Source: Streptomyces ferrugineus (GTDB lineage Bacteria; Actinomycetota; Actinomycetes; Streptomycetales; Streptomycetaceae). From it: a stretch of DNA of 64,000 nucleotides. The stretch lies in assembly GCF_015160855.1 (NCBI RefSeq), contig NZ_CP063373.1:2418001-2482000 (forward strand), read 5' to 3'. Within the stretch, counting starts at the first letter, position 1. Each line of letters starts with the position of its first letter. The translations under genes were made by a program, and so were the position numbers. Below are positions 1 to 64,000 of this stretch, piece by piece. The notes under the pieces are model-generated. The model did no database searches. It worked only from the letters and a program-made list of their open reading frames with translations, and was not told the origin of the DNA.

Positions 1-211
1 CGAACAGTACCGGCACCGGTCGAACAGAGCAGCGCCACATGGCCACCACGGGCTCCGCCACGTCAGCCCCCTCTCCGCGCGACGTCGTTGCACCCAAGAT
101 CGTCATCCCATATGTTCCGTTTCGCAATGGATTGTCGGGGCATGCTCGCACGGTCTCGCACCGCCCTTGCCGTACGCCCTGTCGTACTCCCCCCACGCCC
201 GGGAGCCGCCC

Positions 212-1018
212 ATGACCGCGACCGCACCCCCCGAACGCCCCCACACCGACTGCGCGTTCACCCCCGCCGGGTGCCGGGAGCACACCTACGTCCCCCGCCA
301 TCTGGGGCTCACCCGGCGCGGCCCACGCCGGCTGAGAGCCGCCGCCCGTATGGCGCTCGCCTTCCCCGAGCCGGAGAGCTGGCTGGACGTGGGCACGGGA
401 TACGCCCGCTTCCCGGAGTCGGCGAAGGAGGTCTTCCCGTACACGTCGTTCGACGGCGTGGACCCGACCTACCGCGTCCTGCACGCGCGCGTGGCCGAGC
501 GGGTGGAGGAGGCCCACGTCGGCCGCCTCACCGACGCCCGCATCACGGCCCGTCTGCGCGCCCGCTACGACGTCGTCAGCATGTTCCGCCACCTGGAACA
601 CGCCCGCGACCCCCGAGAGGAACTCCGCGCCGCCCTCACGGCCCTGCGCCCCGGCGGCCACCTCGTCCTCGAACTCCCCAACCCGCAGTGCCTGTTCGCC
701 GCCCTGCTGGGCAGACTCTGGGTCCCGCACAGCCCTCCGGGCCACCTCCACCTGCTGCCCATGGACACCCTGTGCGAGGAACTCCGCTCCCAGGGCTGCA
801 CGATCGTCGCGACGGGTTACCGCACCGCGCACATCCCCTACGACCTCGCGGCCGCGACGTCATTGGTCCTGTCACACGTGCTGCCGTCGCTGCTGTCGAG
901 CCTGGGCGCGCCCTTGGTGGCGATCGCCTGGACCATCGACCACCTGTTGGCCCCGTTCCTACGCCACACGCGCTTCTCGAACGCGTACCGAATCATCGCC
1001 CGCAAGGACCCAACCTGA
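212..1018 (+). CDS. class I SAM-dependent methyltransferase
   Basis: Predicted soluble S-adenosylmethionine-dependent methyltransferase of 268 residues; the substrate is unknown. The SAM-binding motif WLDVGTG lies at residues 57-63. An FRHLEHARDP segment matches the post-strand-4 motif of UbiG/type-11 and type-12 enzymes, and an LRPGGHLVLE segment follows it. The C-terminal third is hydrophobic and may contact a lipid-like substrate or membrane; this is inference. I chose the ATG at 212 because GGAG lies about 8 bases upstream; an in-frame ATG at 167 has no ribosome site. The gene stands alone and is followed at once by a hairpin terminator. Confidence 0.75.
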   Translation: MTATAPPERPHTDCAFTPAGCREHTYVPRHLGLTRRGPRRLRAAARMALAFPEPESWLDVGTGYARFPESAKEVFPYTSFDGVDPTYRVLHARVAERVEEAHVGRLTDARITARLRARYDVVSMFRHLEHARDPREELRAALTALRPGGHLVLELPNPQCLFAALLGRLWVPHSPPGHLHLLPMDTLCEELRSQGCTIVATGYRTAHIPYDLAAATSLVLSHVLPSLLSSLGAPLVAIAWTIDHLLAPFLRHTRFSNAYRIIARKDPT

Positions 1019-1024
1019 GCTGAA

Positions 1025-1042
1025 GCGCCCCTCAAGGGGCGC
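1025..1042 (+). terminator. hairpin terminator after methyltransferase
   Basis: A perfect 7-bp stem (GCGCCCC / GGGGCGC) with a TCAA loop begins 6 bases after the stop codon. There is no U-tract, as is usual in streptomycetes. Its right arm is also the first part of the dispersed repeat that follows. Confidence 0.55.
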
Positions 1043-1103
1043 GGGGCTGCATCGATTTGCGGCTCCGCCGCGTGGGCGCGACAAGCCACGACGAACCCGC
1101 GGA
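1032..1103 (+). repeat. dispersed Streptomyces intergenic repeat, long variant
   Basis: Shares AGGGGCGCGGGG at its left end and GCGCGACAAGCCAC then GAACCCGC at its right end with copies at 18731-18778 and 53829-53877. This copy carries about 24 extra bases in the middle that include a GCGG-CTC-CGCC hairpin. It lies in the 110-base gap between convergent genes and is noncoding. Confidence 0.6.
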
Positions 1104-1128
1104 CGCATACCAACAAGCCGTGGCACCC

Positions 1129-2331
1129 TCATCCGCGAAGCACCACCGCCTGCCCCGCAACCACCAGAACCACCTGCTCGCACTCACCCGCAAACGCAGC
1201 ATTGAGCCGCCCGAGCTCATCCCGATACCGCCGCCCGGACGCCGTGGCCGGCACAATCCCCGACCCCACCTCATTCGACACGGCGACGACAGTCCGCCGT
1301 GTCGCCCGCACCGCCGACGTCAACTCCCGCACCCGCTCCCGAAGCGCCCGCTCCCCACCATCCGCCCACACCGCGTCGTCCCAGGCCCCGACGGAGTCCA
1401 TCGCGTCCGTCAGCCACAGGGACAGACAGTCGATCAGCACCGGCGCCCCACCCTCGGAGAGCACCGGCACCAGGTCGCAGGTCTCGGCCGTACGCCACGA
1501 CCCCGGCCGCCGCTCCCGGTGCGCGGCCACCCGCGTCGCCCACTCGGTGTCCCCGCCGCGCGTGCCCCCGGTCGCCACGTACAGCACGTCCGGGAACGCC
1601 TCCAGCCGCCGCTCCGCCTCCACCGACTTCCCCGACCGGGCACCGCCCAGCACCAGGGTCCGCCGCGGCACGTCCGGCACGTCCTCGTACGCCCCCACCA
1701 CCAGCGTCGTCCCGTCCGGCACCGCCCGCGCCCCGGCCGCGGCCAGCCGCCGCCGCAACTCGGCGCCCGGCGGAGCGTCATGGTCCAGATGTACGGCGAC
1801 GACATCCGTCGTCGGCCCGACGGCCCCCACCGCCCGCAGCTTGGCCAGCGCGTCCGGCCGCGCCACGACGTCGGCGACCACCATGTCGTACATCCCGACG
1901 GCGCTCTCCTCCAGCCCGGCCGGCGCACCGCCCGGCGGCAGATACAGCAGCCGCTGCCCGTCCGGCCCGGTCACCGCGTACCCCGTGCCCGGCGCGTCCA
2001 TCGCCACCGCCCGCACCCGATGCCCGGTCAGCAGCGCCAACTCCCGCCCGTCCGGCACCCGCCCGGGCTGCGGCACCCCCGCCGGCACCTCGACGGCGGG
2101 CCCGCCCTGCGGATGCGACAGCAGCACCTGCCGTACGTTCCCCAGCGAACGCCCCGCCCTGGCCGCCGCGAACGCCGCCCCCGGTGTCAGATCGAGCAGC
2201 AGCGCCCCGTCGACGAGCAGCGCGGTGGCGGTCCGCGCGTCGTCGCCGAGCGCGCTCGCACACGCGGCGCAGGGACAGTCGGGGCGGGGGAGTCCCGCGG
2301 GGGCACCGGTGCCGAGGAGAGTGAGTTCCAC
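1129..2331 (-). CDS. cobU: CobU-type adenosylcobinamide kinase/guanylyltransferase with N-terminal MBL-like domain
   Basis: Bifunctional enzyme of cobalamin nucleotide-loop assembly: it phosphorylates adenosylcobinamide and then transfers GMP to it. The catalytic part starts near residue 223. It has the P-loop GGARSGKS (229-236) and the later LIDCLSLWLTD and VSNEVGSGIVP segments typical of CobU. The first ~215 residues are an extension resembling the metallo-beta-lactamase fold of PhnP-like proteins (start MELTLLGTGAPAG, a CPCAAC cysteine cluster, HLDHDAP near 181). The metal-binding HxHxDH motif is absent; the matching place reads LLSHPQGGPAVE. Length is 400 residues against about 180 for stand-alone CobU. 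No other cobalamin gene is visible in the window. Confidence 0.85.
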   Translation of the reverse strand: MELTLLGTGAPAGLPRPDCPCAACASALGDDARTATALLVDGALLLDLTPGAAFAAARAGRSLGNVRQVLLSHPQGGPAVEVPAGVPQPGRVPDGRELALLTGHRVRAVAMDAPGTGYAVTGPDGQRLLYLPPGGAPAGLEESAVGMYDMVVADVVARPDALAKLRAVGAVGPTTDVVAVHLDHDAPPGAELRRRLAAAGARAVPDGTTLVVGAYEDVPDVPRRTLVLGGARSGKSVEAERRLEAFPDVLYVATGGTRGGDTEWATRVAAHRERRPGSWRTAETCDLVPVLSEGGAPVLIDCLSLWLTDAMDSVGAWDDAVWADGGERALRERVRELTSAVRATRRTVVAVSNEVGSGIVPATASGRRYRDELGRLNAAFAGECEQVVLVVAGQAVVLRG

Positions 2332-2444
2332 GGGACCGATTTTCGCGCCCCGGCGCAGGTCTCGCGCATCCGACTAGGCTCAGAAGCGGAGCCGGACCAT
2401 GATCCGGCTCTCACTGTGCAGGTGCTGAGACCTTGGAGGCGTAC

Positions 2445-2657
2445 ATGGCGGCATGGACGTGGCGGTTCGAGAAGGCCGACGGGGCGGAGGTCCAGCCCGC
2501 GGTGCAGCCCGAGGAGTTCACCACCCAGGGGGACGCCGAGTCCTGGATCGGGGAGCACTGGAAGGCGCTGCTCGAGGGTGGTGTGGAGCAGGTGCGGCTG
2601 TTCGAGGACGCCACCGAGATCTACGGGCCGATGAGCCTGAGCGCCGCGGACGCGTGA
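2445..2657 (+). CDS. small conserved hypothetical protein
   Basis: A 70-residue acidic protein without a signal peptide or membrane segment. I do not recognise a domain with certainty. The ATG at 2445 has GGAGG 5 bases upstream; an in-frame TTG at 2433 overlaps that site and is less likely. Strong third-position GC bias supports coding. It is divergent from the cobU-type gene and convergent with the HtrA-like protease gene. Confidence 0.7.
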   Translation: MAAWTWRFEKADGAEVQPAVQPEEFTTQGDAESWIGEHWKALLEGGVEQVRLFEDATEIYGPMSLSAADA

Positions 2658-2664
2658 GCACCCG

Positions 2665-2690
2665 GGGCGAGGGTCCCACGGCCCTCGCCC
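2665..2690. terminator. bidirectional hairpin terminator
   Basis: A perfect 9-bp stem (GGGCGAGGG / CCCTCGCCC) with an 8-base loop fills the 40-base gap between two convergent genes, so it could serve both. Confidence 0.6.
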
Positions 2691-2697
2691 GCTCCCG

Positions 2698-3786
2698 TCA
2701 CTGCTCACCCAGCGTCACATCGACCGTCTTCTCACTGCCGTTGCGCGTGTAGGTCACCGTCGTCTCGTCACCCGGCTTGTCCCCGGCCAGCGCCTCGGAC
2801 AGCGAGGTGATGGTGGTGATGTCGGTGTCCCCCAGCCGGGTGATGATGTCCCCGCGTTCCAGACCGGCCTTGTCGGCCGCGCCGCCCTCCTGCACGGAGA
2901 CGACGGCCACCCCCGCGGCCCGGTACTCGTCGTTCACGACGGTACGGCCGGTGATGCCGAGGGCCGCCCGCCCCGAGTCGACGACCCTGCCGTTCTCGAT
3001 GATCTGGTCGGCGATCGTCTTCACCGTCGACGCCGGGATCGCGAACCCGATGCCGGGCGCCGCGCTGCCCCCGAGGTCGGGGTCGGTGGCGGCGAGGGTC
3101 GGCACGCCGATGACCTCGCTGTCGAGGTTGACCAGGGCGCCACCGCTGTTGCCGGGGTTGATGGCCGCCGACGTCTGCACCATGTTGGCGATCGTCGCGC
3201 CCGTACCGCCGCCGTCGTCCTCACCGCCCTCGGTGACGGTCCGCCCGGTCGCCGAGACGATGCCCTGCGTCACGCTGGACGACAGCCCCAGCGGCGAGCC
3301 CATGGCCAGCACGATCTGACCGACCTGGACCTTCGACGCGTCCCCGAACTTCGCCGCCTTCAGCCCGCTCGGCGGTCTGTCCAGCTTGATCACGGCGAGG
3401 TCCTGCTGCGGATACGAGGACACGAGGTCGGCGGTGAGTTCGTCCTCGCTGTTGGCGGTCGTCACACGGAAGGTCTTCTCGTCGCCCACGACATGCGCGT
3501 TGGTGACGACGTGCCCCTGGTCGTCGTAGACCACGCCCGACCCCAGATCGCGCCGGCCCTGGATCTGCACGACCGACGGCAGCACGTCCTTGATCACCTC
3601 CAGATAGCCGTCCTGGAGGTCGTCGACCGCCCGGACCGCCTTCGGCACGGCCGCCTGTGTCGTCGAGTCCTCCTTCTCACGCGTGGCCGGCGAGGACGAA
3701 CACGCGGAGAGCGGGAGACCGAGGCAGCAGACGAGGGCGGCGATCGCGGCGGCCGAACGCCGGGCACGGAAACGGCGAGCATCCAT
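2698..3786 (-). CDS. HtrA/DegP-like serine protease lipoprotein (S1C, PDZ)
   Basis: Extracytoplasmic trypsin-like protease, probably in quality control of exported proteins. It has an Arg-rich n-region, a hydrophobic h-region and a lipobox LSAC with the lipid-accepting Cys at residue 29, so it should be a membrane-anchored lipoprotein. The catalytic triad is His98 (TNAHVV), Asp129 (QQDLAVIKLD) and Ser214 (GNSGGAL). One PDZ domain covers about residues 270-355. At 362 residues it matches single-PDZ actinobacterial HtrA-like proteins. No strong ribosome site precedes the ATG at 3786. It is followed on the same strand by no close partner. Confidence 0.88.
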   Translation of the reverse strand: MDARRFRARRSAAAIAALVCCLGLPLSACSSSPATREKEDSTTQAAVPKAVRAVDDLQDGYLEVIKDVLPSVVQIQGRRDLGSGVVYDDQGHVVTNAHVVGDEKTFRVTTANSEDELTADLVSSYPQQDLAVIKLDRPPSGLKAAKFGDASKVQVGQIVLAMGSPLGLSSSVTQGIVSATGRTVTEGGEDDGGGTGATIANMVQTSAAINPGNSGGALVNLDSEVIGVPTLAATDPDLGGSAAPGIGFAIPASTVKTIADQIIENGRVVDSGRAALGITGRTVVNDEYRAAGVAVVSVQEGGAADKAGLERGDIITRLGDTDITTITSLSEALAGDKPGDETTVTYTRNGSEKTVDVTLGEQ

Positions 3787-3842
3787 GCCCCGAGTCTCAC
3801 CGCGGGACGAGGGCCCGGCGCGTGCTGCTCACCCGAACGGGA

Positions 3843-4631
3843 TCAGCCGCGCACTCCGCACAGATGCAGCAGCGCCGCCACGCTGCGGTACGGGTCCGTC
3901 TTCCCGGCCCGCTCCTCGACCGCCAGCAGCGCCTCGACGTCCGCCGGGATCTCGGCGTCGTCGGCCGCCGTGTCGCTGAACACCCGCACCCCGTACCAGG
4001 CGTGCAGCGGCGCCCCGATCCCCGCGAGGGTCGAGGTCAGATCGGACAGCCGGTCGGCCCGTACGTCCAGCCCCAGCCGGTTCCGGTAAGCGGTGGTGTC
4101 GAAGGCGGACAGCGCCCCGGCCCAGTCCCCGCCCAGTCCCGGCCGCATGGCCAGCGCGTCGCCGTTGCGCACGAGCAGCGACAGCAGCCCGCCCGGGGCG
4201 AGCATCCGGGCCAGCCCGGCCAGCAGCGGATCGGGCTCCTCGATGTACATCAGCACGCCGTGGCACAGCACGACGTCGAAGCTGCCCGGCAGAAAGTGCA
4301 CACCGGTGTCGCGCCCGTCGCTCTGGACGAGCCGCACCCGCTCACGGATCCCCTCCGGCTCGTCGGCCAGCTCCGCACGGGCGGCCGCGATCATCTTCGG
4401 GTCCTGCTCGACACCGGTCACCTGATGACCGGCCCGGGCCAGCCGCAGCGCCTGGGTGCCCTGGCCCATGCCCACGTCGAGCACCCGCAGCCGCTGTCCC
4501 ACCGGGAACCGCCCGGCTATCTGCTCGTCGAGCTGCCGGGCCACCAGCTCCTGTCGTACGACATCGCGCAGCCCGCCAAGACCGCTCAGCCAGGCATCGG
4601 CCGCACCCCCGGAGAAAGCCGCAGCGCTCAG
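3843..4631 (-). CDS. class I SAM-dependent methyltransferase
   Basis: Predicted cytoplasmic methyltransferase; substrate unknown. It shows LRVLDVGMGQGTQALRLA (motif I), GVEQDPKM (motif II acidic residue) and DVVLCHGVLMYIEEPDPLL (motif IV region). The reading frame is open upstream to an ATG at 4817, but that lies deep inside the DUF3043 gene. No ATG or GTG occurs between there and the homologous region. A CTG at 4629-4631 overlaps the DUF3043 stop as CTGA and has GGAGAG 5 bases upstream, so I propose a CTG start with translational coupling (262 residues). The start is uncertain; the product is not. Confidence 0.72.
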   Translation of the reverse strand: MSAAAFSGGAADAWLSGLGGLRDVVRQELVARQLDEQIAGRFPVGQRLRVLDVGMGQGTQALRLARAGHQVTGVEQDPKMIAAARAELADEPEGIRERVRLVQSDGRDTGVHFLPGSFDVVLCHGVLMYIEEPDPLLAGLARMLAPGGLLSLLVRNGDALAMRPGLGGDWAGALSAFDTTAYRNRLGLDVRADRLSDLTSTLAGIGAPLHAWYGVRVFSDTAADDAEIPADVEALLAVEERAGKTDPYRSVAALLHLCGVRG

Positions 4632-5227
4632 GGCCGCTCTCCACGCTTGACCTGCGGCTTCGGCAGCCGGAGCCGACGCATCTGGAGCGAGCGCATCAGC
4701 GCGTAGGCCACGGCGCCGCGCCGGTTGTCGTCGGGGAAGCGCTCGGCGAGCCGCTTCTTGATCCGGAAGCCGGTGAGGACCGAGTCCAGCACGATCATCA
4801 CGATCACGACCAGCCACAGCAGCAGCGCGATGTTCTGCAGCGCCGCCACCCGCACCATGCTCAGCACGAGAATGATCACGGCCATCGGCAGGAAGAACTC
4901 GGCGATGTTGAAGCGCGAGTCGATGAAGTCACGCGCGAACTTGCGGACCGGACCCTTGTCACGGGCCGGCAGATACCGCTCGTCGCCCCCGGCCAGCGCC
5001 TGGCGCTGCTTCTCCAGGGCGGCCCGGCGGTCCGCGCGCTGGCGCTTGGCGGCGTCCTTGCGCGTCATCGACGTGTTGGCCACGCTGCGACGCTGCGACT
5101 GGGCCGCACTGCGCTTGGGCGTGGGGCGGCCCTTCGGGGCCTCGGGGTGACGGGTCTCGTTGGAGTCGGTCACCGGCGCCTTGTCGGCGGCCTGGGCCTT
5201 CTCATCCTTCGCACGGCTACGGAACAC
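4628..5227 (-). CDS. DUF3043 family membrane protein
   Basis: Actinobacterial membrane protein of unknown function, 199 residues. The N-terminal ~90 residues are charged and rich in Lys, Arg and Ala (cytoplasmic tail with DAAKRQRADRR). Two hydrophobic segments follow (FFLPMAVIILVLSMV and LLLWLVVIVMIVLDSVL) and then a basic C-terminus. I chose the GTG at 5227 (protein starting VFRSRAKDEK) because the -10-like hexamer TACCCT (5241-5236, read on this strand) ends 8 bases upstream, suggesting a leaderless transcript. A TTG at 5236 is the alternative. It is coupled to the methyltransferase gene by a CTGA overlap and is divergent from pspA. Confidence 0.75.
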   Translation of the reverse strand: MFRSRAKDEKAQAADKAPVTDSNETRHPEAPKGRPTPKRSAAQSQRRSVANTSMTRKDAAKRQRADRRAALEKQRQALAGGDERYLPARDKGPVRKFARDFIDSRFNIAEFFLPMAVIILVLSMVRVAALQNIALLLWLVVIVMIVLDSVLTGFRIKKRLAERFPDDNRRGAVAYALMRSLQMRRLRLPKPQVKRGERP

Positions 5228-5497
5228 AAAACCCAAGGGTACGGGGTGCCCGGGGTTGGACCCCAGCCCCGTGGGGAACGATCCGGCAACACCAGTCGTC
5301 GTAGGGGGACAGAGGGGACGTTGCGGACCGACCCGGGGGTCACCTACTCCTTACGCCGGAGCGGGATCGTACGCAGTCGTCCTTGGGGATGAGCGCATCC
5401 GTCCCCGAACAGTGCGTCAATGGATGCAGGGCCCGTACTGTGGGTTCTGTCGCAGGAGCTGGAGCTGGAGTCCGTCAGAAGGGGGCGCGCGAAGCCC

Positions 5498-6301
5498 ATG
5501 AGCGGTGTCATGAAGCGTATGGGGATGATCTTCCGCGCGAAGGCGAACAAGGCCCTTGACCGGGCCGAGGACCCGCGCGAAACCCTCGATTACTCGTACC
5601 AGAAACAGCTGGAGCTGCTCCAGAAGGTTCGCCGCGGCGTGGCCGACGTGGCCACGTCCCGCAAGCGCCTGGAGCTCCAGCTCAACCAGCTGCAGCAGCA
5701 GTCGGGCAAGCTGGAGGACCAGGGCCGCAAGGCGCTCGCGCTGGGCCGTGAGGACCTGGCCCGCGAGGCGCTGTCGCGTCGCGCCGCCCTCCAGCAGCAG
5801 GTGACCGACCTGGAGACCCAGCACGCCACGCTGCAGGGTGAGGAGGAGAAGCTCACCCTCGCGGCCCAGCGCCTCCAGGCCAAGGTCGACGCCTTCCGCA
5901 CCAAGAAGGAGACGATCAAGGCCACGTACACCGCGGCCCAGGCGCAGACCCGGATCGGCGAGGCCTTCTCCGGTATCTCGGAGGAGATGGGCGACGTCGG
6001 CCTGGCGATCCAGCGTGCCGAGGACAAGACGGCCCAGCTCCAGGCGAGGGCCGGAGCCATCGACGAACTGCTCGCCTCGGGTGCCCTGGACGACCAGTCC
6101 GGCATGCACAAGGACGACATCCAGGCCGAGCTGGACCGGCTCTCCGGTGGTACGGATGTAGAGCTGGAGCTGCAGCGCATGAAGGCGGAGCTGGCGGGCG
6201 GCCCGTCGGCCGGCCAGCAGGCCATCGAGGGCGGCACGGATCAGTCGTCGCAGCAGGACCGGCAGCAGCCGCAGGACACCCCGCGCTTCGACAAGCAGTA
6301 G
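5498..6301 (+). CDS. pspA: PspA/IM30 (ESCRT-III-like) membrane stress protein
   Basis: Phage-shock-protein A homologue that protects the inner membrane under stress. It is 267 residues and almost wholly alpha-helical. It starts MSGVMKRMGMIFRAKANKALDRAED, the family's amphipathic first helix, then has long coiled coils of Glu/Gln/Leu/Arg heptads (residues ~25-190). The C-terminus is Gln-rich and disordered (SSQQDRQQPQ). The frame stays open 26 codons upstream, but homology begins at this ATG; GGGGG lies about 12 bases upstream. The next gene is pspAA, 33 bases away, and a two-component pair follows. Confidence 0.9.
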   Translation: MSGVMKRMGMIFRAKANKALDRAEDPRETLDYSYQKQLELLQKVRRGVADVATSRKRLELQLNQLQQQSGKLEDQGRKALALGREDLAREALSRRAALQQQVTDLETQHATLQGEEEKLTLAAQRLQAKVDAFRTKKETIKATYTAAQAQTRIGEAFSGISEEMGDVGLAIQRAEDKTAQLQARAGAIDELLASGALDDQSGMHKDDIQAELDRLSGGTDVELELQRMKAELAGGPSAGQQAIEGGTDQSSQQDRQQPQDTPRFDKQ

Positions 6302-6334
6302 CCGACGGCCGGGGCCCACGCCGAGGAGGGCGAG

Positions 6335-6622
6335 ATGGGCGACATGATCGTCCGGGTCATGGGCGAGGGGCAGGTGAAGCTGTCCGACAGCCACCTGCCC
6401 GAGCTGAACAAGCTCGACGACGAGCTCCTGATGGAGATGGAGAACGGCGACGGCCCCGGCTTCCGTCGCACCCTCACCGCGCTCCTCTCCAAGGTCCACG
6501 AACTGGGCGAGCGTCTGCCCGACGACTCCCTCGAACCGTCCGAGCTGATCCTGCCGTCGCCGGACGCGACGCTGGAGGAGGTCCGGGAGCTGCTGAGCGA
6601 CGACGGATTGATCCCGGGGTGA
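6335..6622 (+). CDS. pspAA: PspA-associated protein PspAA
   Basis: A 95-residue acidic protein that matches PspAA, the partner found beside actinobacterial pspA genes; its biochemical role is unknown. It begins MGDMIVRVMGEGQ and ends with a helical acidic segment (TLEEVRELLSDDGLIPG). GAGGAGG lies just upstream of the ATG. It probably shares a transcript with pspA. Confidence 0.82.
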   Translation: MGDMIVRVMGEGQVKLSDSHLPELNKLDDELLMEMENGDGPGFRRTLTALLSKVHELGERLPDDSLEPSELILPSPDATLEEVRELLSDDGLIPG

Positions 6623-6696
6623 GACGGGCTCCGCGCGAGGAACCTCCGGGCAGCCCCCCTGCCGCGCCCCGCGGGCACGCCGTACCGTAATCAGAC

Positions 6697-7914
6697 GTGA
6701 ACACCCTCGAACGGGCCCGGCGTCATCTCAAGGCGCACCCCATGGCGCTGGACGCCGCCCTGGCAGTGGGCGTACTGGCCTGCATGGTGGCCGGCTCGTT
6801 CGTGGACCCGCACGGCAAGAACGGCGTCACCTGGGCCCTGCGCACCCCGGACGCCCTCAGCCTTGTCCTGATCACCCTCGGCTCCGCGGCCCTGGTCTTC
6901 CGCCGCCGCGCCCCCATGACGGTCCTCGCCCTCACCGGCACCGCCTCCGTCGTGGAGTCCGTCACCGGCGACCCCCGCGCGCCCGTCGCCATGTCCGCGG
7001 TCATCGCCCTCTACACCGTCGCCTCCACCACCGACCGCCCCACCACCTGGCGCGTCGGCCTGCTCACCATCACCGTCCTGACCGGCTCGGCGATGCTCGT
7101 GGGCCCGCTGCCCTGGTACGCCCAGGAGAACCTCGCCATCTTCGCCTGGACCGGTATCGGCGCCACCGCCGGCGACGCCGTCCGCAGCCGCCGCGCCGTC
7201 GTCGCCACCATCCGCGAGCGCGCCGAACGGGCCGAGCGCACCCGCGAGGAGGAGGCCCGCCGCCGCGTCGCCGAGGAGCGCCTCCGCATCGCCCGCGACC
7301 TGCATGACGTCGTCGCCCACCACATCGCCCTGGTCAATGTGCAGGCCGGCGTCGCCGCCCATGTCATGGACAAGCGGCCCGACCAGGCCAAGGAGGCCCT
7401 CGCCCACGTACGCGAGGCCAGTCGCTCCGCGCTCAACGAGCTCCGCGCCACCGTCGGCCTGCTCCGCCAGTCCGGCGACCCCGAGGCCCCCACCGAACCC
7501 GCCCCCGGCCTCGACCGCCTCGACGAACTCGCCGGCACCTTCCGCAGCGCCGGCCTCCAGGTCGAGGTCGCCCGCGCCGACCAGGGCACCACCTTGCCCG
7601 CCGCCGTCGACCTGGCCGCCTACCGGGTGATCCAGGAAGCCCTCACGAATGTGCAGAAGCACGCCGGCCAGGACGCCAAGGCCGAGGTCAGCGTCGTCCG
7701 CGTGGGCCCCAACATCGAGATCACGGTCCTCGACGACGGCGCCGGCGACGACGAACTGCCCGAGGGCGGCGGCCACGGCCTGCTCGGCATGCGCGAGCGC
7801 GTGACCGCCCTGCGCGGCACCCTCACCACCGGCCCCCGCTACGGAGGCGGCTTCCGCGTCCATGCGATCCTGCCGGTCAAGAGCCGTACCCGCGCCGCGG
7901 AGGACGCCGGATGA
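6697..7914 (+). CDS. NarL-type (DesK/LiaS-like) sensor histidine kinase
   Basis: Membrane sensor kinase of 405 residues. The N-terminal ~150 residues hold four or more hydrophobic segments with very short loops and no large external domain, so the signal is likely sensed in or at the membrane. The HisKA_3 dimerisation box has the phospho-acceptor His at residue 203 (IARDLHDVVAHH). An HATPase_c domain follows with the N-box (IQEALTNVQKHAG) and a G-rich lid (GGGHGLLGMRERV). The GTG start at 6697 lacks a Shine-Dalgarno site, but TACCGT ends 8 bases before it, so translation may be leaderless. The cognate regulator gene follows after 43 bases, and pspA-pspAA precede it. Confidence 0.88.
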   Translation: MNTLERARRHLKAHPMALDAALAVGVLACMVAGSFVDPHGKNGVTWALRTPDALSLVLITLGSAALVFRRRAPMTVLALTGTASVVESVTGDPRAPVAMSAVIALYTVASTTDRPTTWRVGLLTITVLTGSAMLVGPLPWYAQENLAIFAWTGIGATAGDAVRSRRAVVATIRERAERAERTREEEARRRVAEERLRIARDLHDVVAHHIALVNVQAGVAAHVMDKRPDQAKEALAHVREASRSALNELRATVGLLRQSGDPEAPTEPAPGLDRLDELAGTFRSAGLQVEVARADQGTTLPAAVDLAAYRVIQEALTNVQKHAGQDAKAEVSVVRVGPNIEITVLDDGAGDDELPEGGGHGLLGMRERVTALRGTLTTGPRYGGGFRVHAILPVKSRTRAAEDAG

Positions 7915-7957
7915 CAGCCGACGACGCGTTACGCCCCGTGACAGACGAGGACCCCGT

Positions 7958-8641
7958 ATGACCATCCGCGTCCTGCTCGCCGACGATCAGGCCCTCCTGC
8001 GCAGCGCCTTCCGGGTGCTGGTCGACTCCGAGCCCGACATGGAGGTCGTCGGCGAGGCCTCCGACGGCGCGGAGGCGGTGCGGCTGACCAGGGAGCAGGG
8101 CGCGGACGTCGTGCTCATGGACATCCGGATGCCCGGCACCGACGGCCTCGCCGCCACCCGCATGATCAGCGCCGATCCGGGGCTCGCCCATGTCCGCGTC
8201 GTCATCCTCACCACCTTCGAGGTCGACGACTACGTCGTGCAGTCGCTGCGCGCCGGCGCCTCCGGCTTCCTCGGCAAGGGCTCCGAACCCGACGAGCTGC
8301 TCAGCGCCATCCGTGTCGCGGCCGGCGGCGAGGCCCTGCTCTCGCCGGCCGCCACCAAGGGGCTGATCGCCCGGTTCCTCGCCCAGGGCGACGGTGCGGG
8401 CGACGACAGCGACCCGGCCCGCGCCGAGCGGCTCGACGCCCTCACCGGCCGCGAGCGCGAGGTCCTGGTGCAGGTGGCCGGCGGGCACTCCAACGACGAG
8501 ATCGCCGAGCGCCTGGAGGTCAGCCCGCTGACCGTGAAGACGCACGTGAACCGGGCCATGTCCAAGCTCGGCGCCCGCGACCGGGCCCAGCTCGTGGTGA
8601 TCGCGTACGAATCGGGGCTGGTACGTCCAAGGGTGGAGTGA
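7958..8641 (+). CDS. NarL/LuxR-family response regulator
   Basis: Partner of the preceding kinase, 227 residues. The receiver domain has acidic DDQ near the start and phospho-acceptor Asp55 (VLMDIRMPG). A LuxR-type helix-turn-helix occupies about residues 155-220 (LTGREREVLVQVAGG, then LTVKTHVNRAMSKLG). The ATG at 7958 is preceded by ACGAGGA; longer in-frame starts run into the kinase gene. Its position suggests a role in envelope-stress control with pspA, which is inference. Confidence 0.88.
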   Translation: MTIRVLLADDQALLRSAFRVLVDSEPDMEVVGEASDGAEAVRLTREQGADVVLMDIRMPGTDGLAATRMISADPGLAHVRVVILTTFEVDDYVVQSLRAGASGFLGKGSEPDELLSAIRVAAGGEALLSPAATKGLIARFLAQGDGAGDDSDPARAERLDALTGREREVLVQVAGGHSNDEIAERLEVSPLTVKTHVNRAMSKLGARDRAQLVVIAYESGLVRPRVE

Positions 8642-8774
8642 CCGCGACGGCGCGTACTGCGCCCGGAGTATGCGCCGTATAAGGAAATGGACCTGGGGCC
8701 TACGAAACGGCACTCATGGATGACAGAGGGTTTAGAAGCCACTTCTGCCGCTCACAGAAGAGAGATCCTCACCC

Positions 8775-11700
8775 ATGTCCTGGCTGTCCAGATTCAGCCT
8801 CGCCCAGCGCGCCCTGATCGGCCTGATGTCGATCATCGCGATCGCCTTCGGGGCGATCGCGATACCCCAGCTCAAGCAGCAGCTGCTGCCCTCCATCGAA
8901 CTGCCCGTGGTGTCCGTGCTCGCCCCTTACCAGGGCGCGTCGCCGGACGTGGTGGAGAAGCAGGTCGTCGAGCCGATCGAGGACAGCCTGGAAGCCGTCG
9001 ACGGCATCACCGGCGTCACCTCCACGGCCAGCGAGGGCAACGCCGTGATCATGGCGTCCTTCGACTACGGCCCCGACAACAAGCAGCTCGTCGCCGATGT
9101 CCAGCAGGCCGTCAACCGGGCCCGCGTCCAGCTCCCGGACGACGTCGACCCGCAGGTCATCGCCGGCTCCACCGACGACATCCCGACCGTCGTCCTCGCC
9201 GTCACCTCCACCAAGGACCAGCAGGCCCTGGCCGACCAGCTCGACCGCACCCTGGTGCCGGACCTGAAGGAGATCGACGGCGTCGGCCAGGTCACCGTCG
9301 ACGGCGTACGCGACCTCCAGGTCACCGTGACCCCGGACGACGCGAAGCTGGCGAAGGCCGGCCTGACCTCGGCGGCCCTCTCCCAGGCGCTGCAGGCGGG
9401 CGGTGCCACCGTCCCGGCCGGCTCCTTCGACGAGGACGGCGACAACCGCACGGTCCAGGTCGGCGGCGGCTTCACCTCACTGCGCCAGATCGAGGACCTG
9501 ATGGTCACCGGCGACGGCACGTCCGGCGGCAAGCCGGTCCGCCTCGGCGACGTCGCCTCCGTGCAGCAGGAGCAGGCCCCGGCCGACTCCATCACCCGCA
9601 CCGACGGCAAGCCGTCCCTCGCGGTCGCCGTCACCATGGACCGCGACGGCAGCGCGGTCGCCATCTCGCACGCCGTCGAGGACAAGCTCCCCGAGATCCG
9701 CGAGGACCTCGGCTCGAACGCCACCGTCACCGTGGTCAGCGACCAGGGCCCGGCCGTGGAGAAGTCCATCGACGGCCTGACCACGGAGGGCGCGCTGGGC
9801 CTGCTCTTCGCGGTCCTGGTCATCCTGGTCTTCCTGGCGTCGGTCCGCTCGACGCTGGTGACGGCGGTGAGCATCCCGCTCTCCGTCGTCCTGGCCCTGA
9901 TCGTCCTGTGGACCAGGGACCTCTCCCTCAACATGCTGACGCTCGGCGCGCTGACCATCGCCGTCGGCCGGGTCGTCGACGACTCGATCGTGGTCCTGGA
10001 GAACATCAAGCGGCACCTCGGCTACGGCGAGGAGCGCCAGTCGGCGATCCTGACCGCCGTCCGCGAGGTGGCGGGCGCGGTGACCTCCTCGACGCTCACC
10101 ACGGTGGCCGTCTTCCTGCCGATCGGCCTGACCGGCGGCATGGTGGGCGAGCTGTTCGGCTCGTTCAGCCTGACGGTGACCGCGGCCCTGCTGGCGTCGC
10201 TGCTGGTGTCCCTGACGGTCGTACCGGTCCTGTCGTACTGGTTCCTGCGCGCCCCGAAGGGCACGCCGGAGGACGCCGAGGAGGCGCGCCGGCTGGCGGA
10301 GGAGAAGGAGGCGAAGAGCAGGCTCCAGCGCCTCTACGTCCCCGTCCTGCGCTTCGCGACGCGCCGCCGGCTGACCAGCGTCCTGCTCGCGATCGTCGTC
10401 CTCATCGGCACGTTCGGCATGGCGCCGCTGCTGAAGACGAACTTCTTCGACCAGGGCGAGCAGGAAGTCCTCACCGTCAAGCAGGAGTTGAAGCCGGGCA
10501 CCAGCCTGGCGGCGACGGACGAGCAGGCCCGGCGGGTCGAGAAGCTGCTCGCCGGCACCAAGGGCGTCAAGGACTACCAGGTCACGGTCGGCTCGTCCGG
10601 CTTCATGGCGGCCTTCGGCGGCGGCACCGACACCAACCAGGCGTCGTACCAGGTGATGCTGGAGGACTCGGCGTCGTACGACGACGTCCAGGACCGTATC
10701 GAGGCGGGCCTGAAGAAGCTGGACGGCATCGGTACGACCACCATCGCCGCGGGTGACGGCTTCGGCGCCCAGGACCTGAGCGTGGTCGTGAAGGCGGCCG
10801 ACGCGGAGGTCCTGCGCAAGGCGGCGGAGCAGGTCCGGCAAGCCGTGGCGGGCCTGGACGACGTCACCGACGTCACCAGCGACCTGGCGCAGAGCGTGCC
10901 GCGCATCTCGGTCAAGGCCAACGACAAGGCGGCCGCGGCGGGCTTCAACGACCAGAGCCTCGGCATGGCGGTGGCCCAGGCGGTCCGCGGCAACACGGCG
11001 GCCCAGGCGACCCTCGACGACAGCGAGCGGGACGTCGTCATCAGGTCGGCGAAGCCGGCCACGACCCTGAAGCAGCTTCAGGACCTGCGCCTCGGCCCGG
11101 TGAGGCTGGGCGACATCGCGGACGTGCGGCTGGTGGACGGCCCGGTGTCGATGACCCGTATCGACGGCCAGCGCGCCGCCACGATCACCGCGAAGCCGAC
11201 CGGTGACAACACCGGCGCGGTCAGCGCGGACCTCCAGTCCAAGGTCGACGGCCTGACGCTGCCGGCGGGTGCGACGGCGTCGATCGGCGGCGTCTCCCAG
11301 GACCAGGACGAGGCGTTCGCCAACCTGGGCCTGGCGATGCTGGCGGCGATCGCGATCGTCTTCATGCTGCTGGTGGCGACCTTCCGCTCCCTCGCCCAGC
11401 CCCTGATCCTGCTGGTGTCCATCCCGTTCGCGGCGACGGGCGCGATCGGACTCCTGGTGGCGACCGGCACCCCGATGGGCGTCCCCGCGATGATCGGCAT
11501 GCTGATGCTGATCGGCATCGTGGTGACGAACGCGATCGTGCTGATCGACCTGATCAACCAGTACCGCGGCCAGGGCTACGGCGTCGTGGAGGCCGTGATC
11601 GAGGGCGGCCGCCACCGCCTGCGCCCGATCCTCATGACGGCCCTGGCGACGATCTTCGCCCTGCTGCCGATGGCCCTGGGCGTCACCGGCGAGGGCGGCT

Positions 11701-11894
11701 TCATCGCCCAGCCGCTGGCGGTGGTCGTGATCGGCGGCCTGATCACCTCGACCCTGCTCACCCTGCTCCTCGTCCCGACGCTGTACGCGATGCTGGAACT
11801 CCGCAAGGAGCGCCGGGCGAAGAAGCGCGCGGCGAAGCGGGCGGCGAAGACGGAGACTCCGGTGCACCCGGAGCCCGAGCCGGCGCAGGTCTAG
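8775..11894 (+). CDS. RND-superfamily efflux permease (AcrB/HAE type)
   Basis: Proton-driven exporter of 1039 residues with twelve predicted membrane helices arranged as 1+5 and 1+5 around two large external porter loops (about residues 35-330 and 560-840). The intramembrane proton-relay motif VGRVVDDSIVVLEN sits in the first bundle; the second bundle has IGIVVTNAIVLIDL. The start matches the family (MSWLSRFSLAQRALIGL). The C-terminal tail is Lys/Arg-rich. AGAAGAGAGA lies upstream of the ATG. No periplasmic adaptor gene is adjacent, as expected for a Gram-positive single-membrane cell. A strong terminator follows. Confidence 0.88.
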   Translation: MSWLSRFSLAQRALIGLMSIIAIAFGAIAIPQLKQQLLPSIELPVVSVLAPYQGASPDVVEKQVVEPIEDSLEAVDGITGVTSTASEGNAVIMASFDYGPDNKQLVADVQQAVNRARVQLPDDVDPQVIAGSTDDIPTVVLAVTSTKDQQALADQLDRTLVPDLKEIDGVGQVTVDGVRDLQVTVTPDDAKLAKAGLTSAALSQALQAGGATVPAGSFDEDGDNRTVQVGGGFTSLRQIEDLMVTGDGTSGGKPVRLGDVASVQQEQAPADSITRTDGKPSLAVAVTMDRDGSAVAISHAVEDKLPEIREDLGSNATVTVVSDQGPAVEKSIDGLTTEGALGLLFAVLVILVFLASVRSTLVTAVSIPLSVVLALIVLWTRDLSLNMLTLGALTIAVGRVVDDSIVVLENIKRHLGYGEERQSAILTAVREVAGAVTSSTLTTVAVFLPIGLTGGMVGELFGSFSLTVTAALLASLLVSLTVVPVLSYWFLRAPKGTPEDAEEARRLAEEKEAKSRLQRLYVPVLRFATRRRLTSVLLAIVVLIGTFGMAPLLKTNFFDQGEQEVLTVKQELKPGTSLAATDEQARRVEKLLAGTKGVKDYQVTVGSSGFMAAFGGGTDTNQASYQVMLEDSASYDDVQDRIEAGLKKLDGIGTTTIAAGDGFGAQDLSVVVKAADAEVLRKAAEQVRQAVAGLDDVTDVTSDLAQSVPRISVKANDKAAAAGFNDQSLGMAVAQAVRGNTAAQATLDDSERDVVIRSAKPATTLKQLQDLRLGPVRLGDIADVRLVDGPVSMTRIDGQRAATITAKPTGDNTGAVSADLQSKVDGLTLPAGATASIGGVSQDQDEAFANLGLAMLAAIAIVFMLLVATFRSLAQPLILLVSIPFAATGAIGLLVATGTPMGVPAMIGMLMLIGIVVTNAIVLIDLINQYRGQGYGVVEAVIEGGRHRLRPILMTALATIFALLPMALGVTGEGGFIAQPLAVVVIGGLITSTLLTLLLVPTLYAMLELRKERRAKKRAAKRAAKTETPVHPEPEPAQV

Positions 11895-11904
11895 CGACAG
11901 GACC

Positions 11905-11936
11905 AAAGGGGCCGCACCCTCGGGTGCGGCCCCTTT
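11905..11936. terminator. strong hairpin terminator
   Basis: A perfect 15-bp stem (AAAGGGGCCGCACCC and its complement) with a 2-base loop lies between the convergent RND and nadA genes. Terminal AAA/TTT on either side makes it usable in both directions. Confidence 0.85.
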
Positions 11937-11957
11937 CGCGCGTGGTGGCGCCGGAGG

Positions 11958-13142
11958 TTACGGCAGCGCCAGCATCCGCTCCAGCGCCAGCTTCGCGAAC
12001 GCCTCGGTCTCCTTGTCGACCTCGATGCGGTTGACCAGGTTGCCCTCGGCCAGGGACTCCAGGGCCCAGACCAGGTGGGGCAGGTCGATGCGGTTCATGG
12101 TCGAGCAGAAGCAGACCGTCTTGTCGAGGAAGACGATCTCCTTGCCCTCGGGCGCGAAACGGTTCGCCAGGCGCCGTACCAGGTTCAGCTCGGTCCCGAT
12201 CGCCCACTTGGAGCCGGCCGGGGCGGCCTCCAGGGCCTTGATGATGTACTCCGTCGAGCCGACGTAGTCCGCCGCCGCCACGACCTCGTGCTTGCACTCG
12301 GGGTGGACCAGGACGTTCACGCCCGGGATCCGCTCGCGCACGTCGTTCACCGAGTCCAGGCTGAAGCGGCCGTGCACCGAGCAGTGGCCGCGCCACAGGA
12401 TCATCTTCGCGGCGCGCAGCTCGTCGGCGGTCAGCCCGCCGTTCGGCTTGTGCGGGTTGTAGACGACGCAGTCCTCCAGGGACATGCCCATGTCGCGGAC
12501 GGCGGTGTTGCGCCCGAGGTGCTGGTCGGGCAGGAACAGCACCTTCTCGCCCTGCTCGAAGGCCCAGTCCAGGGCCCGCTTGGCGTTGGACGAGGTGCAG
12601 ATCGTGCCGCCGTGCTTGCCCGTGAACGCCTTGATGTCCGCGGACGAGTTCATGTACGAGACGGGCACGACCTGCCCGGCTATGCCGGCCTCGGTCAGCA
12701 CGTCCCAGCACTCCGCGACCTGCTCGGCCGTCGCCATGTCGGCCATCGAGCAGCCGGCGGCGAGGTCGGGCAGGACCACCTTCTGGTCGTCGGAGGTCAG
12801 GATGTCCGCGGACTCGGCCATGAAGTGCACACCGCAGAACACGATGTACTCGGCCTCCGGGCGCGCGGCCGCGTCCCGGGCCAGCTTGAAGGAGTCGCCG
12901 GTCACGTCCGCGAACTGGATGACCTCGTCGCGCTGGTAGTGGTGGCCGAGCACGAAGACCTTGCTGCCGAGCTTCTCCTTGGCCGCGCGGGCGCGCTCGA
13001 CCAGGTCCGGGTCGGACGGCGAGGGCAGATCGCCGGGACACTCGACGCCGCGCTCGCTCCTCGGGTCGGCCTCACGGCCGAGGAGCAGCAGGGCGAGGGG
13101 CGTCGGCTGTACGTCGAGCTCCTGGGTCTGGGCGGTGGTCAC
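11958..13142 (-). CDS. nadA: quinolinate synthase NadA
   Basis: Condenses iminoaspartate with dihydroxyacetone phosphate to quinolinate in NAD synthesis, using a [4Fe-4S] cluster. The 394-residue protein is the long actinobacterial form. It contains LGHHYQRDEVI, FCGVHFMAESADIL, a PDLAAGCSMADM segment, HPECKHEV and DKTVCFCSTMNRID; the conserved cysteines for the cluster are in these blocks. I prefer the GTG at 13142 (protein VTTAQTQELDV) because AAAGG is well spaced for it; the GTG at 13151 sits directly on that site. The neighbouring divergent gene encodes an Fe-S carrier. nadB and nadC are not in the window. Confidence 0.92.
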   Translation of the reverse strand: MTTAQTQELDVQPTPLALLLLGREADPRSERGVECPGDLPSPSDPDLVERARAAKEKLGSKVFVLGHHYQRDEVIQFADVTGDSFKLARDAAARPEAEYIVFCGVHFMAESADILTSDDQKVVLPDLAAGCSMADMATAEQVAECWDVLTEAGIAGQVVPVSYMNSSADIKAFTGKHGGTICTSSNAKRALDWAFEQGEKVLFLPDQHLGRNTAVRDMGMSLEDCVVYNPHKPNGGLTADELRAAKMILWRGHCSVHGRFSLDSVNDVRERIPGVNVLVHPECKHEVVAAADYVGSTEYIIKALEAAPAGSKWAIGTELNLVRRLANRFAPEGKEIVFLDKTVCFCSTMNRIDLPHLVWALESLAEGNLVNRIEVDKETEAFAKLALERMLALP

Positions 13143-13228
13143 GACACGCACCCTTTCTGTTCTGCGGCTCGCCGGGACCGGAGGATCCGGACCCGGCGGG
13201 TCAAGCGGGACACCTTCAACGACTTCTC

Positions 13229-13297
13229 GTCGATTTGACGCTATCTATCATAACCGGTTCACGTCAGTTTGACGATGGCCATCATGTCGATGTGACG
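13229..13297. promoter_or_regulatory. three copies of a GTC-N5-GAC motif upstream of nadA
   Basis: The 327-base gap between divergent nadA and the Fe-S carrier gene holds GTCGATTTGACG (13229), GTCAGTTTGACG (13263) and GTCGATGTGACG (13286). Each has the imperfect palindrome GTC-N5-GAC. Copies 2 and 3 start 23 bases apart and copies 1 and 2 start 34 apart. A TATGAT -10-like box for nadA lies at 13252-13247 on the minus strand, between copies 1 and 2. The arrangement suggests a repressor or activator site; the regulator is unknown. The remainder of the gap shows nothing else clear. Confidence 0.45.
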
Positions 13298-13469
13298 TGA
13301 ATCCCGGTGAGGGGCTCCGGTATTCCCGAATGAGGCGTTTTCCGCTCCGCGCGCCGTGTGCGAGCATGAAGAAGGACCGAAAGACAAGCGCCCGGCCCGG
13401 AATGAATCCGCGGCCCCGCCGGTTGCAACCGTCGGCAAGCAGTCTCCGTACAACCCGGGAGAGATGTAG

Positions 13470-13826
13470 ATGTCCGTATCGGACGAGACCAGCACCGCCA
13501 CCGACGGCATCATTCTGAGTGACGCCGCCGCGGCCAAGGTCAAGGCCCTGCTCGACCAGGAAGGCCGCGACGACCTCGCGCTGCGTGTCGCCGTTCAGCC
13601 CGGTGGCTGCTCCGGCCTGCGCTACCAGCTCTTCTTCGACGAGCGCTCGCTCGACGGCGACGTCGTCAAGGACTTCGGCGGGGTCAAGGTCGTCACCGAC
13701 CGCATGAGCGCTCCGTACCTGGGCGGCGCGTCCATCGACTTCGTGGACACGATCGAGAAGCAGGGCTTCACGATCGACAACCCGAACGCGACGGGCTCCT
13801 GCGCCTGCGGCGACTCCTTCAGCTGA
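13470..13826 (+). CDS. A-type iron-sulfur cluster carrier (HesB/IscA/ErpA)
   Basis: Carrier that receives Fe-S clusters and hands them to apoenzymes; 118 residues, a typical length. The three conserved cysteines are Cys47 (GGCSGLRYQ) and Cys111/Cys113 (GSCACGDSF). The ATG at 13470 has GGGAGAG upstream. It is divergent from nadA, whose product needs a [4Fe-4S] cluster, and lies about 3.5 kb from a cysteine desulfurase-TusA fusion. Together these suggest a local Fe-S/sulfur theme. Confidence 0.92.
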   Translation: MSVSDETSTATDGIILSDAAAAKVKALLDQEGRDDLALRVAVQPGGCSGLRYQLFFDERSLDGDVVKDFGGVKVVTDRMSAPYLGGASIDFVDTIEKQGFTIDNPNATGSCACGDSFS

Positions 13827-13843
13827 GCCCCGCGCACACACGA

Positions 13844-13879
13844 AAAGGCGGCGGCCCCCTCCGACGGGGCCGCCGCTTT
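13844..13879. terminator. hairpin terminator between convergent genes
   Basis: Arms AAA(G)GCGGCGGCCCC and GGGGCCGCCGCTTT form an 11-bp GC stem plus A-T pairs with a one-base bulge and a 7-base loop. Confidence 0.75.
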
Positions 13880-13896
13880 CCGTGTCCGTGGACCCG

Positions 13897-15822
13897 CTAC
13901 CGGGCCCCGGACGTCTCCGGAAGCCGGGCACCCGGCTTCTCCAGCGGGATCGCCTGGCCGTCCGTGCCCACGACCTTCCGGTCCCCGAGCGGCTGGTCCA
14001 GCTGCACGGTCCTGTGGAACACCTTGGCGATCAGGATGCAGACCTTGTCCGGCTGCGAGGTCTCGGTCACCCGGACGGTCACCTCGTCACCGCTCTCGCT
14101 CGCCGTCACGTCGTACTTGGCGCACACACCGCCGGTGAAGGCCACGGTCAGCTCCCTGCCCTCGGCCGTGTAGCCGTCCACCGTCACATTCCGTGTCACC
14201 GGCGCCGAGGTCGGCTCGTCCTTCGGCCCGGTCGGCCGCGGGCTCGGCTGCCCGGACGGCGCCTGGGACGGCGTGGCCGAGGCCAGGTACTTCGGGTCGA
14301 TCGCCGGATACGTCACCGTGAAGCTGTCCCGCGCCCCCTGCGCCCGCACCTCGAACAGCCAGGACGGCACCAGCGCCTGCCGCGCGTCCACATAGTGCGA
14401 GGCCAGCCCGAACACCGCCTTCTCGACCGTGAGGGTGTCCCTGTCCTCGGCCGGCGCACCCGTCGAGCCCTCCGAACCGCACGGCGCCTCGTGCCGGTCC
14501 TTCAGCGGTACGGGGCTGGCGCAGCCGCCGATGCCCATACGGCCGCCGGCCGCAGGCGCCGCGTTCATCAGCCCGAGCGTCTTCTCGGCGTCCAGTACGG
14601 GGTACGTGTCACCCTTCACCGGCGCCTTCAACTGGCCGCTTCCGCCGATCACCTCGCCCTGGGCGCTCACCGTCACCCCGGTCGTCCAGCCGTACGTGGG
14701 CAGTCCGCCGACCTCGGGTTCCGCGTTCACCACCCGCTGGGCGCCCATGACCTGGCTCGCGTCGAGCTTCGCGTCGTCCTGACCCACCGCCTTGAGCACC
14801 GGCGCGGCGGCCTTCTCGGCCACGGCCTCGCTCACCGGGTCGTCGCCCGGGTCCGCGGGGGTCTTCGCGCAGACGGTGGTGGACTGGCAGTTGTCCGTGC
14901 CGGGGGCGTACCGGTAGAAGGTCCAGGTCCCCGGCGCCTGCTTGTTCACCTGAAGACTGGGCCCCGCCCCGTCCGTCGCCCCGACCCGCCAGGTCTGCCC
15001 CTGCGCCACCGGCTTCCCGTCCACACCGAGTGCCTCGGCCAGCCGGGCCACCTCGGCCGCGCCGACCTCGCCCCCGGCCCGGTACACCGGCGCCGATCCG
15101 GGGCCGTCGGGCAGCTCGCCGCCGGCCTTGTAGGTGGCGCCGTAGGGGTTGGGCTCCCCGGGCGCGATGCCGCCCGTACCGCTCGTACCGCTCTCGCTGT
15201 AGCCGTCGAGCCGGAGCGGCGGGGGAGTGTCACCGCCGGACGCCCCGGACGTCGTACCGCCGTCCGACCCACCGGACGCGGTCGCGGCGAGGTAGGCCCC
15301 GCCGCCCCCGACGAGCAGTACGGCCGCGGCGACGGAGGCGATGATCGCGGGGGAGCGGCGCCGGGCGCCGTCGTGGGCGCCGGGGCCGTCGGACACCGAC
15401 GGGGCAGAGACCTCGCCCTCGGCGACGCCCTCCGGGGCCCCACCGCCTCGCTCCGATCCACGCGAACTCTCAGCCGCGCGCGAGCTCTCAGCCCCACCCG
15501 AGCTCTCGGCGCCCTGCGCGCCCTCGGCGCTCTCCGGGCCCTCGATGTTCTCCGGGCCCTCCGCGCTCGCTACGGCCTCGTTGGCCTCCCGGGCCTCCCC
15601 GGCCTCCTGAGCGTCAGCGGCACCGCCGCTCTCCACGGCCTCCTCAGCGGCACCGTCCTCGCCGGCCCCGCCGTCAGAAGCTCCGCCTGCAGCCCCACCC
15701 TCGGCGGCAAGCCCATCCGCGGCGAGCTCCTCCGCACCGACGGCACCCTGCTCCGCCCGTGCCTCCTCCGCGTCCCTGCCGGAGGCGCCCGCGTCGTCGT
15801 TGTCGGGTCGCTCGGTGTTCAC
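13897..15822 (-). CDS. large single-pass membrane-anchored hypothetical protein
   Basis: A 641-residue protein I do not recognise. The first ~150 residues are disordered, rich in Ala, Glu, Gly and Ser, with short imperfect repeats such as GAESS and RAAESS. One membrane helix follows (IIASVAAAVLLVGGGGAYLAAT), so the ~450-residue C-terminal part should be extracytoplasmic. That part contains a CAKTP cysteine, a CASPVPL cysteine, beta-rich sequence and a Pro/Ser linker (PSGQPSPRPTGP). I chose the GTG at 15822 because GAAGGAG lies 7 bases upstream; an ATG at 15855 lies above that site. It is convergent with the Fe-S carrier gene. Confidence 0.72.
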   Translation of the reverse strand: MNTERPDNDDAGASGRDAEEARAEQGAVGAEELAADGLAAEGGAAGGASDGGAGEDGAAEEAVESGGAADAQEAGEAREANEAVASAEGPENIEGPESAEGAQGAESSGGAESSRAAESSRGSERGGGAPEGVAEGEVSAPSVSDGPGAHDGARRRSPAIIASVAAAVLLVGGGGAYLAATASGGSDGGTTSGASGGDTPPPLRLDGYSESGTSGTGGIAPGEPNPYGATYKAGGELPDGPGSAPVYRAGGEVGAAEVARLAEALGVDGKPVAQGQTWRVGATDGAGPSLQVNKQAPGTWTFYRYAPGTDNCQSTTVCAKTPADPGDDPVSEAVAEKAAAPVLKAVGQDDAKLDASQVMGAQRVVNAEPEVGGLPTYGWTTGVTVSAQGEVIGGSGQLKAPVKGDTYPVLDAEKTLGLMNAAPAAGGRMGIGGCASPVPLKDRHEAPCGSEGSTGAPAEDRDTLTVEKAVFGLASHYVDARQALVPSWLFEVRAQGARDSFTVTYPAIDPKYLASATPSQAPSGQPSPRPTGPKDEPTSAPVTRNVTVDGYTAEGRELTVAFTGGVCAKYDVTASESGDEVTVRVTETSQPDKVCILIAKVFHRTVQLDQPLGDRKVVGTDGQAIPLEKPGARLPETSGAR

Positions 15823-15972
15823 CGCATCGCTCCTTCGGCTGCGCACATGTCCCATGACCCTGACCCGGCCCTGTCAAAGGCCGGCCTTTCGGGTCGTATC
15901 CCGCATCCCCTTTACGGGGGACAGCGATGGGACGCAGCGGGGGAGCGCACGGTTCCCTGTTGTCCGCCCCGG

Positions 15973-16182
15973 TCAGTCGCCGTAGTCGGACATCGCCTCC
16001 AGCAGCCGCGCCGACTTCGGCGGCACCGTCACCCCGTGGATGCGTGAGGGGGAGACCGGACGGGAAAGGACACGGTCGGGAACGGCCCAGTGCGGAGCCA
16101 TCCGCGCACAGTCACCCAGCAGTGCCGCCAGGCCGACCTCCGGGTCGGCCGGAGCGGAGGCGCGGACCTCGATTTTCGTCAT
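15973..16182 (-). CDS. small hypothetical protein
   Basis: A 69-residue protein starting MTKIEVRASAPADPEVGLA, without membrane segments or metal motifs. Codon bias fits the strand. No clear ribosome site precedes the ATG. It is divergent from the PfkB-type kinase gene. I cannot name a function; it may be a conserved streptomycete orphan. Confidence 0.5.
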   Translation of the reverse strand: MTKIEVRASAPADPEVGLAALLGDCARMAPHWAVPDRVLSRPVSPSRIHGVTVPPKSARLLEAMSDYGD

Positions 16183-16313
16183 GGCCGCACCGTATGCACG
16201 CTCGACCCCGCGAAGAAAGATCTACTATCGGGTAGTTTTGGCTGCTTCTGCGTCCCCGTCACGAACGGTAGCGTGGACTGTCAACTCAACCTCGCCGCAG
16301 GAGACTCCTCGCC

Positions 16314-17288
16314 GTGCGCATCGCAGTCACCGGCTCCATCGCCACCGACCACCTCATGACCTTCCCCGGTCGCTTCGCCGACCAGTTCGTCGCGGACCAG
16401 CTGCACACGGTCTCGCTCTCCTTCCTGGTCGACAACCTGGACGTACGCCGGGGCGGCGTCGGCGCGAACATCGCCTTCGGTATGGGCCAGCTGGGCACGA
16501 AGCCGATCCTGGTCGGCGCCGCGGGCTCCGACTTCGACGAGTACCGGGCCTGGCTGGACCGGCACGGCGTCGACACCGGCTCGGTCCGCATCTCCGAGAC
16601 GCTGCACACCGCCCGCTTCGTCTGCACCACCGACGCCGACCACAACCAGATCGGCTCCTTCTACACGGGCGCCATGAGCGAGGCCCGCCTGATCGAGCTG
16701 AAGACCGTCGCGGACCGGGTGGGCGGCCTCCACCTGGTCCTCATCGGCGCCGACGACCCCGAGGCGATGCTGCGCCACACCGAGGAGTGCCGCGCCCGCA
16801 CGATCCCCTTCGCCGCCGACTTCTCGCAGCAGATCGCCCGGATGGGCGGCGACGAGATCCGGATACTGCTGGACGGGGCGACCTACCTCTTCTCCAACGA
16901 GTACGAGAAGGGGCTCATCGAGTCCAAGACCGGCTGGACGGACGAGGAGATCCTGTCCAGGGTCGGCCACCGCGTCACGACCCTCGGCTCGCGGGGCGTA
17001 CGCATCGAGCGGCAGGGCGAGGACCCGATCGAGGTCGGCTGCCCCGAGGAGGAGCGCAAGGCCGACCCCACGGGCGTCGGCGACGCCTTCCGCGCCGGGT
17101 TCCTGTCGGGGCTGGCCTGGGGCGTGTCCCTGGAGCGGGCGGCGCAGGTCGGCTGCATGCTGGCGACGCTCGTCATCGAGACCGTCGGCACCCAGGAGTA
17201 CCAGCTGCGGCGGGCGCACTTCATGGACCGGTTCACCAAGGCGTACGGGCATGACGCGGGCGAGGAGGTCCGGGCGCACCTGGGCTGA
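16314..17288 (+). CDS. PfkB/ribokinase-family carbohydrate kinase
   Basis: ATP-dependent sugar or nucleoside kinase, 324 residues. It has the PfkB N-terminal GGVGANIAFGMGQLG block and the C-terminal signature DPTGVGDAFRAGF with the catalytic Asp in GVGD. The exact substrate cannot be read from sequence; adenosine-kinase-like members resemble it. The GTG at 16314 has GCAGGAGA 9 bases upstream. It is convergent with the desulfurase-TusA gene, separated by a 16-bp palindrome. Confidence 0.85.
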   Translation: MRIAVTGSIATDHLMTFPGRFADQFVADQLHTVSLSFLVDNLDVRRGGVGANIAFGMGQLGTKPILVGAAGSDFDEYRAWLDRHGVDTGSVRISETLHTARFVCTTDADHNQIGSFYTGAMSEARLIELKTVADRVGGLHLVLIGADDPEAMLRHTEECRARTIPFAADFSQQIARMGGDEIRILLDGATYLFSNEYEKGLIESKTGWTDEEILSRVGHRVTTLGSRGVRIERQGEDPIEVGCPEEERKADPTGVGDAFRAGFLSGLAWGVSLERAAQVGCMLATLVIETVGTQEYQLRRAHFMDRFTKAYGHDAGEEVRAHLG

Positions 17289-17289
17289 G

Positions 17290-17305
17290 GCCCAGGGCCC
17301 TGGGC
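17290..17305. terminator. palindromic terminator
   Basis: GCCCAGGGCCCTGGGC is a perfect 16-bp palindrome filling most of the 27-base gap between two convergent genes. It may act as a bidirectional terminator. Confidence 0.5.
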
Positions 17306-17315
17306 GACGGGGCGT

Positions 17316-18695
17316 TCAGCCGATCCGGCGGACCAGGTACGCCGTTCCCTGTTCCGCCGGCTCCTCGCCCACGTACTCCTGGCCCCGCATCTCGCACCAC
17401 GCCGGGATGTCCAGGCGAGCCGCCTCGTCATCGGAGAGGACCCGCACCAGCCCGCCCACCGGCACCTCGCCGATGACCTTGGCGAGCTCGATGACCGGGA
17501 TCGGGCACCGCTTGCCGAGGGAGTCCACGACCAGGACGTCCTCCTCCCGTACGACCGCCTCGCCGACCGGCGCCCCCAGCTTCTCCCGCACCCCCGCGAC
17601 CGCCTCCGGCAGCACTTCCAGGAACCGCTCGACATCCTCCGCCGCCGTCCCGAACGGCAACGACACGCGCACGTTCCCCTCGCTCAGCACTCCCATCGCC
17701 TTGAGCACATGGCTGGGCGTCAGTGTGCTGCTCGTACAGGATGAACCGGACGAAACCGAGAACCCGGCGCGATCCAGCTCATGCAGCAGTGTCTCCCCGT
17801 CGACATAGAGACACGAGAAGGTGACGACACCGGGCAGCCGCCGCACCGGATCGCCGACCACCTCCACATCCGGCACCAGCCCCGGCACCCGCGCCCGGAT
17901 CCGCTCCGTCAGCTCCCGCAGCCGTACCGCCTCTTGGGCCGCCTCCGCCCGCACCGCCCGCAGCGAGGCGGCCGCCGCGACGATCGCCGGGATGTTCTCG
18001 AACCCGGCCGCCCGCCCCGACTCCCGCTCGTCGGCGGGCCCTTGCGCGGCGAACCGCACGCCCTTCCGCACGACCAGCAGCCCCACCCCCGAGGGCCCGC
18101 CCCACTTGTGGGCACTGGCCGTCAGCAGCGACCAGTCGCCCGCCACCCGGCCCCACCCGAGCGACTGCGCCGCGTCCACCAGCAGCGGCACCCCGGCCTC
18201 CCGGCACACCCCGGCCACCTCCGCCACCGGCTGCTCGGTCCCCACCTCGTGGTTGGCCGACTGCAGACACGCCAGCGCGGTGTCGTCCCGAAGGGCCCGC
18301 CCGTACGCCTCCACGGTCACGGCCCCTGCCCGGTCCACCGCCACCTGGGTGACCGTCCCGCCGTCGGCCTCGTGCGTGTCAGCCGCATGGAGCACGCAGG
18401 AGTGTTCGACGGCAGACACGATCAGGTGGCGCCCGACCCGGCGACGCCCGGCCAACGCGCCTGCGATGCCCGTGTGGACGGCCTTCGTCCCCGACGAGGT
18501 GAACACCAGCTCGTCGGTACGGCACCCCACGGCTTCGGCAGCGGCCTCCCGGGCCGCGTCCAGCAGCATCCGAGCCCGCCGCCCTTCCCGATAGAGACGG
18601 GCAGGATCAGCCCACCCTTCATCAAGGGAGGCCTGTAGCGCCTGCCGGGCGACAGGATGAAGAGGAGCACTGGAAGCAGCGTCGAAGTAGCCCAC
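17316..18695 (-). CDS. cysteine desulfurase fused to a TusA-like sulfurtransferase
   Basis: A 459-residue two-domain protein. Residues 1-375 are a class V, PLP-dependent NifS/IscS-like cysteine desulfurase with PLP Lys197 (ASAHKWGG) and the persulfide-forming Cys320 (SSGSSCTSS). Residues ~385-459 are a TusA/SirA domain with the CPxP motif at Cys397 (GKRCPIPV). The desulfurase could therefore pass its persulfide straight to the attached carrier, for tRNA thiolation, molybdopterin or Fe-S assembly; which of these is unknown. The start is a GTG at 18695 without an obvious ribosome site. Fusion of these normally separate proteins is the striking feature. Confidence 0.9.
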   Translation of the reverse strand: MGYFDAASSAPLHPVARQALQASLDEGWADPARLYREGRRARMLLDAAREAAAEAVGCRTDELVFTSSGTKAVHTGIAGALAGRRRVGRHLIVSAVEHSCVLHAADTHEADGGTVTQVAVDRAGAVTVEAYGRALRDDTALACLQSANHEVGTEQPVAEVAGVCREAGVPLLVDAAQSLGWGRVAGDWSLLTASAHKWGGPSGVGLLVVRKGVRFAAQGPADERESGRAAGFENIPAIVAAAASLRAVRAEAAQEAVRLRELTERIRARVPGLVPDVEVVGDPVRRLPGVVTFSCLYVDGETLLHELDRAGFSVSSGSSCTSSTLTPSHVLKAMGVLSEGNVRVSLPFGTAAEDVERFLEVLPEAVAGVREKLGAPVGEAVVREEDVLVVDSLGKRCPIPVIELAKVIGEVPVGGLVRVLSDDEAARLDIPAWCEMRGQEYVGEEPAEQGTAYLVRRIG

Positions 18696-18730
18696 ACAGC
18701 AACGCTAATCGCCCGGTCACTGCAACGTCC

Positions 18731-18778
18731 TTTCAGGGGCGCGGGGAACTGCGCGACAAGCCACAAAGAACCCGCAGC
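18731..18778 (+). repeat. dispersed Streptomyces intergenic repeat, short variant
   Basis: CAGGGGCGCGGGGAACTGCG is followed by CGACAAGCCAC and GAACCCGCAG. It is nearly identical to 53829-53877 and related to 1032-1103. It lies in the 265-base divergent gap upstream of ctaC. Confidence 0.7.
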
Positions 18779-18844
18779 CGCCAATCAAGCGAACCCCCCA
18801 CCCCAGTAGGCCCCCCTCCCCGCGAACCCCAAGAACGCGTCGGC

Positions 18845-18850
18845 TAGGGT
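18845..18850 (+). promoter_or_regulatory. candidate -10 element of ctaC promoter
   Basis: TAGGGT about 110 bases upstream of the ctaC start fits a streptomycete -10 box. No convincing -35 is present. It would give a 5' leader of about 105 bases. Confidence 0.3.
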
Positions 18851-18960
18851 TTGGTCCGCATAAACATCCAAACCCCTGCCCGACGCAGGGCGGCGACCGA
18901 CCAGCGAGAAGGCCAGGCCGCAGCCGAACCGCGCGGGCGAGACTCTCGGGAAGGCGCTAC

Positions 18961-19926
18961 GTGAGTCCCAACGGCTCCGACCGCTCGCCGCGGCGCCCGA
19001 TGCGGCGGAAGCTGCTGCAGGCAATGACCGCGGGCCTGGTCCTGGCGACAGCCACCGGTTGCTCGTACAACTGGGAAGACTTCCCCCGCCTTGGTATGCC
19101 CACCCCGACCACGGAAGAGGCTCCGCGGATCCTCTCCCTGTGGCAGGGTTCCTGGGCGGCTGCGCTCGCCGTTGGCGTGCTGGTGTGGGGCCTGATCCTG
19201 TGGAGCGCCGTGTTCCACCGGCGCAGCCGCACCAAGGTCGAGGTTCCCCCGCAGACCCGGTACAACATGCCGATCGAGGCGCTGTACACCGTGGTCCCGC
19301 TGATCATCGTCTCGGTCCTGTTCTACTTCACGGCCCGCGACGAGTCGAAGCTCCTCGAACTCAAGGACAAGCCCGACGTCACGGTGAACGTCGTCGGCTT
19401 CCAGTGGTCCTGGTGCTTCAACATGATCGAGAACGTCGAAGGCTCCACCGGCGACGCCAAGACCGCCAAGGAACTGGACGCGATCCCGGACCGGTTCAAG
19501 GAGGACTTCCCGGCGAACGCCGGCGGTGTGTACGACTGCGGCACCCCCGGCAGCCGGAACCCGCAGACGAACAACCCGGGCCCGACCCTGTGGCTGCCCA
19601 AGGGCAAGACGGTCCGCTTCGTCCTCACTTCGCGTGACGTCATCCACTCCTTCTGGGTGGTGCCGTTCCTGATGAAGCAGGACGTCATCCCGGGCCACAC
19701 CAACGCCTTCGAGGTGACCCCCAACCGTGAGGGCACCTTCCTGGGCAAGTGCGCCGAGCTGTGCGGCGTCGACCACTCCCGGATGCTGTTCAACGTGAAG
19801 GTCGTCTCCCCCGAGCGCTACGAGCAGCACCTCAAGGACCTCGCCAAGAAGGGGCAGACCGGTTACGTTCCCGCCGGCATCGCGCAGACGAGCCACGAGA
19901 AGAACCGGGAGACGAACAACCTGTGA
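18961..19926 (+). CDS. ctaC: cytochrome c oxidase subunit II (CtaC)
   Basis: Carries the dinuclear CuA centre that takes electrons from cytochrome c (QcrC) into the aa3 oxidase. The 321-residue protein has a lipoprotein-like signal ending at Cys34 ([10 protein letters not shown]) and two membrane helices (about 55-80 and 100-120). An extracytoplasmic cupredoxin domain shows the CuA ligands in [12 protein letters not shown] and an upstream His in HSFWVVPF. The GTG at 18961 follows GGGAAGG. The last bases overlap the ctaD start as GTGA, indicating coupling. Confidence 0.95.
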
Positions 19927-21659
19927 GCATCCTCAACGAACCCCAGGGTGCCGCGGCAGCTGAGGACTCGTACGAGAACGAGCTGCCGGTCCGGCGCAGG
20001 CAACCCGGCAACGTCGTGGTCAAGTGGCTCACCACCACCGACCACAAGACGATCGGAACGCTGTACCTCGTCACGTCGTTCGCGTTCTTCGTGATCGGTG
20101 GCGTGATGGCGCTGCTGATGCGCGCCGAGCTGGCTCGACCCGGTCTGCAGATCATGTCGAACGAGCAGTTCAACCAGGCGTTCACGATGCACGGCACGAT
20201 CATGCTGCTGATGTTCGCGACGCCGCTGTTCGCCGGCTTCGCCAACTGGATCATGCCGCTGCAGATCGGCGCGCCGGACGTGGCCTTCCCCCGGCTGAAC
20301 ATGTTCGCCTACTGGCTGTACCTGTTCGGCTCGCTCATCGCGGTCGGCGGCTTCCTCACCCCCGACGGCGCGGCCGACTTCGGCTGGTTCGCCTACAGCC
20401 CGCTGTCGGACGCGGTCCGCTCCCCGGGCATCGGCGCCGACATGTGGATCATGGGCCTGGCCTTCTCCGGCTTCGGCACCATCCTCGGCTCGGTCAACTT
20501 CATCACCACCATCATCTGCATGCGCGCCCCCGGCATGACCATGTTCCGCATGCCGATCTTCGTGTGGAACGTGCTGCTGACCGCGGTGCTGGTCCTGCTC
20601 GCCTTCCCGGTCCTGGCGGCCGCCCTGTTCGCCCTGGAGGCGGACCGCAAGTTCGGCGCCCACATCTTCGACCCCGCCAACGGCGGAGCCCTGCTGTGGC
20701 AACACCTCTTCTGGTTCTTCGGCCATCCCGAGGTGTACATCATCGCGCTGCCGTTCTTCGGCATCATCAGCGAGGTCATCCCGGTCTTCTCCCGCAAGCC
20801 GATGTTCGGCTACATGGGTCTGATCGCGGCCACCATCGCCATCGCGGGCCTGTCCGTGACCGTGTGGGCCCACCACATGTACGTCACCGGCGGCGTCCTG
20901 CTGCCGTTCTTCTCCTTCATGACGTTCCTCATCGCCGTACCCACGGGCGTGAAGTTCTTCAACTGGATCGGCACGATGTGGAAGGGCTCGCTGTCCTTCG
21001 AGACACCGATGCTCTGGGCGACCGGCTTCCTGATCACCTTCACCTTCGGTGGTCTGACCGGTGTCATCCTGGCCTCGCCGCCGATGGACTTCCACGTGTC
21101 CGACTCGTACTTCGTGGTGGCGCACTTCCACTACGTCGTCTTCGGCACCGTCGTCTTCGCGATGTTCTCCGGCTTCCACTTCTGGTGGCCGAAGATGACC
21201 GGCAAGATGCTCGACGAGCGGCTCGGCAAGATGACGTTCTGGACGCTGTTCATCGGCTTCCACGGCACCTTCCTGGTCCAGCACTGGCTGGGCGCCGAGG
21301 GCATGCCGCGTCGTTACGCCGACTACCTCGCGGCCGACGGCTTCACCGCCCTGAACACCATCTCGACGATCAGCTCGTTCGTGCTCGGCGCGTCGCTCCT
21401 GCCGTTCTTCTACAACGTGTGGAAGACCGCCAAGTACGGCAAGCCGGTCGGCGTGGACGACCCGTGGGGCTACGGCCGCTCCCTGGAGTGGGCCACGTCC
21501 TGCCCGCCGCCGCGCCACAACTTCCTCACTCTGCCGCGGATCCGTTCCGAATCCCCGGCGTTCGACCTGCACCACCCTGAGATCGCCGCGCTCGACCAGC
21601 TCGAGAACGCCCCTCACGGTGAGAAGGCTCTGGCTGGTGGCAAGGAGGCCGGCAAGTGA
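19923..21659 (+). CDS. ctaD: cytochrome c oxidase subunit I (CtaD)
   Basis: Catalytic subunit of the aa3 oxidase with heme a and the heme a3-CuB site; 578 residues and twelve predicted helices. Ligand motifs visible are [10 protein letters not shown] (heme a His), [11 protein letters not shown] (CuB His with the cross-linked Tyr), WAHHMYVTG (two CuB His) and [10 protein letters not shown] (heme His pair). The GTG at 19923 overlaps the ctaC stop, and its own stop overlaps the GTG of ctaF. The frame is open further upstream but only as a shadow of ctaC. Confidence 0.96.
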
Positions 21660-22054
21660 AGACTCAGGGCACGATGTTCGCTTGGCTGAGCGTCTTCATC
21701 CTCGCCATGGCGATTGTCTACGGCGTCTGGTCGAAGGAGCCGGCCGGTACCACGGCCCTCTTCCTGGCCTTCGCGCTGTGCATCATGATCGGCTTCTACC
21801 TGGGCTTCACCGCCCGGCGGGTCGACGCGGGCGCGCAGGACAACAAGGAAGCGGACGTCGCCGACGACGCCGGTGAGGTCGGGTTCTTCAGCCCGCACAG
21901 CTGGCAGCCGCTCTCCCTCGCGATCGGAGGCGCCCTCGCCTTCCTGTCGATCGCGATCGGCTGGTGGCTGATGTACTTCTCGGCGCCGCTGATCCTGGTC
22001 GGCGTCTGGGGCTGGGTCTTCGAGTACTACCGCGGCGAGAACCGCACCCAGTAA
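21656..22054 (+). CDS. ctaF: actinobacterial cytochrome c oxidase subunit IV (CtaF)
   Basis: Small integral subunit of the actinobacterial bcc-aa3 supercomplex, 132 residues. It has about four hydrophobic segments in two pairs, separated by an acidic loop ([14 protein letters not shown]). The GTG start overlaps the ctaD stop (GTGA). A strong terminator follows, ending the ctaC-D-F operon; ctaE lies 2 kb further on in a second unit. Confidence 0.9.
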
Positions 22055-22071
22055 CACGAGCTCGGCTCAAC

Positions 22072-22109
22072 GGGAGCCCGGACACTCCGTCAGGAGGGTC
22101 CGGGCTCCC
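22072..22109 (+). terminator. terminator of ctaCDF operon
   Basis: A perfect 12-bp stem (GGGAGCCCGGAC / GTCCGGGCTCCC) with a 14-base loop, followed by TCGTTTGC. Confidence 0.85.
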
Positions 22110-22185
22110 TCGTTTGCCGCAGTCGCCGTCACCCGTACGCATTACTGGGCGCGCCGCCGCTGACGCCGCTTCCTAGCGTGAAGCC

Positions 22186-23448
22186 ATGAGCGAAACACCG
22201 CGCACGAGCGCCGTCATAGGCTGCACGCTCCTGCTGGTCGCACTCGGCGCGAGCACCGCCGGCTGCGGCAGCGACGGCAACCCGCTGTCCGCCGAGCCCT
22301 ACGACGCGGCCGACCAGATCGCCTTCAACGGCCCCACGGGCGACGGCCAGAAGGCCGACCCCGACAAGCCCCTGGAGATCACCGCGGAGGACTCCGACGG
22401 CCGTATCACGGACGTCACCGCCAGGGACGCCACAGGACGCCATGTCGCGGGCGAACTCTCCGCCGACGGCACCCGGTGGCACAGCACCTCCCCGCTGGCC
22501 GCAAACGCTCGCTACACGGTGCGCGTGAGCACCGAGGACGAGGACGGCGCCCCCGGCCGCAAGGTCCTCACCTTCGACACGAGCAGGCCGACGAGCAAGA
22601 AGCACCTGACGGTGAAGTTCGGCCCCAAGGCGGGCAAGTACGGCGTCGGCCAGCCCATCACGGCCGAACTGAACCGGCCCGTGAAGGACAAGAACCAGCG
22701 GGCCATCGTCGAGCGGGCCCTCAAGGTCGACTCCGTGCCCGCCGTGGACGGCGCCTGGCACTGGGTGGACGACAAGGAACTCCACTACCGGCCCAAGGAG
22801 TACTGGCCCGCCGGCGCCACCGTGCGGGCCCGCAGCAACCTCCACGGCATCAAGATCAGCGACCGCCTCTGGGGCGGCAGGGTCAAGCCCCTGAAGGTCA
22901 CCATCGGCGACCAGGTCATCGCCGTCACGGACGCCGCCTCCCACCAGCTGACGCTCTACCGCAACGGCGAGGAGGTCAGGTCGATACCGGTCACCACCGG
23001 CAAGCCCGGCTTCGAGACCCGCAACGGCGTCAAGGTCGTCCTGGCCAAGGAGTACTTCGTACGCATGCGCGGCACGAGCATCGGCATAGCGGAGGGCTCG
23101 GCGGACTCGTACGACCTGCCCGTCTACTACGCCACCCGCGTGACCTGGAGCGGCGAGTACGTCCACGCCGCCCCCTGGTCGGTCGGCTCCCAGGGCTACG
23201 CCAACGTCAGCCACGGCTGCACCGGCATGAGCACCGCCAACGCCGAGTGGTTCTTCGACAACGTCCGCGAGGGCGACATCGTCAAGGTCATCAACTCGTA
23301 CGGCAACACGATGGAGCCGTTCGGCAACGGCTTCGGCGACTGGAACCTGGACTGGAAGAAGTGGCGGGGCGGCAGCGCCCTGGTGGCCGGCACCCCGGAC
23401 GGACCGGGGCCGGAGGAGGCGGCACGTCTCAGGCCGAGAGCTGTATGA
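22186..23448 (+). CDS. L,D-transpeptidase lipoprotein (YkuD, Ig-like domains)
   Basis: Cell-wall cross-linking enzyme of 420 residues that makes 3-3 peptidoglycan links; carbapenems typically inhibit the class. A signal ends in the lipobox STAGC. Two Ig-like beta domains (about 45-245) precede the YkuD catalytic domain (about 245-370) with the SHGCTGMS motif and catalytic Cys345. This arrangement matches mycobacterial LdtMt2-type enzymes. The ATG at 22186 has no ribosome site, but TAGCGT ends 6 bases upstream, which suggests a leaderless transcript. It sits between the two halves of the cytochrome oxidase genes. Confidence 0.9.
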   Translation: MSETPRTSAVIGCTLLLVALGASTAGCGSDGNPLSAEPYDAADQIAFNGPTGDGQKADPDKPLEITAEDSDGRITDVTARDATGRHVAGELSADGTRWHSTSPLAANARYTVRVSTEDEDGAPGRKVLTFDTSRPTSKKHLTVKFGPKAGKYGVGQPITAELNRPVKDKNQRAIVERALKVDSVPAVDGAWHWVDDKELHYRPKEYWPAGATVRARSNLHGIKISDRLWGGRVKPLKVTIGDQVIAVTDAASHQLTLYRNGEEVRSIPVTTGKPGFETRNGVKVVLAKEYFVRMRGTSIGIAEGSADSYDLPVYYATRVTWSGEYVHAAPWSVGSQGYANVSHGCTGMSTANAEWFFDNVREGDIVKVINSYGNTMEPFGNGFGDWNLDWKKWRGGSALVAGTPDGPGPEEAARLRPRAV

Positions 23449-23511
23449 ACGCGGACCCGCAGTCGCCCACGAACCCGTGCCCCCGAGCTCCTGGGCGCCC
23501 GGCGGCATCCG

Positions 23512-23913
23512 TTACGCGCTCTGCAGCCTCTCCGTACGCAGCAAAGAAGCCAGCGCCTCCGCGAACTCCACCGGCTCCACAGGCAACGTCACCGCCGCCT
23601 CGGCCCGGCTCCACGTCGCCAGCCACGCGTCCTGCGGCCGTGCGATCAGCACCAGCACCGGCGGGCAGTTGAACACCTCGTCCTTGATCTGCCGGCAGAC
23701 CCCCATGCCCCCCATGGGCACGGCCTCACCGTCCAGCACACAGACGTCGATGCCCCCCTTGTCCAGCTCCTTGATGACGGCGGCAGGCGTCGCGCACTCC
23801 ACGAACTGCACCACGGGCACATCCGGAGCGGGCCGGCGCCCGGTGGCCAACCTCACCTGCTCGCGGGTGTTGGAGTCGTCGCTGTAGACCAGCACCGTGG
23901 CGGTCGGCTGCAT
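23512..23913 (-). CDS. stand-alone receiver-like protein (atypical)
   Basis: A 133-residue single-domain protein with the fold signature of response-regulator receivers: an acidic pair at Asp12-Asp13 and a candidate phospho-acceptor Asp61 (VCVLDGEAVPMGG). The conserved Lys near the end of the domain is not present; the matching loop reads AAVTLPVEPVEF. There is no output domain. It may be phosphorylated unusually or act as a protein-interaction module. It is divergent from ctaE and tail-to-tail with the L,D-transpeptidase gene. Confidence 0.75.
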   Translation of the reverse strand: MQPTATVLVYSDDSNTREQVRLATGRRPAPDVPVVQFVECATPAAVIKELDKGGIDVCVLDGEAVPMGGMGVCRQIKDEVFNCPPVLVLIARPQDAWLATWSRAEAAVTLPVEPVEFAEALASLLRTERLQSA

Positions 23914-24047
23914 TGTTCCTCCGTGACGTCAGCGTCGTAAGGACAGGCCTGTCGGTCCGGATGCTACTCCCTTGAACACCACGTCAACACCGGTACGAAC
24001 GGGCAAGACACTCCGAACGGCACCCCCCGGAGTGAGGGCGGGATAAG

Positions 24048-24068
24048 CGACCGACATAATGTCGGTCG
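24048..24068. promoter_or_regulatory. perfect palindrome over the ctaE start codon
   Basis: Ten-base arms CGACCGACAT and ATGTCGGTCG flank a single A. The right arm begins with the ATG of ctaE (24059) and its last base is the G of an in-frame GTG (24068). The centre CATAAT (24055-24060) also resembles a -10 box 7 bases before that GTG. It could be an operator or an mRNA hairpin hiding the start. Confidence 0.5.
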
Positions 24069-24679
24069 TGGCGACAGCAACGACAGTAGACAAGGGTCAC
24101 GCGCACCCGTCGGTCAACCGACCGAACCTCACCAGCGTCGGAACCATCATCTGGTTGAGTTCCGAGCTGATGTTCTTCGCGGCCCTCTTCGCGATGTACT
24201 TCACCCTGCGATCCGTGACGGGGCCCGAGTTCTGGAGTGAGAAGGCCGAGGCCTTGAACTTCCCGTTCTCGGCGACGAACACCACGATCCTGGTGCTCTC
24301 CTCCCTCACCTGCCAGCTCGGCGTCTTCGCCGCCGAGCGCGGTGACGTCAAGAAGCTCCGGGGCTGGTTCATCGTCACCTTCATCATGGGTGCGATCTTC
24401 ATCGGCGGTCAGGTGTACGAGTACACCGAGCTGGTCCGGCACGAGGGCATCTCGCTCTCGTCCGACCCCTACGGCTCGGTCTTCTACCTGACCACCGGCT
24501 TCCACGGACTGCATGTGACGGGCGGTCTCATCGCCTTCCTGCTGGTCCTCGGCCGCACCTACGCGGCCCGGAGGTTCACGCACGAGCAGGCGACCGCGGC
24601 GATCGTGGTGTCCTACTACTGGCACTTCGTCGATGTCGTCTGGATCGGCCTCTTCGCCACGATCTACATGATCAAGTAG
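24059..24679 (+). CDS. ctaE: cytochrome c oxidase subunit III (CtaE)
   Basis: Integral subunit of the aa3 oxidase, 206 residues, with five or so membrane helices. It ends with the typical [18 protein letters not shown] segment and contains FHGLHVTGG. No Shine-Dalgarno site precedes the ATG at 24059, and the start lies in a perfect palindrome. An in-frame GTG at 24068 could be the start of a leaderless mRNA. It leads the ctaE-qcrC-qcrA-qcrB group. Confidence 0.94.
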
Positions 24680-24759
24680 CCGGGTCCGATCCCGCGCGCG
24701 TTCCACCAACGCACCTAACAGAAGCATCGACGCAGAAGATCCTGACACCGGGGTAATCC

Positions 24760-25572
24760 GTGAAAAAGCTCTCCGCACGACGACGCCATCCGCTGGCGGC
24801 AGTCGTCGTCCTACTCCTCGCGCTGGCGTGCACGGGGGGGCTGTACGCCGTGTTCGCGCCCGCGGACAAGGCGCAGGCCGAGGAAACCGCCCAGTCCCTC
24901 ACCATCGAGGAGGGCAAGAAGCTCTACACCGTCGGCTGCGCCAGCTGCCACGGAACCGGCGGTCAGGGCACCTCCGACGGTCCTAGCCTGGTGGGTGTCG
25001 GCGCCGCCGCCGTCGACTTCCAGGTCTCGACGGGCCGTATGCCGGCCGCCACCTCCCAGGGCGCCCAGGTCCCGAAGAAGAAGAACATCTACTCGCAGGC
25101 CCAGATCGACCAGCTCGCGGCGTACATCGCCTCGCTGGGCGCCGGTCCGGCCGTCCCGACCGAGGAGCAGTACGGCCCCGAGGGCGCGGACATCGCCAAG
25201 GGCGGCGAGCTCTTCCGCAACAACTGCGCCCAGTGCCACAACTTCACCGGCAAGGGCGGCGCGCTGACGAAGGGCAAGTACGCCCCGAACCTCGAGGGTG
25301 TCGACCCCAAGCACATCTACGAGGCCATGCTGACCGGCCCGCAGAACATGCCGTCGTTCCCCGACACCACGCTGTCGGAGCAGAACAAGAAGGACATCAT
25401 CGCGTACCTGCACGCGGTCAACAGCGACGAGACGGTCAACCCGGGTGGTCTGGAGCTGGGCGGCCTCGGCCCGGTCAGTGAGGGCCTCTTCGCCTGGATC
25501 TTCGGGCTCGGTGCACTGATCGCGGTCGCCGTCTGGGTCGCCGCTCGGACCGCAAAGGCCAAGAAGTCATGA
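24760..25572 (+). CDS. qcrC: diheme cytochrome c subunit of bcc complex (QcrC)
   Basis: Membrane-anchored diheme cytochrome c that replaces free cytochrome c in actinobacteria, passing electrons from QcrB/QcrA to CtaC. The 270-residue protein has an N-terminal anchor helix (residues 11-33) and two CxxCH heme sites (Cys60-His64 and Cys156-His160). A C-terminal membrane helix (LFAWIFGLGALIAVAVWVA) ends in a Lys-rich tail. The start is a GTG at 24760. Its stop overlaps the qcrA ATG. Confidence 0.95.
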   Translation: MKKLSARRRHPLAAVVVLLLALACTGGLYAVFAPADKAQAEETAQSLTIEEGKKLYTVGCASCHGTGGQGTSDGPSLVGVGAAAVDFQVSTGRMPAATSQGAQVPKKKNIYSQAQIDQLAAYIASLGAGPAVPTEEQYGPEGADIAKGGELFRNNCAQCHNFTGKGGALTKGKYAPNLEGVDPKHIYEAMLTGPQNMPSFPDTTLSEQNKKDIIAYLHAVNSDETVNPGGLELGGLGPVSEGLFAWIFGLGALIAVAVWVAARTAKAKKS

Positions 25573-26618
25573 GTAGCCAAGACATTCCAGAAGAGAACCT
25601 GCCCGCTGAGCAGGACGTCACCGTCGCGGTAGCGGACGAGAAGCACCCCTTCGCCGATCCCGGTCTGCCGCCCCACGAGCACCGGATCCAGGACGTCGAC
25701 GAGCGGGCCGCCAAGCGGTCCGAGCGCACGGTCGCCCTGCTGTTCACGGTGTCGATGCTGGCCACCGTCGGCTTCATCGCCTCGTACGTCGCGATCCCGC
25801 ACGACAAGTCGATCTTCGTCTTCCCGATCGGTCACCTCAACGCGCTGAACTTCGCGCTGGGCCTGACCCTCGGTGCGGCCCTGTTCTGCATCGGCGCGGG
25901 CGCGGTCCACTGGGCCCGCACCCTGATGTCCGACGTGGAGATCGCCGACGAGCGGCACCCGATCGAGGCGGAGCCCGAGGTCAAGGCCAAGGTCATGGCC
26001 GACTTCAAGCAGGGCGCCAAGGAGTCCGCGCTGGGCCGCCGCAAGCTGATCCGCAACACGATGTTCGGCGCGCTGGCCCTGTTCCCGCTCTCCGGTGTCG
26101 TCCTGCTGCGCGACCTCGGCCCGCTGCCCGGCACCAAGCTGCGCCACACCCTGTGGTCCAAGGGCAAGCTGCTCGTCAACATGAACACCAACGAGCCGCT
26201 GCGTCCCGCGGACGTCGCGGTCGGCTCCCTCACCTTCGCCAAGCCGGAGGGCCTGGAGGAGCACGACCACGACTTCCAGACCGAGATCGCCAAGGCCGCC
26301 CTGATGATCGTCCGGCTCCAGCCCGACGACATCAAGGACCCGCGCGAGCTCGAGTGGTCGCACGAGGGCATCGTCGCGTACTCGAAGATCTGCACCCACG
26401 TCGGTTGCCCGATCTCCCTGTACGAGCAGCAGACGCACCACGTGCTCTGCCCCTGCCACCAGTCCACCTTCGACCTCTCCGACGGTGCCCGAGTGATCTT
26501 CGGCCCGGCCGGCCACGCCCTGCCGCAGCTGCGCATCGGTGTGAACGACGAGGGCTACCTCGAGGCGCTCGGCGACTTCGAAGAGCCCGTCGGTCCTGCA
26601 TTCTGGGAGCGCGGATGA
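25569..26618 (+). CDS. qcrA: Rieske iron-sulfur protein of bcc complex (QcrA)
   Basis: Carries the [2Fe-2S] Rieske cluster that oxidises menaquinol. At 349 residues it is the long actinobacterial type with three membrane helices and a long N-terminal region. The cluster motifs are CTHVGC (275-280) and CPCHQS (294-299). The usual Gly in the second motif (CPCHGS) is Gln here. Both ends overlap neighbours as ATGA, so qcrC-A-B is translationally coupled. Confidence 0.95.
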   Translation: MSSQDIPEENLPAEQDVTVAVADEKHPFADPGLPPHEHRIQDVDERAAKRSERTVALLFTVSMLATVGFIASYVAIPHDKSIFVFPIGHLNALNFALGLTLGAALFCIGAGAVHWARTLMSDVEIADERHPIEAEPEVKAKVMADFKQGAKESALGRRKLIRNTMFGALALFPLSGVVLLRDLGPLPGTKLRHTLWSKGKLLVNMNTNEPLRPADVAVGSLTFAKPEGLEEHDHDFQTEIAKAALMIVRLQPDDIKDPRELEWSHEGIVAYSKICTHVGCPISLYEQQTHHVLCPCHQSTFDLSDGARVIFGPAGHALPQLRIGVNDEGYLEALGDFEEPVGPAFWERG

Positions 26619-28252
26619 GCACTACAGAGACCACCGAGTCCCGCTCGCGCGGGAAGGCACCGGCCGGCGAGCGCGTCGCCGACTGGGCGGACGGCCGGCT
26701 GGGGATCTACTCCCTGGCCAAGGCCAACATGCGCAAGATCTTCCCCGACCACTGGTCGTTCATGCTGGGTGAGGTCGCGCTCTACAGCTTCCTCATCATC
26801 ATCCTCACGGGTGTGTGGCTGACGCTGTTCTTCCACCCGTCGATGAACGAGGTGGAGTACCACGGCAGTTACGTGCCGATGCAGGGCCAGCTGATGAGCG
26901 AGGCCTTCAAGTCGACGCTGGACATCAGCTTCGACGTGCGCGGCGGTCTGCTGATCCGGCAGATCCACCACTGGGCGGCGCTGATCTTCCTCGCGGCCAT
27001 GTTCGTGCACATGATGCGCGTCTTCTTCACCGGCGCCTTCCGCAAGCCGCGCGAGATCAACTGGCTGTTCGGCTTCCTGCTGTTCGTCCTGGGCATGTTC
27101 ACCGGTTTCACCGGCTACTCGCTCCCGGACGACCTGCTCTCCGGCACCGGTGTCCGCTTCACGCAGGGCGCGATCCTGTCCATGCCGATCGTCGGCACGT
27201 ACATCTCGATGTTCCTGTTCGGCGGCGAGTTCCCCGGCGACGACTTCGTGGCCCGGTTCTACTCGATCCACATCCTGCTGCTGCCGGGCATCATGCTCGG
27301 CCTCGTGGTGGCGCACCTGATCCTGGTCTTCTACCACAAGCACACGCAGTTCGCGGGCCCCGGAAAGACCAACAAGAACGTCGTCGGCATGCCGCTGCTG
27401 CCGGTGTACATGGCCAAGGCCGGAGGCTTCTTCTTCCTGGTCTTCGGTGTCATCGCGGCCATCGCGGCGCTCGCGCAGATCAACCCGGTCTGGGCCATCG
27501 GGCCCTACCGCCCGGACATGGTGTCCACCGGCGCCCAGCCCGACTGGTACATGGGCTTCGCCGAGGGTCTGGTCCGCTACATGCCGGGCTGGGAGGTCAA
27601 CCTCTGGGGTCACACGCTGGTCCTCGGCGTGTTCATCCCGCTGGTGCTCTTCGGTGTGGTCCTGGCGGCGATCGCGGTCTACCCGTTCATCGAGTCCTGG
27701 GTCACCGGCGACAAGCGCGAGCACCACATCCTGGACCGCCCGCGCAACGCCCCGACGCGCACCGCGTTCGGCGTCGCCTGGATCACGGTGTACATGATCG
27801 GTCTGGTCGGCGGTGGCAACGACCTGTGGGCCACCCACTTCCACCTGTCGATCAACGCGGTCACCTGGTTCGTCCGGATCGGCTTCTTCGTCGGACCGGT
27901 CCTCGCGTTCATCGTCACCAAGCGGATCTGCCTCGGCCTGCAGCGCCGGGACAAGGACAAGGTGCTGCACGGCCGTGAGTCGGGCATCATCAAGCGCCTG
28001 CCGCACGGTGAGTTCATCGAGGTCCACGAGCCGCTCAGCCAGGACTCGCTGTACACGCTCACCGCGCACGAGCAGTACCAGCCGGCCGAGATCGGCCCGA
28101 CGGTCGACGAGAACGGCGTCGAGCGCAAGGTGAAGGGCTCCGAGAAGCTGCGCGCCAAGCTCAGCAAGTCCTACTTCGGCGAGGACGGCCAGATCGCCAA
28201 GCCGACGGTCGACGAGTACAAGGAGATCACGAGCGGCCACGGCCACCACTGA
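26615..28252 (+). CDS. qcrB: cytochrome b subunit of bcc complex (QcrB)
   Basis: Menaquinol-oxidising cytochrome b, 545 residues, with about nine helices and an actinobacterial C-terminal extension of roughly 120 residues. Heme histidines are in [11 protein letters not shown] and in the [18 protein letters not shown] helix. The quinol-site PEWY-type motif reads PDWYMGF. The ATG at 26615 overlaps the qcrA stop. A strong terminator follows 25 bases after the stop. This is the known target of bcc inhibitors in mycobacteria. Confidence 0.95.
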
Positions 28253-28277
28253 TCGCTGCGCATCGCCACGCCACGGC

Positions 28278-28314
28278 AGCAGGGCCCCGTCCGGTCTTCG
28301 GACGGGGCCCTGCT
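28278..28314 (+). terminator. terminator of ctaE-qcrCAB operon
   Basis: A perfect 16-bp stem (AGCAGGGCCCCGTCCG and complement) with a 5-base GTCTT loop. Confidence 0.85.
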
Positions 28315-28394
28315 CCGTGCCCCGGGGCTGGATAGGGTGGACCTCGTTGAGACTCACGTCCCGTAGTGCGGGACGACTGACCCTGGAGCGGCTT

Positions 28395-29459
28395 ATGAGC
28401 GCTGTGACCCCCGCTGGAGGCGACACCGCGGCGGGCCGTTCCTGGCCCCTGCTGCTGAACGGTCTGCTGGACGGCCGGGACCTGTCCGCCGACGACACCG
28501 CCTGGGCGATGGACCTGATCATGCGCGGTGAGGCGACGGACGCGCAGATCGCCGGGTTCGTGGTGGCGCTGCGGGCCAAGGGCGAGACGGTGCAGGAGAT
28601 CACCGGGCTCGTGCGGACGATGTACGAGCACGCGAACGTGATCGAGGTGCCGGGGCCGACCGTCGACATCGTCGGCACGGGCGGCGACGGTGCGAAGACC
28701 GTCAACATCTCCACCATGTCGGCCATCGTCATCGCCGGCACCGGCGCGAAGGTCGTCAAGCACGGCAACCGGGCGGCGTCCTCGGCGTCGGGCGCCTCCG
28801 ACGTGCTGGAGAAGCTCGGCGTCAATCTGGAACTGCCGGTCGGGCGGGTGGCCGAGGTCGCCGAGCAGGCCGGCATCACCTTCTGCTTCGCGGTGAAGTT
28901 CCATCCGGCGCTGCGGCATGTGGCGGCGGCGCGCGGCCAGCTGGGGATCCGGACCACCTTCAACGTGCTCGGTCCGCTGACCAACCCGGCCAAGGTCAGG
29001 GCGCAGGCGGTCGGTGTGGCGGACCCGCGCATGGCGCCGATCGTCGCGGGCGTCTTCGCCGAGCGCGGCAACTCCTCGCTGGTGTTCCGCGGCGACGACG
29101 GCCTCGACGAGCTCACCACGACGGCCACCTCCCGGGTGTGGGTCGTGCGCGACGGCAAGGTGACCGAGGAGACCTTCGACCCGTGTGACGTCGGCATCGA
29201 GCTGGTGCCCGTGGAGGCGCTGCGCGGTGCCGACGCGTCCTACAACGCCGAGGTCGCCCGGCGCCTGCTGGACGGCGAGACGGGCCCGGTGCGGGACGCC
29301 GTACTGCTGAACTCGGCGGCGGCGCTGGTGGCGCTGGAGCCGACGGACGCCGCGCTGACCGAGCAGATCCGCGTCGGCATGGCGAAGGCGGCGGAGTCGA
29401 TCGACTCGGGGGCGGCGAAGCGCACGCTGGACCGGTGGGTGGCCGCGAGCAACGCGTAG
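28395..29459 (+). CDS. trpD: anthranilate phosphoribosyltransferase TrpD
   Basis: Joins anthranilate to phosphoribosyl pyrophosphate in tryptophan synthesis; 354 residues. It shows the PRPP-binding [14 protein letters not shown] and [18 protein letters not shown] blocks. The ATG at 28395 has GGAG 7 bases upstream. A TAGGGT -10-like box at 28333-28338 and a 7-bp hairpin (28357-28375, loop TAGTG) lie in the leader. There are no Trp codons in this leader, unlike that of trpEG at the other end of the window. Confidence 0.93.
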
Positions 29460-29535
29460 CGGGCACCGGAGCGTCGTCCCGCGATCCGGACACGGGTTGC
29501 GGGGCGACGATCATTTAACGTACGTTTCTGTACCA

Positions 29536-29642
29536 GGTCATGAGTGACAGTCATGAGGCCCCGGCCGACTGTCCGGCAACCCTCCGTCCGTGGCGGGGTG
29601 CCCCGGGTGAGGACCAGGCCGTAGGCAGCGAGGTCTACGGCA
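29536..29642 (+). ncRNA. SAM-IV riboswitch
   Basis: Matches the actinobacterial SAM-IV aptamer for S-adenosylmethionine. It has GGTCATGAG at the 5' end, P2 arms GACAGTC and GACTGTC, the core CGGCAACCCTCC, GGGGTGCCCCGGGTGA and the closing GACC that pairs with GGTC. An extra 3' hairpin (GCCGTAG / CTACGGC, 29618-29641) is the SAM-IV hallmark that SAM-I lacks. A 10-bp palindrome AACGTACGTT (29517-29526) lies just upstream near a possible promoter. No intrinsic terminator follows, so control is more likely at translation. Confidence 0.85.
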
Positions 29643-29666
29643 AGCGCGTGACCGAGGAGTTCCCCC

Positions 29667-29687
29667 GTGAGCAAGCGAATGCGCTAG
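29667..29687 (+). CDS. six-codon upstream ORF (MSKRMR)
   Basis: GTG AGC AAG CGA ATG CGC TAG, with GAGGAG 7 bases upstream, lies between the riboswitch and the aminotransferase gene. The string GGAGTTCCCCC-GTG here (29656-29669) is repeated as GGAGTTCCCCC-ATG at the downstream gene (29743-29756). It may be a leader peptide or a decoy start; translation is not proven. Confidence 0.45.
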   Translation: MSKRMR

Positions 29688-29753
29688 GGCCGCCGAGCCC
29701 CGCCTCCGCACACCCACTCTCACTTTCTTCCTTCCTCTCACGGGAGTTCCCCC

Positions 29754-31136
29754 ATGTCTGTCTCCACCGCTGCCTCCGTCCAGGGCATTTGTGCCCCGTT
29801 GCCCGTTCTGGGCAGTGACGTCACCGTCCCGCTCGTCACCGGCGGCGAGGTCACCTACGCCGCGCTCGACTACGCCGCCAGCGCCCCCGCCCTCCAGCGC
29901 GTCTGGGACGACGTAGCCGCCTACGCGCCGTACTACGGCAGCGTCCACCGCGGCGCCGGCTACCTGTCCCAGCTCTCCACCGACCTGTTCGAGAACGCCC
30001 GCGGAACCGTCGCCGAGTTCCTGGACTGCCGGGACGGCGACCAGCTCGTCTTCACCCGGTCCACCACCGACTCGCTCAACCTGCTCGCCGCCGCCCTCCC
30101 GGCCGACTGCCAGGTCTTCGTCTTCGAGACCGAGCACCACGCCTCCCTGCTGCCGTGGCGGAACGCGCGGGTCACCTACCTCAACGCGCCCCGCACCCCC
30201 CGCCAGGCCGTGCGGACCCTGGAGCGCGCCCTCGCCGACCGCACTGCATCCATTCAGGAGGGCCACGGCCCGGCCCTGGTCTGCGTCACCGGCGCCTCCA
30301 ACGTCACCGGCGAGCTGTGGCCCGTACGGGAACTCGCGGCCGCCGCCCACGCCCACGGCGCCCGCATCGTGCTCGACGCCGCCCAGCTGGCCCCGCACCA
30401 TCCGGTGAGCGTCCGTGACCTCGACGTCGACTGGGTCGCCTTCTCCGGCCACAAGCTGTACGCCCCGTTCGGCTCCGGCGTCCTCGCCGGCCGCGCCGAC
30501 TGGCTGCGCGCGGCCGAGCCGTATCTCGCGGGCGGCGGGGCCAGCCGCAAGGTCTCGCGGCGCGAGGACGGGGGAGTGGACGTCGAGTGGCACGACAGCG
30601 CCGCCCGGCACGAGGCGGGCTCGCCGAACGTCATCGGCGCCTACTCCATCGCCTCCGCCTGCAAGGCCCTGACGGAAGCGGGCTTCGACGCCCTGGTCGC
30701 CCGTGAGGAGCACCTGATCCGGAAGGTGCGCGCAGGGCTCGCCGACGTCCCCGAGGTCCGCGTCCTCTCCCTCTTCGGCGACGAAGCCCCCCGCGTGGGC
30801 GTCATCTCCTTCGTCGTCGACGGCTGGAACAGCTCCCACTTCGCCGCCGCGCTCTCCGCCGAGTACGGCATCGGGGTGCGCGACGGGCTGTTCTGCGCCC
30901 ATCCGCTGGTCCGCACGCTGCTGGGCAGCGACCCGCAGTCCCAGGGCGAGTGCGGTGCCCCGGAGGCGGCGCCCGGCGAGAAGTCCCTCAACGCGATCCG
31001 GGTGAGCTTCGGGGCCGGTACACCGGACGAGCACGTCGAGCGGTTCGTGCACGCCGTGCGGGAGCTGGTGGCGGACGGCGCCCGCTGGAGCTACCGCACC
31101 GAGGACGGCCGGTGCGTCCCGGACACCTCCGCGTGA
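29754..31136 (+). CDS. class V aminotransferase / SufS-like cysteine desulfurase family protein
   Basis: PLP-dependent enzyme of 460 residues. The PLP Lys is at 234 (FSGHKLYAPFG). Cys381 (GLFCAHPL) sits where SufS-type enzymes hold the persulfide Cys, so sulfur transfer from cysteine or a related sulfur amino acid is plausible but not certain. The DNA has GGGAG 8 bases before the ATG. The SAM-IV riboswitch upstream links it to methionine/SAM or sulfur metabolism. Its 3' end overlaps the convergent glycerate kinase gene by 46 bases. Confidence 0.82.
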   Translation: MSVSTAASVQGICAPLPVLGSDVTVPLVTGGEVTYAALDYAASAPALQRVWDDVAAYAPYYGSVHRGAGYLSQLSTDLFENARGTVAEFLDCRDGDQLVFTRSTTDSLNLLAAALPADCQVFVFETEHHASLLPWRNARVTYLNAPRTPRQAVRTLERALADRTASIQEGHGPALVCVTGASNVTGELWPVRELAAAAHAHGARIVLDAAQLAPHHPVSVRDLDVDWVAFSGHKLYAPFGSGVLAGRADWLRAAEPYLAGGGASRKVSRREDGGVDVEWHDSAARHEAGSPNVIGAYSIASACKALTEAGFDALVAREEHLIRKVRAGLADVPEVRVLSLFGDEAPRVGVISFVVDGWNSSHFAAALSAEYGIGVRDGLFCAHPLVRTLLGSDPQSQGECGAPEAAPGEKSLNAIRVSFGAGTPDEHVERFVHAVRELVADGARWSYRTEDGRCVPDTSA

Positions 31137-32284
31137 GCCGGTAGCCGGGCGCCCAGCAGAATCATCCGCAGGGCCCGCTCGGTCGCGTCCGTGAGGAGTT
31201 CGGAGGCCCGCACCAGGGCCTCCGCCAGGGCCATCGGCGCCGGCAGGATGCCGCTGTACGCGTCCACGCCCGGCACGCCGTCCGCGCCCTCGCCGAGGGT
31301 GCCCGCCAGCGCGAGCACCGGGCGGCCGTACACCTTGGCCCGGCGGGCCACCTCGGCCGGGACCTTGCCGCGGGGCGTCTGGTGGTCCAGGGCGCCCTCG
31401 GCGGTGACGACCAGGTCGGCGCGGGCGAGGCGGGCGTCCAGGTCGAGGTGGTCCAGGAGCACCTCGAAGCGGGGGAGGAGGCGGGCGCCCAGCGCGGCGA
31501 GGCCGGCGCCCAGGCCGCCGGAGGCTCCGGTGCCGGAGCCGCGGCGCAGGTCGGTGCCCACGGGCCCCAGATCGCGGGTGAGGACGTCCGCCCAGTTCTC
31601 CAGCCCCGCCGACAGCTGCTCGACCTGCGCGGGCGTCGCCCCTTTCTGCGGGCCGAAGACCCGGGCCACGCCGCGCTCGCCGCACAGCACGTTGTACGGG
31701 TTGCAGGCGATCAGCAGCTCGACGTCCCGCAGACGCGGGTCCAGGCCGGCCGGGTCGATCCGGGCGAGCCGCGTCAACTCACGGCCCCCATGGGGGAGTT
31801 CGAAGCCGTCGGCGTCCAGCAGCCGGGCGCCGAGGGCCTGGAGCGCGCCGGCGCCCCCGTCCGACGTCCCCGAATCGCCGCAGCCGATCAGGACGCGCCG
31901 TACGCCCGTGTCGAGCGCGGCGCGGATCAGCTCGCCGACCCCGTACGTCGTCGTGGCGCCCGGGTCGCGCAGGGCGCGGGGCACCAGGGACAGCCCGGCC
32001 ACCGCGGCCATCTCCACCACCGCCGTGTCCCGGGAGCCGAGCAGCGCGAAGTGCGTGCCGACCCGGTCGCCGACCGGGCCCGTGGCGGGCAGCGCGACGA
32101 GCCGGCCACCGGTCGCGGCGGCCAGCGCGGTGGCCGTGCCCTCACCGCCGTCGACCAGCGGGATCAGATCCAGCACGGCATCCGGCAGCACCCTGCGCAC
32201 CCCGTCCGCGATGGCGTCGGCGGCGGCCTGGGCGGACAGGGACTCCTTGAAGCCGCTGGGGGCTACGACGACTCGGGTCAGCAT
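31091..32284 (-). CDS. glycerate kinase (GlxK/GarK family)
   Basis: Phosphorylates glycerate, probably to 2-phosphoglycerate, feeding it into glycolysis; 397 residues. It contains APSGFKESLSAQAAADAI, IPLVDGGEGTATAL, CGDSGTSDGGAGALQALG and FGPQKGATPAQVE blocks typical of the family. The ATG at 32284 has AGGAGA 5 bases upstream, within the stop region of the upstream transporter gene. The frame is open far upstream, but that part is a shadow of the transporter. It forms an operon with the SLC13-type permease. Confidence 0.9.
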   Translation of the reverse strand: MLTRVVVAPSGFKESLSAQAAADAIADGVRRVLPDAVLDLIPLVDGGEGTATALAAATGGRLVALPATGPVGDRVGTHFALLGSRDTAVVEMAAVAGLSLVPRALRDPGATTTYGVGELIRAALDTGVRRVLIGCGDSGTSDGGAGALQALGARLLDADGFELPHGGRELTRLARIDPAGLDPRLRDVELLIACNPYNVLCGERGVARVFGPQKGATPAQVEQLSAGLENWADVLTRDLGPVGTDLRRGSGTGASGGLGAGLAALGARLLPRFEVLLDHLDLDARLARADLVVTAEGALDHQTPRGKVPAEVARRAKVYGRPVLALAGTLGEGADGVPGVDAYSGILPAPMALAEALVRASELLTDATERALRMILLGARLPAHAEVSGTHRPSSVR

Positions 32285-32292
32285 CAGATCTC

Positions 32293-33708
32293 CTAGCGGG
32301 TCATGGGCACGCCGAGCAGTGGCCACACCGCCACGGCGAACAGCAGGACGAGGGCCGCCGTCAGCGGGGCCAGGACGGCGGACAGGCGCAGCAGGTCGCG
32401 CGGGGTGTAGGTGGGCGTCCCGGGGAGGTCGGAGAAGAGCGTGACCGGTTTGGCGGAGGCCGGGAGGGTGTGGCAGAAGCCGGCCGCCGCGGTGGACGCG
32501 AGCGCGGCGGCGACCGGGTTGACCCCGGCGCCCACCGCCGCCGCGACCACCAGCGGGACCAGCACGGAGGAGCGGGCCGAGCGGGACTGGAGGACCAGAT
32601 GGGCGGCCGTGCTGATCGCGATCACGACGGCCAGGAACAGCAGCGGGCTGATGGCCGACGGCAGCCCGTCGACCAGCCACTTCGCCGCCCCGGAGTCGGC
32701 GAGCGCGACGCCCATGGCCATCGTCGCGGCCATGAACAGCAGCAGTGACCAGGGCACCGTCTTCAGCGCGTCCTTCAGATGCACGGTGCCGAGCGCCGGC
32801 GAGGCCGCCACCACCGCACCGATCAGCGCCACGACCGCGGGCGGCACCCGGTGCAGCGGCTCGCCGCACCACAGCACGACGACCGTGCCCAGCAGCAGCG
32901 CGCACCGCTTCTCGGCCAGTGACCAGGGGCCGGTGACCGGGCGGTCGCTGTGCTCCTGGATCTGCTCGGGGGTGATGCGCACGGGGCCCTCGCGGTCCGC
33001 GCGCCGGGTGGTGGTCAGCAGTACGGCCTCGGCGGCCAGGTGGGAGGAGGCCACCGCGAGCGGCAGGCCGAGCAGCAGCCACTCGGTGAAGCCGATCCGG
33101 TCACCGGTCGCCTGCCACAGCACCGACACGGTGATCAGATGGGCGCCCGCCCCGATCAGGGTCGCCACCGCCGACAGCAGGATCACGGTCGGGAACAGCA
33201 GCGCCAGCATCACCACCAGTCGCTTCCGGTCGGCCAGCGCCTTGGCCAGCGCGAGGAACACCGGCAGCGCGAGCGCGGCCCGCCCCGAGGTGGCGGGCAC
33301 CGCGAACGCCGTGACGACCAGGGCGGCCGTGGTCAGGTGCACCAGCTGCCGTACCGTGCGCGCCCCGCCGACCAGGAACGCCGCCGCGCGACCCGCGAGC
33401 CCCGTCCGGGTCACCGCGGCGGCCAGCACGAAGGCGCAGATCAGCAGCCACACCGTCGAGTCGCCGAGGGTGCCGAAGAGGGTGTCGCTGCTGATCACCC
33501 CGGTCACCGTGAGTGCGAGCCCGGCGCCCAGCGCGATGTACGTGTCGTCGACCGGCGTGGCGATCCAGGCGCAGGTCGCCAGCGCGAACACGGCGAGGGT
33601 CAGACGGGCGTCGGCGCCGAGGCCGGGGAAGTTGTCGGGCACCGCGAGCAGCGCGCACAGGGAGAGCGCCACGCACAGGGCCGCGAGCGGACGGAGGTTC
33701 AGGGTCAC
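32293..33708 (-). CDS. SLC13/DASS-family anion transporter
   Basis: Membrane carrier of 471 residues with 11-13 hydrophobic helices, in the family that moves dicarboxylates, sulfate or related anions. The two-half repeat is visible (TLGDSTVWLLICAFVLAAAVTRTGL, read as DSTVWLLI..., and NPVAAALASTAAAGFCHTLP). Only 8 bases separate it from the glycerate kinase gene, so it may import glycerate or a related hydroxy acid; that is inference from context. A two-component system is encoded just upstream in tandem. Confidence 0.82.
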   Translation of the reverse strand: MTLNLRPLAALCVALSLCALLAVPDNFPGLGADARLTLAVFALATCAWIATPVDDTYIALGAGLALTVTGVISSDTLFGTLGDSTVWLLICAFVLAAAVTRTGLAGRAAAFLVGGARTVRQLVHLTTAALVVTAFAVPATSGRAALALPVFLALAKALADRKRLVVMLALLFPTVILLSAVATLIGAGAHLITVSVLWQATGDRIGFTEWLLLGLPLAVASSHLAAEAVLLTTTRRADREGPVRITPEQIQEHSDRPVTGPWSLAEKRCALLLGTVVVLWCGEPLHRVPPAVVALIGAVVAASPALGTVHLKDALKTVPWSLLLFMAATMAMGVALADSGAAKWLVDGLPSAISPLLFLAVVIAISTAAHLVLQSRSARSSVLVPLVVAAAVGAGVNPVAAALASTAAAGFCHTLPASAKPVTLFSDLPGTPTYTPRDLLRLSAVLAPLTAALVLLFAVAVWPLLGVPMTR

Positions 33709-33765
33709 GTCATCGAGGGTTCACCTGAGCCGTGAGCCCTCGATGAGCCGCACATGAAAGGGACT

Positions 33766-34428
33766 TCACGCGGGGAGCCGGTACCCCACGCCGCGCACCG
33801 TCTCGACCCGTTCGGCGCCCAGCTTCCTGCGCAACGCCCGGACGTACACGTCCACGATGTTGGAGCCCGGGTCGAAGTCGTAGCCCCACACGTGCGACAG
33901 GATCTGCTCGCGGGACAGTACCTGGCCGGGGTGCCTCAGGAACAGTTCCAGGAGCACGAATTCACGGGCCGTCAGATCGACCGTCCGCTCCCCGGCCCGC
34001 GCCCGCCGGGTGCGCAGGTCCAGGGTGAGCGAGCCGGAGCGCAGCACCGTCACCTCGGGCGCCCGGGCCGCCGTACGCAGGCGCAGGCGCACCCGGGCGA
34101 GCAGTTCCTCGAAGCGGAACGGCTTGGTCATCCAGTCGTCGGCGCCGCCCTCCAGACCGGCCACCGTGTCCCGTACGGAGTCCCGCGCGGTCAGCACCAG
34201 CACCGGGACCGTCACCCGGGCCTCGCGCAGTTCGCGCAGCACCGTGAAGCCGTCCCGGCCGGGCAGCCCGATGTCCAGTACCACCAGATCGAAACCGCCG
34301 GTCAGGGCGTACTCGTAAGCCGCGTCGCCGTCGCCGACGACGGTCGTGGTGAAGCCGTTGGCGCGCAGGCCCTTCTCGACGAAGGAGGCGATCCTGTCCT
34401 CGTCCTCGACGATGAGAATCCGGTTCAC
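33766..34428 (-). CDS. OmpR/PhoB-family response regulator
   Basis: Transcription regulator of 220 residues with receiver Asp52 (VVLDIGLPG), the conserved Lys (MTKPF), and a winged-helix output domain (about 125-220, ending VETVRGVGYRL). The GTG at 34428 overlaps the stop of the kinase gene (GTGA), showing coupling. It sits next to the transporter and glycerate kinase genes and could regulate them; this is untested. Confidence 0.9.
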   Translation of the reverse strand: MNRILIVEDEDRIASFVEKGLRANGFTTTVVGDGDAAYEYALTGGFDLVVLDIGLPGRDGFTVLRELREARVTVPVLVLTARDSVRDTVAGLEGGADDWMTKPFRFEELLARVRLRLRTAARAPEVTVLRSGSLTLDLRTRRARAGERTVDLTAREFVLLELFLRHPGQVLSREQILSHVWGYDFDPGSNIVDVYVRALRRKLGAERVETVRGVGYRLPA

Positions 34429-35855
34429 GTCGGTCCCTCTCCCAGTGCCAGTACGAAGGTGGCGCCGCCGCCCGCCGTGCCGCTCAGCCGTACCCGGCCG
34501 CCGTGCGCCTCGGCGATGGCCCGCACGATCGACAGGCCGAGCCCGGCGCCGGAGCCGCGGGCGCCGCGCCGGGAGGTGCCGCGCCGGAACCGTTCGAAGA
34601 TCACCTCGGCGTCCTGCGGCTGGACACCGCACCCGGAGTCGGCGACGTACAGCTCGACGCCCTGGCCGTCGGCGCGGGAGCCGATCCGGACCGTCTGCCC
34701 GGGCGTGGTGTGCTGCACGGCGTTCTGGGCGAGCTGGACCATGGCCTGGGTGATCCGCTGCGGGTCCAGCTCGGCCTCGACGTCGGCCACCTCGGCGAGC
34801 TGCCAGTCGCGTTCGCCGAGGGTGCGGGCCTTGACGTAGACGTCGGCGGTGAGCTCTGCGAGCTGGACCGGCTCCGGGGTGACGAAGTCGGGGCGCTCGG
34901 CCTTGGCGAGCAGCAGCAGGTCCTCGACGATGCGGCTCATCCGGTCCAGCTCGTCGGTGACCAGCCGTATCGTCTCCTCGCGCTCGGCTGCGCTCTCGGT
35001 GGCACCGCCCATCAGCTCCAGATGGCCGCGCACGATGGTGATCGGGGTGCGCAGCTCGTGGCCGGCGTCGTCGACGAACTCGCGCTGGGCGGCGAAGGCG
35101 CGCTCCAGCCGGTCGAGCATGTCGTTGAAGGTCTCCGCGAGTGCGGCGATGTCGTCCCGGCCGTGCACCGGGATACGGCGGGTGAGGTCCTGCTCGGTGA
35201 GTTGCGCGGCGGCGGTGCGCACCAGCCGTACGGGTTTGAGGATCCGCCCGGCGACCGCCCAGCCGATGCCGGTCGTCAGCAGCAGGGCGACCCCGGAGAT
35301 GGCGAGCAGGATGCGGAACTCCTCGTTCACCGCGGCCTGTTCACGCCCGGGGTGGAAGGCGACGACGAACGCGGCCTCCGCCTCGCCGCCCGCCCGCGCG
35401 ATGACGACCTTGGCCCAGCGGATCTCACCGGAGGGGCGGTCCACCGTGCCCGTGGAGTCGGGCGAGTCGTAGATGCGGCGGACGGCGTCGTCGTCCTGGT
35501 GCAGGGGGACGGCGACGGGGATGTCGCGCTGCTGGATGAACTGGGCCGGGGCGCGGCCCGCTCCCCGGCCCACCAGCCCGATCAGCTCCTCGTCCGGGTC
35601 GGCGTACTGCCGCACCAGGAACTCGCGCAGCAGCCGGGAGGGGTCGGTGAACGGTCGGCCGGTGCGGGGGTCGACGCCCTGCTGCTGGAAGTTGGCGAAC
35701 TCGCCGGCCTCCTGGGCGAGCAGTCCGTTCACCCGGTGGTCGACGTCCCGCAGCAGGATCGAGCGCGTGGTCGTCGCCACGGACACCAGTCCCACGGCCA
35801 TCACCAGCAGCAGCCAGAGCAGGATGCGGACCCGCGCGGAGATCCGCCGGCTCAC
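34425..35855 (-). CDS. sensor histidine kinase (HAMP, HisKA)
   Basis: Two helices flank an extracytoplasmic sensor domain of about 150 residues. A HAMP linker, a HisKA box (DDAGHELRTPITIVRGH) and an HATPase domain (IFERFRRG, then GAGLGLSIVRAIAEAHGG) follow. I put the start at the GTG at 35855 (protein beginning VSRRISARVRILLW, 476 residues), 4 bases after the stop of the small secreted-protein gene. A longer start at 35933 would add a low-complexity Thr/Pro tail that is a frame shadow of that gene. Confidence 0.85.
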   Translation of the reverse strand: MSRRISARVRILLWLLLVMAVGLVSVATTTRSILLRDVDHRVNGLLAQEAGEFANFQQQGVDPRTGRPFTDPSRLLREFLVRQYADPDEELIGLVGRGAGRAPAQFIQQRDIPVAVPLHQDDDAVRRIYDSPDSTGTVDRPSGEIRWAKVVIARAGGEAEAAFVVAFHPGREQAAVNEEFRILLAISGVALLLTTGIGWAVAGRILKPVRLVRTAAAQLTEQDLTRRIPVHGRDDIAALAETFNDMLDRLERAFAAQREFVDDAGHELRTPITIVRGHLELMGGATESAAEREETIRLVTDELDRMSRIVEDLLLLAKAERPDFVTPEPVQLAELTADVYVKARTLGERDWQLAEVADVEAELDPQRITQAMVQLAQNAVQHTTPGQTVRIGSRADGQGVELYVADSGCGVQPQDAEVIFERFRRGTSRRGARGSGAGLGLSIVRAIAEAHGGRVRLSGTAGGGATFVLALGEGPT

Positions 35856-35859
35856 GGGA

Positions 35860-36153
35860 TCAGCCGTCGTCCCCGGGTTCGCCGCGGTCGTCGTCCGGGG
35901 TCTCGCGGTCGGGGGTGTCGTCATCGTCGTCACTCGGGGAGCCGTCGGTCACCGGGGGCCTGGACACCACCTCGTCGCTCGGTGTCGGGGTAGGTGTGGG
36001 CCGGGCGGGGGTGGGGGAGCCGCTGTCCAGCTCCACCCTGGGCGGGACCTTCGGCGACTCCGGCTGGTCGGTGAGGGCGAAGCTGGTCGCGGCGATGCCC
36101 AGCGGAATCGCCACTACGGCGGCCAGGGCCGCGATCCGGTGCGAGAAGACCAT
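35860..36153 (-). CDS. small secreted or anchored acidic protein
   Basis: A 97-residue protein with one N-terminal hydrophobic segment (IAALAAVVAIPLGIAATSFAL), a Pro/Thr linker (PTPARPTPTPTP) and an Asp-rich tail (GSPSDDDDDTPDRETPDDDR). It looks exported, perhaps held by an uncleaved signal helix. It is directly upstream of the kinase and regulator genes, in the same direction, with 4 bases between stop and kinase start. An accessory role in sensing is possible; metal or cation binding by the acidic tail is speculation. Confidence 0.65.
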   Translation of the reverse strand: MVFSHRIAALAAVVAIPLGIAATSFALTDQPESPKVPPRVELDSGSPTPARPTPTPTPSDEVVSRPPVTDGSPSDDDDDTPDRETPDDDRGEPGDDG

Positions 36154-36235
36154 GCGGCCGATCCTGCCCCCGGCACCCGGCGGCGCGGATGAGCCCAGGA
36201 TGAAGAACTCTTCATCCCGAGCGTCGCCACAGCTG

Positions 36236-36517
36236 TCAGCTGTCCAGGCCGATCGCGAACGCGGCCTCGATGTCGTGCTGGGAGTAGGTACGGAACGCCA
36301 CGTGCGTGTCCGTCCCCTCGACGCCGGGGATCTTGCTGATCCGGCCGGGGATGACCTCGGCGAGGTCCTCGTGCTCCTTCACCCGCACCATGGCGATCAG
36401 GTCGTAGGTGCCGGTGACGGAGAAGACCTCGGTCACGTTCTCCAGCGAAGCGATCCGCTCCGCGATCTCGGGGATCCGGTCCACGCTGGTCTTGATCAGG
36501 ACGATCGCGGTGATCAC
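36236..36517 (-). CDS. Lrp/AsnC ligand-binding (RAM) domain protein
   Basis: A 93-residue stand-alone RAM domain with the alternating beta-alpha fold (start MITAIVLIKTSVDRIPEIAERI; VFSVTGTYDLIAMVRV in the middle). The helix-turn-helix of full Lrp/AsnC regulators is missing. Such proteins form octamer-like rings that bind amino acids; it may modulate a full-length Lrp partner. Confidence 0.85.
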   Translation of the reverse strand: MITAIVLIKTSVDRIPEIAERIASLENVTEVFSVTGTYDLIAMVRVKEHEDLAEVIPGRISKIPGVEGTDTHVAFRTYSQHDIEAAFAIGLDS

Positions 36518-36559
36518 GGCTGGTTCTCTCCCTCGGGGGCCGCTGCTGGGGCTCTCACC

Positions 36560-37336
36560 CTACTCGCGGTCCAGATGGCTCGGTTGCTGTGCCTTCCCGG
36601 GGGTCGTCCCCCGGGAAGGCACAGCAGTCGGCCGCCCGAACCGGGCCCACGCGTAGCCGAAGCCCAGCCCGAACCCCACCAGGTGCGCCAGATACGCCAC
36701 CCCCGGCCCCTGGCCCGCCCGCTCCGCCGCCACCCACTGGAGCGCCACCCAGAAGGGCAGCACCACCCACGCCGGGAAGCGCAGCGGCAGGAAGAGCAGG
36801 AACGGCAGCAGGCTTGTCACCCGCGCTCCGGGGAAGAGGAACAGGAACGCGCCGAGGACCGCCGAGATCGCCCCCGACGCGCCGACCAGGGACTGGGTGG
36901 AGTCGTCGTTCGCGGCGGCGTAGCCCAGCAGGGCCAGATAGCCGCAGCCGAGAGAGAAGAGCGTGAACTGGACGCGGCCCATCCGCTCCTCGGTCATCGC
37001 GCCGAAGACGTAGAGGAAGAGCATGTTGCCGAGCAGGTGCACCCAGCTGCCGTGCACGAACAGGGCCGTCGCGGGAGTGAGGGCGGCCCGGGGCGCGCCC
37101 TCGAACAGTTCCGCGGGCACCACACCCCAGCGGTGGAAGTAGGCCCGCTGCGCGGCGATCAGCCCCTCGCCGGAGCCGTACGCCGGATTGAGCCCCGCCG
37201 CCGGGCCGAGCAGGAAGAGCAGACAGCACAGGGCGATCAGCCCGTGCGTCACCGGCGCCGACGACCGCGGGACCGACCGGCTCGCCGCCCTGGCGAACCG
37301 GGCCCGAAAACGCGCCACGCTCCAGTTGCCGATCAT
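36560..37336 (-). CDS. rhomboid family intramembrane serine protease
   Basis: Membrane protease of 258 residues with six or so helices. Rhomboid residues are visible: Asn104 (HLLGNMLFLYVFG), nucleophile Ser154 (VGASGAISAV) and His218 (YLAHLVGFGLGF). A GMTEERMG-like loop reads GAMTEERMG. I chose the ATG at 37336; a longer frame to 37444 is possible and no clear ribosome site helps. The C-terminal codons contain a perfect 19-bp inverted repeat. Confidence 0.85.
   Translation of the reverse strand: MIGNWSVARFRARFARAASRSVPRSSAPVTHGLIALCCLLFLLGPAAGLNPAYGSGEGLIAAQRAYFHRWGVVPAELFEGAPRAALTPATALFVHGSWVHLLGNMLFLYVFGAMTEERMGRVQFTLFSLGCGYLALLGYAAANDDSTQSLVGASGAISAVLGAFLFLFPGARVTSLLPFLLFLPLRFPAWVVLPFWVALQWVAAERAGQGPGVAYLAHLVGFGLGFGYAWARFGRPTAVPSRGTTPGKAQQPSHLDRE
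36585..36626. repeat. perfect 19-bp inverted repeat inside rhomboid gene
   Basis: Arms TGCTGTGCCTTCCCGGGGG and CCCCCGGGAAGGCACAGCA surround a TCGT loop. It encodes residues near the C-terminus of the rhomboid protein, before the stop at 36560. In mRNA it would be a very stable hairpin. Confidence 0.85.
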
Positions 37337-37501
37337 GGCTACAGAGCATGACGTAACAGGACGCAGTGGCACAGACCGCCTCGCCGCCCCGGACGGACGG
37401 GCGACGAGTACCCGCCAGGCCGTAGGGTTACGAGCCACACGCACCGGGGTGCCGGAGCGTCGCGGACAATAGAAGACCTAGAAGGAAAGAGCACAGTCAC
37501 G

Positions 37502-37741
37502 ATGACGGTTCCTCTGCCCACCGAGACGACGCGGTGGCGCTGCACCCTCTGCGGCAACCTCACGCGTTTCGACGTGACGCGCTCGTCCAGGGTCGTGGAG
37601 TACGTGCACCTCGATCTGGCCGGTGAGCCCAAGGTCGAGGAGCGCGAGGTGCTCAGTGAGACGATCGAGTCGGTGCGCTGCCGCTGGTGCAATGCCGTGG
37701 ACAAAGTGGAACTCGTGGACAGGCCGGGCGCCGGCTCCTGA
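37502..37741 (+). CDS. small zinc-ribbon-like protein
   Basis: A 79-residue protein with two CxxC pairs (RCTLCGN and RCRWCNA) about 45 residues apart, as in a zinc ribbon. Between them is an acidic segment. AAGGAAAGAG lies upstream of the ATG. Its function is unknown; it precedes the NYN-domain gene by 37 bases on the same strand, so the two may be co-transcribed. Confidence 0.8.
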   Translation: MTVPLPTETTRWRCTLCGNLTRFDVTRSSRVVEYVHLDLAGEPKVEEREVLSETIESVRCRWCNAVDKVELVDRPGAGS

Positions 37742-37778
37742 CAGGAGAGGTCCCCGTACAGACATTGGGGTGTGACGG

Positions 37779-39122
37779 ATGGTGGAGACACAAGGCGGGG
37801 GGCCGGGCGACGGCGCCGCCGAGGTGCTCGACCGTCCGCTGCCCGACGGCGTACGGCGCAGGGTCGTGCAGATCGTGTCCGACGGCTTCGGCAGTCTGAC
37901 CGTCGGCGAACTGCCCGCGCAGCTTCGGCAGTACGCCAGATTCGCGCCGAACCGCCGCGCCAAGTTCGCCGGCAACGCGATGGCCGCCGCGCTGGAGACC
38001 GATCCGCTGTTCCGCCAGCGCATCGGTGAGAAGCTCAGAGAGGCCCAGCCGGAACTCGCCGGTGCCCTCGACTCCGGCTCGGCGCCCCCGGCCGCGGACC
38101 CGCTCGACGTGGCGGCCGCGGCCTATGTTCTGCGGCCCACCGGCTGGGTCAAGCTGGTCACCGCGGCCGGCGAGGAGGCCCAGCGGGCCGACGCCGAGCG
38201 TGCCGACGAGGAGACCCGCGCCGAACTGGAGCGGCTGCGCGACGAGCTCGACCACGCCCGGGAACACACCCGGCACGAGACCGAACGGCTGCGCGCCGAC
38301 CTGGACGCGGCCAAGAAGGAAGCGGAATCGCTTCACCGGAAACTGCGCTCCGCCCTCAGCGACGTCAAGCGCGGCGAGGCCGCCCTGCGCAAGGTCCAGA
38401 GCGAGATCGAGACCGTGCGCGCCGAGGGACACGCCCAGGTCTCCGCGGCCGAGAGCGAGACCCGGCGGCTCAAGGCGCGGCTCGGGGAGGCCGAGGCCGC
38501 CCTGGAGGCCACGCGCAGAGCGGCACGCGAGGGGCGCAGCGTCGAGGACATGCGCGTACGGCTGCTCCTGGACACCCTCCTGGACGCCACCCAAGGGCTG
38601 CGCAGGGAGCTGGCGTTGCCGCCGGTCTCCGTACGGCCCGCCGAGACCGTGGACGCGGTCGAACCGGGACGTATGACCCCGAAGGACATCGCCGCCCGGG
38701 CGCTGTCCGAGAACGACCCCGCGATCCTCGACCAGCTTCTCGCCCTGCCCCAGGCCCACTTGGTGGTCGACGGCTACAACGTCACCAAGACCGGCTATCC
38801 CCAGATGCCCCTGGAGAAGCAGCGGCTGAGGCTCCTCGGCCAGCTCTCCCAGCTCGCCGCGCAGACCGGCGCCGAGGTGACCTGTGTCTTCGACGGGGCC
38901 GAGCTGGCCGCGCCGGTGCTGCTCGCGCCGCCGCGCGGGGTGCGGGTGCTGTTCTCCAAGCCGGGCGTGACCGCCGACGAGCTGATCCGCCAGCTCGTGC
39001 GCGCCGAGCCGCCCGGCCGTCCGGTCATCGTGGCCTCGACCGACCGCGAGGTCGCCGACGGGGTGGCCCGGGCCGGGGCCCGCCCGGTGGCTTCTGCGGT
39101 GCTTCTGAAGCGACTGTCCTGA
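37779..39122 (+). CDS. NYN-domain (PIN-like nuclease) protein with coiled coil
   Basis: A 447-residue protein. An N-terminal helical domain (1-115) is followed by a long charged coiled coil (about 125-255, rich in Glu, Arg and Ala). The C-terminal NYN/YacP-like domain (about 315-445) has the acidic motif VVDGYNVTKTGYP, then VTCVFDGAE and VIVASTDREVADGV. The acidic residues would bind metal for RNA cleavage. The substrate is unknown. The start may be the ATG at 37779 or the next codon, a GTG. Confidence 0.82.
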   Translation: MVETQGGGPGDGAAEVLDRPLPDGVRRRVVQIVSDGFGSLTVGELPAQLRQYARFAPNRRAKFAGNAMAAALETDPLFRQRIGEKLREAQPELAGALDSGSAPPAADPLDVAAAAYVLRPTGWVKLVTAAGEEAQRADAERADEETRAELERLRDELDHAREHTRHETERLRADLDAAKKEAESLHRKLRSALSDVKRGEAALRKVQSEIETVRAEGHAQVSAAESETRRLKARLGEAEAALEATRRAAREGRSVEDMRVRLLLDTLLDATQGLRRELALPPVSVRPAETVDAVEPGRMTPKDIAARALSENDPAILDQLLALPQAHLVVDGYNVTKTGYPQMPLEKQRLRLLGQLSQLAAQTGAEVTCVFDGAELAAPVLLAPPRGVRVLFSKPGVTADELIRQLVRAEPPGRPVIVASTDREVADGVARAGARPVASAVLLKRLS

Positions 39123-39333
39123 ATCAGTCAACGTACAGGCGCAATGCCCGAATTGACCCGACCGGTGCGCAACGTAGCGTCAAGCCAGGGTCACGGCTTG
39201 TGAGTTGTGTGTAAAGAATGCAGGGTGTGACGAGAATTTTCTTCTGAGGATTTGATCTGATCACACGAGGCTCACTAGGGTCTGGCGTCGAACCTCCGAG
39301 CGGGTGATCACTCAGAAGAAGGAGTTCACCTCC

Positions 39334-40368
39334 GTGGCGTCCCACCGTCGACCCAAGCAGCCGAGCCGAGCGCGCGTGACCGTGCTCACCACTGCGGCTG
39401 CTGCAGCCGTGGCCATCAGTTCGCAGGCGGCCAACGCGGCCCCGAGCGAGAAGCCGAGCAAGGACGAGGTCAAGGCCAAGGTCGACAAGCTCTACGAGGA
39501 GGCGGAGCACGCCACCGAGGAGTACAACGGGGCCAAGGAGAAGCAGGGGAAGCTCCAGAAGGAGATCTCCACCATCCAGGACAACGTCGCGCGCGGTCAG
39601 GAGGACCTGAACGAGCTGCGCGACTCCATGGGCCTGGCGGCCGCCGCCCAGTACCGCACGGGCAGCATCGACTCCTCCGTCCAGCTCTTCCTGTCCTCCG
39701 ACCCGGACGACTACCTGGACAAGGCGTCCACGCTGGACCAGCTCAGCGCTCAGCAGGTCGAGTCGCTGAAGAAGGTCCAGGAGAAGCAGCGCGAACTCGC
39801 CCAGCAGCGCGCCGAGGCCGCCGAGAAGCTGAAGGACCTCTCCTCCACCCGCGCCGAACTGGGCAAGAAGAAGCAGCAGGTCCAGGCCAAGCTCGCCGAG
39901 GCGCAGAAGCTGCTCAACACCCTCACGGCCGCGGAGAAGGCCGCCCTCGCCGCCGCGGAGGAGCGCGCCAGCCGTTCCTCGGCCGAGCGCGTGGACCTCG
40001 GCAACACCGCCCCCGCCTCGGGCCGCGCCATGGCCGCCTTCCAGGCCGCCCAGAGCAAGATCGGCTCGCCCTACGTCTACGGCGCCTCCGGCCCGTCCTC
40101 CTTCGACTGCTCGGGCCTGACCTCCTGGGCCTTCGCCCAGGCCGGCGTCTCCATCCCGCGCACCTCGCAGGCCCAGGCCAGTGCCGGTACGCGCATCTAC
40201 AGCCAGTCCCAGCTCAAGGTCGGAGACCTGGTCCTCTTCTACGGCGACCTGCACCACATCGGCTTCTACGCGGGCAACGGCCAGATCCTGCACGCCCCGC
40301 GCACCGGCACGGTCGTCCGCTACGAGTCGATCAACAACATGCCGTTCCAGTTCGGCGTCCGCATCTGA
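39334..40368 (+). CDS. secreted NlpC/P60 peptidoglycan hydrolase (RipA-like)
   Basis: Exported D,L-endopeptidase-type hydrolase, 344 residues. A signal peptide (Arg-rich start, TTAAAAAVAISS, then AANAA-P) precedes a long coiled coil (about 45-220) that may keep the enzyme inactive. The NlpC/P60 domain has the catalytic Cys in SSFDCSGLTSW and His in DLHHIGFYAG. I chose the GTG at 39334 because AAGGAG lies upstream; a GTG at 39304 precedes that site. A paralogue follows after an IS scar. Confidence 0.9.
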   Translation: MASHRRPKQPSRARVTVLTTAAAAAVAISSQAANAAPSEKPSKDEVKAKVDKLYEEAEHATEEYNGAKEKQGKLQKEISTIQDNVARGQEDLNELRDSMGLAAAAQYRTGSIDSSVQLFLSSDPDDYLDKASTLDQLSAQQVESLKKVQEKQRELAQQRAEAAEKLKDLSSTRAELGKKKQQVQAKLAEAQKLLNTLTAAEKAALAAAEERASRSSAERVDLGNTAPASGRAMAAFQAAQSKIGSPYVYGASGPSSFDCSGLTSWAFAQAGVSIPRTSQAQASAGTRIYSQSQLKVGDLVLFYGDLHHIGFYAGNGQILHAPRTGTVVRYESINNMPFQFGVRI

Positions 40369-40443
40369 CCCCGGCCGCACGCCTGCAAGATCAACACAGG
40401 GTGCCGCCCGAACGAGCGAATTACGGCACCACCGCCTGACCCC

Positions 40444-40479
40444 ACGCCCCGCCCATGACCTGCGTCAGAGGCGGGGCGT
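40444..40479 (+). terminator. hairpin terminator after NlpC/P60 gene 1
   Basis: Perfect 10-bp arms ACGCCCCGCC and GGCGGGGCGT with a 16-base loop, followed by CACTTTGTG. Confidence 0.7.
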
Positions 40480-40565
40480 CACTTTGTGTGCCCGCCAAGG
40501 CCGTTGGTCGTCGTCCGCCCGTATGGCTAGCATCGCCGCGTCCGTCGGCGGAAGCCGTCGGGCCT

Positions 40566-40714
40566 ACCGCCGGACGGGCGGAAAGTCACGCCTGCGGAGG
40601 CCGCGTGGGACCAGCCCTGATGGGTCGGCGACGGCCTGTGAAACAGGAACCCGCGGTGGCATCGCGAGTCGGTGCGGACCAGAATCTCCCGCCCCCGGGC
40701 CGGAGAGGACGTCA
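40566..40714 (+). pseudogene. relic of IS200/IS605 tnpB 3' end and right end
   Basis: Lies in the 419-base gap between two NlpC/P60 genes. One frame reads ACGGRVGP then RRRPVKQEPAVAS, as at the C-terminus of streptomycete TnpB proteins. At DNA level GTGAAACAGGAACCC (40638), then GAATCTCCC and GGAGAGGACGTCA (to 40714) match the usual IS605 right-end/omega-RNA tail pattern GTGAAGCAGGAACCC...GAATCCCC...GGAGGATGTCA. A TCTCC/GGAGA hairpin is kept. The rest of tnpB and the left end are gone. The relic frame is open into the downstream NlpC/P60 gene. I judged this by recall of the family. Confidence 0.6.
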
Positions 40715-40787
40715 GTGTCCGCCGCGTTTCCCCCGGCACCCGGGGGAGACCGGTGGCGTCCGGCACGTGAAAGGAGAGCGGCTTCCC

Positions 40788-41801
40788 GTGGGGACCCATC
40801 GTCGCCTTGCAACGCCCGGTTTCGACCGGGGCGCCAACGCAGCGCTCTGCGTCATGTCGGCCGCCGCCGCGGCCCTCGGAGTCACGCCGGCCACGGCCGC
40901 GCCACAGGACGACACCCGGGCCAAGGTGGACCGCCTCTACACGGAGGCCGAGAAGGCCACCGAGGCCTACAACCGGGCCGACGAGCGCGCCGACCGGCTC
41001 CGTGAGCAGGTGGGCAGGGCCCAGGACCGGATCGCCCGGCAGCAGGAGGACATCAACTCCATGCGGGACGTGCTCGGTTCGCTGGCCGGCGCCCAGTACC
41101 GCTCCGGCGGCCTCGACCCCTCCCTCGCCCTGCTGCTCTCCGACGACCCGGAGGACTACCTCGACAAGGCCGCCGCGCTCGCCCGGATCACCGCCCACCA
41201 GGCCGGCGAGCTCAAGAAGCTCCAGGACGCCATGCGCCTGCTCGCCCAGGAGCGCTCCGAGGCGACCGAGAAGCTCGTCGAGCTGGAGAAGAGCCGCCAG
41301 GCCGTCGCCGCACACAAGCGGACCGTGGAGCGCAAGCTCGCCGAGGCCCGCAGGCTGCTGAACTCCCTGACGGCGAGCGACCGCGCCGCCTACGACCGCG
41401 CCTCCCGCTCCGGCCGTACGGACCTGCCCGACTTCGGCAGCGTCGTCGCGCCCTCGGGCCGGGCCGCGGCCGCCGTCGCCGCCGCCCGGTCCGCGGTCGG
41501 CCGGCCGTACGTCTGGGGCGCCAACGGGCCCTCCGGCTTCGACTGTTCGGGCCTGATCCAGTGGTCGTACAGCCAGGCCGGCGTCTCCCTGCCGCGCACC
41601 TCGCAGGGCCAGCGGTACGCCGGCCGGCAGGTCCCGCTGTCCGAGGCCCAGCCCGGCGACGTCGTCACCTACCGCTCCGACGCCAGCCATGTCGGGATGT
41701 ACATGGGCAACGGCCAGGTGATCCACGCGCCCTACCCCGGCGCGCCGGTGCGCTACGACCCGGTGGGCATGCTGCCGGGGGCGACGGTCACGAGGGTCTG
41801 A
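40788..41801 (+). CDS. secreted NlpC/P60 peptidoglycan hydrolase, paralogue 2
   Basis: A 337-residue paralogue of the gene at 39334 with the same design: export signal (start VGTHRRLATPG; AAAAALGVTPATAAP), coiled coil (about 45-200) and NlpC/P60 domain with catalytic Cys in SGFDCSGLIQW and His in SDASHVGMYMG. The GTG at 40788 has AAGGAGAG about 10 bases upstream. The frame is open back to 40455, but that part is IS-derived. Two diverged tandem copies suggest an old duplication. Confidence 0.9.
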   Translation: MGTHRRLATPGFDRGANAALCVMSAAAAALGVTPATAAPQDDTRAKVDRLYTEAEKATEAYNRADERADRLREQVGRAQDRIARQQEDINSMRDVLGSLAGAQYRSGGLDPSLALLLSDDPEDYLDKAAALARITAHQAGELKKLQDAMRLLAQERSEATEKLVELEKSRQAVAAHKRTVERKLAEARRLLNSLTASDRAAYDRASRSGRTDLPDFGSVVAPSGRAAAAVAAARSAVGRPYVWGANGPSGFDCSGLIQWSYSQAGVSLPRTSQGQRYAGRQVPLSEAQPGDVVTYRSDASHVGMYMGNGQVIHAPYPGAPVRYDPVGMLPGATVTRV

Positions 41802-41897
41802 CGGGGTGCGCCTGCCTCGTTCGAACGCGGGTGCCATCCCGGCGTCGATCCGAACGCGGGTCTGACCAGCGCGCCCTCTCCGCCGTACGATCGGGAA

Positions 41898-43091
41898 GTG
41901 GCTGGTCGTGGGCGGGCGTCGGGAGCGCGAGTCGTCGTGGCGCTCTGCCTGCTGCTCGTCTCCCTGGTGGGCTGCGGCGGACGGACCGCCACCGACAGCG
42001 CCAAGGCCGAGGTGCAGCGCCTCCTGGACCGGCGGGCCGCCGCGATCGTCGACCACGACGAGGCCGCGTATCTGCGCACGGGCGCGCGGGGCTGGTTCGA
42101 CAACCTGCGCGCGGTTCCCCTCGCCGACTGGTCCTACCGGCTGACCGGCCTGCGCCGCACCGGCGACACGGCCCGCGCCGACGCCGAGCTGCGCTACCGC
42201 GTCCAGGGCTACGACCGGGCGCCCGTCCGGGTCGGCCGTGCCCTGAGCCTGGCGCAGGACGCGCAGGGCGACTGGTACGTCGAGTCCGAGCGCCCCGCCA
42301 AGGGCTCCGCCCAGCAGCTCTGGGACCAGGGCGCGGTGCGCGTCGTACGCGGCGAGGACAGCCTCGTCCTGGGCGTCGGACAGTCCCGGGACCGGCTGCG
42401 GGCGTACGCGGAGCTGGCCGACCGCGCGGTGCCGGCCGTGTCCCAGGCGTGGGGCACCGACTGGGCCCGGCATGTCGTCGTCCTGGTGCCGAAGTCGCTG
42501 GCCGGCATGGCGGGGCTGCTCGGCGCGCCCGAGTCGTCCTACCGCGGGATCGCCGCGGTCACCACCGGCGAGACCGGCGCCCCGGCCGGTGCCCCCGCGG
42601 ACCGGATCATCCTCAATCCCGACGCGTACGGCGTCCTCGGCGGCACCGGCCAGCAGGTCGTCCTCACCCACGAGACCACGCACGTCGCCACCCGCGCCCA
42701 CACCACCCCGGCGACCCCGCTGTGGCTCTCCGAGGGCTACGCCGACTGGGTCGGCTACCTCGGCGCCGGCCGCTCCCCGTCCCAGGCGGCCCCCGAACTG
42801 CGCGACACGGTGGCCGAGGACCGCATCCCCCGGAGCCTGCCCGCCGACGCGGACTTCGGCTTCGGCGGCGACGCGACCAGGCTGGCCCGGGCCTACGAGG
42901 GCGGCTGGATGGCCTGCCGGCTGATCGCCGACCGCTGGGGCGAGGTCAGACTCGCCGACTTCTACCGCGCGGTCGGCGCCCACAAGGAGCGCGCGGGAGC
43001 GGTCGAGGGCGCCCTGAAGGACGTCCTCGGCATCTCGCTGGAGGAGTTCACGACGCGGTGGCGGGAGTATCTGCGGGCCCAGCTCGGCTGA
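41898..43091 (+). CDS. lipoprotein with gluzincin-type HExxH domain
   Basis: A 397-residue putative exported lipoprotein (hydrophobic segment VVVALCLLLVSLVGC). The N-terminal half (about 30-150) looks like an NTF2-like/Cys-free alpha-beta domain. The C-terminal half has a zinc-protease motif HETTH (His258, Glu259, His262) and a downstream Glu279 in WLSEGYADW, the gluzincin pattern of peptidase MA-like proteins. The substrate is unknown. The GTG at 41898 has TACGAT ending 6 bases upstream, so translation may be leaderless. Confidence 0.75.
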   Translation: MAGRGRASGARVVVALCLLLVSLVGCGGRTATDSAKAEVQRLLDRRAAAIVDHDEAAYLRTGARGWFDNLRAVPLADWSYRLTGLRRTGDTARADAELRYRVQGYDRAPVRVGRALSLAQDAQGDWYVESERPAKGSAQQLWDQGAVRVVRGEDSLVLGVGQSRDRLRAYAELADRAVPAVSQAWGTDWARHVVVLVPKSLAGMAGLLGAPESSYRGIAAVTTGETGAPAGAPADRIILNPDAYGVLGGTGQQVVLTHETTHVATRAHTTPATPLWLSEGYADWVGYLGAGRSPSQAAPELRDTVAEDRIPRSLPADADFGFGGDATRLARAYEGGWMACRLIADRWGEVRLADFYRAVGAHKERAGAVEGALKDVLGISLEEFTTRWREYLRAQLG

Positions 43092-43238
43092 TCGGGCGCG
43101 GTGCCGGGGCTCGGCCGACGGATGGGCGCCCCGCCGTCGGCCGCCGAGGTCGGGCGGCCTCACCGGGCTCAGAGCCGGTGTCACCTCCCCGGACGGGCGC
43201 GCGACGCCTGGCACGCACTCCCCCAGAGGGGGCACCTC

Positions 43239-44474
43239 TCAGGAAGGCAGGGACGTTTCCTTGGTGCGGGTGGTCTGGGCCGGTACGGGGGCGGGGGCGG
43301 GTCGTGGGATCGTCGAGCTCCACAGGGCGCGGGCCGCCAGGACTGTGGCCAGGACCAGCAGGCCGTTGCGCAGGAACAGGAGGGTGACGCCCAGGGCGTC
43401 GCTGGCGACGACGTGGGAGAACCAGAGCGGGAACTCCAGGACCGTGACGAAGGACGCCGCCAGGACCAGGGCGACGGGCAGCTTCATGCGGCTGTCGCGG
43501 AAGCACAGGCACACCGCCGCGAGGCCCACCAGCCACACCAGGTACTGAGGGCTGATCACCCGGCTCGTCGTCGTGAACATCAGCGCCGCCACGAAGGCCG
43601 CGTCCGCGAGCGTGTGGGGGTGCAAGCGCCTCGCCCGCAGCCGCCACAGCAGCAGCCAGCCGAAGGACAGCCCGGTCAGGACGAGGGCGGCCGTGCTGAC
43701 GACGTCGACATACGGGCCGAGGAACTCCACCGAGCCGTAGTTCAGCAGCACCTCGCCGTCCCAGCCGTACTGCCGGGCCACGTGGAAGACCAGCGCGCCC
43801 AGCGACTCCACCTCGGTGCCGCGCTCGCGCTGGAAGGTCAGGAAGGCGAAGGCGCCGGGCATGGCGAGGGCGAACACCGCCGACAGCACACCGGCGGTCA
43901 GCGCGGCCCAGCCCCAGGCGGCGCGTCCGCGGGCGGCGAGCAGCAGCAGGGCCGGCCACACCTTGAGCATCGCGCCGAAGGCCGCCAGCGCCCCCAGCAC
44001 CCGGGGATGCCGGGTCCCCGCGAGCAGCGCGGCCACGGCGACGGCGGTGACCATCACGTCGTAGCGCGCGTACACGGTCGGCCCGAGCAGCGGTACGCCC
44101 GCCACCCACACCCACACTCCGCGCAGGGTGCGGCCCGGGCGCAGACCGGCGTACAGCAGGAGCAGCAGGACCGCCAGGTCGGCGGTGAAGGCCAGGACGA
44201 AGAAGGCGGACGGGTAGTCCAGCCAGAACACGAGGGCGGGGGAGAGGACGGCGAGCGCCGCGGCGGGCGGGTACTGCCAGGTGACGTCGTCCAGCGGGAA
44301 GGTGCCGGTGCGCAGCACCTCGTACCAGCCCTGGTAGATCACCGACACGTCGCTGGTGACGTCCGGGCCGGGGAAGACGTACACCTTGAACACGAAGAGC
44401 AGCAGGATCACCCTGGTCAGGGCCCAGATCCCGAGAAGCCACGCCAGGGACCGCCGCGTGCCCGTCGTCTCCAC
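43239..44474 (-). CDS. GT87-family polyprenol-phosphate-dependent mannosyltransferase-like protein
   Basis: Integral GT-C glycosyltransferase, 411 residues, with about ten helices and an early external acidic loop (FPGPDVTSDVSVIYQGWYE, then WQYPPAAAL). This fits the GT87/DUF2029 family, which includes mycobacterial PimE-like enzymes. I chose the GTG at 44474 because AGGGGAACGGA lies upstream; an ATG at 44546 without such a site would add 24 residues. It is divergent from a GT4 gene, suggesting a joint role in a cell-envelope glycolipid. Confidence 0.82.
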   Translation of the reverse strand: METTGTRRSLAWLLGIWALTRVILLLFVFKVYVFPGPDVTSDVSVIYQGWYEVLRTGTFPLDDVTWQYPPAAALAVLSPALVFWLDYPSAFFVLAFTADLAVLLLLLYAGLRPGRTLRGVWVWVAGVPLLGPTVYARYDVMVTAVAVAALLAGTRHPRVLGALAAFGAMLKVWPALLLLAARGRAAWGWAALTAGVLSAVFALAMPGAFAFLTFQRERGTEVESLGALVFHVARQYGWDGEVLLNYGSVEFLGPYVDVVSTAALVLTGLSFGWLLLWRLRARRLHPHTLADAAFVAALMFTTTSRVISPQYLVWLVGLAAVCLCFRDSRMKLPVALVLAASFVTVLEFPLWFSHVVASDALGVTLLFLRNGLLVLATVLAARALWSSTIPRPAPAPVPAQTTRTKETSLPS

Positions 44475-44597
44475 CGGTTCCGTTCCCCTGCCGTTCGCCG
44501 CCCGCCTGAGTGACCATGATGTCGCGTCCGGCTGTGTGCGGGCCATAAACGTGGCCGGGCCAAGCTGTGAACGGCGGCTTCGATAAGGTCGGCGGCG

Positions 44598-45740
44598 ATG
44601 CACAAGACGCTGATCGTGACCAACGACTTCCCGCCCCGCCCCGGCGGCATCCAGGCGTTCCTGCACAACATGGCGCTGCGCCTGGACCCGGAGCGGCTGG
44701 TGGTCTACGCCTCCACCTGGAAGCGCGGCCGCGAGGGAGTCGAGGCCACCGCCGCGTTCGACGCCGAGCAGCCCTTCACGGTCGTACGGGACCGTACGAC
44801 GATGCTGCTGCCGACACCCGGGGCGACCCGGCGGGCGGTCGGGCTGCTGCGCGAGCACGGCTGTACGTCGGTGTGGTTCGGGGCGGCGGCCCCGCTCGGC
44901 CTGATGGCGTCGGCCCTGCGCAAGGCGGGCGCCGAGCGGCTGGTGGCCACGACCCACGGTCACGAGGCGGGCTGGGCCCAGCTGCCCGCGGCCCGGCAGC
45001 TGCTGCGCCGGATCGGGGAGTCGACGGACACGATCACCTATCTCGGCGAGTACACGCGCTCGCGGATCGCGACCGCCCTGACGCCGGACGCGGCCTCGCG
45101 GATGGCGCAGTTGCCGCCCGGGGTCGACGAGAAGACCTTCCATCCCGCCTCGGGCGGGGAGGAGGTGCGGGCGCGGCTCGGGCTGAGTGAGCGGCCGGTG
45201 ATCGTGTGCGTGTCCCGGCTGGTGCCGCGCAAGGGGCAGGACACCCTGATCCTGGCCATGCCCCGGATCCTGGCGAAGGAGCCGGATGCCGTGCTGCTGA
45301 TCGTCGGCGGCGGGCCGTACGAGAGGGAGCTGCGCAAACTCGCGGCCGAGACCCGGGTGGGCGACTCCGTCCGCTTCACGGGCGCCGTGCCCTGGTCCCA
45401 GCTGCCCGCCCACTACGGCGCCGGCGACGTCTTCGCGATGCCGTGCCGGACCAGGAGGGGCGGCCTCGACGTCGAGGGCCTCGGCATCGTGTACCTGGAG
45501 GCGTCGGCGACCGGGCTGCCCGTCGTCGCCGGCGACTCCGGCGGGGCGCCGGACGCGGTGCTCGACGGGGAGACCGGCTGGGTCGTGCGCGGCGGCTCCG
45601 CCGAGGACACCGCCGAGCGCGTCCTCACCCTCCTCGGCGACCCCGAACTGCGCCGCAGGATGGGGGAGCGGGGCCGACAGTGGGTCGAGGAGAGGTGGCG
45701 CTGGGACCTGCTGGCGGAGAAGCTCAAAGCTTTGCTCTGA
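44598..45740 (+). CDS. GT4 glycosyltransferase (PimB-like)
   Basis: GT-B enzyme of 380 residues. The N-terminal loop NDFPPRPGGIQAF is characteristic of GDP-mannose-dependent PimB-type enzymes. The nucleotide-sugar half has VSRLVPRKGQDTL, GAGDVFAMPCRTRRGGLDVEG (read in part) and GIVYLEASATGLPVVAG with the EX7E-type acidic pair. Phosphatidylinositol mannoside synthesis is a reasonable guess. It is divergent from the GT87 gene by 123 bases. Confidence 0.87.
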   Translation: MHKTLIVTNDFPPRPGGIQAFLHNMALRLDPERLVVYASTWKRGREGVEATAAFDAEQPFTVVRDRTTMLLPTPGATRRAVGLLREHGCTSVWFGAAAPLGLMASALRKAGAERLVATTHGHEAGWAQLPAARQLLRRIGESTDTITYLGEYTRSRIATALTPDAASRMAQLPPGVDEKTFHPASGGEEVRARLGLSERPVIVCVSRLVPRKGQDTLILAMPRILAKEPDAVLLIVGGGPYERELRKLAAETRVGDSVRFTGAVPWSQLPAHYGAGDVFAMPCRTRRGGLDVEGLGIVYLEASATGLPVVAGDSGGAPDAVLDGETGWVVRGGSAEDTAERVLTLLGDPELRRRMGERGRQWVEERWRWDLLAEKLKALL

Positions 45741-45771
45741 GCGGGGGCCGCGCACTCTAGGCGGAACGTGA

Positions 45772-47430
<1,659 letters not shown>

Positions 47431-47443
47431 GCCGACCGGTCGG

Positions 47444-49240
47444 CTATTTGGCGTAGATCGCCTCGATCTCGTCCGAGAAGTCCTTCGCCACGACGTTGCG
47501 CTTGAGCTTCAGCGACGGCGTCAGATGGCCCGAATCCTCCGTGAACTGGGAGGGCAGAATGCGGAACTTCCGCACCGATTCCGCCTTCGACACCGCGGCG
47601 TTGCCGTCGTCGACCGCCGACTGGATCGCGGCCAGCAGGTCGGGGTCCTCGCGCAGCGACGCCGCGGTGGAGCCCGCCGACTTGCCGTGCTCGGCGCACC
47701 AGCGCTCCAGGAACTCCTCGTCGATGGTGACCAGCGCGCCCACGAACGGCCGCCCGTCGCCGACCACCATGCACTCCGCGACCAGCGCATGCGCCCGGAT
47801 CCGGTCCTCGATCACGGCCGGGGCGACGTTCTTGCCGCCCGCGGTGACGATGATCTCCTTCTTGCGGCCGGTGATCCTGAGGTAGCCGTCCTCGTCGAGG
47901 GTGCCGATGTCCCCGGTGTGGAACCAGCCGTCGGCCAGCGCCTCCTCGGTCGCGCCCGGGTTGTTCCAGTACTCCTTGAACAGGTGCTCGCCGTGCAGCA
48001 GCACCTCACCGTCGTCGGCGATACGGACCACCGAACCCGGCAGGGGCTGGCCGACCGTGCCGATCTTCTGGCGGTCCCAGGGGTTGAACGCGGTCGCGGC
48101 ACAGGACTCGGTCAGGCCGTAGCCCTCCAGGACCGTGAAGCCGATGCCCCGGAAGAAGTGCCCGAGCCGCTCGCCCAGCGGGGCGCCGCCGGAGATGGCG
48201 TACTCGCCGCGGCCGCCGAGCACCGCGCGCAGCTTGCTGTAGACCAGCTTGTCGAAGACCTTGTGCTTGATCTTCAGGCCGACCGGCGGTCCGGACGGGG
48301 TGTCCAGCGCCTTGCTGTAGGCGATGGCCGTGTCCGCCGCCTTGTCGAAGATCTTGCCCTTGCCGTCGGCCTGCGCCTTGGCGCGCGCCGAGTTGTAGAC
48401 CTTCTCGAAGACGCGCGGCACGCCCAGGATCAGCGTCGGGCGGAACGAGGCCAGCTCGTCGGTGAGGTTCTTGATGTCCGGGACGGTGCCCAGCTTGATC
48501 GGCGCCATCATCGGCGCGACCTGCACCAGCCGGCCGAAGACGTGCGCCAGCGGCAGGAAGAGCAGGACCGAGCACTCGCCGGTGCGGAACAGCGGCCGCA
48601 GGCGCTCGACGATGTTGCCGCACTCGGCGAAGAAGCTGCGGTGGGTGAGCACACAGCCCTTGGGGCGGCCGGTGGTGCCGGAGGTGTACACGATGGTCGC
48701 CGGGTCGTCGGCCTTCGCCAGCGAGCTGCGCTCCTCGACCGCCGCGTCGCTGATGTCCTGCCCGAGCCGGCCCAGCTCCTCGACGCCGCCGGCCTCGATC
48801 TGCCACACGTGCTTGAGCGCGGGCAGCCGGTCGCGCACCGACTCCACGGCGGCGGTGTGGCCGTCCAGCTCCGTGATCATGGCGGTCGCGCCCGAGTCAC
48901 CGAGGATCCACTGCACCTGCTCCGGCGAGCTGGTCTCGTACACCGGCACCGTGACCGCGCCGGCCGACCAGATCGCGAAGTCGAGCAGGGTCCACTCGTA
49001 GCGGGTGCGGGACATCAGGCCGACCCGGTCGCCGGGCTGGACGCCGGCGGCGATGAGCCCCTTCGCGGCCGCGCGCACCTCGGCGAGGAACGTGGTGGCC
49101 GAGACGTCCTGCCAGGCACCGCCCACCTTGCGGGCGATGACGGCCACGTCCGGGTGCTGCGCGGCGTTTCTGCGGACGATGTCGGTCAGGTTCCCGTCCG
49201 CAGGGACCTCGTACAAAGCCGGAAGGCTGAACTCGCGCAA
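47444..49240 (-). CDS. long-chain fatty acid-CoA ligase (AMP-forming, FadD15-like)
   Basis: Activates fatty acids to acyl-CoA through an acyl-adenylate; 598 residues. Motifs: TIVYTSGTTGRPKGCVLTHR (P-loop, first 20), VLEGYGLTESCA, GWFHTGDIGTLDEDGYLRI and the C-terminal catalytic Lys in TPSLKLKRNVV. It starts with a TTG at 49240 that has GAGGAG 8 bases upstream. It is convergent with the cholesterol oxidase gene. Confidence 0.92.
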   Translation of the reverse strand: MREFSLPALYEVPADGNLTDIVRRNAAQHPDVAVIARKVGGAWQDVSATTFLAEVRAAAKGLIAAGVQPGDRVGLMSRTRYEWTLLDFAIWSAGAVTVPVYETSSPEQVQWILGDSGATAMITELDGHTAAVESVRDRLPALKHVWQIEAGGVEELGRLGQDISDAAVEERSSLAKADDPATIVYTSGTTGRPKGCVLTHRSFFAECGNIVERLRPLFRTGECSVLLFLPLAHVFGRLVQVAPMMAPIKLGTVPDIKNLTDELASFRPTLILGVPRVFEKVYNSARAKAQADGKGKIFDKAADTAIAYSKALDTPSGPPVGLKIKHKVFDKLVYSKLRAVLGGRGEYAISGGAPLGERLGHFFRGIGFTVLEGYGLTESCAATAFNPWDRQKIGTVGQPLPGSVVRIADDGEVLLHGEHLFKEYWNNPGATEEALADGWFHTGDIGTLDEDGYLRITGRKKEIIVTAGGKNVAPAVIEDRIRAHALVAECMVVGDGRPFVGALVTIDEEFLERWCAEHGKSAGSTAASLREDPDLLAAIQSAVDDGNAAVSKAESVRKFRILPSQFTEDSGHLTPSLKLKRNVVAKDFSDEIEAIYAK

Positions 49241-49536
49241 GACTGCTGCTCCTCATAGGGCGCCGGCGCCACGACGTTGTGCGATGCGACGGTGCGGTCC
49301 AAGGCTCGGGCAAGTGCTCGTGCGGTCGCTCGTTGAACGCTTGAGCACGACTGGACCGACCGGACGTTACCCGCCGGTATGGCTTCTTCGACAGGGGGTC
49401 CCGGCGAGATGTTCGCTGCGTCACACGGTTTGGTGCTTCTGCGCGCACAGTAGTCGAGCGGTCTGACGACTGGCCAGTAACCATCGGTTCGGCCGCCACT
49501 GTTCACGTTTGCCGCACACGCCTACCCTTGATCGCC
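49241..49536. other. 296-base divergent intergenic region
   Basis: No gene is supported. It contains the palindrome ACTGGCCAGT (49469-49478), an AGTCG/CGACT inverted repeat (49452-49471) overlapping it, and GGCGCCGGCGCC (49259-49270). These may be promoter or operator elements for the acyl-CoA ligase gene, but no known site is recognised. Confidence 0.35.
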
Positions 49537-50334
49537 ATGTCACCGACACCGACGGGAAACCGCAGGACGCGCGTCCATGTGGTCAGCGATGTGCACGGCA
49601 ACGCCCGCGACCTGGCCCGGGCCGGCGCGGGCGCGGACGCCCTGATCTGCCTGGGTGACCTGGTGCTGTTCCTGGACTACGCCGACCACTCGCGCGGCAT
49701 CTTCCCCGACCTGTTCGGCGTGGAGAACGCCGACCGCATCGTGGAACTGCGCACCGCCCGGCGCTTCGAGGAGGCACGGGAGTTCGGGGCGCGGCTGTGG
49801 GCCGGGATCGGCTCGGACCGGCGGCCGGTCATCGAGAAGGCGGTGCGCAAGCAGTACGCCGAGATGTTCGCGGCGTTCCCGACACCGACGTACGCCACCT
49901 ACGGCAATGTCGACATGCCGCCCTTGTGGCCGGAGTACGCCGGACCGGGCACGACGGTGCTGGACGGGGAGCGGGTGGAGATCGGGGGACGGGTCTTCGG
50001 CTTCGTCGGCGGCGGTCTGCGCACCCCGATGAGGACCCCCTACGAGATCAGCGACGAGGAGTACGCGGCGAAGATCGAGGCCGTGGGCGAGGTCGACGTG
50101 CTGTGCACGCACATCCCGCCGGAGGTCCCGGAGCTCGTCTACGACACGGTGGCGCGGCGCTTCGAGCGCGGGAGCAAGGCGCTGCTGGCGGCGATCCGCC
50201 GCACCCGCCCCCGCTACTCCCTTTTCGGACATGTCCATCAGCCGCTGGTCCGGCGGATGCGGATCGGGCCGACGGAGTGCGTGAACGTGGGGCACTTCGC
50301 GGCGTCCGGGAAGCCGTGGGCGCTGGAATGGTGA
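49537..50334 (+). CDS. metallophosphoesterase
   Basis: Calcineurin-type phosphoesterase of 265 residues with VVSDVHGN (metal Asp and His), CLGDLVL, YGNVDMP (Asn), CTHIPPEVP and FGHVHQPLV histidines. The substrate is unknown. The ATG at 49537 has no ribosome site, but TACCCT ends 8 bases upstream, suggesting a leaderless mRNA; a TTG at 49528 is the alternative. Confidence 0.87.
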   Translation: MSPTPTGNRRTRVHVVSDVHGNARDLARAGAGADALICLGDLVLFLDYADHSRGIFPDLFGVENADRIVELRTARRFEEAREFGARLWAGIGSDRRPVIEKAVRKQYAEMFAAFPTPTYATYGNVDMPPLWPEYAGPGTTVLDGERVEIGGRVFGFVGGGLRTPMRTPYEISDEEYAAKIEAVGEVDVLCTHIPPEVPELVYDTVARRFERGSKALLAAIRRTRPRYSLFGHVHQPLVRRMRIGPTECVNVGHFAASGKPWALEW

Positions 50335-50428
50335 GCGTGGGCGCGCGGTAGCCTTCACGCTGCACACGCGAACGCACCATGACTGCACCACGACGTCCTA
50401 CCGGCCCGCATCTGGAGGAGCCACGGCG

Positions 50429-50869
50429 ATGGCGGAACACACCAGCTCGAGCATCACGATCGAGGCGGCACCGGCCGACGTGATGGGGGTGATCGCCGAC
50501 TTCGCCCGCTACCCGGACTGGACCGGCGAGGTGAAGGAGGCGGAGGTCCTCAAGACCGACGACCAGGGCCGTGCCGAGCAGGTACGTCTCGTCATGGACG
50601 CCGGCGCGATCAAGGACGACCAGGTGCTGGGGTACACCTGGACCGGCGAGCACGAGGTCTCCTGGACCCTGGTGAAGTCCCAGATGCTGCGCTCGCTCGA
50701 CGGCTCGTACATCCTCAAGCCGGCCGGGGCGGGCTCGACCGAGGTCACATACCAGCTCACGGTCGACGTCAAGATCCCGATGCTGGGGATGATCAAGCGC
50801 AAGGCCGAGAAGGTCATCATCGACCGTGCGCTGGCGGGGCTGAAGAAGCGGGTGGAGTCGGGCAAGTAG
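50429..50869 (+). CDS. SRPBCC-family (polyketide cyclase/START-like) protein
   Basis: A 146-residue helix-grip protein that may bind a hydrophobic ligand (IEAAPADVMGVIADFARYPDW; WTLVKSQMLRSLDGSYIL). The C-terminal helix is Lys-rich (IKRKAEKVIIDRALAGLKKRV). GGAGGAG precedes the ATG. The ligand is unknown. Confidence 0.83.
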   Translation: MAEHTSSSITIEAAPADVMGVIADFARYPDWTGEVKEAEVLKTDDQGRAEQVRLVMDAGAIKDDQVLGYTWTGEHEVSWTLVKSQMLRSLDGSYILKPAGAGSTEVTYQLTVDVKIPMLGMIKRKAEKVIIDRALAGLKKRVESGK

Positions 50870-50970
50870 GCGGGTCGGCTCAGCCTGCGGGCAGTCGTGC
50901 CGCTGGGGCGGCCACACACCGGGCACCGCGCAACGGGCCTGAACCGCAACGTCCGTTACCGTTCACCCCC

Positions 50971-52164
50971 ATGCGCACCATCCTGATCACCGGCCCCGGC
51001 GGCAGCGGCCGTACCACCGTCGCCGCCGCCACCGCGCTCGCCGCCGCCCGCGAGGGCACCCGCACCCTCGTCCTCAGCGCCGACCGCACCGACACCCTGG
51101 GCGCGGCGCTCGGCGTGCGCACCGGACCGGCCCCCACCCGGGCCGCCCCGAACCTCACCGCCTGGCGCCCCGACGCCGCCACCGGCTTCCGGGACGACCT
51201 CGCCGCCTTCCAGGAGCGTGCCACCGCCGCCCTCGACCTCCTCGGCGCCTCCCGGCTCGACCCGGAGGAGGTCACCCCTCTCCCCGGCGCCGAGGAACTC
51301 GCGCTGCTGCGGGCGCTGAGGGACGCCTCGCTCGCCGAGGGCGGTGATCTCCACGAACTCCTCGTCGTCGATCTCCCGGCCACCCCGCACGCCCTCGCAC
51401 TGCTCTCCCTGCCCGAGGAGCTGCGCCGCTATCTGCGCCGGCTGCTCCCGCCCGAGCGGCAGGCGGCCCGTGCGCTGCGGCCGGTCCTGGGGCGGCTGGC
51501 CGGGGTGCCGATGCCCGCGGAGTGGCTGTACGAGACCACCGCCCGCTGGGACCTCGAGCTCGCCGCCGTCGAGGCCGTCCTCGCCGACCGCGCCACCGTC
51601 GTACGGCTGGTCGCCGAACCCGGCCCGGGCGGCGCCGACGCCGTACGCGCCGCCGGCCTCGCCCTCGCCCTGCGCGGACTGCGCCCCGACCTGCTGATCG
51701 CCAACCGCGTCCTGCCGGAGACGGAGGCGGCGGCCGGAAGCTGGCTCGCCGGCCCCGTCGCCCAGCAGCGCAAGGTCCTGGAGGAGTGGCAGGAGACGTA
51801 CGACGTCCGCGGCGTAGCACACCTCGGCCACGACCCCCGCGGCGCCGACGACCTCGCCGCGCTCCACGTCCCCGCCGTCAACGCCACGTCGTCCACGGTC
51901 GAGTGGCCCGTCACCGACCGGCCCGCCGACGACGGCGCCGGCCGGGTCCTCGTATGGCACATCCCGCTGCCCGGCGCCGTACGCGACGACCTCGACCTCA
52001 TCCGGCGCGCCGACGAGATCGTGGTCACCGCCGGGCAGTTCCGGCGTATCGTGCCGCTGCCGTCCGCCCTGCGCCGGTGCGCCGTGGACGGGGCCGCGCT
52101 GCGCGACGGCGAGCTGCGGATCCGGTTCGCGCCGGATCCGGACCTCTGGCCGCGGACCCGGTGA
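50971..52164 (+). CDS. ArsA/GET3-like ATPase with altered Walker A
   Basis: A 397-residue ArsA-family protein. The P-loop reads GPGGSGRTT (residues 8-16): the invariant Lys of GKGGVGKTT is Arg14 and the deviant-Walker signature Lys is Pro9. A switch-like VVDLPATPHALALLSLPEE region follows, as in ArsA/GET3. The missing lysines raise doubt about ATP hydrolysis. TACCGT ends 8 bases before the ATG, a leaderless pattern. It lies between the SRPBCC and DUF5304 genes, all on one strand. Confidence 0.78.
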   Translation: MRTILITGPGGSGRTTVAAATALAAAREGTRTLVLSADRTDTLGAALGVRTGPAPTRAAPNLTAWRPDAATGFRDDLAAFQERATAALDLLGASRLDPEEVTPLPGAEELALLRALRDASLAEGGDLHELLVVDLPATPHALALLSLPEELRRYLRRLLPPERQAARALRPVLGRLAGVPMPAEWLYETTARWDLELAAVEAVLADRATVVRLVAEPGPGGADAVRAAGLALALRGLRPDLLIANRVLPETEAAAGSWLAGPVAQQRKVLEEWQETYDVRGVAHLGHDPRGADDLAALHVPAVNATSSTVEWPVTDRPADDGAGRVLVWHIPLPGAVRDDLDLIRRADEIVVTAGQFRRIVPLPSALRRCAVDGAALRDGELRIRFAPDPDLWPRTR

Positions 52165-52221
52165 AGCAGGTACGCCCGTTCGGGTAACGTCGTAGAGACG
52201 AACCGTAGTCAGGAGTCCGTC

Positions 52222-52728
52222 ATGAGCGAAGAGCTCCCCCCGTCCGAGGCCACCGAGCACGAGGCCGTCGACGAGGTACGGGCGAGCGACGCCGACGCCT
52301 GGGCGACGGCGTGCGCCGAGGATCTCGCGGAGGAGAAGGCCCGCCGCCGCGCCCAGTACGGCCCGCCGCCGGGGTCGGCCGCCGAGGAGCTGCGCAAGCT
52401 CGTCGACGCCGTCGCGGACAAGCTGTCGACCATCCAGTCCCCACTGCTCGGCGCGGTCGCCGGACCCGCCGCCGAGCAGGTGGTCAAGCAGGTCGTGCAG
52501 CAGGCCAAGGCCGCGGTCGAGCCGGTCATCGACCGCAACCCGGACGTCTTCGACCACCTCGCCGCGGCCGGCGGCGAACTCCTCGCCGCCTACCGCTCCG
52601 CGGTCCAGAAGCAGGAGCAGCGCTGGACCAGCGGTACGAACGACGCCCAGGAGCTGGACGAGCTCGACGACGACAAACGCGACCCGGGCGAGGGCACCGG
52701 CCCCGGCCAGCGGATCGATCTGGACTGA
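52222..52728 (+). CDS. DUF5304-type hypothetical protein
   Basis: A 168-residue acidic protein that I associate with the streptomycete DUF5304 family. It has an acidic N-terminus, an amphipathic helical middle (AAEELRKLVDAVADKL; AAEQVVKQVVQQAKAAVEPV) and a disordered Asp/Gly-rich tail. AGGAG precedes the ATG. Function unknown. Confidence 0.7.
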   Translation: MSEELPPSEATEHEAVDEVRASDADAWATACAEDLAEEKARRRAQYGPPPGSAAEELRKLVDAVADKLSTIQSPLLGAVAGPAAEQVVKQVVQQAKAAVEPVIDRNPDVFDHLAAAGGELLAAYRSAVQKQEQRWTSGTNDAQELDELDDDKRDPGEGTGPGQRIDLD

Positions 52729-52841
52729 CCGAGTACGACTCCCTCCCCGGGCCCCCGTCCGCCGGGTGGACGACGCAAACCCGGCGCGAGGGCCTCGGGT
52801 ACGGTTGGCCATAGCGGGGCTCGACCGAAACTGAGGGATTC

Positions 52842-53795
52842 ATGGGACTCACCATCGGCGTCGACATCGGCGGTACCAAGATCGCGGCCGGTGTGGTCGA
52901 CGAGGAAGGCAACATCCTCTCGACCCACAAGGTGCCGACCCCGGGCACGCCCGACGGGATCGTGGACGCCATCGCCTCCGCCGTGGAGGGAGCACGGGCC
53001 GGGCACGAGATCGTCGGCGTGGGCATCGGAGCGGCCGGCTATGTGAACCGGCAGCGCTCGGAGGTCTACTTCGCGCCCAACATCGACTGGCGCAACGAGC
53101 CGCTCAAGGAGAAGGTCGAGGCCCGCGTCGGCCTCCCGGTCGTCGTGGAGAACGACGCCAACGCGGCCGCGTGGGGCGAGTACAAGTTCGGCGCCGGCAA
53201 GGGCCACCGCAACGTCATCTGCATCACGCTCGGCACCGGCCTCGGCGGCGGCATCATCATCGGCAACAAGCTGCGCCGCGGGCACTACGGCGTCGCCGCG
53301 GAGTTCGGCCACATCCGGATGGTCCCGGACGGCCTGCTGTGCGGCTGCGGCTCGCAGGGCTGCTGGGAGCAGTACGCCTCCGGGCGGGCCCTCGTCAGAT
53401 ACGCCAAGCAGCGCGCCAACGCCACCCCCGAGAACGCCGAGATCCTGCTGGGCCTGGGCGACGGCAGCCCCGAGGGCATCGAGGGCAAGCACATCTCCAT
53501 GGCCGCCCGCCAGGGCGACCCGGTCGCCGTCGACTCCTACCGCGAGCTCGCCCGCTGGGCCGGCGCCGGCCTCGCCGACCTGGCCTCCCTGTTCGACCCC
53601 TCCGCCTTCATCGTCGGCGGCGGCCTCTCGGACGAGGGCGAACTGGTCCTCGACCCGATCCGCAAGTCCTACAAGCGCTGGCTGGTGGGCGGCAACTGGC
53701 GCCCGGTGGCGGACGTGATCGCCGCCCAGCTGGGCAACAAGGCGGGCCTGGTGGGCGCGGCCGACCTGGCCCGAGAGCCCGACCCGATCATGTGA
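52842..53795 (+). CDS. glkA: ROK-family glucokinase (GlkA)
   Basis: Phosphorylates glucose with ATP and, in Streptomyces, is needed for carbon catabolite repression. The length of 317 residues equals S. coelicolor GlkA. Visible are the ATP-binding GVDIGGTKIAAGVVD, the catalytic Asp in VVENDANAAAWGEY, the sugar-binding EFGHI and the ROK zinc motif CGCGSQGCWE. The ATG at 52842 is preceded by an AACTGAGGG site. One copy of the dispersed repeat follows downstream. Confidence 0.95.
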   Translation: MGLTIGVDIGGTKIAAGVVDEEGNILSTHKVPTPGTPDGIVDAIASAVEGARAGHEIVGVGIGAAGYVNRQRSEVYFAPNIDWRNEPLKEKVEARVGLPVVVENDANAAAWGEYKFGAGKGHRNVICITLGTGLGGGIIIGNKLRRGHYGVAAEFGHIRMVPDGLLCGCGSQGCWEQYASGRALVRYAKQRANATPENAEILLGLGDGSPEGIEGKHISMAARQGDPVAVDSYRELARWAGAGLADLASLFDPSAFIVGGGLSDEGELVLDPIRKSYKRWLVGGNWRPVADVIAAQLGNKAGLVGAADLAREPDPIM

Positions 53796-53828
53796 CGCCC
53801 ACTTTTCGGGGTACGGCGACCGTGCCTA

Positions 53829-53877
53829 CTCAGGGGCGCGGGGAACTGCGCGACCAGCCACCACGAACCGGCAGTCG
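53829..53877 (+). repeat. dispersed Streptomyces intergenic repeat, short variant
   Basis: CAGGGGCGCGGGGAACTGCG is followed by CGACCAGCCACCACGAACCG; it is nearly identical to 18731-18778. It lies in the 127-base gap between glkA and the EEP-family gene. Confidence 0.7.
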
Positions 53878-53922
53878 CACACGATCCTCGCGCCCCGAGC
53901 TATTGGGCGTAAATTGATCCAC

Positions 53923-54669
53923 ATGGAGTCGCTCCCCAATTCCCGCACGGAGCCCGACGGTTCCCCGGTCATCAGGGTCCTGAGCTACAACATCCGCTCG
54001 ATGCGCGACGACACAAACGCCCTCGCCCGCGTCATCAGCGCCTGCACCCCAGACCTGGTCCTCCTGCAGGAGGCACCTCGTTTCTTCCGCTGGCGCAAGA
54101 AACTCGCCCGCCTGGCCCGCGCCGCGAACCTCGTCATCCTCACCGGCGGCGCCACCGCGGCCGGCCCCGCGATCCTGTGCAACCTCCGCGCCACCGTCGA
54201 GCGCACGCAGGACGTCCTCCTGCCGCTGACCCCGGGTCTGCACCGCCGCGGCTTCGCCACCGCGGTGGTCCGCTTCGGCGGCGCCCGCCTCGGCGTCCTG
54301 AGCTGCCACCTCTCCCTGCAGAAGGACGAGCGCCACGAGCAGGGCGGCATGCTGCTGGACCGGCTCGCCGCCCTGGGCGTGGAACACGCCGTCGCGGGCG
54401 GGGACCTGAACGAGCGTCCCGGCGGCCGCACCTTCCGCCGGATGGCCGACGACCTCCAGGACTGCTGGGCCACCGCCCCCTGGGGCAGCGAGTACACCTC
54501 GACGCCGACCGACCCGCACCAGCGCATCGACGCGATCTTCGCCACCAAGGGTGTCGAGGTGCTCGGCTGCGGAGTGCCCGTCGGCCACCCCGGCATCACG
54601 CGGGCAGACCTGAGGGCGGCCACGGACCACCTTCCGGTGCTGGCCGCCCTCAGAATCCCGGTGTCCTAG
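53923..54669 (+). CDS. endonuclease/exonuclease/phosphatase (EEP) family protein
   Basis: Metal-dependent hydrolase of 248 residues with RVLSYNIRSM, LVLLQEAPRF, LSCHLSLQ, VAGGDLNERPG and the C-terminal TDHLPVLA. These are the Asn, Glu, His/Asp-Asn and Asp-His catalytic blocks of the family. The substrate may be a nucleic acid or phospholipid. There is no signal peptide. TAAATT ends 7 bases before the ATG. Its stop TAG shares the tetramer CTAG with the stop of the convergent gene. Confidence 0.83.
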   Translation: MESLPNSRTEPDGSPVIRVLSYNIRSMRDDTNALARVISACTPDLVLLQEAPRFFRWRKKLARLARAANLVILTGGATAAGPAILCNLRATVERTQDVLLPLTPGLHRRGFATAVVRFGGARLGVLSCHLSLQKDERHEQGGMLLDRLAALGVEHAVAGGDLNERPGGRTFRRMADDLQDCWATAPWGSEYTSTPTDPHQRIDAIFATKGVEVLGCGVPVGHPGITRADLRAATDHLPVLAALRIPVS

Positions 54670-55295
54670 ACGACGGCACCCCGCCCGGGATCGTCGTCGC
54701 CCTCGTCATCCGTCTTCATCCGCATCACCAGCGTGGCGAACCCGCCCAGGAACCCGCCGATGCCGAGCGTGGCCAGCCACCACGTCATCTCCCAGCTCAA
54801 CAGGACCGCGAGCAGCAGCAGGAGCGGCCCGCCGACCACTGCCAGCCAGGCGAACTTCGTGGTCACGTCGGCTTCGGGCAGCGGCGGCGGCTCCGGCGGT
54901 ACGAAGTGGCCCTCGTCGTCGGCGTCGGAGTCGTCCTCGGCCGGCTCGGACACGCTGTAGTCGCGCGGGCCGACGCCGGGCGCGAAGGAGACGGAGCTGC
55001 CCAGCGGCTTCACGGGCTTCTCCTCGTCCTTGGGCGCCTCCGTCTGCTGGCCCCCGGTGCCCCCGGTGCCCTCGGCGCCGTCGGTGTCCGCGGGCTCCTC
55101 GTCGTCGTTCGTGGAGGACTCCAGCAGCGCCAGGTCCTCCACCGACTTGAACGGCTTGGCGCCCGGCGGGTCCTTCGGCTCCTCGCCGTACCCGGCGACG
55201 ATCGCGGCCCAGGCGGCGTCCTCGTCGAACGGGACGTGCTGCTCCTCGGGCTCGCGGTCCTCGCGCCTCTCGCGGTCGGAGTCGTGCTCAGCCAC
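54666..55295 (-). CDS. two-helix membrane protein with acidic N-terminal region
   Basis: A 209-residue hypothetical protein. Residues 1-145 are acidic and disordered with a conserved-looking HVPFDEDAAWAAIVAGYGEEP block. Two membrane helices follow (about 150-195) and then an Asp-rich tail. The GTG at 55295 overlaps the end of the esterase gene by 8 bases, so they are co-transcribed. Function unknown. Confidence 0.78.
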   Translation of the reverse strand: MAEHDSDRERREDREPEEQHVPFDEDAAWAAIVAGYGEEPKDPPGAKPFKSVEDLALLESSTNDDEEPADTDGAEGTGGTGGQQTEAPKDEEKPVKPLGSSVSFAPGVGPRDYSVSEPAEDDSDADDEGHFVPPEPPPLPEADVTTKFAWLAVVGGPLLLLLAVLLSWEMTWWLATLGIGGFLGGFATLVMRMKTDDEGDDDPGRGAVV

Positions 55296-56067
55296 GTGTG
55301 GTCGTCCCTTCCTTGCCGGCGCCGGTCGCGACCCGGTCGATGAATCCGAGGCTCTCCTCGAGGATCCGGTCCGCGTCATGGTCCAACGTCGCCACGTGAT
55401 AGCTCTGTTCCAGCACGATCTCCGTTACGTCCGTGGACGACACCCGGCTCAGGATCCGGGCCGAATCCACCGCCGGAACGGTGTGGTCCCGCCTGCTGCG
55501 CATCAGCAGCAGCGGCTGGGTGACCTGTGGCAGCTCGCCGTCGACCAGCCGGAAGAAGGTCCGCAGGGAGTGGGCGGCGTGCAGCGGCACCCGGGCGTAT
55601 CCGAGCTCGACGGCGCCCTCCTTGGCGATGTCGCTGACGATCCCCGGCGCCGTACGGACGAAGTGGCGCGACACGGGAAGGGTGTACGCGAACAGGCCGT
55701 GCACCTTGTTCGCCGGGTTGACGACCAGTACGCCGGCCACGTCCTCGCCGTGCTTCGCGGCCAGCCGCAGGGCCAGGGCGCCGCCCATGGACAGGCCCGC
55801 CACGAAGACGTGCTCGCAGCGGTCGCGCAGGTTGCGCAGCTCGCGGTCCACCTCGGCGTACCAGTCCTGCCAGCCGGTGAGCGCCATGTCCTCCCAGCGG
55901 GTGCCGTGCCCCGGCAGCAGGGGCAGCGAGACGGTGAGCCCCTGCCCGGCGAGGTGCTCCGCCCAGGGGCGCAGCGACTGGGGGGAACCGGTGAAGCCGT
56001 GGCAGAAGAGGACCCCCACCTCTCCGCCCTCGCGGCGGTACGGCTCGGCTCCAGGAAGGACCGGCAC
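55288..56067 (-). CDS. alpha/beta hydrolase (carboxylesterase-like)
   Basis: A 259-residue serine esterase resembling Est30-type carboxylesterases and monoacylglycerol lipases. It has the oxyanion HGFTGSP, nucleophile elbow GLSMGGAL, acid in SRRDHTVP and His in QSYHVATLDHD. The GTG at 56067 has AGGAG about 8 bases upstream. It overlaps the membrane-protein gene by 8 bases and is divergent from the PlsC-type acyltransferase gene, so a lipid role is possible. Confidence 0.88.
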   Translation of the reverse strand: MPVLPGAEPYRREGGEVGVLFCHGFTGSPQSLRPWAEHLAGQGLTVSLPLLPGHGTRWEDMALTGWQDWYAEVDRELRNLRDRCEHVFVAGLSMGGALALRLAAKHGEDVAGVLVVNPANKVHGLFAYTLPVSRHFVRTAPGIVSDIAKEGAVELGYARVPLHAAHSLRTFFRLVDGELPQVTQPLLLMRSRRDHTVPAVDSARILSRVSSTDVTEIVLEQSYHVATLDHDADRILEESLGFIDRVATGAGKEGTTTRG

Positions 56068-56200
56068 CTTACGGTCTCCTGTTCGTGAGAGGAACGGTGT
56101 GCTTCACCGTACGCGACCGCACTGACACCGACCAGGGCCGTCGGTCTCTTTGACAGTGCCCCGGGTTAAGGTCTGATCGACAGACACAGGAGGCACTCGG

Positions 56201-56944
56201 TTGTTGTACGGCGCGATGAAGGTGACCATCGGGGGACCGTTGAAGGTCGCCTTCCGGCCCTGGGTGGAGGGCCTGGAGAACATTCCCGCCGAGGGCCCCG
56301 CCATCCTGGCGAGCAACCACCTGTCCTTCTCCGACTCGTTCTTCCTGCCGGCGGTCCTCGACCGCAAGGTCACCTTCATCGCGAAGGCCGAGTACTTCAC
56401 CACCCCCGGCGTCAAGGGCAGGTTGACGGCCGCCTTCTTCAAGGGCGTCGGCCAGCTGCCTGTGGACCGCTCCGGGGCGCGCGGCGCGGGTGAGGCCGCC
56501 GTCAAGAGCGGCATCGAGGTCCTGGAGCGCGGCGAGCTGTTCGGCATCTACCCCGAGGGCACGCGCTCGCCCGACGGCCGGCTCTACCGAGGCAAGCCCG
56601 GCGGCCTCGCGCGCGTGGCGCTCGCCACCGGCGCCCCGGTCATCCCGGTCGCCATGATCGACACGGAGAAGATCCAGCCGCCGGGGAAGGTCATGCCCAA
56701 GCTGATGCGGCCGGGCATCCGGATCGGCGAGCCCTTGGACTTCAGCCGGTACCAGGGCATGGAGCACGACCGTTTCGTGCTCCGCGCGGTGACCGACGAG
56801 GTCATGTACGAAATCATGAAGCTCTCCGGCCAGGAGTACGTCGACATGTACGCGACCGCCGCCAAGCGGCAGATCGCGGAGGCGGCGAAGGCGGAGAAGG
56901 AGCAGGCGAAGAACGAGAAGGAACAGGCGAAGAAGACCCAGTAG
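56201..56944 (+). CDS. lysophospholipid acyltransferase (PlsC-like)
   Basis: Acyl-glycerophosphate acyltransferase-type enzyme, 247 residues. The catalytic NHLSFSD (NHxxxxD motif), the FIYPEGTRS-type block (read GIYPEGTRSPDG) and VIPVAMI are present. The C-terminus is a Lys/Glu/Ala helix with KEQAK repeats. The TTG at 56201 (or 56204) has AGGAGG 7 bases upstream. The macS kinase gene follows after 21 bases. Confidence 0.9.
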   Translation: MLYGAMKVTIGGPLKVAFRPWVEGLENIPAEGPAILASNHLSFSDSFFLPAVLDRKVTFIAKAEYFTTPGVKGRLTAAFFKGVGQLPVDRSGARGAGEAAVKSGIEVLERGELFGIYPEGTRSPDGRLYRGKPGGLARVALATGAPVIPVAMIDTEKIQPPGKVMPKLMRPGIRIGEPLDFSRYQGMEHDRFVLRAVTDEVMYEIMKLSGQEYVDMYATAAKRQIAEAAKAEKEQAKNEKEQAKKTQ

Positions 56945-56965
56945 GGCGAAGAGGGGGGTGGGGGC

Positions 56966-58195
56966 ATGGCCAGGCGCGAGCGGGTCATGAGGATGTCCGT
57001 CGAGCAGCCGCTGTGGCGGGCGCTCGCCGGCTACCGGGTGCTGACCATGGTGTACGCCATCGGGCTCTTCGTCAGCGCCCACGACGAGGTCGCCCGCCCC
57101 TGGGTGGCCGTCGCCTACTTCTGCGTCCTGGCGGTGTGGACGCTGGCCACGCTGCCCCGGGTCGCGAACGCCGCGAGCTGCACCAAGCGCTTCCTCACCG
57201 CGGACCTCACCATCGCCCTGGCCGGCATCCTGCTCACCCGGCTCGCCGAGACCCCCGCCCGGATCGACTCCGGCGCCCCGACCCTGCCGTCGATATGGAC
57301 GGCGGGCGCCGTGCTGGCGTTCGCCATCAAGGGCGGCTGGCGCTGGGCCGCCTTCGCCTCCACGCTGGTCGCCGCCGCCAACCTGGTCCACCGCTCGGGC
57401 GTGCCGACCCGCGACACCGTCCACATGGTGCTGCTGGTCTGGATCGCCTCCATCGCCATCGGCTACGTCGTCGAGGTCGCCCGCGCCTCCGAGCGCACCC
57501 TCGCCCGGGCCCTGGAGATCGAGGCGGCGACCCGGGAGCGGGAGCGGCTCGCCCGGGACATCCACGACGGCGTGCTCCAGGTGCTGGCGATGGTGCAGCG
57601 GCGCGGCGCCGTCATCGGCGGCGAGGCGGCCGAGCTGGGCCGGATGGCCGGTGAGCAGGAGGTGGCGCTGCGCACGCTGGTCTCGGGCGGTCTCGTGCCC
57701 GTGTCGCGGGTGTCGGAGGACGCCGCCGAAGGGGCCGTCGTACGGGCCGTGGAGGAGCCGGACGAGGCCGCCGGCCCCGTCGATCTGCGGGCGCTGCTCG
57801 CCCCGTACGCCGGTGCGCGGGTCAGCCTCGCCGAGCCGGGTGCGCCCGTGTCGCTGGCGCCCCTGGCCGCGCGGGAGCTGTCGGCGGCCGTCGGGGCCGC
57901 CCTGGACAACGTCCGCGAGCACGCCGGCGAGCACGCGCGCGCGTGGATCCTCGTCGAGGACGAGCCCGACGAGGTGATCGTCACCGTGCGGGACGACGGA
58001 CCCGGCATCCCCGAGGGCCGGCTCGCCCAGGCCGAGGGCGAGGGCCGGCTCGGCGTCGCCCTGTCGATCCGGGGGCGGCTGCGCGACCTGGGCGGCACCG
58101 CCGAGCTGATCTCGGTGCCGGGGCAGGGCACCGAAGTGGAACTGAAGGTACCGAAGGACAGCAGCGCTTCACGGGGGAAGGCGGAGCAGCGATGA
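56966..58195 (+). CDS. macS: sensor histidine kinase MacS
   Basis: NarL-type membrane kinase of 409 residues; gene order (kinase, regulator, then pfkA) matches the S. coelicolor MacRS locus, known for effects on morphogenesis and actinorhodin. Several helices fill residues 15-165 without a large external domain. The HisKA_3 box has phospho-acceptor His200 (LARDIHDGVLQVL). The HATPase part shows DNVREHAGE and DDGPGIPEGRL. The gene overlaps macR by ATGA. Confidence 0.85.
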   Translation: MARRERVMRMSVEQPLWRALAGYRVLTMVYAIGLFVSAHDEVARPWVAVAYFCVLAVWTLATLPRVANAASCTKRFLTADLTIALAGILLTRLAETPARIDSGAPTLPSIWTAGAVLAFAIKGGWRWAAFASTLVAAANLVHRSGVPTRDTVHMVLLVWIASIAIGYVVEVARASERTLARALEIEAATRERERLARDIHDGVLQVLAMVQRRGAVIGGEAAELGRMAGEQEVALRTLVSGGLVPVSRVSEDAAEGAVVRAVEEPDEAAGPVDLRALLAPYAGARVSLAEPGAPVSLAPLAARELSAAVGAALDNVREHAGEHARAWILVEDEPDEVIVTVRDDGPGIPEGRLAQAEGEGRLGVALSIRGRLRDLGGTAELISVPGQGTEVELKVPKDSSASRGKAEQR

Positions 58196-58884
58196 CGGAC
58201 ACCACGAGCGGACAGCAGGACCCGATCAAGGTCATGGTGGTCGACGACCACCCCATGTGGCGCGACGCGGTCGCCCGCGACCTGGCCGAGTCCGGCTTCG
58301 ACGTGGTCGCCACCGCGGGCGACGGCGACCAGGCCGTACGCCGCGCCAAGGCCGCCACCCCCGACGTGCTCGTCCTCGACCTCAACCTGCCCGCCAAGCC
58401 CGGCGTCCAGGTCTGCAAGGAACTGGTGGCCCACAACCCCGCCCTGCGCGTCCTCGTCCTGTCCGCGAGCGGTGAGCACGCCGACGTCCTGGAGGCCGTG
58501 AAGTCCGGTGCCACCGGCTATCTGCTGAAGTCGGCGTCCACGGAGGAGCTGCTGGACGCGGTGCGCCGTACCGCCGTTGGCGACCCGGTGTTCACGCCGG
58601 GCCTGGCCGGCCTGGTCCTGGGCGAGTACCGGCGCCTCGCCTCCGAACCGGCGCCCGCCGCCCAGGACGCCGACCAGCCCGGCGCCCCGCAGCTCACCGA
58701 GCGCGAGACCGAGGTACTGCGCCTCGTCGCCAAGGGCCTGAGCTACAAGCAGATCGCCGAACGTCTGGTCATCTCCCACCGCACGGTCCAGAACCACGTC
58801 CAGAACACCCTCGGCAAGCTTCAGCTGCACAACCGGGTGGAGTTGGTGCGGTACGCGATCGAGCGCGGCCTCGACGACGAGTGA
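58192..58884 (+). CDS. macR: response regulator MacR (NarL/LuxR family)
   Basis: A 230-residue regulator with receiver phospho-acceptor Asp63 (VLVLDLNLPAKPG), Lys in GYLLKSAS, and a LuxR helix-turn-helix (about 160-225; LTERETEVLRLVAKGL, then SHRTVQNHVQNTLGKL). The ATG at 58192 overlaps the macS stop. Known targets in S. coelicolor include membrane-protein genes; none is evident here. Confidence 0.87.
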   Translation: MTDTTSGQQDPIKVMVVDDHPMWRDAVARDLAESGFDVVATAGDGDQAVRRAKAATPDVLVLDLNLPAKPGVQVCKELVAHNPALRVLVLSASGEHADVLEAVKSGATGYLLKSASTEELLDAVRRTAVGDPVFTPGLAGLVLGEYRRLASEPAPAAQDADQPGAPQLTERETEVLRLVAKGLSYKQIAERLVISHRTVQNHVQNTLGKLQLHNRVELVRYAIERGLDDE

Positions 58885-59021
58885 TCCGGCCGTCGCCCGC
58901 TTGACGGCACGTAAACCGAACACCCGGTGGTTCACCGGAATTGCCCGTCCGACCCATCCCGCTGTGACCTGGATCACCATTAGCGTGGCCTCACCAGGCA
59001 ACCGCGGCGAAGGGACATTTC

Positions 59022-60050
59022 ATGCGGGTCGGAGTACTGACCGGAGGCGGCGACTGCCCCGGTCTCAACGCCGTCATCCGGGCCATCGTCCGCAAGGGCG
59101 TGCAGGAGTACGGCTACGACTTCGTCGGCTTCCGGGACGGCTGGCGAGGTCCGCTCGAGAACGACACCGTCCGTCTCGACATCCCCGCCGTGCGCGGCAT
59201 CCTGCCCCGCGGCGGCACCATCCTCGGCTCCTCGCGCACCAACCCCCTCAAACAGGAGGACGGCATCCGGCGCATCAAGGAGAACCTCGCCAAGCAGGAC
59301 GTCGAGGCGCTCGTCACCATCGGCGGCGAGGACACCCTCGGCGTCGCCGCCCGGCTGTCCGACGAGTACGGCGTGCCGTGCGTGGGCGTGCCCAAGACCA
59401 TCGACAACGACCTGTCCGCCACCGACTACACCTTCGGCTTCGACACCGCCGTGGGCATCGCGACCGACGCCATCGACCGGCTGCACACCACCGCCGAGTC
59501 CCATATGCGGGTCCTGGTCTGCGAGGTGATGGGCCGTCACGCCGGCTGGATCGCCATCCACTCCGGGCTGGCCGGCGGCGCCAACGTCATCCTCATTCCC
59601 GAGCAGCGCTTCGACGTCGACCAGGTCTGCGCCTGGATCACCTCCCGCTTCAAGGCGTCGTACGCCCCGATCGTGGTCGTCGCCGAGGGCGCCATGCCCA
59701 AGGACGGCGACATGGTGCTCAAGGACGAGTCGCTGGACTCCTTCGGGCACGTCCGGCTGTCCGGGGTCGGCGAATGGCTGGCCAAGGAGATCGAGAAGCG
59801 CACCGGCAAGGAGGCCCGCACGACGGTCCTCGGGCACATCCAGCGCGGCGGCACCCCCAGCGCCTTCGACCGCTGGCTGGCCACCCGCTTCGGACTGCAC
59901 GCCATCGAGGCGGTCCGCGACCGCGACTTCGGCAAGATGGTCGCGCTGCGCGGCACGGACATCGTCCGCGTCCCGATCGCGGACGCGACGGCCAAGCTGA
60001 AGACGGTCGACCCGAAGCTGTACGAGGAGGTCGGGGTCTTCTTCGGCTGA
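59022..60050 (+). CDS. pfkA: 6-phosphofructokinase (group III)
   Basis: Phosphorylates fructose 6-phosphate in glycolysis, 342 residues. GGGDCPGLN opens the protein. The donor site reads GGEDT, with Asp at residue 104 where E. coli ATP-PFK has Gly; Asp104 together with the Lys in VPKTIDND is typical of PPi-linked enzymes, so the donor is uncertain. MGRHAGWIA and QRGGTPSAFDR (sugar and effector blocks) are present. GAAGGGA precedes the ATG. It is convergent with trpEG. Confidence 0.92.
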   Translation: MRVGVLTGGGDCPGLNAVIRAIVRKGVQEYGYDFVGFRDGWRGPLENDTVRLDIPAVRGILPRGGTILGSSRTNPLKQEDGIRRIKENLAKQDVEALVTIGGEDTLGVAARLSDEYGVPCVGVPKTIDNDLSATDYTFGFDTAVGIATDAIDRLHTTAESHMRVLVCEVMGRHAGWIAIHSGLAGGANVILIPEQRFDVDQVCAWITSRFKASYAPIVVVAEGAMPKDGDMVLKDESLDSFGHVRLSGVGEWLAKEIEKRTGKEARTTVLGHIQRGGTPSAFDRWLATRFGLHAIEAVRDRDFGKMVALRGTDIVRVPIADATAKLKTVDPKLYEEVGVFFG

Positions 60051-60069
60051 CGGCAGGTGGCAGCGGAGG

Positions 60070-60091
60070 TCCGGGGGCGGCTGCCCCCGGA
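60070..60091. terminator. hairpin terminator between pfkA and trpEG
   Basis: A perfect 9-bp stem (TCCGGGGGC / GCCCCCGGA) with a GGCT loop, followed by TTGTC, lies in the 44-base convergent gap. Confidence 0.75.
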
Positions 60092-60094
60092 TTG

Positions 60095-61951
60095 TCACAC
60101 GGTCGTACGTCGGAGCTGAGCGATCAGTTCCCGTACGACGGCAGCCCCGTTCAGCGTCAGGACCGACTCCGGGTGGAACTGCACCCCGGCGAACCCGGGC
60201 CCCCGTACGGCGTGTACCTCCCCGTTGTCGGCCCGGCTGATCCCGATGCCGTGCGCACCCAGCTCCTCGGCCACCTCGTCGTCGCAGCGCGCCACGAAGC
60301 TGTTGTAGAAGCCGACGGTCTCGTCCCGCCCGAACAGGTCGATCGTCGTCTGGGCGCCCTGGTACGGCACTTGCTTCCGTACGATCTCCAGTCCCAGCTC
60401 GGCCGCGATCAGCTCGTGCCCGAGGCAGACGCCGAGCACGCCGTGCCGGTGGTTCCGGATGACCTCGGCGGTGAGGTCGCGGAGGAAGCGCATCTTGGGG
60501 TCGGTGAGGTCGGAGGGATCACCGGGCCCGGGGCCCAGCACCATGGGCCCCTCGTGCGCGATCACCACCTCCCGCAGCCCGGGTTCGTCGTACCGCCGGA
60601 CGGTCACCTCCAGGCCGCTCGACCGCAGCACGTGCGCCAGCATCGCCGTGAAGGTGTCCTCGCCGTCGACGACCAGGGCGTGTCCGGTCAGCTCCGCGGA
60701 CCGCTCCTGCATCCGCAGCCAGAAGGGCGCGAGCGACGTCCGGCGTCCGTCGAGCGCGGCACGCACGCGTGGGTCGTCGGCGAGACGCACGCGCGCGTGC
60801 TCGGCGCGGGGCCGGGACGGCCGTACGCCCAGGGCGGCCAGCACTCCCGCCGCCTTCGCGTGCGTCTCCGCGACCTCGCTCGCCGGGTCCGACCCACGCA
60901 CCAGCGTGGCGCCGACCGGCACCCGCAGCCCGCCGTCCGCGTCGATGTCGGCGGTCCGGATGAGGATGGGGGAGTCGAGGGTCTGGGCGCCGCCGGAGTC
61001 CCTGCCGATCAGGGCCAGCGCCCCCGCGTAGTAGCCGCGCCCGCCGGCCTCGTGCCGCTCGATCACCCGGCAGGCGTTCTGCACCGGCGAGCCGGTGACC
61101 GTGGCCGCGAACATCGTCTCCTTCAGGACCTCCCGCACATCCAGCGAGGACTTCCCGCGCAGCTCGTACTCGGTGTGCGCGAGATGCGCCATCTCCTTCA
61201 GCCGGGGCCCGACGACGACCCCGCCCATGTCGCCGACGGTGCACATCATCTTGAGCTCCTCGTCGACGACCATCGACAGCTCCTCGATCTCCTTGCCGTC
61301 GGCGAGGAAGTCGAGAAGGTGCTCGGGTGTGGGCCCCTCGGCGGGATAGCGGTACGTCCCGCTGATCGGGTTCATGACGACGGTCCCGCCGGACATCCGC
61401 ACATGCACCTCGGGGCTCGCCCCGACCAGCGTCCGCTCCCCGGTGTGCACGACGAACGTCCAGTACGCGCCCCGCTCGCCCTCCAGCAGCCGTCGGAACA
61501 GCGCGAGCGCGTCGGCGCGGGAGAACCCGGGGATCGAGCCCTGGTACGTCCGCCGGATCACGAAGTTCGCGCCCTCGCCCCGCCCGATCTCCTCCCGCAG
61601 CACCCGCCCGACGATCCGCGCGTACTCCTCGTCACCGACGTCGAAGCCACCGCCCTCGACGCGCACGTCATGGGACGGGAGCTGCGCCAGGGCGTCGGCG
61701 AGCGGGATCTCGTACGTCTCCTCGGGGCTCAGCACCGCCAGCGGCGTGCCGTCGTCACGGACGTCGAAGCCGCGCTCGCGGATCTGCCGGAAGGGGACGA
61801 GGACCAGGCCCTCGTCGGGGAGGTCGGCGAGGCGGTCGTAGGCGGCGACCGGGCCGAGGAACACCTCCACGGTGCTCTCGTCGTGGCCCGGTGTGCGACG
61901 GCGCAGCAGGGCGAACGGGCGGGGATCGTCGAGCAGGTCGAGCAGCTGCAT
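60095..61951 (-). CDS. trpE: fused anthranilate synthase TrpEG
   Basis: Converts chorismate and glutamine to anthranilate, the first step to tryptophan. The 618-residue protein joins a TrpE chorismate-binding part (1-400; NPISGTYRYPAEGPT, then VTGSPVQNACRVIERHE) to a TrpG glutamine amidotransferase (about 425-618; GPGPGDPSDL, catalytic Cys509 in GVCLGHE, and FHPESVLT). The ATG at 61951 has GAAGGAAACGG upstream. A leader peptide with three Trp codons and an attenuator hairpin precede it. Confidence 0.94.
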   Translation of the reverse strand: MQLLDLLDDPRPFALLRRRTPGHDESTVEVFLGPVAAYDRLADLPDEGLVLVPFRQIRERGFDVRDDGTPLAVLSPEETYEIPLADALAQLPSHDVRVEGGGFDVGDEEYARIVGRVLREEIGRGEGANFVIRRTYQGSIPGFSRADALALFRRLLEGERGAYWTFVVHTGERTLVGASPEVHVRMSGGTVVMNPISGTYRYPAEGPTPEHLLDFLADGKEIEELSMVVDEELKMMCTVGDMGGVVVGPRLKEMAHLAHTEYELRGKSSLDVREVLKETMFAATVTGSPVQNACRVIERHEAGGRGYYAGALALIGRDSGGAQTLDSPILIRTADIDADGGLRVPVGATLVRGSDPASEVAETHAKAAGVLAALGVRPSRPRAEHARVRLADDPRVRAALDGRRTSLAPFWLRMQERSAELTGHALVVDGEDTFTAMLAHVLRSSGLEVTVRRYDEPGLREVVIAHEGPMVLGPGPGDPSDLTDPKMRFLRDLTAEVIRNHRHGVLGVCLGHELIAAELGLEIVRKQVPYQGAQTTIDLFGRDETVGFYNSFVARCDDEVAEELGAHGIGISRADNGEVHAVRGPGFAGVQFHPESVLTLNGAAVVRELIAQLRRTTV

Positions 61952-62007
61952 GGGTCCGTTTCCTTCTCGCTGAGAGTTCACTGGGAGGAACGGACCCCGA
62001 CAAACGC

Positions 62008-62034
62008 CGAAGGCCGCCCCTCGGGCGGCCTTCG
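62008..62034 (-). terminator. trp attenuator terminator
   Basis: A perfect 12-bp stem (CGAAGGCCGCCC / GGGCGGCCTTCG) with a 3-base loop, followed on the minus strand by GCGTTTGT. It lies 22 bases past the leader-peptide stop and about 57 bases before trpEG, as expected for an intrinsic attenuator. Confidence 0.85.
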
Positions 62035-62055
62035 CGAAGTCTGTCGTACGCGCAG

Positions 62056-62112
62056 TCAGTGGGCCGCCGGATGAGCGGTCCACCACCAGGTCTGGGTCGA
62101 ATGCGCGAACAT
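62056..62112 (-). CDS. trpL: trp leader peptide
   Basis: An 18-codon ORF reads MFAHSTQTWWWTAHPAAH. Three consecutive Trp codons (62088-62080) sit in the middle, as in ribosome-stalling attenuators. Trp shortage would stall ribosomes here and favour an antiterminator over the hairpin at 62008-62034. Attenuation of trpEG by such a leader is known from S. venezuelae. No clear Shine-Dalgarno site is seen, so it may be leaderless. Confidence 0.88.
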   Translation of the reverse strand: MFAHSTQTWWWTAHPAAH

Positions 62113-62208
62113 GCGAGGCACCCTACCCCATGTCCGAGGCGTGTACCCCGTGTCTCAATTGCTGGGCATGGGGTAGGACGCCCGACACGACCCCGTAATG
62201 TTGAGGTC

Positions 62209-63561
62209 GTGACCGTGAACGCTAAGACCAGCGCAAGCGCTGGCAACACCTGGCGAGACCTGCCCGCGGCGCAGCAGCCCGAGTACCCCGACCTTGAGGC
62301 TCTGCGCGCAGTCGTTGCGGACCTCGAGTCGTATCCGCCGCTCGTCTTCGCGGGCGAGTGCGATCAGCTGCGCGCCCGGATGGCGGCCGTCGCCAAGGGA
62401 GAGGCGTTCCTTCTCCAGGGCGGCGACTGTGCCGAGGCCTTCGACGCGGTCTCGGCCGACCAGATCCGCAACAAGCTGAAGACCCTGCTCCAGATGGGCG
62501 CCGTGCTGACGTACGCCGCCTCGGTGCCGGTCGTGAAGGTCGGCCGCATCGCCGGCCAGTACTCCAAGCCGCGCTCCAAGCCGACCGAGACCCGCGACGG
62601 CGTGACCCTGCCGACCTACCGCGGCGACTCCGTCAACGGCTTCGACTTCACCGAGGCCGCCCGCGTCCCGGACCCCGAGCGCCTGAAGCGGATGTACAAC
62701 GCCTCCGCCTCCACGCTCAACCTGGTGCGCGCCTTCACCACCGGCGGCTACGCCGACCTGCGCCAGGTGCACGCCTGGAACCAGGACTTCGTGAAGTCCT
62801 CCCCGTCCGGTCAGCGCTACGAGCAGCTCGCGCGCGAGATCGACAACGCGCTGAACTTCATGCACGCCTGCGGGGCCGACCCGGAGGAGTTCAAGACGGT
62901 CGAGTTCTACTCCTCGCACGAGGCGCTGCTGCTCGACTACGAGTCGGCGCTGACCAGGGTCGACTCCCGCACCGGGCAGCTGTACGACGTCTCGGCGCAC
63001 ATGGTGTGGGTCGGTGAGCGCACCCGGCAGCTGGACCACGCGCACATCGAGTTCGCCTCGCAGATCCGCAACCCGATCGGCATCAAGCTCGGCCCGACGA
63101 CGACGGCCGAGGAGGCGCTGCAGTACATCGACCGCCTGGACCCGGAGCGCGAGCCGGGCCGGCTGACGTTCATCGTCCGCATGGGCGCGGACAAGATCCG
63201 CGACCGGCTTCCCGAGCTGGTCGAGAAGGTCACGGCGTCCGGCGCCACGGTGGCCTGGGTGACCGACCCGATGCACGGCAACACCTTCGAGGCGGCCTCC
63301 GGCCACAAGACCCGCCGCTTCGACGACGTGCTCGACGAGGTCAAGGGCTTCTTCGAGGTCCACAAGGGCCTCGGCACCCACCCGGGCGGCATCCATGTCG
63401 AGCTCACCGGTGACGACGTCACCGAGTGCGTGGGCGGCGGCGACGAGATCTTCGTCGACGATCTGCACCAGCGCTACGAGACGGCCTGCGACCCGCGTCT
63501 GAACCGCAGCCAGTCGCTCGACCTGGCGTTCCTCGTCGCGGAGATGTACAGGGACCAGTGA
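62209..63561 (+). CDS. aroH: class II DAHP synthase
   Basis: Makes 3-deoxy-D-arabino-heptulosonate 7-phosphate, the first step of the shikimate pathway; 450 residues, the usual length for the plant-like class. It contains QGGDCAEAF (metal Cys), GQYSKPRSKP, DPMHGNT and GGIHVELTGDDVTEC. The GTG at 62209 has TAATGT ending 7 bases upstream (leaderless pattern); a second GTG at 62215 is possible. It is divergent from trpEG, so entry and branch-point genes are side by side. Confidence 0.95.
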   Translation: MTVNAKTSASAGNTWRDLPAAQQPEYPDLEALRAVVADLESYPPLVFAGECDQLRARMAAVAKGEAFLLQGGDCAEAFDAVSADQIRNKLKTLLQMGAVLTYAASVPVVKVGRIAGQYSKPRSKPTETRDGVTLPTYRGDSVNGFDFTEAARVPDPERLKRMYNASASTLNLVRAFTTGGYADLRQVHAWNQDFVKSSPSGQRYEQLAREIDNALNFMHACGADPEEFKTVEFYSSHEALLLDYESALTRVDSRTGQLYDVSAHMVWVGERTRQLDHAHIEFASQIRNPIGIKLGPTTTAEEALQYIDRLDPEREPGRLTFIVRMGADKIRDRLPELVEKVTASGATVAWVTDPMHGNTFEAASGHKTRRFDDVLDEVKGFFEVHKGLGTHPGGIHVELTGDDVTECVGGGDEIFVDDLHQRYETACDPRLNRSQSLDLAFLVAEMYRDQ

Positions 63562-63589
63562 CAGGATCGCCTGTTACCGGGACATGAGT

Positions 63590-63619
63590 GGGGCGCGGAT
63601 CACATACGATCCGCGCCCC
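63590..63619 (+). terminator. hairpin terminator after DAHP synthase gene
   Basis: A perfect 12-bp stem (GGGGCGCGGATC / GATCCGCGCCCC) with a 6-base ACATAC loop, followed by GCGGCACTTTTAC. Confidence 0.85.
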
Positions 63620-63654
63620 GCGGCACTTTTACGGTTCCTATGAGCCGGGTAAGG

Positions 63655-63673
63655 TTAGGTTAGCCTCACCGAT
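63655..63673 (+). promoter_or_regulatory. iron box (DmdR/IdeR-type) upstream of bfd
   Basis: TTAGGTTAGCCTCACCGAT matches the actinobacterial iron-box consensus TTAGGTTAGGCTAACCTAA at about 14 of 19 positions, best in the left half. It lies 41 bases upstream of bfd, whose homologues are induced in low iron. Confidence 0.7.
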
Positions 63674-63713
63674 CAAGGGGATGGCACATCGATCCCGCCG
63701 GGAGGTGAACCGC

Positions 63714-63938
63714 GTGTACGTCTGCAGTTGCTTCGGCATCACCGAGCAGCAGGTCAAGAAGCACGCGGAGGACGGCGCCTGCACCCCCCGCCAGATAGCG
63801 TCCGCCTGCAAGGCGGGCACGGACTGCGGATCGTGCGTGCGCCGTATTCAGGCGCTCCTGGGCAGGGGCGCGTGCCCCCGCCGTGAGCTGGCCGACCAGG
63901 GCAAGCCGATGCTCACCGACCTGGCGGACGCGGCCTAG
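63714..63938 (+). CDS. bfd: bacterioferritin-associated ferredoxin
   Basis: A 74-residue [2Fe-2S] protein that reduces bacterioferritin to release stored iron. The cluster cysteines are in VCSCFG (Cys4, Cys6) and DCGSC (Cys38, Cys41), the CxC-x31-CxxC Bfd pattern. I chose the GTG at 63714 because GGAGGTGA, a full-strength ribosome site, is just upstream. It faces bfr tail-to-tail, with stops sharing CTAG, and carries an iron box. Confidence 0.88.
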   Translation: MYVCSCFGITEQQVKKHAEDGACTPRQIASACKAGTDCGSCVRRIQALLGRGACPRRELADQGKPMLTDLADAA

Positions 63939-64000
63939 CTCGGCTGCTCGATCTGCTGCGCGATGTACAGCGCCTCACCGAGCTTGTCGATCAGCTCCAG
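63935..64000 (-). CDS. bfr: bacterioferritin, C-terminal end only
   Basis: The last 21 codons (LELIDKLGEALYIAQQIEQ then PS and stop) match the C-terminal helix of bacterioferritin, the heme-containing iron-storage cage. The rest lies beyond the window. Its stop overlaps the bfd stop in the palindrome CTAG (63935-63938). Confidence 0.82.
   Translation of the reverse strand: MELIDKLGEALYIAQQIEQPS

Follow-up and report, generated by a model that had tools for sequence, protein, structure and literature searches.

The leader of a class V aminotransferase gene in Streptomyces ferrugineus raises the question of what a riboswitch controls when the first start codon behind its aptamer opens an open reading frame (ORF) of only six codons, and the main gene begins further downstream from a ribosome site of its own. 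An earlier note on this DNA held that the SAM-IV aptamer could govern translation of this mini-ORF, which would then act on the main gene by reinitiation or as a decoy, and that ribosome site and start had been duplicated as a module. Comparison among relatives supports control of the mini-ORF by the aptamer, and it speaks against reinitiation, a pure decoy and the duplicated module.

Results

The following features lie in the window, by which we mean the whole 64-kb stretch of DNA analysed; the aptamer, the mini-ORF and the main start stand at the coordinates given previously, as the RF00634 match and the sequence confirm.

29536..29652, + strand: SAM-IV riboswitch aptamer (RF00634, 110.9 bits, model positions 1-116 of 116)
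29654..29659, + strand: GAGGAG, ribosome site of the mini-ORF, short-linker type (from the sequence)
29667..29687, + strand: six-codon mini-ORF GTG AGC AAG CGA ATG CGC TAG, MSKRMR (from conservation)
29687..29700, + strand: hairpin behind the stop, starting with the G of TAG, GGGC (29687-29690) opposite GCCC (29697-29700) (from leader comparison)
29701..29740, + strand: tract poor in G and rich in C and T, a possible Rho-binding region (from composition and low predicted structure)
29743..29746, + strand: GGAG, ribosome site of the main gene (from the sequence)
29754..31136, + strand: class V aminotransferase or cysteine-desulfurase-like gene, 460 aa (PF00266, 7.1e-74)

The aptamer covers the full model length and scores far above the RF00634 gathering score of 38; it is the sole Rfam match at the gathering threshold within the window and the only RF00634 match in the whole 9.96 Mb genome. 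The main-gene product falls under the cut-off of the SufS model TIGR01979 (245.1 against 475.1 bits), and its best solved match is a cysteine desulfurase (E = 5.1e-50); judged by sequence, it is a class V aminotransferase related to the SufS cysteine desulfurases. The aptamer thus precedes a sulfur-metabolism gene, cysteine-desulfurase-like by sequence, as expected of SAM-IV. Upstream and on the same strand, an ORF at 28317-29459, whose translation by eye resembles anthranilate phosphoribosyltransferase (trpD), ends 76 nt before the aptamer, and a scan for sigma-70 promoters between 29400 and 29860 found none.

The main-gene ATG stands 66 nt behind the mini-ORF stop. Both starts are preceded by the same spacing, namely GGAG (29656-29659), TTCCCCC and GTG at 29667 for the mini-ORF, and GGAG (29743-29746), TTCCCCC and ATG at 29754 for the main gene, and GGAGTTCCCCC occurs exactly twice in the window. 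The idea that the duplicated GGAGTTCCCCC forms a functional module was rejected, because the two ribosome-site strings are identical in 0 of 79 named relatives (among the best 80 of 547).

RF00634 was present in 287 of 295 genomes in a draw from the genus Streptomyces, in 89 of 91 in a draw from the family (Streptomyces included) and in 55 of 108 in a draw from the class. In a draw of 101 Streptomyces genomes, the exact mini-ORF pattern DTGANNMAGCGAATGCGNTAG was found in 84, once per genome and with 0 control hits, which is more than chance would give; it was found in 0 of 10 genomes lacking an RF00634 match. At all 46 of the 84 pattern places that were compared, it lies on the same strand as a listed aptamer and 14-63 nt behind it. 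The other 17 genomes comprise three without a SAM-IV match (G042, G049 and G078), 13 with a six-codon variant containing CGA ATG NNN TAG, and a single SAM-IV-bearing genome without the mini-ORF (G027). The mini-ORF or a six-codon variant therefore accompanies the aptamer in 97 of the 98 SAM-IV-bearing Streptomyces, so that the conservation which the earlier note had asked about, that of the MSKRMR frame and its ribosome site where the aptamer is, does obtain. It was likewise present at 79 of 80 named loci, the exception being L052 from S. flaveus; these are the best 80 of 547 and are skewed to close relatives, and the genus and family draws are spread, with leaders taken from among the matches listed, so that rarer leaders may be missing. 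On this sequence comparison, the mini-ORF behind SAM-IV is a real, genus-wide feature of Streptomyces.

Within the family, nine further genera carry the mini-ORF (g4, g6, g8, g9, g11, g13, g16, g17 and most g7 loci), and in g15 (L160) MQMMR follows SAM-IV; these assignments were made by eye from one to nine loci per genus among the matches listed. The main-gene start takes the place of the mini-ORF in two Streptomyces; in three related genera (g2, g10 and g14) and at three g7 loci (L134, L135 and L166) it likewise stands directly behind the aptamer. Outside the family, a short ORF with CGA-ATG occurs at 4 of 23 class loci (L200, L202, L214 and L217), which come from four other actinobacterial families (MCIRRMCCR, MSCQRMPRR, MNHHRMRR and MCRCRMTGVAGA; three with Cys codons, L217 judged by eye). 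By eye, different short ORFs may be present at two more class loci (L208 and L213), and at most of the remaining ones a start codon lies close behind the aptamer. As a side observation, GGGGAGCAYGTGATGGCGTGA behind the aptamer in genus g5 (L182, L189 and L192) suggests a shorter ORF, ATG GCG TGA.

Codon usage was counted in 144 distinct six-codon leaders. The table was built by locating the aptamer with a text pattern, which succeeded for 193 of 241 locus ids and left 48 unmatched, including the duplicate L112; nine mini-ORF-bearing loci are absent from it (L039, L046, L050, L151, L152, L153, L158, L162 and L165). The start codon is GTG in 133, TTG in six and ATG in five. The residue at codon 2 is S, N, V, T, I, K or R, and codon 3 is AAG in 123 and CAG in 18 (CTG, AAC and ACG once each). 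The peptide of the relative L045 (S. violaceoruber) is MSQRMR. Codons 4 and 5 are CGA and ATG, and the stop is TAG, in all 144; codon 6 is CGA in 91, CGC in 25, CGT in 19, CGG in one and a non-Arg codon in eight. A Shine-Dalgarno (SD) tetramer precedes the frame in all 146 distinct leaders, at 8-10 nt from the start in 125. One locus (L139) has one codon fewer with the frame kept, and another (L121) ends one codon early with a TGA stop.

Sequence comparison thus finds a conserved upstream ORF with coding signs behind the aptamer, and we consider the mini-ORF very probably translated. That GTGAGCAAGCGAATGCGNTAG is instead a conserved RNA motif of the switch, open by chance, would agree with the invariant third base of CGA (144/144); against it stand the interchangeable start codons, the free wobble at codon 6, the SD in 146 of 146 leaders, the in-frame codon loss in L139 and the alternative stop in L121, and we give it only the slightest chance of being right. 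CGA accounts for 33 of 2606 Arg codons (1.3%) in 80 orthologous main genes, which end in TGA (79) or TAA (one) and never in TAG, and rare codons at the invariant places of the mini-ORF would fit slow decoding. Some nucleotide-level constraint on CGA is conceivable, and coding alone does not explain its invariant wobble base; for the stop, pairing of the G of TAG in the hairpin could by itself favour TAG. In a single pattern search of CRRMC-type sequences in the S. ferrugineus genome, the CGA-ATG pair was seen in 0 of 5 matches; with three matches in the control, this result carries no weight.

The stem starting at the G of TAG can form in 143 of the 146 leaders. It has 4-6 pairs in 141 of them, and its mean length is 4.5 (2.4 in shuffles); 22-nt segments taken at offsets of 14-18 from the start fold at about -7.7 kcal/mol on average, with 99% below -4. 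Deviant 5' arms have matching 3' arms (GAGGCC/GGCCTC, GGAGCC/GGCTCC, GGCGC/GCGCC and GGCCG/CGGCC), in a fitted comparison that is biased to pairing; when 96 representatives were aligned, pairing rose little above shuffles (89.9% versus 89.3%, shuffled maximum 91.0). In the window, the 34 nt that follow the stop adopt another fold at minimum energy (-8.2 kcal/mol). The 30 nt behind the hairpin contain 50% C, 29% T, 13% G and 8% A across the 146 leaders and have low predicted structure, and a scan for intrinsic (U-run) terminators between 29400 and 29860 found 0. Hairpin and C-rich tract together point to attenuation. The earlier note mentioned neither.

Where the mini-ORF is absent, so are the hairpin and the tract, and the ribosome site and start of the main gene stand in their place. 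At one such locus (L234) the first codons of the main gene are GTG AGC, those that open the mini-ORF in other leaders, which looks like a fusion of mini-ORF and gene through a deletion. The simplest reading of these leaders would be that the expression platform acts on whichever start site comes next. Conservation of the mini-ORF with the aptamer, together with the main start in the same position where the ORF is missing, indicates that the aptamer most likely controls mini-ORF translation; this part of the earlier interpretation is well supported by comparison, and we regard the mini-ORF as the likely target of the switch.

How the ribosome site of the mini-ORF would be masked may differ with the linker, which is long at 131 and short at 20 of 151 loci (not deduplicated), the window being of the short type. 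The hairpin GGACCCCT/AGGGGTCC of long linkers has compensatory changes, with 98.0% of cells paired (shuffled mean 96.7, maximum 97.3). As an alternative, its 5' arm is complementary to the ribosome site (CCCTCG:CGAGGG and variants), with a mean score of 16.0 versus 11.1 shuffled over the 131 long-linker loci; in the alignment this pairing was weak (87.5% versus 86.2% shuffled, with no double changes). The aptamer segment GACCAGG is complementary to CCTGGTC, and their pairing would open P1; both are nearly invariant. A best-fit listing had suggested that this helix covaries, and we rejected that candidate on the alignment (89.6% paired versus 90.5% shuffled). No masking partner for the mini-ORF ribosome site was identified in the short-linker window. 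At short-linker loci the ribosome site lies a few nucleotides behind the 3' end of the aptamer, where one strand of the PK-2 pseudoknot is located (PMC6890682); there the folded aptamer may occlude the site.

Discussion

The mini-ORF could turn a translational riboswitch into a control of the downstream message. At low SAM, the expression platform would leave the mini-ORF ribosome site free, and a ribosome translating M-x-K/Q-R-M-R would dwell at the rare CGA, at the ATG behind it and at the TAG stop. There it would cover the 5' arm of the stop-codon hairpin and the start of the C-rich tract; transcription would then continue into the cysteine-desulfurase-like gene, to be translated from its own ribosome site. 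Upon binding of SAM, the mini-ORF ribosome site would be masked and the mini-ORF silent, and the exposed hairpin and tract would lead to early termination, most likely by Rho, or to decay. We judge the chances of such a relay by attenuation to be about even. Comparison backs the aptamer, the conserved ORF, its position as likely target, the hairpin and the C-rich tract; from these we infer translation itself, the dwelling of the ribosome, masking by SAM, termination and the sign of regulation. Rho would probably be the agent of such termination, to go by the composition of the tract.

Several other roles for the mini-ORF could be envisioned. Ribosomes ending the mini-ORF might proceed to start the main gene, and termination-reinitiation is reported for the M. 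tuberculosis ppe2 upstream ORF (uORF), there with a stop and start that overlap (PMC11260477). The mini-ORF stop and the main start are separated by 57-291 nt (median 100) in 79 relatives (among the best 80 of 547), which argues against reinitiation; the hairpin also intervenes, and a separate ribosome site serves the main gene. We therefore find the proposed coupling highly unlikely. A pure decoy would leave unaccounted for the invariant CGA-ATG-NNN-TAG and a hairpin that starts in the stop codon. The same anatomy would fit a mini-ORF whose translation shields the leader from nucleases rather than from termination, and termination and rapid decay are discussed as alternatives, or in combination, for metE (PMC11260477); stabilization has no need for a hairpin placed exactly in the stop codon, however, and this role seems distinctly doubtful to us.

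It is also possible, if rather improbable, that the invariant Met codon after the rare CGA reads the charging of Met-tRNA, so that stalling over the hairpin would make the leader a dual sensor. Codon 5 is ATG in 144 of 144 leaders while codons 2, 3 and 6 vary, and CGA-ATG appears again in the SAM-IV short ORFs of four other families (L200, L202, L214 and L217); a single regulatory codon, on the other hand, differs from the runs in known attenuators. We would entertain with the same reserve the broader reading of MSKRMR as a minimal sensing or arrest ORF, in which CGA-ATG-NNN-TAG pauses the ribosome over the hairpin according to methionine supply or another metabolite. If true, the six-codon frame would add a second, ribosome-based input to a SAM riboswitch, and since four other families also show CGA-ATG in short ORFs after the aptamer (4 of 23 class loci), a sensing ORF may be a class-wide design. 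The leader departs from a classical amino-acid attenuator in having one internal Met codon in MSKRMR, joined by a second Met at codon 2 in a few variants only, rather than a run of regulatory codons, and in the absence of a U-run intrinsic terminator (0 between 29400 and 29860).

No description of the SAM-IV mini-ORF was found in searches of open papers, mostly among listed entries, in keeping with the earlier note's statement that no SAM-IV switch of such design was described; the original SAM-IV description (reportedly that of Weinberg and others, 2008) and a genome-wide study of M. tuberculosis leaders lay outside the scope of this search and may touch on it. Related designs are known in M. 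tuberculosis, and the SAM-IV mini-ORF would add a new form to the known riboswitch-controlled upstream ORFs. One of the two nearest in principle is the pe20 Mbox with uORF2/Rv1805A, where, as would be the case here, the translational platform of a riboswitch governs an upstream ORF that is conserved, and Rho-dependent termination takes part (PMC12810186). There, however, the aptamer is an Mbox, the uORF is longer with a conserved peptide, the accessible text describes no six-codon CGA-ATG-NNN-TAG ORF, and the mechanism is experimentally shown, in contrast to the inferred SAM-IV case. The M. tuberculosis B12 riboswitches with metE and ppe2 uORFs are similar in that riboswitch and uORF translation jointly set main-gene expression, and differ in the aptamer and in that, for ppe2, stop and start overlap and reinitiation is shown, against the 57-291 nt between them here (PMC11260477). 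The words SAM-IV and Streptomyces are absent from the main texts of both papers.

In S. lividans, the SLIV_26975 leader has SAM-IV before a gene called cysteine desulfurase and is transcribed; the available portion of that report names no mini-ORF, and its attenuator table has eight other leader peptides (PMC8079986). Actinobacterial cys leader ORFs resemble the present case in that they are short, precede sulfur genes and lack clear intrinsic terminators, with Rho suggested (PMC1262725). They differ in their Cys-codon runs or Cys-ending peptides and, in the accessible text, in that no riboswitch gate is mentioned (PMC1262725; NF042934); unlike them, most variants of the SAM-IV mini-ORF have no Cys.

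Our comparison suggests how a translational riboswitch may reach a distant gene by way of a six-codon relay, one that is testable in a well-studied genus, with relatives lacking it as natural controls. Moreover, some of the strongest conservation in a leader can fall on an ORF whose length is well below what ordinary gene finding detects.

Other SAM-IV aptamers of the family are followed, by eye and among the matches listed, by a longer peptide of the type RRHVDLLRVSSALC (L146, L147, L148, L150, L159, L164, L168, L170, L171, L173, L175, L177 and L181, and further L183-L187, L190, L193-L197, L237 and L241). Two such peptides were scanned with NCBIfam NF042934, 'putative leader peptide', and one passed the cut-off of 27 bits (30.5) and the other failed it (19.4); MSKRMR, with six residues, is shorter than the 20 that such a scan requires. 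A second relay design may exist in which SAM-IV precedes a Cys-type leader peptide. The family draw also contained, among the matches listed, SAM-IV aptamers arranged back to back in pairs, one on each strand with about 120-220 nt between them (G332:C169:14065-14498, G322:C1:1096541-1096906, G312:C2:180862-181262, G344:C1:3091128-3091472, G365:C1:7946477-7946880 and G296:C104:70479-70827), possibly representing divergent operons under one signal.
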